This document shows positions 1 to 7,670 of a stretch of DNA of 7,670 bases, piece after piece. The position numbers were made by a program, and so were the translations under genes. Position 1 is the first letter of the stretch, and each line of letters begins with the position of its first letter. Below the pieces are notes generated by a model. It had not been told where the DNA came from and searched no databases. It worked only from the letters and a program-made list of their open reading frames with translations. Source of the stretch: Deltaproteobacteria bacterium RIFOXYA12_FULL_61_11 (GTDB lineage: Bacteria > Bdellovibrionota_F > JAHFAK01 > YA12-FULL-61-11); NCBI GenBank assembly GCA_001799195.1, contig MGSU01000136.1:1421-9090 (forward strand). The letters run 5' to 3'.

Positions 1-96
1 ATCCACCTGCTGCCAACCAGTTGCACGCAGATACTGGGCAATTTCCAACGGAGGTAGGGCTGCGATGGTTGCAGCATCGCGGATTGTCGCTTTCAT
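1..96 (-). CDS. 5' end of an unrecognised gene coupled to the DUF4365 gene (partial)
   Basis: Only the first 32 codons are inside the window; the reading frame is open to position 1. The protein begins MKATIRDAATIAALPPLEIA and continues QYLRATGWQQVD. Its ATG overlaps the TGA of the DUF4365 gene as ATGA, and a perfect AAGGAGGT ribosome-binding site lies 5 bases upstream, so the start is well supported despite the short length. The LRATGW segment resembles the N-terminus of a hypothetical family that I recall next to DUF4365 genes in other genomes; this is memory, not a search. No catalytic motif is visible in the available part. The coupling suggests it is made in step with DUF4365, perhaps as a partner or a control protein. 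Existence is likely; function is unknown. Confidence 0.7.
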   Translation of the reverse strand, partial: MKATIRDAATIAALPPLEIAQYLRATGWQQVD

Positions 97-590
97 GGAT
101 GACCTCCTTGGGTGATGCGCATCATGATAGCGGCCAGCGTGTTGCTGGAAAACTGTTGCGCACGTGGAATACGGACGCTGACGGTCATTTCGTTGTTGCT
201 ACTTTCGGAACCGCGCAATGCGGTCCAGTAAGCACAATGGCGAAGCAGTAATCGGCTGTGGTCAGCCTCAAGCCACTGTCCGACATCTGCAGGGACTAGC
301 ATGACCACAAGAATGCGGGGTACGAGCACATTCGGGTCGCGCAGATCGTCGTAATTCTTTTTTGGGAGAGAAAAGTTGAATTCCTCACGATCGAGGGGTT
401 CTCCAGCCGTGCATTTTGCCTGAATATCCAAGCGTGGCCGTGTTATCGCGCCATCTGCGTTCCTGCCCGAAATCGTCAAGTCGACGCTGTCATCATCGAC
501 ACTCGGCTCGCTGACCGCGAAACCAGCATCTGTAGCAACTGCACGGATGTAGGCAAAACTGAACTGCTCTTTTTTCAGATTGAGTTCCAT
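93..590 (-). CDS. DUF4365 domain protein, PD-(D/E)XK nuclease-like
   Basis: A 165-residue protein that I recognise by pattern as DUF4365. Diagnostic stretches are the N-terminal KEQFSFAYIRAVA, the acidic VDDDSVDL (31-38), RPRLDIQAK (51-59), the KNYDDLR block (78-84), VPRILVVMLVP (90-100), the HCAYWTALRG segment (118-127) and a C-terminal IMMRI. The spacing of D37 and Q57-x-K59 fits a PD-(D/E)XK-type active site with Gln in place of the usual acidic residue, as in Mrr-like nucleases; E8 could be a further metal ligand. Nuclease activity is an inference from motif layout. Length is normal for a single-domain member, so it looks intact. The ATG has AAGGG 7 bases upstream. It follows the SNF2 gene after 96 bases and overlaps the next gene by 4. 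Base composition looks lower in GC than the genes on the right of the window (31 of 60 in bases 301-360), which hints at transfer. Its role is probably a nuclease or DNA-binding part of a defence operon. Confidence 0.82.
   Translation of the reverse strand: MELNLKKEQFSFAYIRAVATDAGFAVSEPSVDDDSVDLTISGRNADGAITRPRLDIQAKCTAGEPLDREEFNFSLPKKNYDDLRDPNVLVPRILVVMLVPADVGQWLEADHSRLLLRHCAYWTALRGSESSNNEMTVSVRIPRAQQFSSNTLAAIMMRITQGGHP
102..109 (-). promoter_or_regulatory. Strong Shine-Dalgarno site for the partial gene at the left edge
   Basis: On the minus strand the sequence reads AAGGAGGT, a full match to the anti-Shine-Dalgarno core, 5 bases before the ATG at 96-94. It lies inside the last codons of the DUF4365 gene (the Gln-Gly-Gly-His stretch). 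It fixes the start of the downstream gene and suggests strong translation of it. Confidence 0.8.
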
Positions 591-686
591 TCGTCATCCC
601 TTAGAGCAAGAAAGAAGAGACCATTGTATAGAGCACATGCATGCGACCTAGGTCTAGCGTAGAAAAGAACAACCTGCGATTCTTGT
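591..686 (-). other. Intra-operon gap with two abutting palindromes and a TATACAAT box
   Basis: This is the only sizeable gap in the left operon. It holds CATGCATG (636-643) and GACCTAGGTC (645-654), both perfect palindromes one base apart. Further on, the minus strand carries TATACAAT (630-623), a possible -10 element, but no good -35 box is seen at the right distance. The Shine-Dalgarno site AAGGG (602-598) serves the DUF4365 gene. A secondary promoter or operator for the DUF4365 pair is possible but unproven. I saw no stem with a T-run that would end transcription. Confidence 0.35.
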
Positions 687-3593
687 TTATTCCCCCGCCT
701 CCTCCTGTGGCGAATTCGTCATATTTGAATCGCCCGCAAGCGTCCAGCGCAGCACGAAGACTGACGTGATGGCAGTTTTCGTCTTGAGCTCTCGCTCGAT
801 CTCTTCGATCAGCTCGGTCCGCTTCCGGTCAACGTCGTCCTGTGCGTCGAAGAGCTGCCGGCGCTTGGCGCTCCGTCTCATCTCAAGCGCCTTGATGAGC
901 TTTTGCGCTTCGAGCTTCTCGGCGAGCGCGACGGCTGACCTCGAGGTCTTCTTTGCAGCTTTGATCTGCGTATCGATCTCGCGAAGCTCTCGCTCGAGCC
1001 CGAACTTTACGTCCTCAGCCCAGCGTTCGAGCTTGTCGACCTCCTCCTCGAAGAACTTCTCGTTACGCATCCGGAGTTCCTGCAACCTGAAGTCGCACAG
1101 CTCGTCGCGGATCGCCGCGAGGACCGGAGACGCGGGGCCGGTGACTTCAGAGGTAATACGGCCACGCAATGAGAAGAGCTTGATCGCGACGTCGGACGTA
1201 AAGGGCCTGCCATCGGCATCACAGGCCGCGACGAGCAGGAACTCCTCAGCTCGCCCAACCGCTTCGGCGGTAAGCTTACTGACTTCGAGCCAACCGGATG
1301 TGCCGCGATACCGCTCCAACGCGCTGGCGTGCGGCTTGTAATCGAACGTCACCTCGGCGGGTGGCGTGCTCAGAGACGCTGCCTTCTCGATTATCTCCTG
1401 CGCGAGCGGGTGGTCGGTGCGAAAGAAGGTGTCGCCGAGCGCCTCGGCGCGCTGCCAGTCGAGGTGAAATCGTTGTTTCGGCTCGCCGGCTTGGGTCTTC
1501 ATCCGGAAGCGCGGCTCGCCGACGTCGAAGCTCGCGCGGTCCGCCAGCGCGAACTTGGAAAGGTCGAGCAGCATGCGCTGCTGCTCCCCTAGCGCCTCTT
1601 TGGCCTTGTCCTTGTGGACGCGTAGCCGCTCATGCACCTCGGCGTCGAAATTCTCGAGGAAGGCTCGCCTGGCGGTGTCGATACCGACCTTGATCTTCAC
1701 GTCGAGCTCGAGCTGGAGCGTGTCAAATGCGGTCTTGATCTGCTCCGGCGTGCGGCAGTCTTGGTAAATGGCAGAGATGCGCTTCTCGAGATCAACACCA
1801 CTCTCGACCACGCCGAGAACGTCGTCGCTGGCGCCGAAGACGCCCTTGAACAGATTGAATTTTTGATCAAGCAACTCAAAGACTCGGCGATCTGCTTCAT
1901 TCTTGCGATTCAGAAAATTCACCACAAGTACATCGGACTTCTGCCCGTACCGATGACAGCGGCCGATGCGCTGCTCGATGCGCTGCGGATTCCACGGCAG
2001 GTCATAGTTGACCACGATCGAGCAGAACTGGAGGTTCACGCCCTCCGCTGCCGACTCAGTAGCGAGCAAGAACGTCCCGCGCTCTCGGAACTCGTCGACG
2101 ATAGCGGCCTTCATGTCTGCCGATTTCGAGCCCGACGACACGTCCTCCCACCGATACTCGTTGCGCTTTTTCCACTCGGCGTAGGTGCTCTTCGAGGTCT
2201 CGTCGTTGTTCGAGCCATTCATGAGAACGATCTGACCATGGTAGCCGTTCTCGGTGAGGAGTCGGAACAGATACTCCTGCGTCTTGCACGACTCGGTGAA
2301 GATCACGGCCTTGCGCGCTGCCCCTTTCTCCTGGGCAAGCTCGAACGCCAGGGGCAGCACCTCGACCAGCTTGGTTGCTTTCGAATCCCGCTCAACGGCC
2401 TCCGCCAAAGCGACGAAGCGCTGCAGGTCGGCGAGTTCGGCCTTGGCTTGCAGCGCCTCCGTGCTCGCGGGGGGCGTTTCCTCCACCTTGCCGTCCTCGG
2501 ACCACTCCTCGTCGATCTCGCTCAGGGTCTCGAAGTCCTCGGCAAGCGTCTCCTCAATAGATACCGGCGGCTGAGCCTGCGACAAGGGGACTTTCATTTG
2601 CCCGGACAACCGCGCCACAAATTTTGTTAGTGTCGCACCGATCGCTGCTGAGGACGATGCGAGCAGCTTGCGCAGGATGAGCGTGATCAGCTTGCGCCGC
2701 GCATTGGGCAAGGCGACGAGCACTTCGCGCTGAAGATAGGCCGAGACCTCCTCGTAGAGCTGCTGCTCGGCGGCCGACGGGACGAAGTCGGCCGTATGGG
2801 TAAAGCGGTTGGTGAACGGGATGTACTCGAGCACCTGGCGCCGAAGCGTTCGCTTGCAGACATGCTGGATACGTTCGCGGAGCGCAACATCGCGCTGCGT
2901 CGGATCATCGTTAGCCAGAAACTGCGCCTGGAACGAGTCCTGGCCGCCGAAGAGGTCGGGATCGAGGATGCTGATAAGCCCGTAGAGCTCGAGGAGTGAG
3001 TTCTGGAGAGGGATCGCGGTGAGCAGCAGCTTGCGAGCTGGCCGAATGGAGTCAACGATTCCCTCGGCTGTCTTCGTGCCCTTGTAGATGCTACGAAGCC
3101 GGTGGGCTTCGTCAATGACCACGAGGTCCCAGTCGACGCGCTGCACCAGCTCGCGTTTCGCGTAAACGAATTGGTACGAGCAGATGACAATGCGGTCCGG
3201 GGCGAGGAACGGATTCGCGATGCCTTTCTTCGCAAGGGCATTGGCGGCTCGCGTTTCGAGGATAACTGAGGGAAGGAAGAACTTGTCTTCGAGTTCCACC
3301 TGCCACTGTTTGCGCAGAGTTGCAGGCACGATGAGCAAGATCCGCCGCCGCTCAGCCCACCTCTGCGCCAGAATCAGCGCGGCCTCGATCGTCTTGCCGA
3401 GGCCCACTTCGTCCGCGAGTAACACGCCCTTGGAGTAGGGAGAGCGCAGCGCGAACAGCGCTGCGTCGACCTGGTGCGGATTGAGATCGACCCGCGCGTT
3501 GCCGATCGATCGGGACAGCGCTTCGACGCCGTCACATGGATGCGCTAGCTGTAAACCGTGAGCCCAATACTTGGCGTGGAAGGGTGTGCTCAC
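687..3593 (-). CDS. SNF2-family helicase/translocase (DEAD/DEAH superfamily 2)
   Basis: A 968-residue Swi2/Snf2-type ATPase, counted from a GTG start. Walker A is ADEVGLGKT (60-68, Lys67), Walker B is DEAH (161-164), motif III is LTAIPLQN (191-198), motif V is ATESAAEGVNLQ (511-522) and motif VI is QRIGRCHRYGQ (541-551) with both arginines present. These motifs predict ATP-driven translocation on duplex DNA. An acidic linker (about 340-379) lies between the two RecA lobes. The C-terminal third ends in a long charged helical region (about 848-936), probably coiled coil, then a hydrophobic VFVLRW patch. I prefer GTG 3593 to the longer ATG at 3656: it gives the family-like start STPFHAKYWAHG, overlaps the HTH stop as GTGA, and has GAGGA 6 bases upstream, while the longer version adds only 21 low-complexity residues. 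In this family, motif III is normally TATP or TGTP, so Ile194 is odd. I recall similar helicases in defence loci with methylases and DUF4391 genes; neither is visible here. It is not recognisably DrmD of DISARM. Confidence 0.92.
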   Translation of the reverse strand: MSTPFHAKYWAHGLQLAHPCDGVEALSRSIGNARVDLNPHQVDAALFALRSPYSKGVLLADEVGLGKTIEAALILAQRWAERRRILLIVPATLRKQWQVELEDKFFLPSVILETRAANALAKKGIANPFLAPDRIVICSYQFVYAKRELVQRVDWDLVVIDEAHRLRSIYKGTKTAEGIVDSIRPARKLLLTAIPLQNSLLELYGLISILDPDLFGGQDSFQAQFLANDDPTQRDVALRERIQHVCKRTLRRQVLEYIPFTNRFTHTADFVPSAAEQQLYEEVSAYLQREVLVALPNARRKLITLILRKLLASSSAAIGATLTKFVARLSGQMKVPLSQAQPPVSIEETLAEDFETLSEIDEEWSEDGKVEETPPASTEALQAKAELADLQRFVALAEAVERDSKATKLVEVLPLAFELAQEKGAARKAVIFTESCKTQEYLFRLLTENGYHGQIVLMNGSNNDETSKSTYAEWKKRNEYRWEDVSSGSKSADMKAAIVDEFRERGTFLLATESAAEGVNLQFCSIVVNYDLPWNPQRIEQRIGRCHRYGQKSDVLVVNFLNRKNEADRRVFELLDQKFNLFKGVFGASDDVLGVVESGVDLEKRISAIYQDCRTPEQIKTAFDTLQLELDVKIKVGIDTARRAFLENFDAEVHERLRVHKDKAKEALGEQQRMLLDLSKFALADRASFDVGEPRFRMKTQAGEPKQRFHLDWQRAEALGDTFFRTDHPLAQEIIEKAASLSTPPAEVTFDYKPHASALERYRGTSGWLEVSKLTAEAVGRAEEFLLVAACDADGRPFTSDVAIKLFSLRGRITSEVTGPASPVLAAIRDELCDFRLQELRMRNEKFFEEEVDKLERWAEDVKFGLERELREIDTQIKAAKKTSRSAVALAEKLEAQKLIKALEMRRSAKRRQLFDAQDDVDRKRTELIEEIERELKTKTAITSVFVLRWTLAGDSNMTNSPQEEAGE

Positions 3594-3802
3594 TCGCTGT
3601 CCTCGTCGGTCTCCTTGCCTGCTTCGTCCTGACAGGCCCCGCCGGCGTGGACCCACTCGTCGAGCTCCGAGAGCCTGAACTTCCAGAGCCTGCCGATCCG
3701 TTTAGCGGGCAGGCTCTTCTGCTCGATTGAGCGGTAGACCGAGTCCTTGGCCTCGCCGAGGTGGCTCGCGACTTCGTCCACGGAAACCCAGGGTTCTGGC
3801 AT
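3590..3802 (-). CDS. Small excisionase-type helix-turn-helix protein (HTH_17-like)
   Basis: A 70-residue protein with one MerR/excisionase-like winged HTH: VSVDEVASHLGEAKDSVYRS (6-25) covers the recognition region, then LPAKRIGRLWKFRLSELDEW (31-50) gives the basic wing and the closing helix. The last 20 residues are an acidic tail (DEAGKETDEDSE). The ATG has AAGGA 6 bases upstream (3813-3809), and the TGA overlaps the GTG of the SNF2 gene. Proteins of this type either bind operators or help direct DNA recombination or targeting. With no integrase nearby, a role as operon regulator, or as DNA-targeting partner of the helicase, is more likely than prophage excision. It is the first gene of the operon, directly behind a good promoter. 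Confidence 0.88.
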   Translation of the reverse strand: MPEPWVSVDEVASHLGEAKDSVYRSIEQKSLPAKRIGRLWKFRLSELDEWVHAGGACQDEAGKETDEDSE

Positions 3803-3848
3803 CGTCTGTCCTTCGGGAAAGCGCTCTCCTCACCCACCGATCCGGGTG

Positions 3849-3877
3849 ACGATAGACCGACCGCTCACCTGCGTCAA
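3849..3877 (-). promoter_or_regulatory. Sigma70-type promoter for the HTH-SNF2 operon
   Basis: On the minus strand the sequence shows TTGACG (3877-3872), exactly 17 bases, then TATCGT (3854-3849). That is 5 of 6 matches to the -35 consensus and 4 of 6 to the -10 consensus at the ideal spacing. Transcription would start near 3842 and leave a leader of about 40 bases containing the AAGGA site of the HTH gene. No other candidate of equal quality was found in the divergent region. Sigma70 recognition in this organism is assumed. Confidence 0.6.
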
Positions 3878-3915
3878 TCTGCCCGGCCACACCCCACATG
3901 CTGCCCCTCTGGCAA

Positions 3916-3938
3916 TACCTGGTATCATCCAGTATCAT
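3916..3938. repeat. Overlapping inverted and direct repeats, possible operator
   Basis: Within the divergent region lie ATACC-T-GGTAT (3916-3926, a perfect 5-base inverted repeat) and two copies of GTATCAT (3922-3928 and 3932-3938) exactly 10 bases apart, which is one helical turn. CTGG and CCAG flank the first TATCAT as a short inverted repeat. Such a layout suits cooperative binding by a small HTH protein on one DNA face. The second TATCAT could also act as a -10 box for the plus-strand gene starting at 3969, with only a weak -35 (TGGCAA, 3910-3915) 17 bases upstream. Its function is inferred. Confidence 0.4.
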
Positions 3939-3968
3939 GAGCAGGATATTTCTTCCCCGGAGCAGCTC

Positions 3969-5009
3969 ATGAGGCGCACCTACCTTTGCAGCAAGGCGCT
4001 CGGATTCCTCCTACCCCTGTTCCTTGCCTGTGAGTTACTGTTCCCTCCCAACGAACAGTCCCCCACCCCGATCCACCCCACTTCGCCCTCGCCTGCACAG
4101 TCCACCGATGCCGAAGACCGACATATCACCATCGGAGAAATCCAGGTACCGCTCGCCTTCCTCCCCCTCGACCCGGCTCTCCCCAGCAGTGCAATCCCCT
4201 CGAACGCCTTGCCTTCAAACGCAATCCCGGCCAATGCCCAAGGAGATACCATCGACGAGGCAGAGCTCTCCCTTGAAGCGCCGGCAGTCGATTCCCCTGA
4301 CCAAACGCCTCCAATACCCAGCCTCGAGCCACCAGGTGAACCTGATCCTGTTCCGCCACCTCTGACCATCGACGGCGACAAACCCAGAGACGCCAGCTCC
4401 GATCAACTGACCGACGATCCCTCCACAGACCTTACTCCAGCACCTGACGGCTCAGCGACAAGCGACTCCGCCGACCCAAAACCCCAATTCCCGTACGCTA
4501 TTGAATACTTAGAACTCACCGCCCCTGAACATGCCTCGCCCTTGCCACCCGACCAAGTGAGCAACCTCGATCTCCTCGAGCTCAACTTCAAAGGAGAAGC
4601 TTTACCTCTCTCCTTTCTGGCCCTTTCTTTCCACATCACCATTGACGGGACCGACCAAGCCCCCATCCTCGAATACCCCTTGCTCGGTTTCGTCTTCAAG
4701 AACCCCCGTCTCCTGCGCCGGGAGGAAGGAACCTTGAAAAAGATTCCGGGCGCGTTCTCCGCGAATGAAGACCGAACAGGGAACCCGAACTCGTACTGCT
4801 TCGATCTGATCCTCCCCATGGCGAAGGATCCCTATCCCCTCAACGATTTGACCTTGCGCGTCGATCGCGTCAACGAAGAACTCGGCCCTGGAGAGGAGTT
4901 CACCGTAACGGTGACCTACAACCTCTATGTGGAACACGAGGATACCTGTTACGTGCTCAGCGGGGCGACTCACACAGAGGATGGAGCGCTCGCTATCGCT
5001 TCACGATAA
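3969..5009 (+). CDS. Putative proline-rich lipoprotein of unknown function
   Basis: A 346-residue protein. The start at ATG 3969 is supported by GGAG 6 bases upstream and by a signal sequence: basic MRR, hydrophobic core LGFLLPLFLA, then Cys21. LFLAC fits a relaxed lipobox, though position -3 is Phe and not the usual Leu. The frame stays open upstream, but that part overlaps the HTH gene on the other strand and has no signal sequence. Residues 22-175 are low-complexity, rich in Pro, Ser and Asp, and probably extended or disordered. They contain a short five-residue repeat (74-90). Residues 176-346 look like a folded, beta-rich domain (alternating segments such as FHITIDG and FTVTVTYNLYVE) with two cysteines, 277 and 327, that could form a disulfide. 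I do not recognise a family. It probably sits in the envelope with the proline-rich part as a stalk. It is divergent from the HTH operon and 69 bases before a HAD phosphatase. Confidence 0.78.
   Translation: MRRTYLCSKALGFLLPLFLACELLFPPNEQSPTPIHPTSPSPAQSTDAEDRHITIGEIQVPLAFLPLDPALPSSAIPSNALPSNAIPANAQGDTIDEAELSLEAPAVDSPDQTPPIPSLEPPGEPDPVPPPLTIDGDKPRDASSDQLTDDPSTDLTPAPDGSATSDSADPKPQFPYAIEYLELTAPEHASPLPPDQVSNLDLLELNFKGEALPLSFLALSFHITIDGTDQAPILEYPLLGFVFKNPRLLRREEGTLKKIPGAFSANEDRTGNPNSYCFDLILPMAKDPYPLNDLTLRVDRVNEELGPGEEFTVTVTYNLYVEHEDTCYVLSGATHTEDGALAIASR
4188..4238 (+). repeat. Degenerate 15-base tandem repeat encoding [SN]A[IL]P[SA]
   Basis: Inside the putative lipoprotein, residues 74-90 read SAIPS, NALPS, NAIPA, NA: three units and the start of a fourth. 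Codons differ between units (AAC/AAT, GCA/GCC, ATC/TTG, TCG/TCA), so the repeat is conserved at protein level more than at DNA level, which suggests an old repeat and not recent slippage. Similar NAL-type short repeats are, as I recall, found in some myxobacterial surface proteins. Confidence 0.6.
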
Positions 5010-5078
5010 TACGCCTGCACAGAGAGACCGCTTGAAGAGAGCAACCTTCCCTTGCCACCGCCGCTGAGGTCCATGCAG

Positions 5079-5756
5079 ATGCATTGTCTTCCCCTTCCCC
5101 GACACGTCATCTGGGACTGGAACGGGACGCTCCTCGACGACGTCGCGCTCTGCGTTGAGGTCATGGACGGGATGCTCCGGGCCCGCGGATTGCCGGGCCT
5201 CGACGTCCAGAGATACCGCGAGGTCTTCGATTTTCCAGTGATCGAATACTACCGTCGGCTCGGCTTCGACTTCGAGGTCGAGCCCTTCTCCGAGGTCGGC
5301 ACCGAGTTCATCGTCACCTATGAACGCCGCCGCCACGAGGCTCCGTTGAGGGCGGGAGCGGTGGAAGTCCTACACCGCCTCCGCGCTGCAGGGGTGACCC
5401 AATCCTTGCTCTCCGCGTACCGGCAGGAGAGCTTGGAGCAACTGATCAGGACGCACGGGCTGGAAACCCATTTCCTGGCCTTGCGCGGTCTCGGAGACCA
5501 CTACGCCCACGGCAAGCAGGAACTCGGGCTCCGCCATCTCGCGGAATTGCCCTATGCTCGGGAAGAGATCGTGCTCGTGGGCGACACCGTGCACGACCAC
5601 GAGGTGGCAACCCTGCTCGGCCTGCGCGCCTTCCTGCTCACCGATGGCCACCAAGCAGCCTCGAGATTGGCGACCTCGGGCCGCCCCCTCCTCGCCGAGC
5701 TCCGAGCCCTCCCCTCCGTGCTGGGGCTCGAATGCATGATGCAAACTACCTCCTGA
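5079..5756 (+). CDS. HAD-superfamily hydrolase, phosphoglycolate phosphatase-like
   Basis: A 225-residue protein with all four HAD motifs. Motif I is DWNGT (Asp13 nucleophile; Asn15 in the place of the usual second Asp), motif II is LLSAY (Ser112), motif III is Lys146 in AHGKQELG, and motif IV is VGDTVHD (Asp169, Asp173). Residues about 22-90 between motifs I and II form a helical C1 cap as in Gph/PpaX-type phosphatases. It should be a soluble cytoplasmic Mg2+-dependent phosphatase for a small phosphorylated metabolite; the substrate cannot be read from sequence. Asn in motif I is known in several HAD phosphatase subgroups but leaves the acid/base step less certain. ATG 5079 has TGAGG 9 bases upstream; ATG 5073 is only 3 bases from that site, and a TTG at 5052 would add nine residues. 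It lies 69 bases after the lipoprotein gene with no terminator seen, so co-transcription is possible though no functional link is evident. Confidence 0.88.
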   Translation: MHCLPLPRHVIWDWNGTLLDDVALCVEVMDGMLRARGLPGLDVQRYREVFDFPVIEYYRRLGFDFEVEPFSEVGTEFIVTYERRRHEAPLRAGAVEVLHRLRAAGVTQSLLSAYRQESLEQLIRTHGLETHFLALRGLGDHYAHGKQELGLRHLAELPYAREEIVLVGDTVHDHEVATLLGLRAFLLTDGHQAASRLATSGRPLLAELRALPSVLGLECMMQTTS

Positions 5757-5764
5757 AGTACCGA

Positions 5765-5793
5765 GCGGAACTCCTCCTGGGCGGAACTCCTCC
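5765..5793. repeat. Short tandem repeat after the HAD gene
   Basis: GCGGAACTCCTCC occurs twice, at 5765-5777 and 5781-5793, giving a 16-base period just past the HAD stop codon. Both copies are identical over 13 bases. A TGTTG/CAACA hairpin (5800-5812, three-base loop) follows, but without a T-run, so I do not call a terminator. The purpose is unknown; it could be a small duplication scar or a binding site pair. Confidence 0.55.
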
Positions 5794-5897
5794 GAAACGT
5801 GTTGCCACAACAGCCGAAGGCAGTGCGAGAAGTTGAACGTCGTTTCACGTGGGCTCTCTTGTGGGTCCTCTTTGCGACTGAGTTGCCGCAGCACGGT

Positions 5898-5934
5898 GAA
5901 TCTAATTAATAATTACAATAAAATCAATATATTG
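5898..5934 (+). promoter_or_regulatory. AT-rich block with palindromes upstream of the secreted-protein gene
   Basis: In an otherwise GC-rich stretch this block is almost all A and T. It holds TAATTA twice (5903-5908 and 5910-5915, each self-complementary, one base apart) and the perfect palindrome CAATATATTG (5925-5934). It lies just upstream of a likely -10 box. An UP element, a nucleoid-protein site or a regulator operator would fit. The rest of the 233-base spacer (5757-5897) holds only the tandem repeat and small hairpin described separately. Confidence 0.45.
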
Positions 5935-5949
5935 TGTTGGTGTCAGTCT

Positions 5950-5958
5950 TGCTATTCT
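5950..5958 (+). promoter_or_regulatory. Possible extended -10 promoter for the 5990 gene
   Basis: TGCTATTCT is a TGn extended -10 motif with TATTCT matching TATAAT at 4 of 6 positions. A good -35 box at 17 bases is missing (TATTGT), but extended -10 promoters can work without one, and the AT-rich block above could help. The start site would be near 5965, leaving about 25 leader bases that include GGAGG. Confidence 0.4.
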
Positions 5959-5989
5959 AATAATCTAGGAACTGCTCGCGGAGGTCCTC

Positions 5990-6934
5990 ATGCGGTCGCT
6001 CGTCGCTCTGCTTACCCTGGTTTTTTCCGCGTCACCGATCGCCCGCGCCGAGGTGTGCGAGGAAGCCTTCACCGCCCAGGGCGCCGACGCGGCCCTATGC
6101 CGAAAACTTGAAACCAGCGCCGCCCTCGCTTGCGCCCTGATCGCCCTGGAACGACTGGAACCTGCGCTGTCGCCGGACGAGGTCGTCGAGCGTTGCTCAG
6201 AGGTCCAACAGGTCGAGATCCCGACCTGCATGACCATCGCCTCGGAGCGCCACAAGAAGCTCGACCACGAGGCCTTCGAGACCTGCCTGGACACAACGGG
6301 CTATTTCGCCGACGCCGCCACCCTCGGCGATCTGGAAAAAGCCCTGACCACCTTCGAGGGCGTGTGCCGGCCGGACGAGGTGCGTCATCATCTCGAGCGG
6401 AAGTCCGACTTCGACGCCCTGCGCCTGAAGAACAACGTTGTCGCCGTGGCCAGCCTGGCCGCGGTCGTGGGGCTGCCAATTGCCGCAATCCTGGGTTGCA
6501 GCCTCGGCGACCCAGGTCCGATCCTCACCGCGATCGCCAATATTCCTGGGGCGTTGAGCCTGTTCATCGTCGGCCCGATCATGTACGGTCTCGGGTACTC
6601 GGTCAAGGCCGAGGCCGTGATCCGGGCAAGGAGACACCTCGCCGCTCGGGCCGAAGCCGAGCTCGAGCGCTTCGAGGTCGCCCTGCGCGAGGTCCTCGAC
6701 CGCCTGATCTCCCGGGACCCCGAACTCGCCGCCCGTCTGGGGAAAGTCGTGGAGGTCCGCCTCGAGGTGTTGCCCGGCGAGACCGGTCTGGCCTTCTTCA
6801 AAGAGGTTACGTTCCAACAGGGGCGTACCCGGCACCTCGTCCGCCCCGAATTTGAGCCCGGCCGCGGCACGGTCCTCGCGCTCTACAAAGACAACCTGCT
6901 CCTGGACAAGCGCCTCGGGGTCCTGGAGCGCTGA
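5990..6934 (+). CDS. Exported protein with a membrane hairpin, unknown function
   Basis: A 314-residue protein. GGAGG (5980-5984) sits 5 bases before the ATG. Residues 1-20 form a Sec signal peptide (MRS, then LVALLTLVF, ending in ARA before Glu21), so cleavage by signal peptidase I is likely. The exported part (21-148) is helical and has seven cysteines (23, 37, 48, 69, 80, 99, 126), most in short helix-like segments, consistent with disulfides. Residues about 149-172 and 178-204 are two hydrophobic stretches joined by a short GDPG turn, a membrane hairpin with Cys170 in it. Residues 205-245 are a charged helix (AARAEAELERFEVALREVLD), and the C-terminus is a small alpha/beta-like segment. 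I recognise no family. Since both ends lie on one side of a hairpin, and the signal is cleavable, the domains before and after would both be periplasmic. It stands apart from the HAD gene behind its own likely promoter. Confidence 0.8.
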   Translation: MRSLVALLTLVFSASPIARAEVCEEAFTAQGADAALCRKLETSAALACALIALERLEPALSPDEVVERCSEVQQVEIPTCMTIASERHKKLDHEAFETCLDTTGYFADAATLGDLEKALTTFEGVCRPDEVRHHLERKSDFDALRLKNNVVAVASLAAVVGLPIAAILGCSLGDPGPILTAIANIPGALSLFIVGPIMYGLGYSVKAEAVIRARRHLAARAEAELERFEVALREVLDRLISRDPELAARLGKVVEVRLEVLPGETGLAFFKEVTFQQGRTRHLVRPEFEPGRGTVLALYKDNLLLDKRLGVLER

Positions 6935-7015
6935 ACCCCCGCCCAGAGAATTTCATGCCCATCCACACTCACTCTTCCCTGTGGTGTCCCCCTCTCGCAT
7001 GGAGGAGGTGAAGCC

Positions 7016-7670
7016 TCACCAATCCTGTAACCGGAACAGTTCGAGCGGGATCTCGCGGCGAACCCTGGTCAGGTAGTGCAAGCGATAGGAGGCTTCGGCC
7101 GCGGGGTCGAAGAAGAGGACTTCGGCCGGACCGTCCGGCCCGTGTTCGCGATAGCGCACGGCAAGAGAGAGTTTTCCCCGGCCGTCATACAGTTCGCACC
7201 CCTGCAACACCGAAGATCCGACGGCCTCCACCAGCCGTTGGACCGGCTTTCCCCGGAGGATGAATTCGTGGAGGCGCAGCAACCGCCCCTGCCCATCCCT
7301 GCCCTCGGCCATACGCCAGACCTCGTGATCGGCCACGAACGGTCGACCCGAGAGCAGGGCCAGCAACCATGCGGTCGGTACGCCGGCAAGGGGAAGAGGA
7401 ACGCCGGCGAGGTCGGAGAGCTCTCCCCTCCGAACACGTCCTGAGGGGAGTTCCAGGAGTTCGAAACGTCTACCGACCAGCGCCAGTTTATGGACAGGCC
7501 TGCCGAAAGCCAAGGTCTCGATCAGCAGATGCTCCGGGGGTTGCAGGAGGAGGATCTGCATCACCTCGAGCCCTTCCCCCGCACGTTCGACCTCAGCCCT
7601 CGCCGTGGCGGCGAAAGCCTCGATCCGACCGGCCCAGGACCGCAAGGCCACCCGATGTGTTTCGGCAAGC
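7016..7670 (-). CDS. LolB/DUF4292-like outer-membrane lipoprotein-type protein (5' end outside the window)
   Basis: 217 complete codons plus the stop are visible; the frame stays open to the right edge (reading LAETHR before the GTG at 7651), so the true start and any lipoprotein signal probably lie beyond 7670. The visible part opens with an amphipathic helix and strands of the type found in LolB/LolA-fold lipoproteins: RIEAFAATARAEVERAG, then LLLQPPEHLLIETLAFGRPV, LALVGRRFELLELPSGRVRR, and LAGVPLPLAGVPTAWLLALL before SGRPF. This order (strand pair, a Pro-rich 'rendering lipid' turn, then a helix and GRP) matches DUF4292-type proteins as I remember them, and would imply lipoprotein or lipid handling at the envelope. 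The C-terminal half is less diagnostic. It converges on the 5990 gene with 81 bases between stops; its TGA falls inside a weak GGTGA/TCACC hairpin. Confidence 0.6.
   Translation of the reverse strand, partial: LAETHRVALRSWAGRIEAFAATARAEVERAGEGLEVMQILLLQPPEHLLIETLAFGRPVHKLALVGRRFELLELPSGRVRRGELSDLAGVPLPLAGVPTAWLLALLSGRPFVADHEVWRMAEGRDGQGRLLRLHEFILRGKPVQRLVEAVGSSVLQGCELYDGRGKLSLAVRYREHGPDGPAEVLFFDPAAEASYRLHYLTRVRREIPLELFRLQDW

What the first reader, a model, noticed from the sequence alone, without database searches (positions are those of the whole stretch)
1..3802. Compact HTH, SNF2 helicase, DUF4365 operon: candidate undescribed defence module
Seen: four genes in one direction, two 4-base overlaps, and a good promoter. 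Known: SNF2 translocases recur in anti-phage systems, and DUF4365 has a nuclease-like motif layout. Inference: the HTH protein targets or regulates, SNF2 moves on DNA, and the DUF4365 protein cuts or binds. No methylase, Res subunit, DrmA/B/C or BREX gene is visible, so self/non-self recognition is unexplained. The set could also be the end of a known methylase-containing locus cut by the left edge.
Basis: partly seen in the sequence, partly recalled or inferred. Interest (0 to 1): 0.75.

Follow-up and report, generated by a model that had tools for sequence, protein, structure and literature searches.

The report
Restriction operon with embedded nuclease module
The HTH, helicase and DUF4365 genes are the front half of a bacterial DNA restriction-modification operon whose methylase and cutting enzyme sit on another contig; DUF4365 and the next gene are an already listed candidate anti-phage pair nested inside it, and that nesting is the only unusual part.

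Summary
In detail: four co-directional minus-strand genes, two 4-base overlaps and a promoter-like site. The main interpretation, a self-contained methylase-free module, does not hold. The SNF2 gene belongs to a family followed by a type III-like methylase in 67 of 68 testable relatives, normally with a Res subunit next. In this genome Mod and Res lie at the edge of contig C49. The two contig edges carry the two halves of one YhcG/DUF1016 gene, missing about 17 residues. Inferred operon: HTH > SNF2 > DUF4365 > M02B > mod scar > YhcG > mod scar > Mod > RhuM > Res. DUF4365 plus the cut-off fourth gene is PADLOC's candidate pair PDC-M02, stand-alone elsewhere and present in 20 of 377 genomes of the myxobacterial phylum. 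It lies inside or flush with restriction operons in at least four lineages: two type I operons between hsdS and hsdR, and two SNF2-Mod-Res operons including this one. At least 24 SNF2 relatives carry other, mostly defence-type, genes between SNF2 and Mod. Most likely: a three-subunit restriction system with a nested two-gene nuclease effector. New variant of a known kind; mechanism inferred.

The parts
3590..3802 (-). HTH_17/excisionase-type DNA-binding protein, 70 aa, first gene; likely regulator
   Evidence: Pfam HTH_17 1.5e-11; TIGR01764 above cut-off, MAD1 model below cut-off. An HTH precedes SNF2 in 14 of 75 relatives by profile, and 5 others have a 290-317 aa protein there; the one scanned has a WYL domain
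687..3593 (-). SNF2 translocase subunit, 968 aa, of the SNF2-Mod-Res restriction system
   Evidence: SNF2-rel_dom 8.3e-33, Helicase_C 3.2e-18; up to 79% identical to the SNF2 of SNF2-Mod-Res operons in Polyangiaceae MAGs
93..590 (-). DUF4365 protein = PADLOC PDC-M02A, predicted PD-(D/E)XK-type nuclease; D37, Q57, K59 invariant in 7 relatives
   Evidence: DUF4365 4.5e-25; PDC-M02A 1.4e-60; alignment A1
1..96 (-). First codons of PDC-M02B (376 aa, C136:1516-386 with a 17-N assembly gap), 4-base overlap with DUF4365
   Evidence: PDC-M02B 9.1e-112 on the unambiguous part; sequence
3849..3877 (-). Promoter-like site TTGACG-17-TATCGT ahead of the HTH gene
   Evidence: 9 of 12 matches; consensus match only

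Best explanation
The window holds the promoter-proximal half of a roughly 13-kb restriction-modification operon. Core: HTH - SNF2 - Mod - Res. Mod (an N6/N4-type amino-methyltransferase with DPPY) marks self DNA. Res (helicase plus a PD..ExK-like endonuclease end) cuts unmodified DNA. SNF2 is a third, ATP-driven subunit that most likely translocates on or remodels the target DNA or the complex. The HTH gene most likely regulates transcription. Nested inside the operon are accessory genes, each found alone elsewhere: PDC-M02A/B (DUF4365 nuclease plus partner), YhcG/DUF1016 and RhuM. M02A is most likely a conditional DNase. M02B, which almost always accompanies it and has a weak C-terminal OB-fold signal, is most likely its sensor, controller or DNA-binding partner. 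Co-transcription puts this second effector behind or beside restriction, acting on what escapes or inactivates the restriction enzyme. Shown: gene content, order, intact motifs, recurrence. Inferred: contig join, co-transcription, enzyme activities, backup role.
For: Mod immediately or shortly after SNF2 in 66 of 68 relatives with enough sequence, plus a Mod start at the contig end in a 67th. Annotated plasmids show HTH-SNF2-[cargo]-Mod-[cargo]-Res. This genome's only close Mod and Res are adjacent at the C49 edge, PADLOC MTase_III 9e-210 and REase_III 4e-223. C136 ends in a YhcG N-terminus and C49 begins with a YhcG C-terminus; the only other YhcG_C in the genome is inside contig C20; about 17 residues are missing against L161 YhcG (by inspection). 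M02A directly precedes M02B in 20 of 20 myxobacterial loci and in 17 of 18 other loci with upstream sequence. M02 in or flush with restriction operons: L161, L171, L172. Cargo between SNF2 and Mod includes AIPR, GmrSD, Abi_C, AbiEi, Bro-N, KilA-N, PLD, AAA_15 and Schlafen genes. A DUF4365 protein with the same QxK site degrades DNA when activated by its short-Argonaute partner (PMC10810196).
Against: The C136-C49 junction is not in the assembly; it rests on matching gene halves and conserved order. M02 is not found in the other 80 SNF2 loci and is mostly stand-alone, so nesting may be opportunistic insertion without functional coupling. I know of no assay of PDC-M02. M02B has no confident fold, and the AlphaFold model of M02A had pLDDT 37, so it says nothing.
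Confidence: 0.8

Rival explanations
1. HTH, SNF2, DUF4365 and M02B form one four-subunit, methylase-free defence system, and the Mod/Res genes are a separate neighbour.
For: They are contiguous and overlapping in the window. One myxobacterial locus, L174, has a distant SNF2 gene directly followed by M02A/M02B with no Mod nearby.
Against: SNF2 tracks with Mod in 67 of 68 relatives, none of which has M02. M02A/B occurs without SNF2 in nearly all loci. The L174 SNF2 is only about 30% identical, is closer to a different DrmD model, and its M02A copy carries an in-frame stop.
Confidence: 0.07
2. It is a DISARM, BREX-related or MADS locus missing or having lost genes.
For: SNF2 matches DrmD models strongly (2.6e-196) and the HTH matches MAD1 weakly.
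Against: The NCBIfam DrmD scores are below cut-off (651.6 against 950; 245 against 610), MAD1 is 50.8 against 80, and no DrmA/B/C, DUF499 ATPase, PglZ or MAD2-8 gene was seen in either contig.
Confidence: 0.05
3. The nested genes are inert passengers or decaying insertions: the operon is a hitch-hiking site and M02, YhcG and RhuM work independently or not at all.
For: Two truncated mod copies (26 and 115 codons) flank YhcG, a sign of recombination debris. Nested genes have lower G+C (M02A 0.53, RhuM 0.56) than SNF2, Res or flanks (0.61-0.62). Several M02A genes elsewhere carry in-frame TAG stops.
Against: In this genome the nested genes are open (YhcG apart from the contig gap), several overlap their neighbours by 4 bases, and key motifs are conserved. 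The same slot is filled in at least 24 of 68 relatives, mainly by defence-type genes.
Confidence: 0.3

Closest known systems
Type III restriction-modification (Mod/Res)
   Same: Mod and Res of C49 match PADLOC MTase_III and REase_III; adjacent, co-directional
   Different: A third SNF2 subunit is standard here, often with a leading HTH or WYL gene; nested effector genes
PDC-M02 (PADLOC candidate, DUF4365 + M02B)
   Same: Both genes, order, overlap and size match
   Different: Elsewhere mostly a stand-alone pair; here nested between SNF2 and Mod
BREX and BREX-related loci with auxiliary nucleases (PMC12839542)
   Same: Accessory nucleases (GmrSD, OLD-type, Schlafen, PD-(D/E)XK) encoded inside a methylase-containing core operon
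   Different: No BrxC/DUF499 ATPase or PglZ; core is SNF2-Mod-Res
DISARM class 1 (DrmD)
   Same: SNF2 helicase related to DrmD, with an amino-methyltransferase
   Different: No DrmA, DrmB or DrmC; NCBIfam DrmD cut-off not met
Short Argonaute systems with DUF4365-APAZ effector (PMC10810196)
   Same: DUF4365 nuclease domain with QxK active site, partner-controlled
   Different: No Argonaute or APAZ domain; partner is M02B

Membership tests
Type III restriction-modification (extended SNF2 form) | Mod N6/N4 methylase gene | tested here: met
   C49:1255-2994, N6_N4_Mtase 7.4e-46, MTase_III 9.4e-210; on another contig
Type III restriction-modification (extended SNF2 form) | Res helicase-endonuclease gene next to mod, same strand | tested here: met
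   C49:4043-6790, ResIII 1.2e-21, REase_III 4e-223, RhuM gene between
Type III restriction-modification (extended SNF2 form) | Linked to the window's SNF2 gene | tested here: inconclusive
   Two halves of one YhcG gene at the two contig edges and conserved order in relatives; junction not sequenced
Type III restriction-modification (extended SNF2 form) | ATP-dependent cleavage of unmodified DNA at a site that Mod methylates | not testable with these tools
   Needs enzyme assay and methylome
PDC-M02 | DUF4365 gene (M02A) immediately followed by M02B | tested here: met
DISARM | DrmA, DrmB, DrmC core | tested here: not met
   None recognised among the ORFs of C136:1-9200 and C49:1-10000; SNF2 below NCBIfam DrmD cut-off
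BREX-related (BR) | DUF499 ATPase | tested here: not met
   No such gene recognised in either contig stretch; feature from PMC12839542
MADS | MAD1 with MAD2-MAD8 | tested here: not met
   MAD1 model 50.8 bits against cut-off 80; no other MAD gene seen

The most novel reading that the evidence does not exclude
PDC-M02 is a portable nuclease pair that plugs into restriction systems of different types and is switched on when restriction is evaded or inhibited, and SNF2-Mod-Res operons have a dedicated slot for such exchangeable second-line effectors.
Probability: 0.3. Interest if true: 0.7.

Novelty: new variant of a known kind. Interest (0 to 1): 0.42.

Why it matters
It moves an apparently unguided SNF2/DUF4365 set into a system with a clear self/non-self rule. 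It gives PDC-M02, so far a catalogue entry, a recurrent genomic setting: inside or flush with type I and type III-like restriction operons in at least four lineages. It also shows that the SNF2-Mod interval of a widespread restriction operon is a slot for exchangeable defence genes, as recently described for BREX. That makes a direct test possible: does the nested nuclease act only when restriction fails?

Tried and rejected
Searches of viral contigs for M02A/M02B found nothing, and alignment queries were too diverse. Profile search of PDB with M02B gave one weak, unconvincing hit (RsbR, E 0.024); M02A gave only sub-threshold EcoRV hits over the active-site region. AlphaFold on M02A alone was low confidence (pLDDT 37), so no fold search was made. 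The idea that truncated mod copies are a general border mark of nested genes was rejected: a second Mod start was seen in only one of the relatives, L044, and there both Mods are complete. No RNA family in the window. The literature library holds no paper naming PDC-M02, and I found none describing the SNF2-Mod-Res slot; the library is incomplete, so this is weak.

Full report
Observation. The window (G000:C136:1421-9090) carries on its minus strand HTH_17 (3802-3590), SNF2 (3593-687), DUF4365 (590-93) and the first 32 codons of a further gene (96 leftwards). HTH/SNF2 and DUF4365/fourth gene overlap by 4 bases each. A promoter-like site lies 47 bases ahead of the HTH.

What lies to the left. 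The contig continues for 1,420 bases. The fourth gene is 376 aa, with a 17-N assembly gap, and matches PADLOC PDC-M02B at 9e-112; DUF4365 matches PDC-M02A at 1e-60. Next comes a 61-codon ORF whose first 26 codons are the 5' end of a type III-like mod gene (71 of 78 bases identical to the resident mod), followed by unrelated sequence. Overlapping that is the N-terminus of a YhcG/DUF1016 gene, cut by the contig end.

The missing methylase. Searching the same genome with a relative's Mod and Res gave one place, contig C49, apart from the 26-codon scar. C49 begins with the C-terminal 301 residues of a YhcG gene. It then has a 115-codon mod remnant, a complete Mod (579 aa), RhuM (351 aa) and Res (915 aa), all in one direction. 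The only other YhcG_C match in the genome lies inside contig C20. Against a complete YhcG from L161, the C49 part aligns at 61% identity, and by inspection about 17 residues are missing between the two edges. The join is therefore inferred, not sequenced. Motifs read directly from the sequence are intact: SNF2 DEVGLGKT, DEAH and RIGRCHRYGQ; Mod DPPY and FAGSGTTG; Res GVGKT, DEAH and a PDF..EPK-like end.

Core system. A scan of 84,980 species genomes gave 80 loci with SNF2 relatives (42-86% identity). Of 68 with at least 1.6 kb after SNF2, 66 have Mod downstream on the same strand and a 67th (L084) has the Mod start at its contig end. The exception, L089, has a truncated SNF2. A Res-type or long second-helicase gene follows Mod in nearly all that reach that far. 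Annotated plasmids give the same picture: Planctomycetes K2D, Salmonella pR18.1595 (with an Abi gene between SNF2 and Mod) and Rhizobium p7 (DUF262 between Mod and Res). The first position is taken by a small HTH in 14 of 75 loci. In five others it is taken by a 290-317 aa family; the one member scanned has a WYL domain, the domain of known defence repressors (PMC9122601, abstract only). This favours a regulatory role for the HTH.

A slot for nested genes. At least 24 loci (27 by a laxer count) have one to three extra genes between SNF2 and Mod, and about seven between Mod and Res. Those scanned are AIPR (AbiU-like), GmrSD, Abi_C, AbiEi, Bro-N, Bro-N-Fic, KilA-N, PLD-like, AAA_15, DUF2130, subtilase, Schlafen, TIR and RhuM. 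The window genome has PDC-M02A/B, YhcG (PDC-S02) and RhuM (PDC-S05). RhuM sits between Mod and Res in L051 too.

PDC-M02. It is a two-gene unit: M02A lies directly ahead of M02B in all 20 myxobacterial loci fetched and in 17 of 18 other loci with upstream sequence, on plasmids, chromosomes and at the end of a Mycobacterium prophage. It is found in 20 of 377 genomes of the phylum of L018, but in only 6 of 386 of the window's broad relatives. In three of the 20 it lies in or flush with a restriction operon: HsdM-HsdS-[M02A-M02B-YhcG]-HsdR (L161), HsdM-HsdS-[M02A-M02B]-HsdR (L171) and SNF2-Mod-Res-[M02A-M02B] (L172). L161 has the same M02A-M02B-YhcG order as the window genome. Restriction operons fill well under 1% of a genome (my estimate), so 3 of 20 plus the window is unlikely to be chance; no formal test was made. 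The 80 other SNF2 loci hold no M02, so here it was recruited into the slot.

Mechanism. DUF4365 was shown in a short-Argonaute system to be a QxK nuclease that degrades DNA nonspecifically when its partner recognises a target (PMC10810196). M02A keeps D37, Q57 and K59 in all seven aligned members. M02B has only a sub-threshold OB-fold match (0.0082). I infer that M02A is a conditional DNase held or aimed by M02B, co-expressed with a Mod/Res/SNF2 restriction system as a second line. The alternative, that nested genes are passengers, is kept at 0.3; it concerns the nested genes only and can be true together with the restriction-operon reading. The recurrent finding of auxiliary nucleases within BREX cores (PMC12839542, section 35) is the closest described parallel.

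Verdict. The finding is real, but it is the front half of a known kind of system with an already catalogued candidate nested inside. The recurrence of PDC-M02 in restriction operons is the part worth following.

Noticed in passing
L160, L163, L174, L110, L176 (M02A genes): Five M02A (DUF4365) genes of about 38 carry exactly one in-frame TAG, at five different positions, with the rest of the gene and M02B open; no M02B match showed an inside stop. Suggests repeated inactivation of the nuclease subunit.
   Followed up: partly
window 3636-3767 and L006 3262-3471 (G000:C63): A second small HTH gene, 65% identical in protein (84% in DNA over 132 bases) to the window's, leads a type I restriction operon with a nested KilA-N-like gene, next to a DUF2924-like gene and a large serine recombinase, in the same genome.
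   Followed up: partly
L100 903-1250 and L005 196-381: Two truncated copies of the mod 5' end (115 and 26 codons) lie either side of YhcG; the 115-codon one starts like the Polyangiaceae Mods (MTNRLKR), the 26-codon one like the resident Mod. Looks like traces of mod exchange.
   Followed up: partly
L022, L026, L029, L032, L033 and others: A serine recombinase family occurs in 12 of the fetched SNF2 loci within about 10 kb, perhaps the means of movement.
   Followed up: no
L172 14764-15707: Two further genes (115 and 199 aa, the latter HEPN-like by eye, no Pfam match) between SNF2 and Mod.
   Followed up: no
window 5990-6934, 7016-7669 and 3747-5009: Three ORFs to the right of the operon without any Pfam match; 5052-5756 is a HAD hydrolase.
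   Followed up: no
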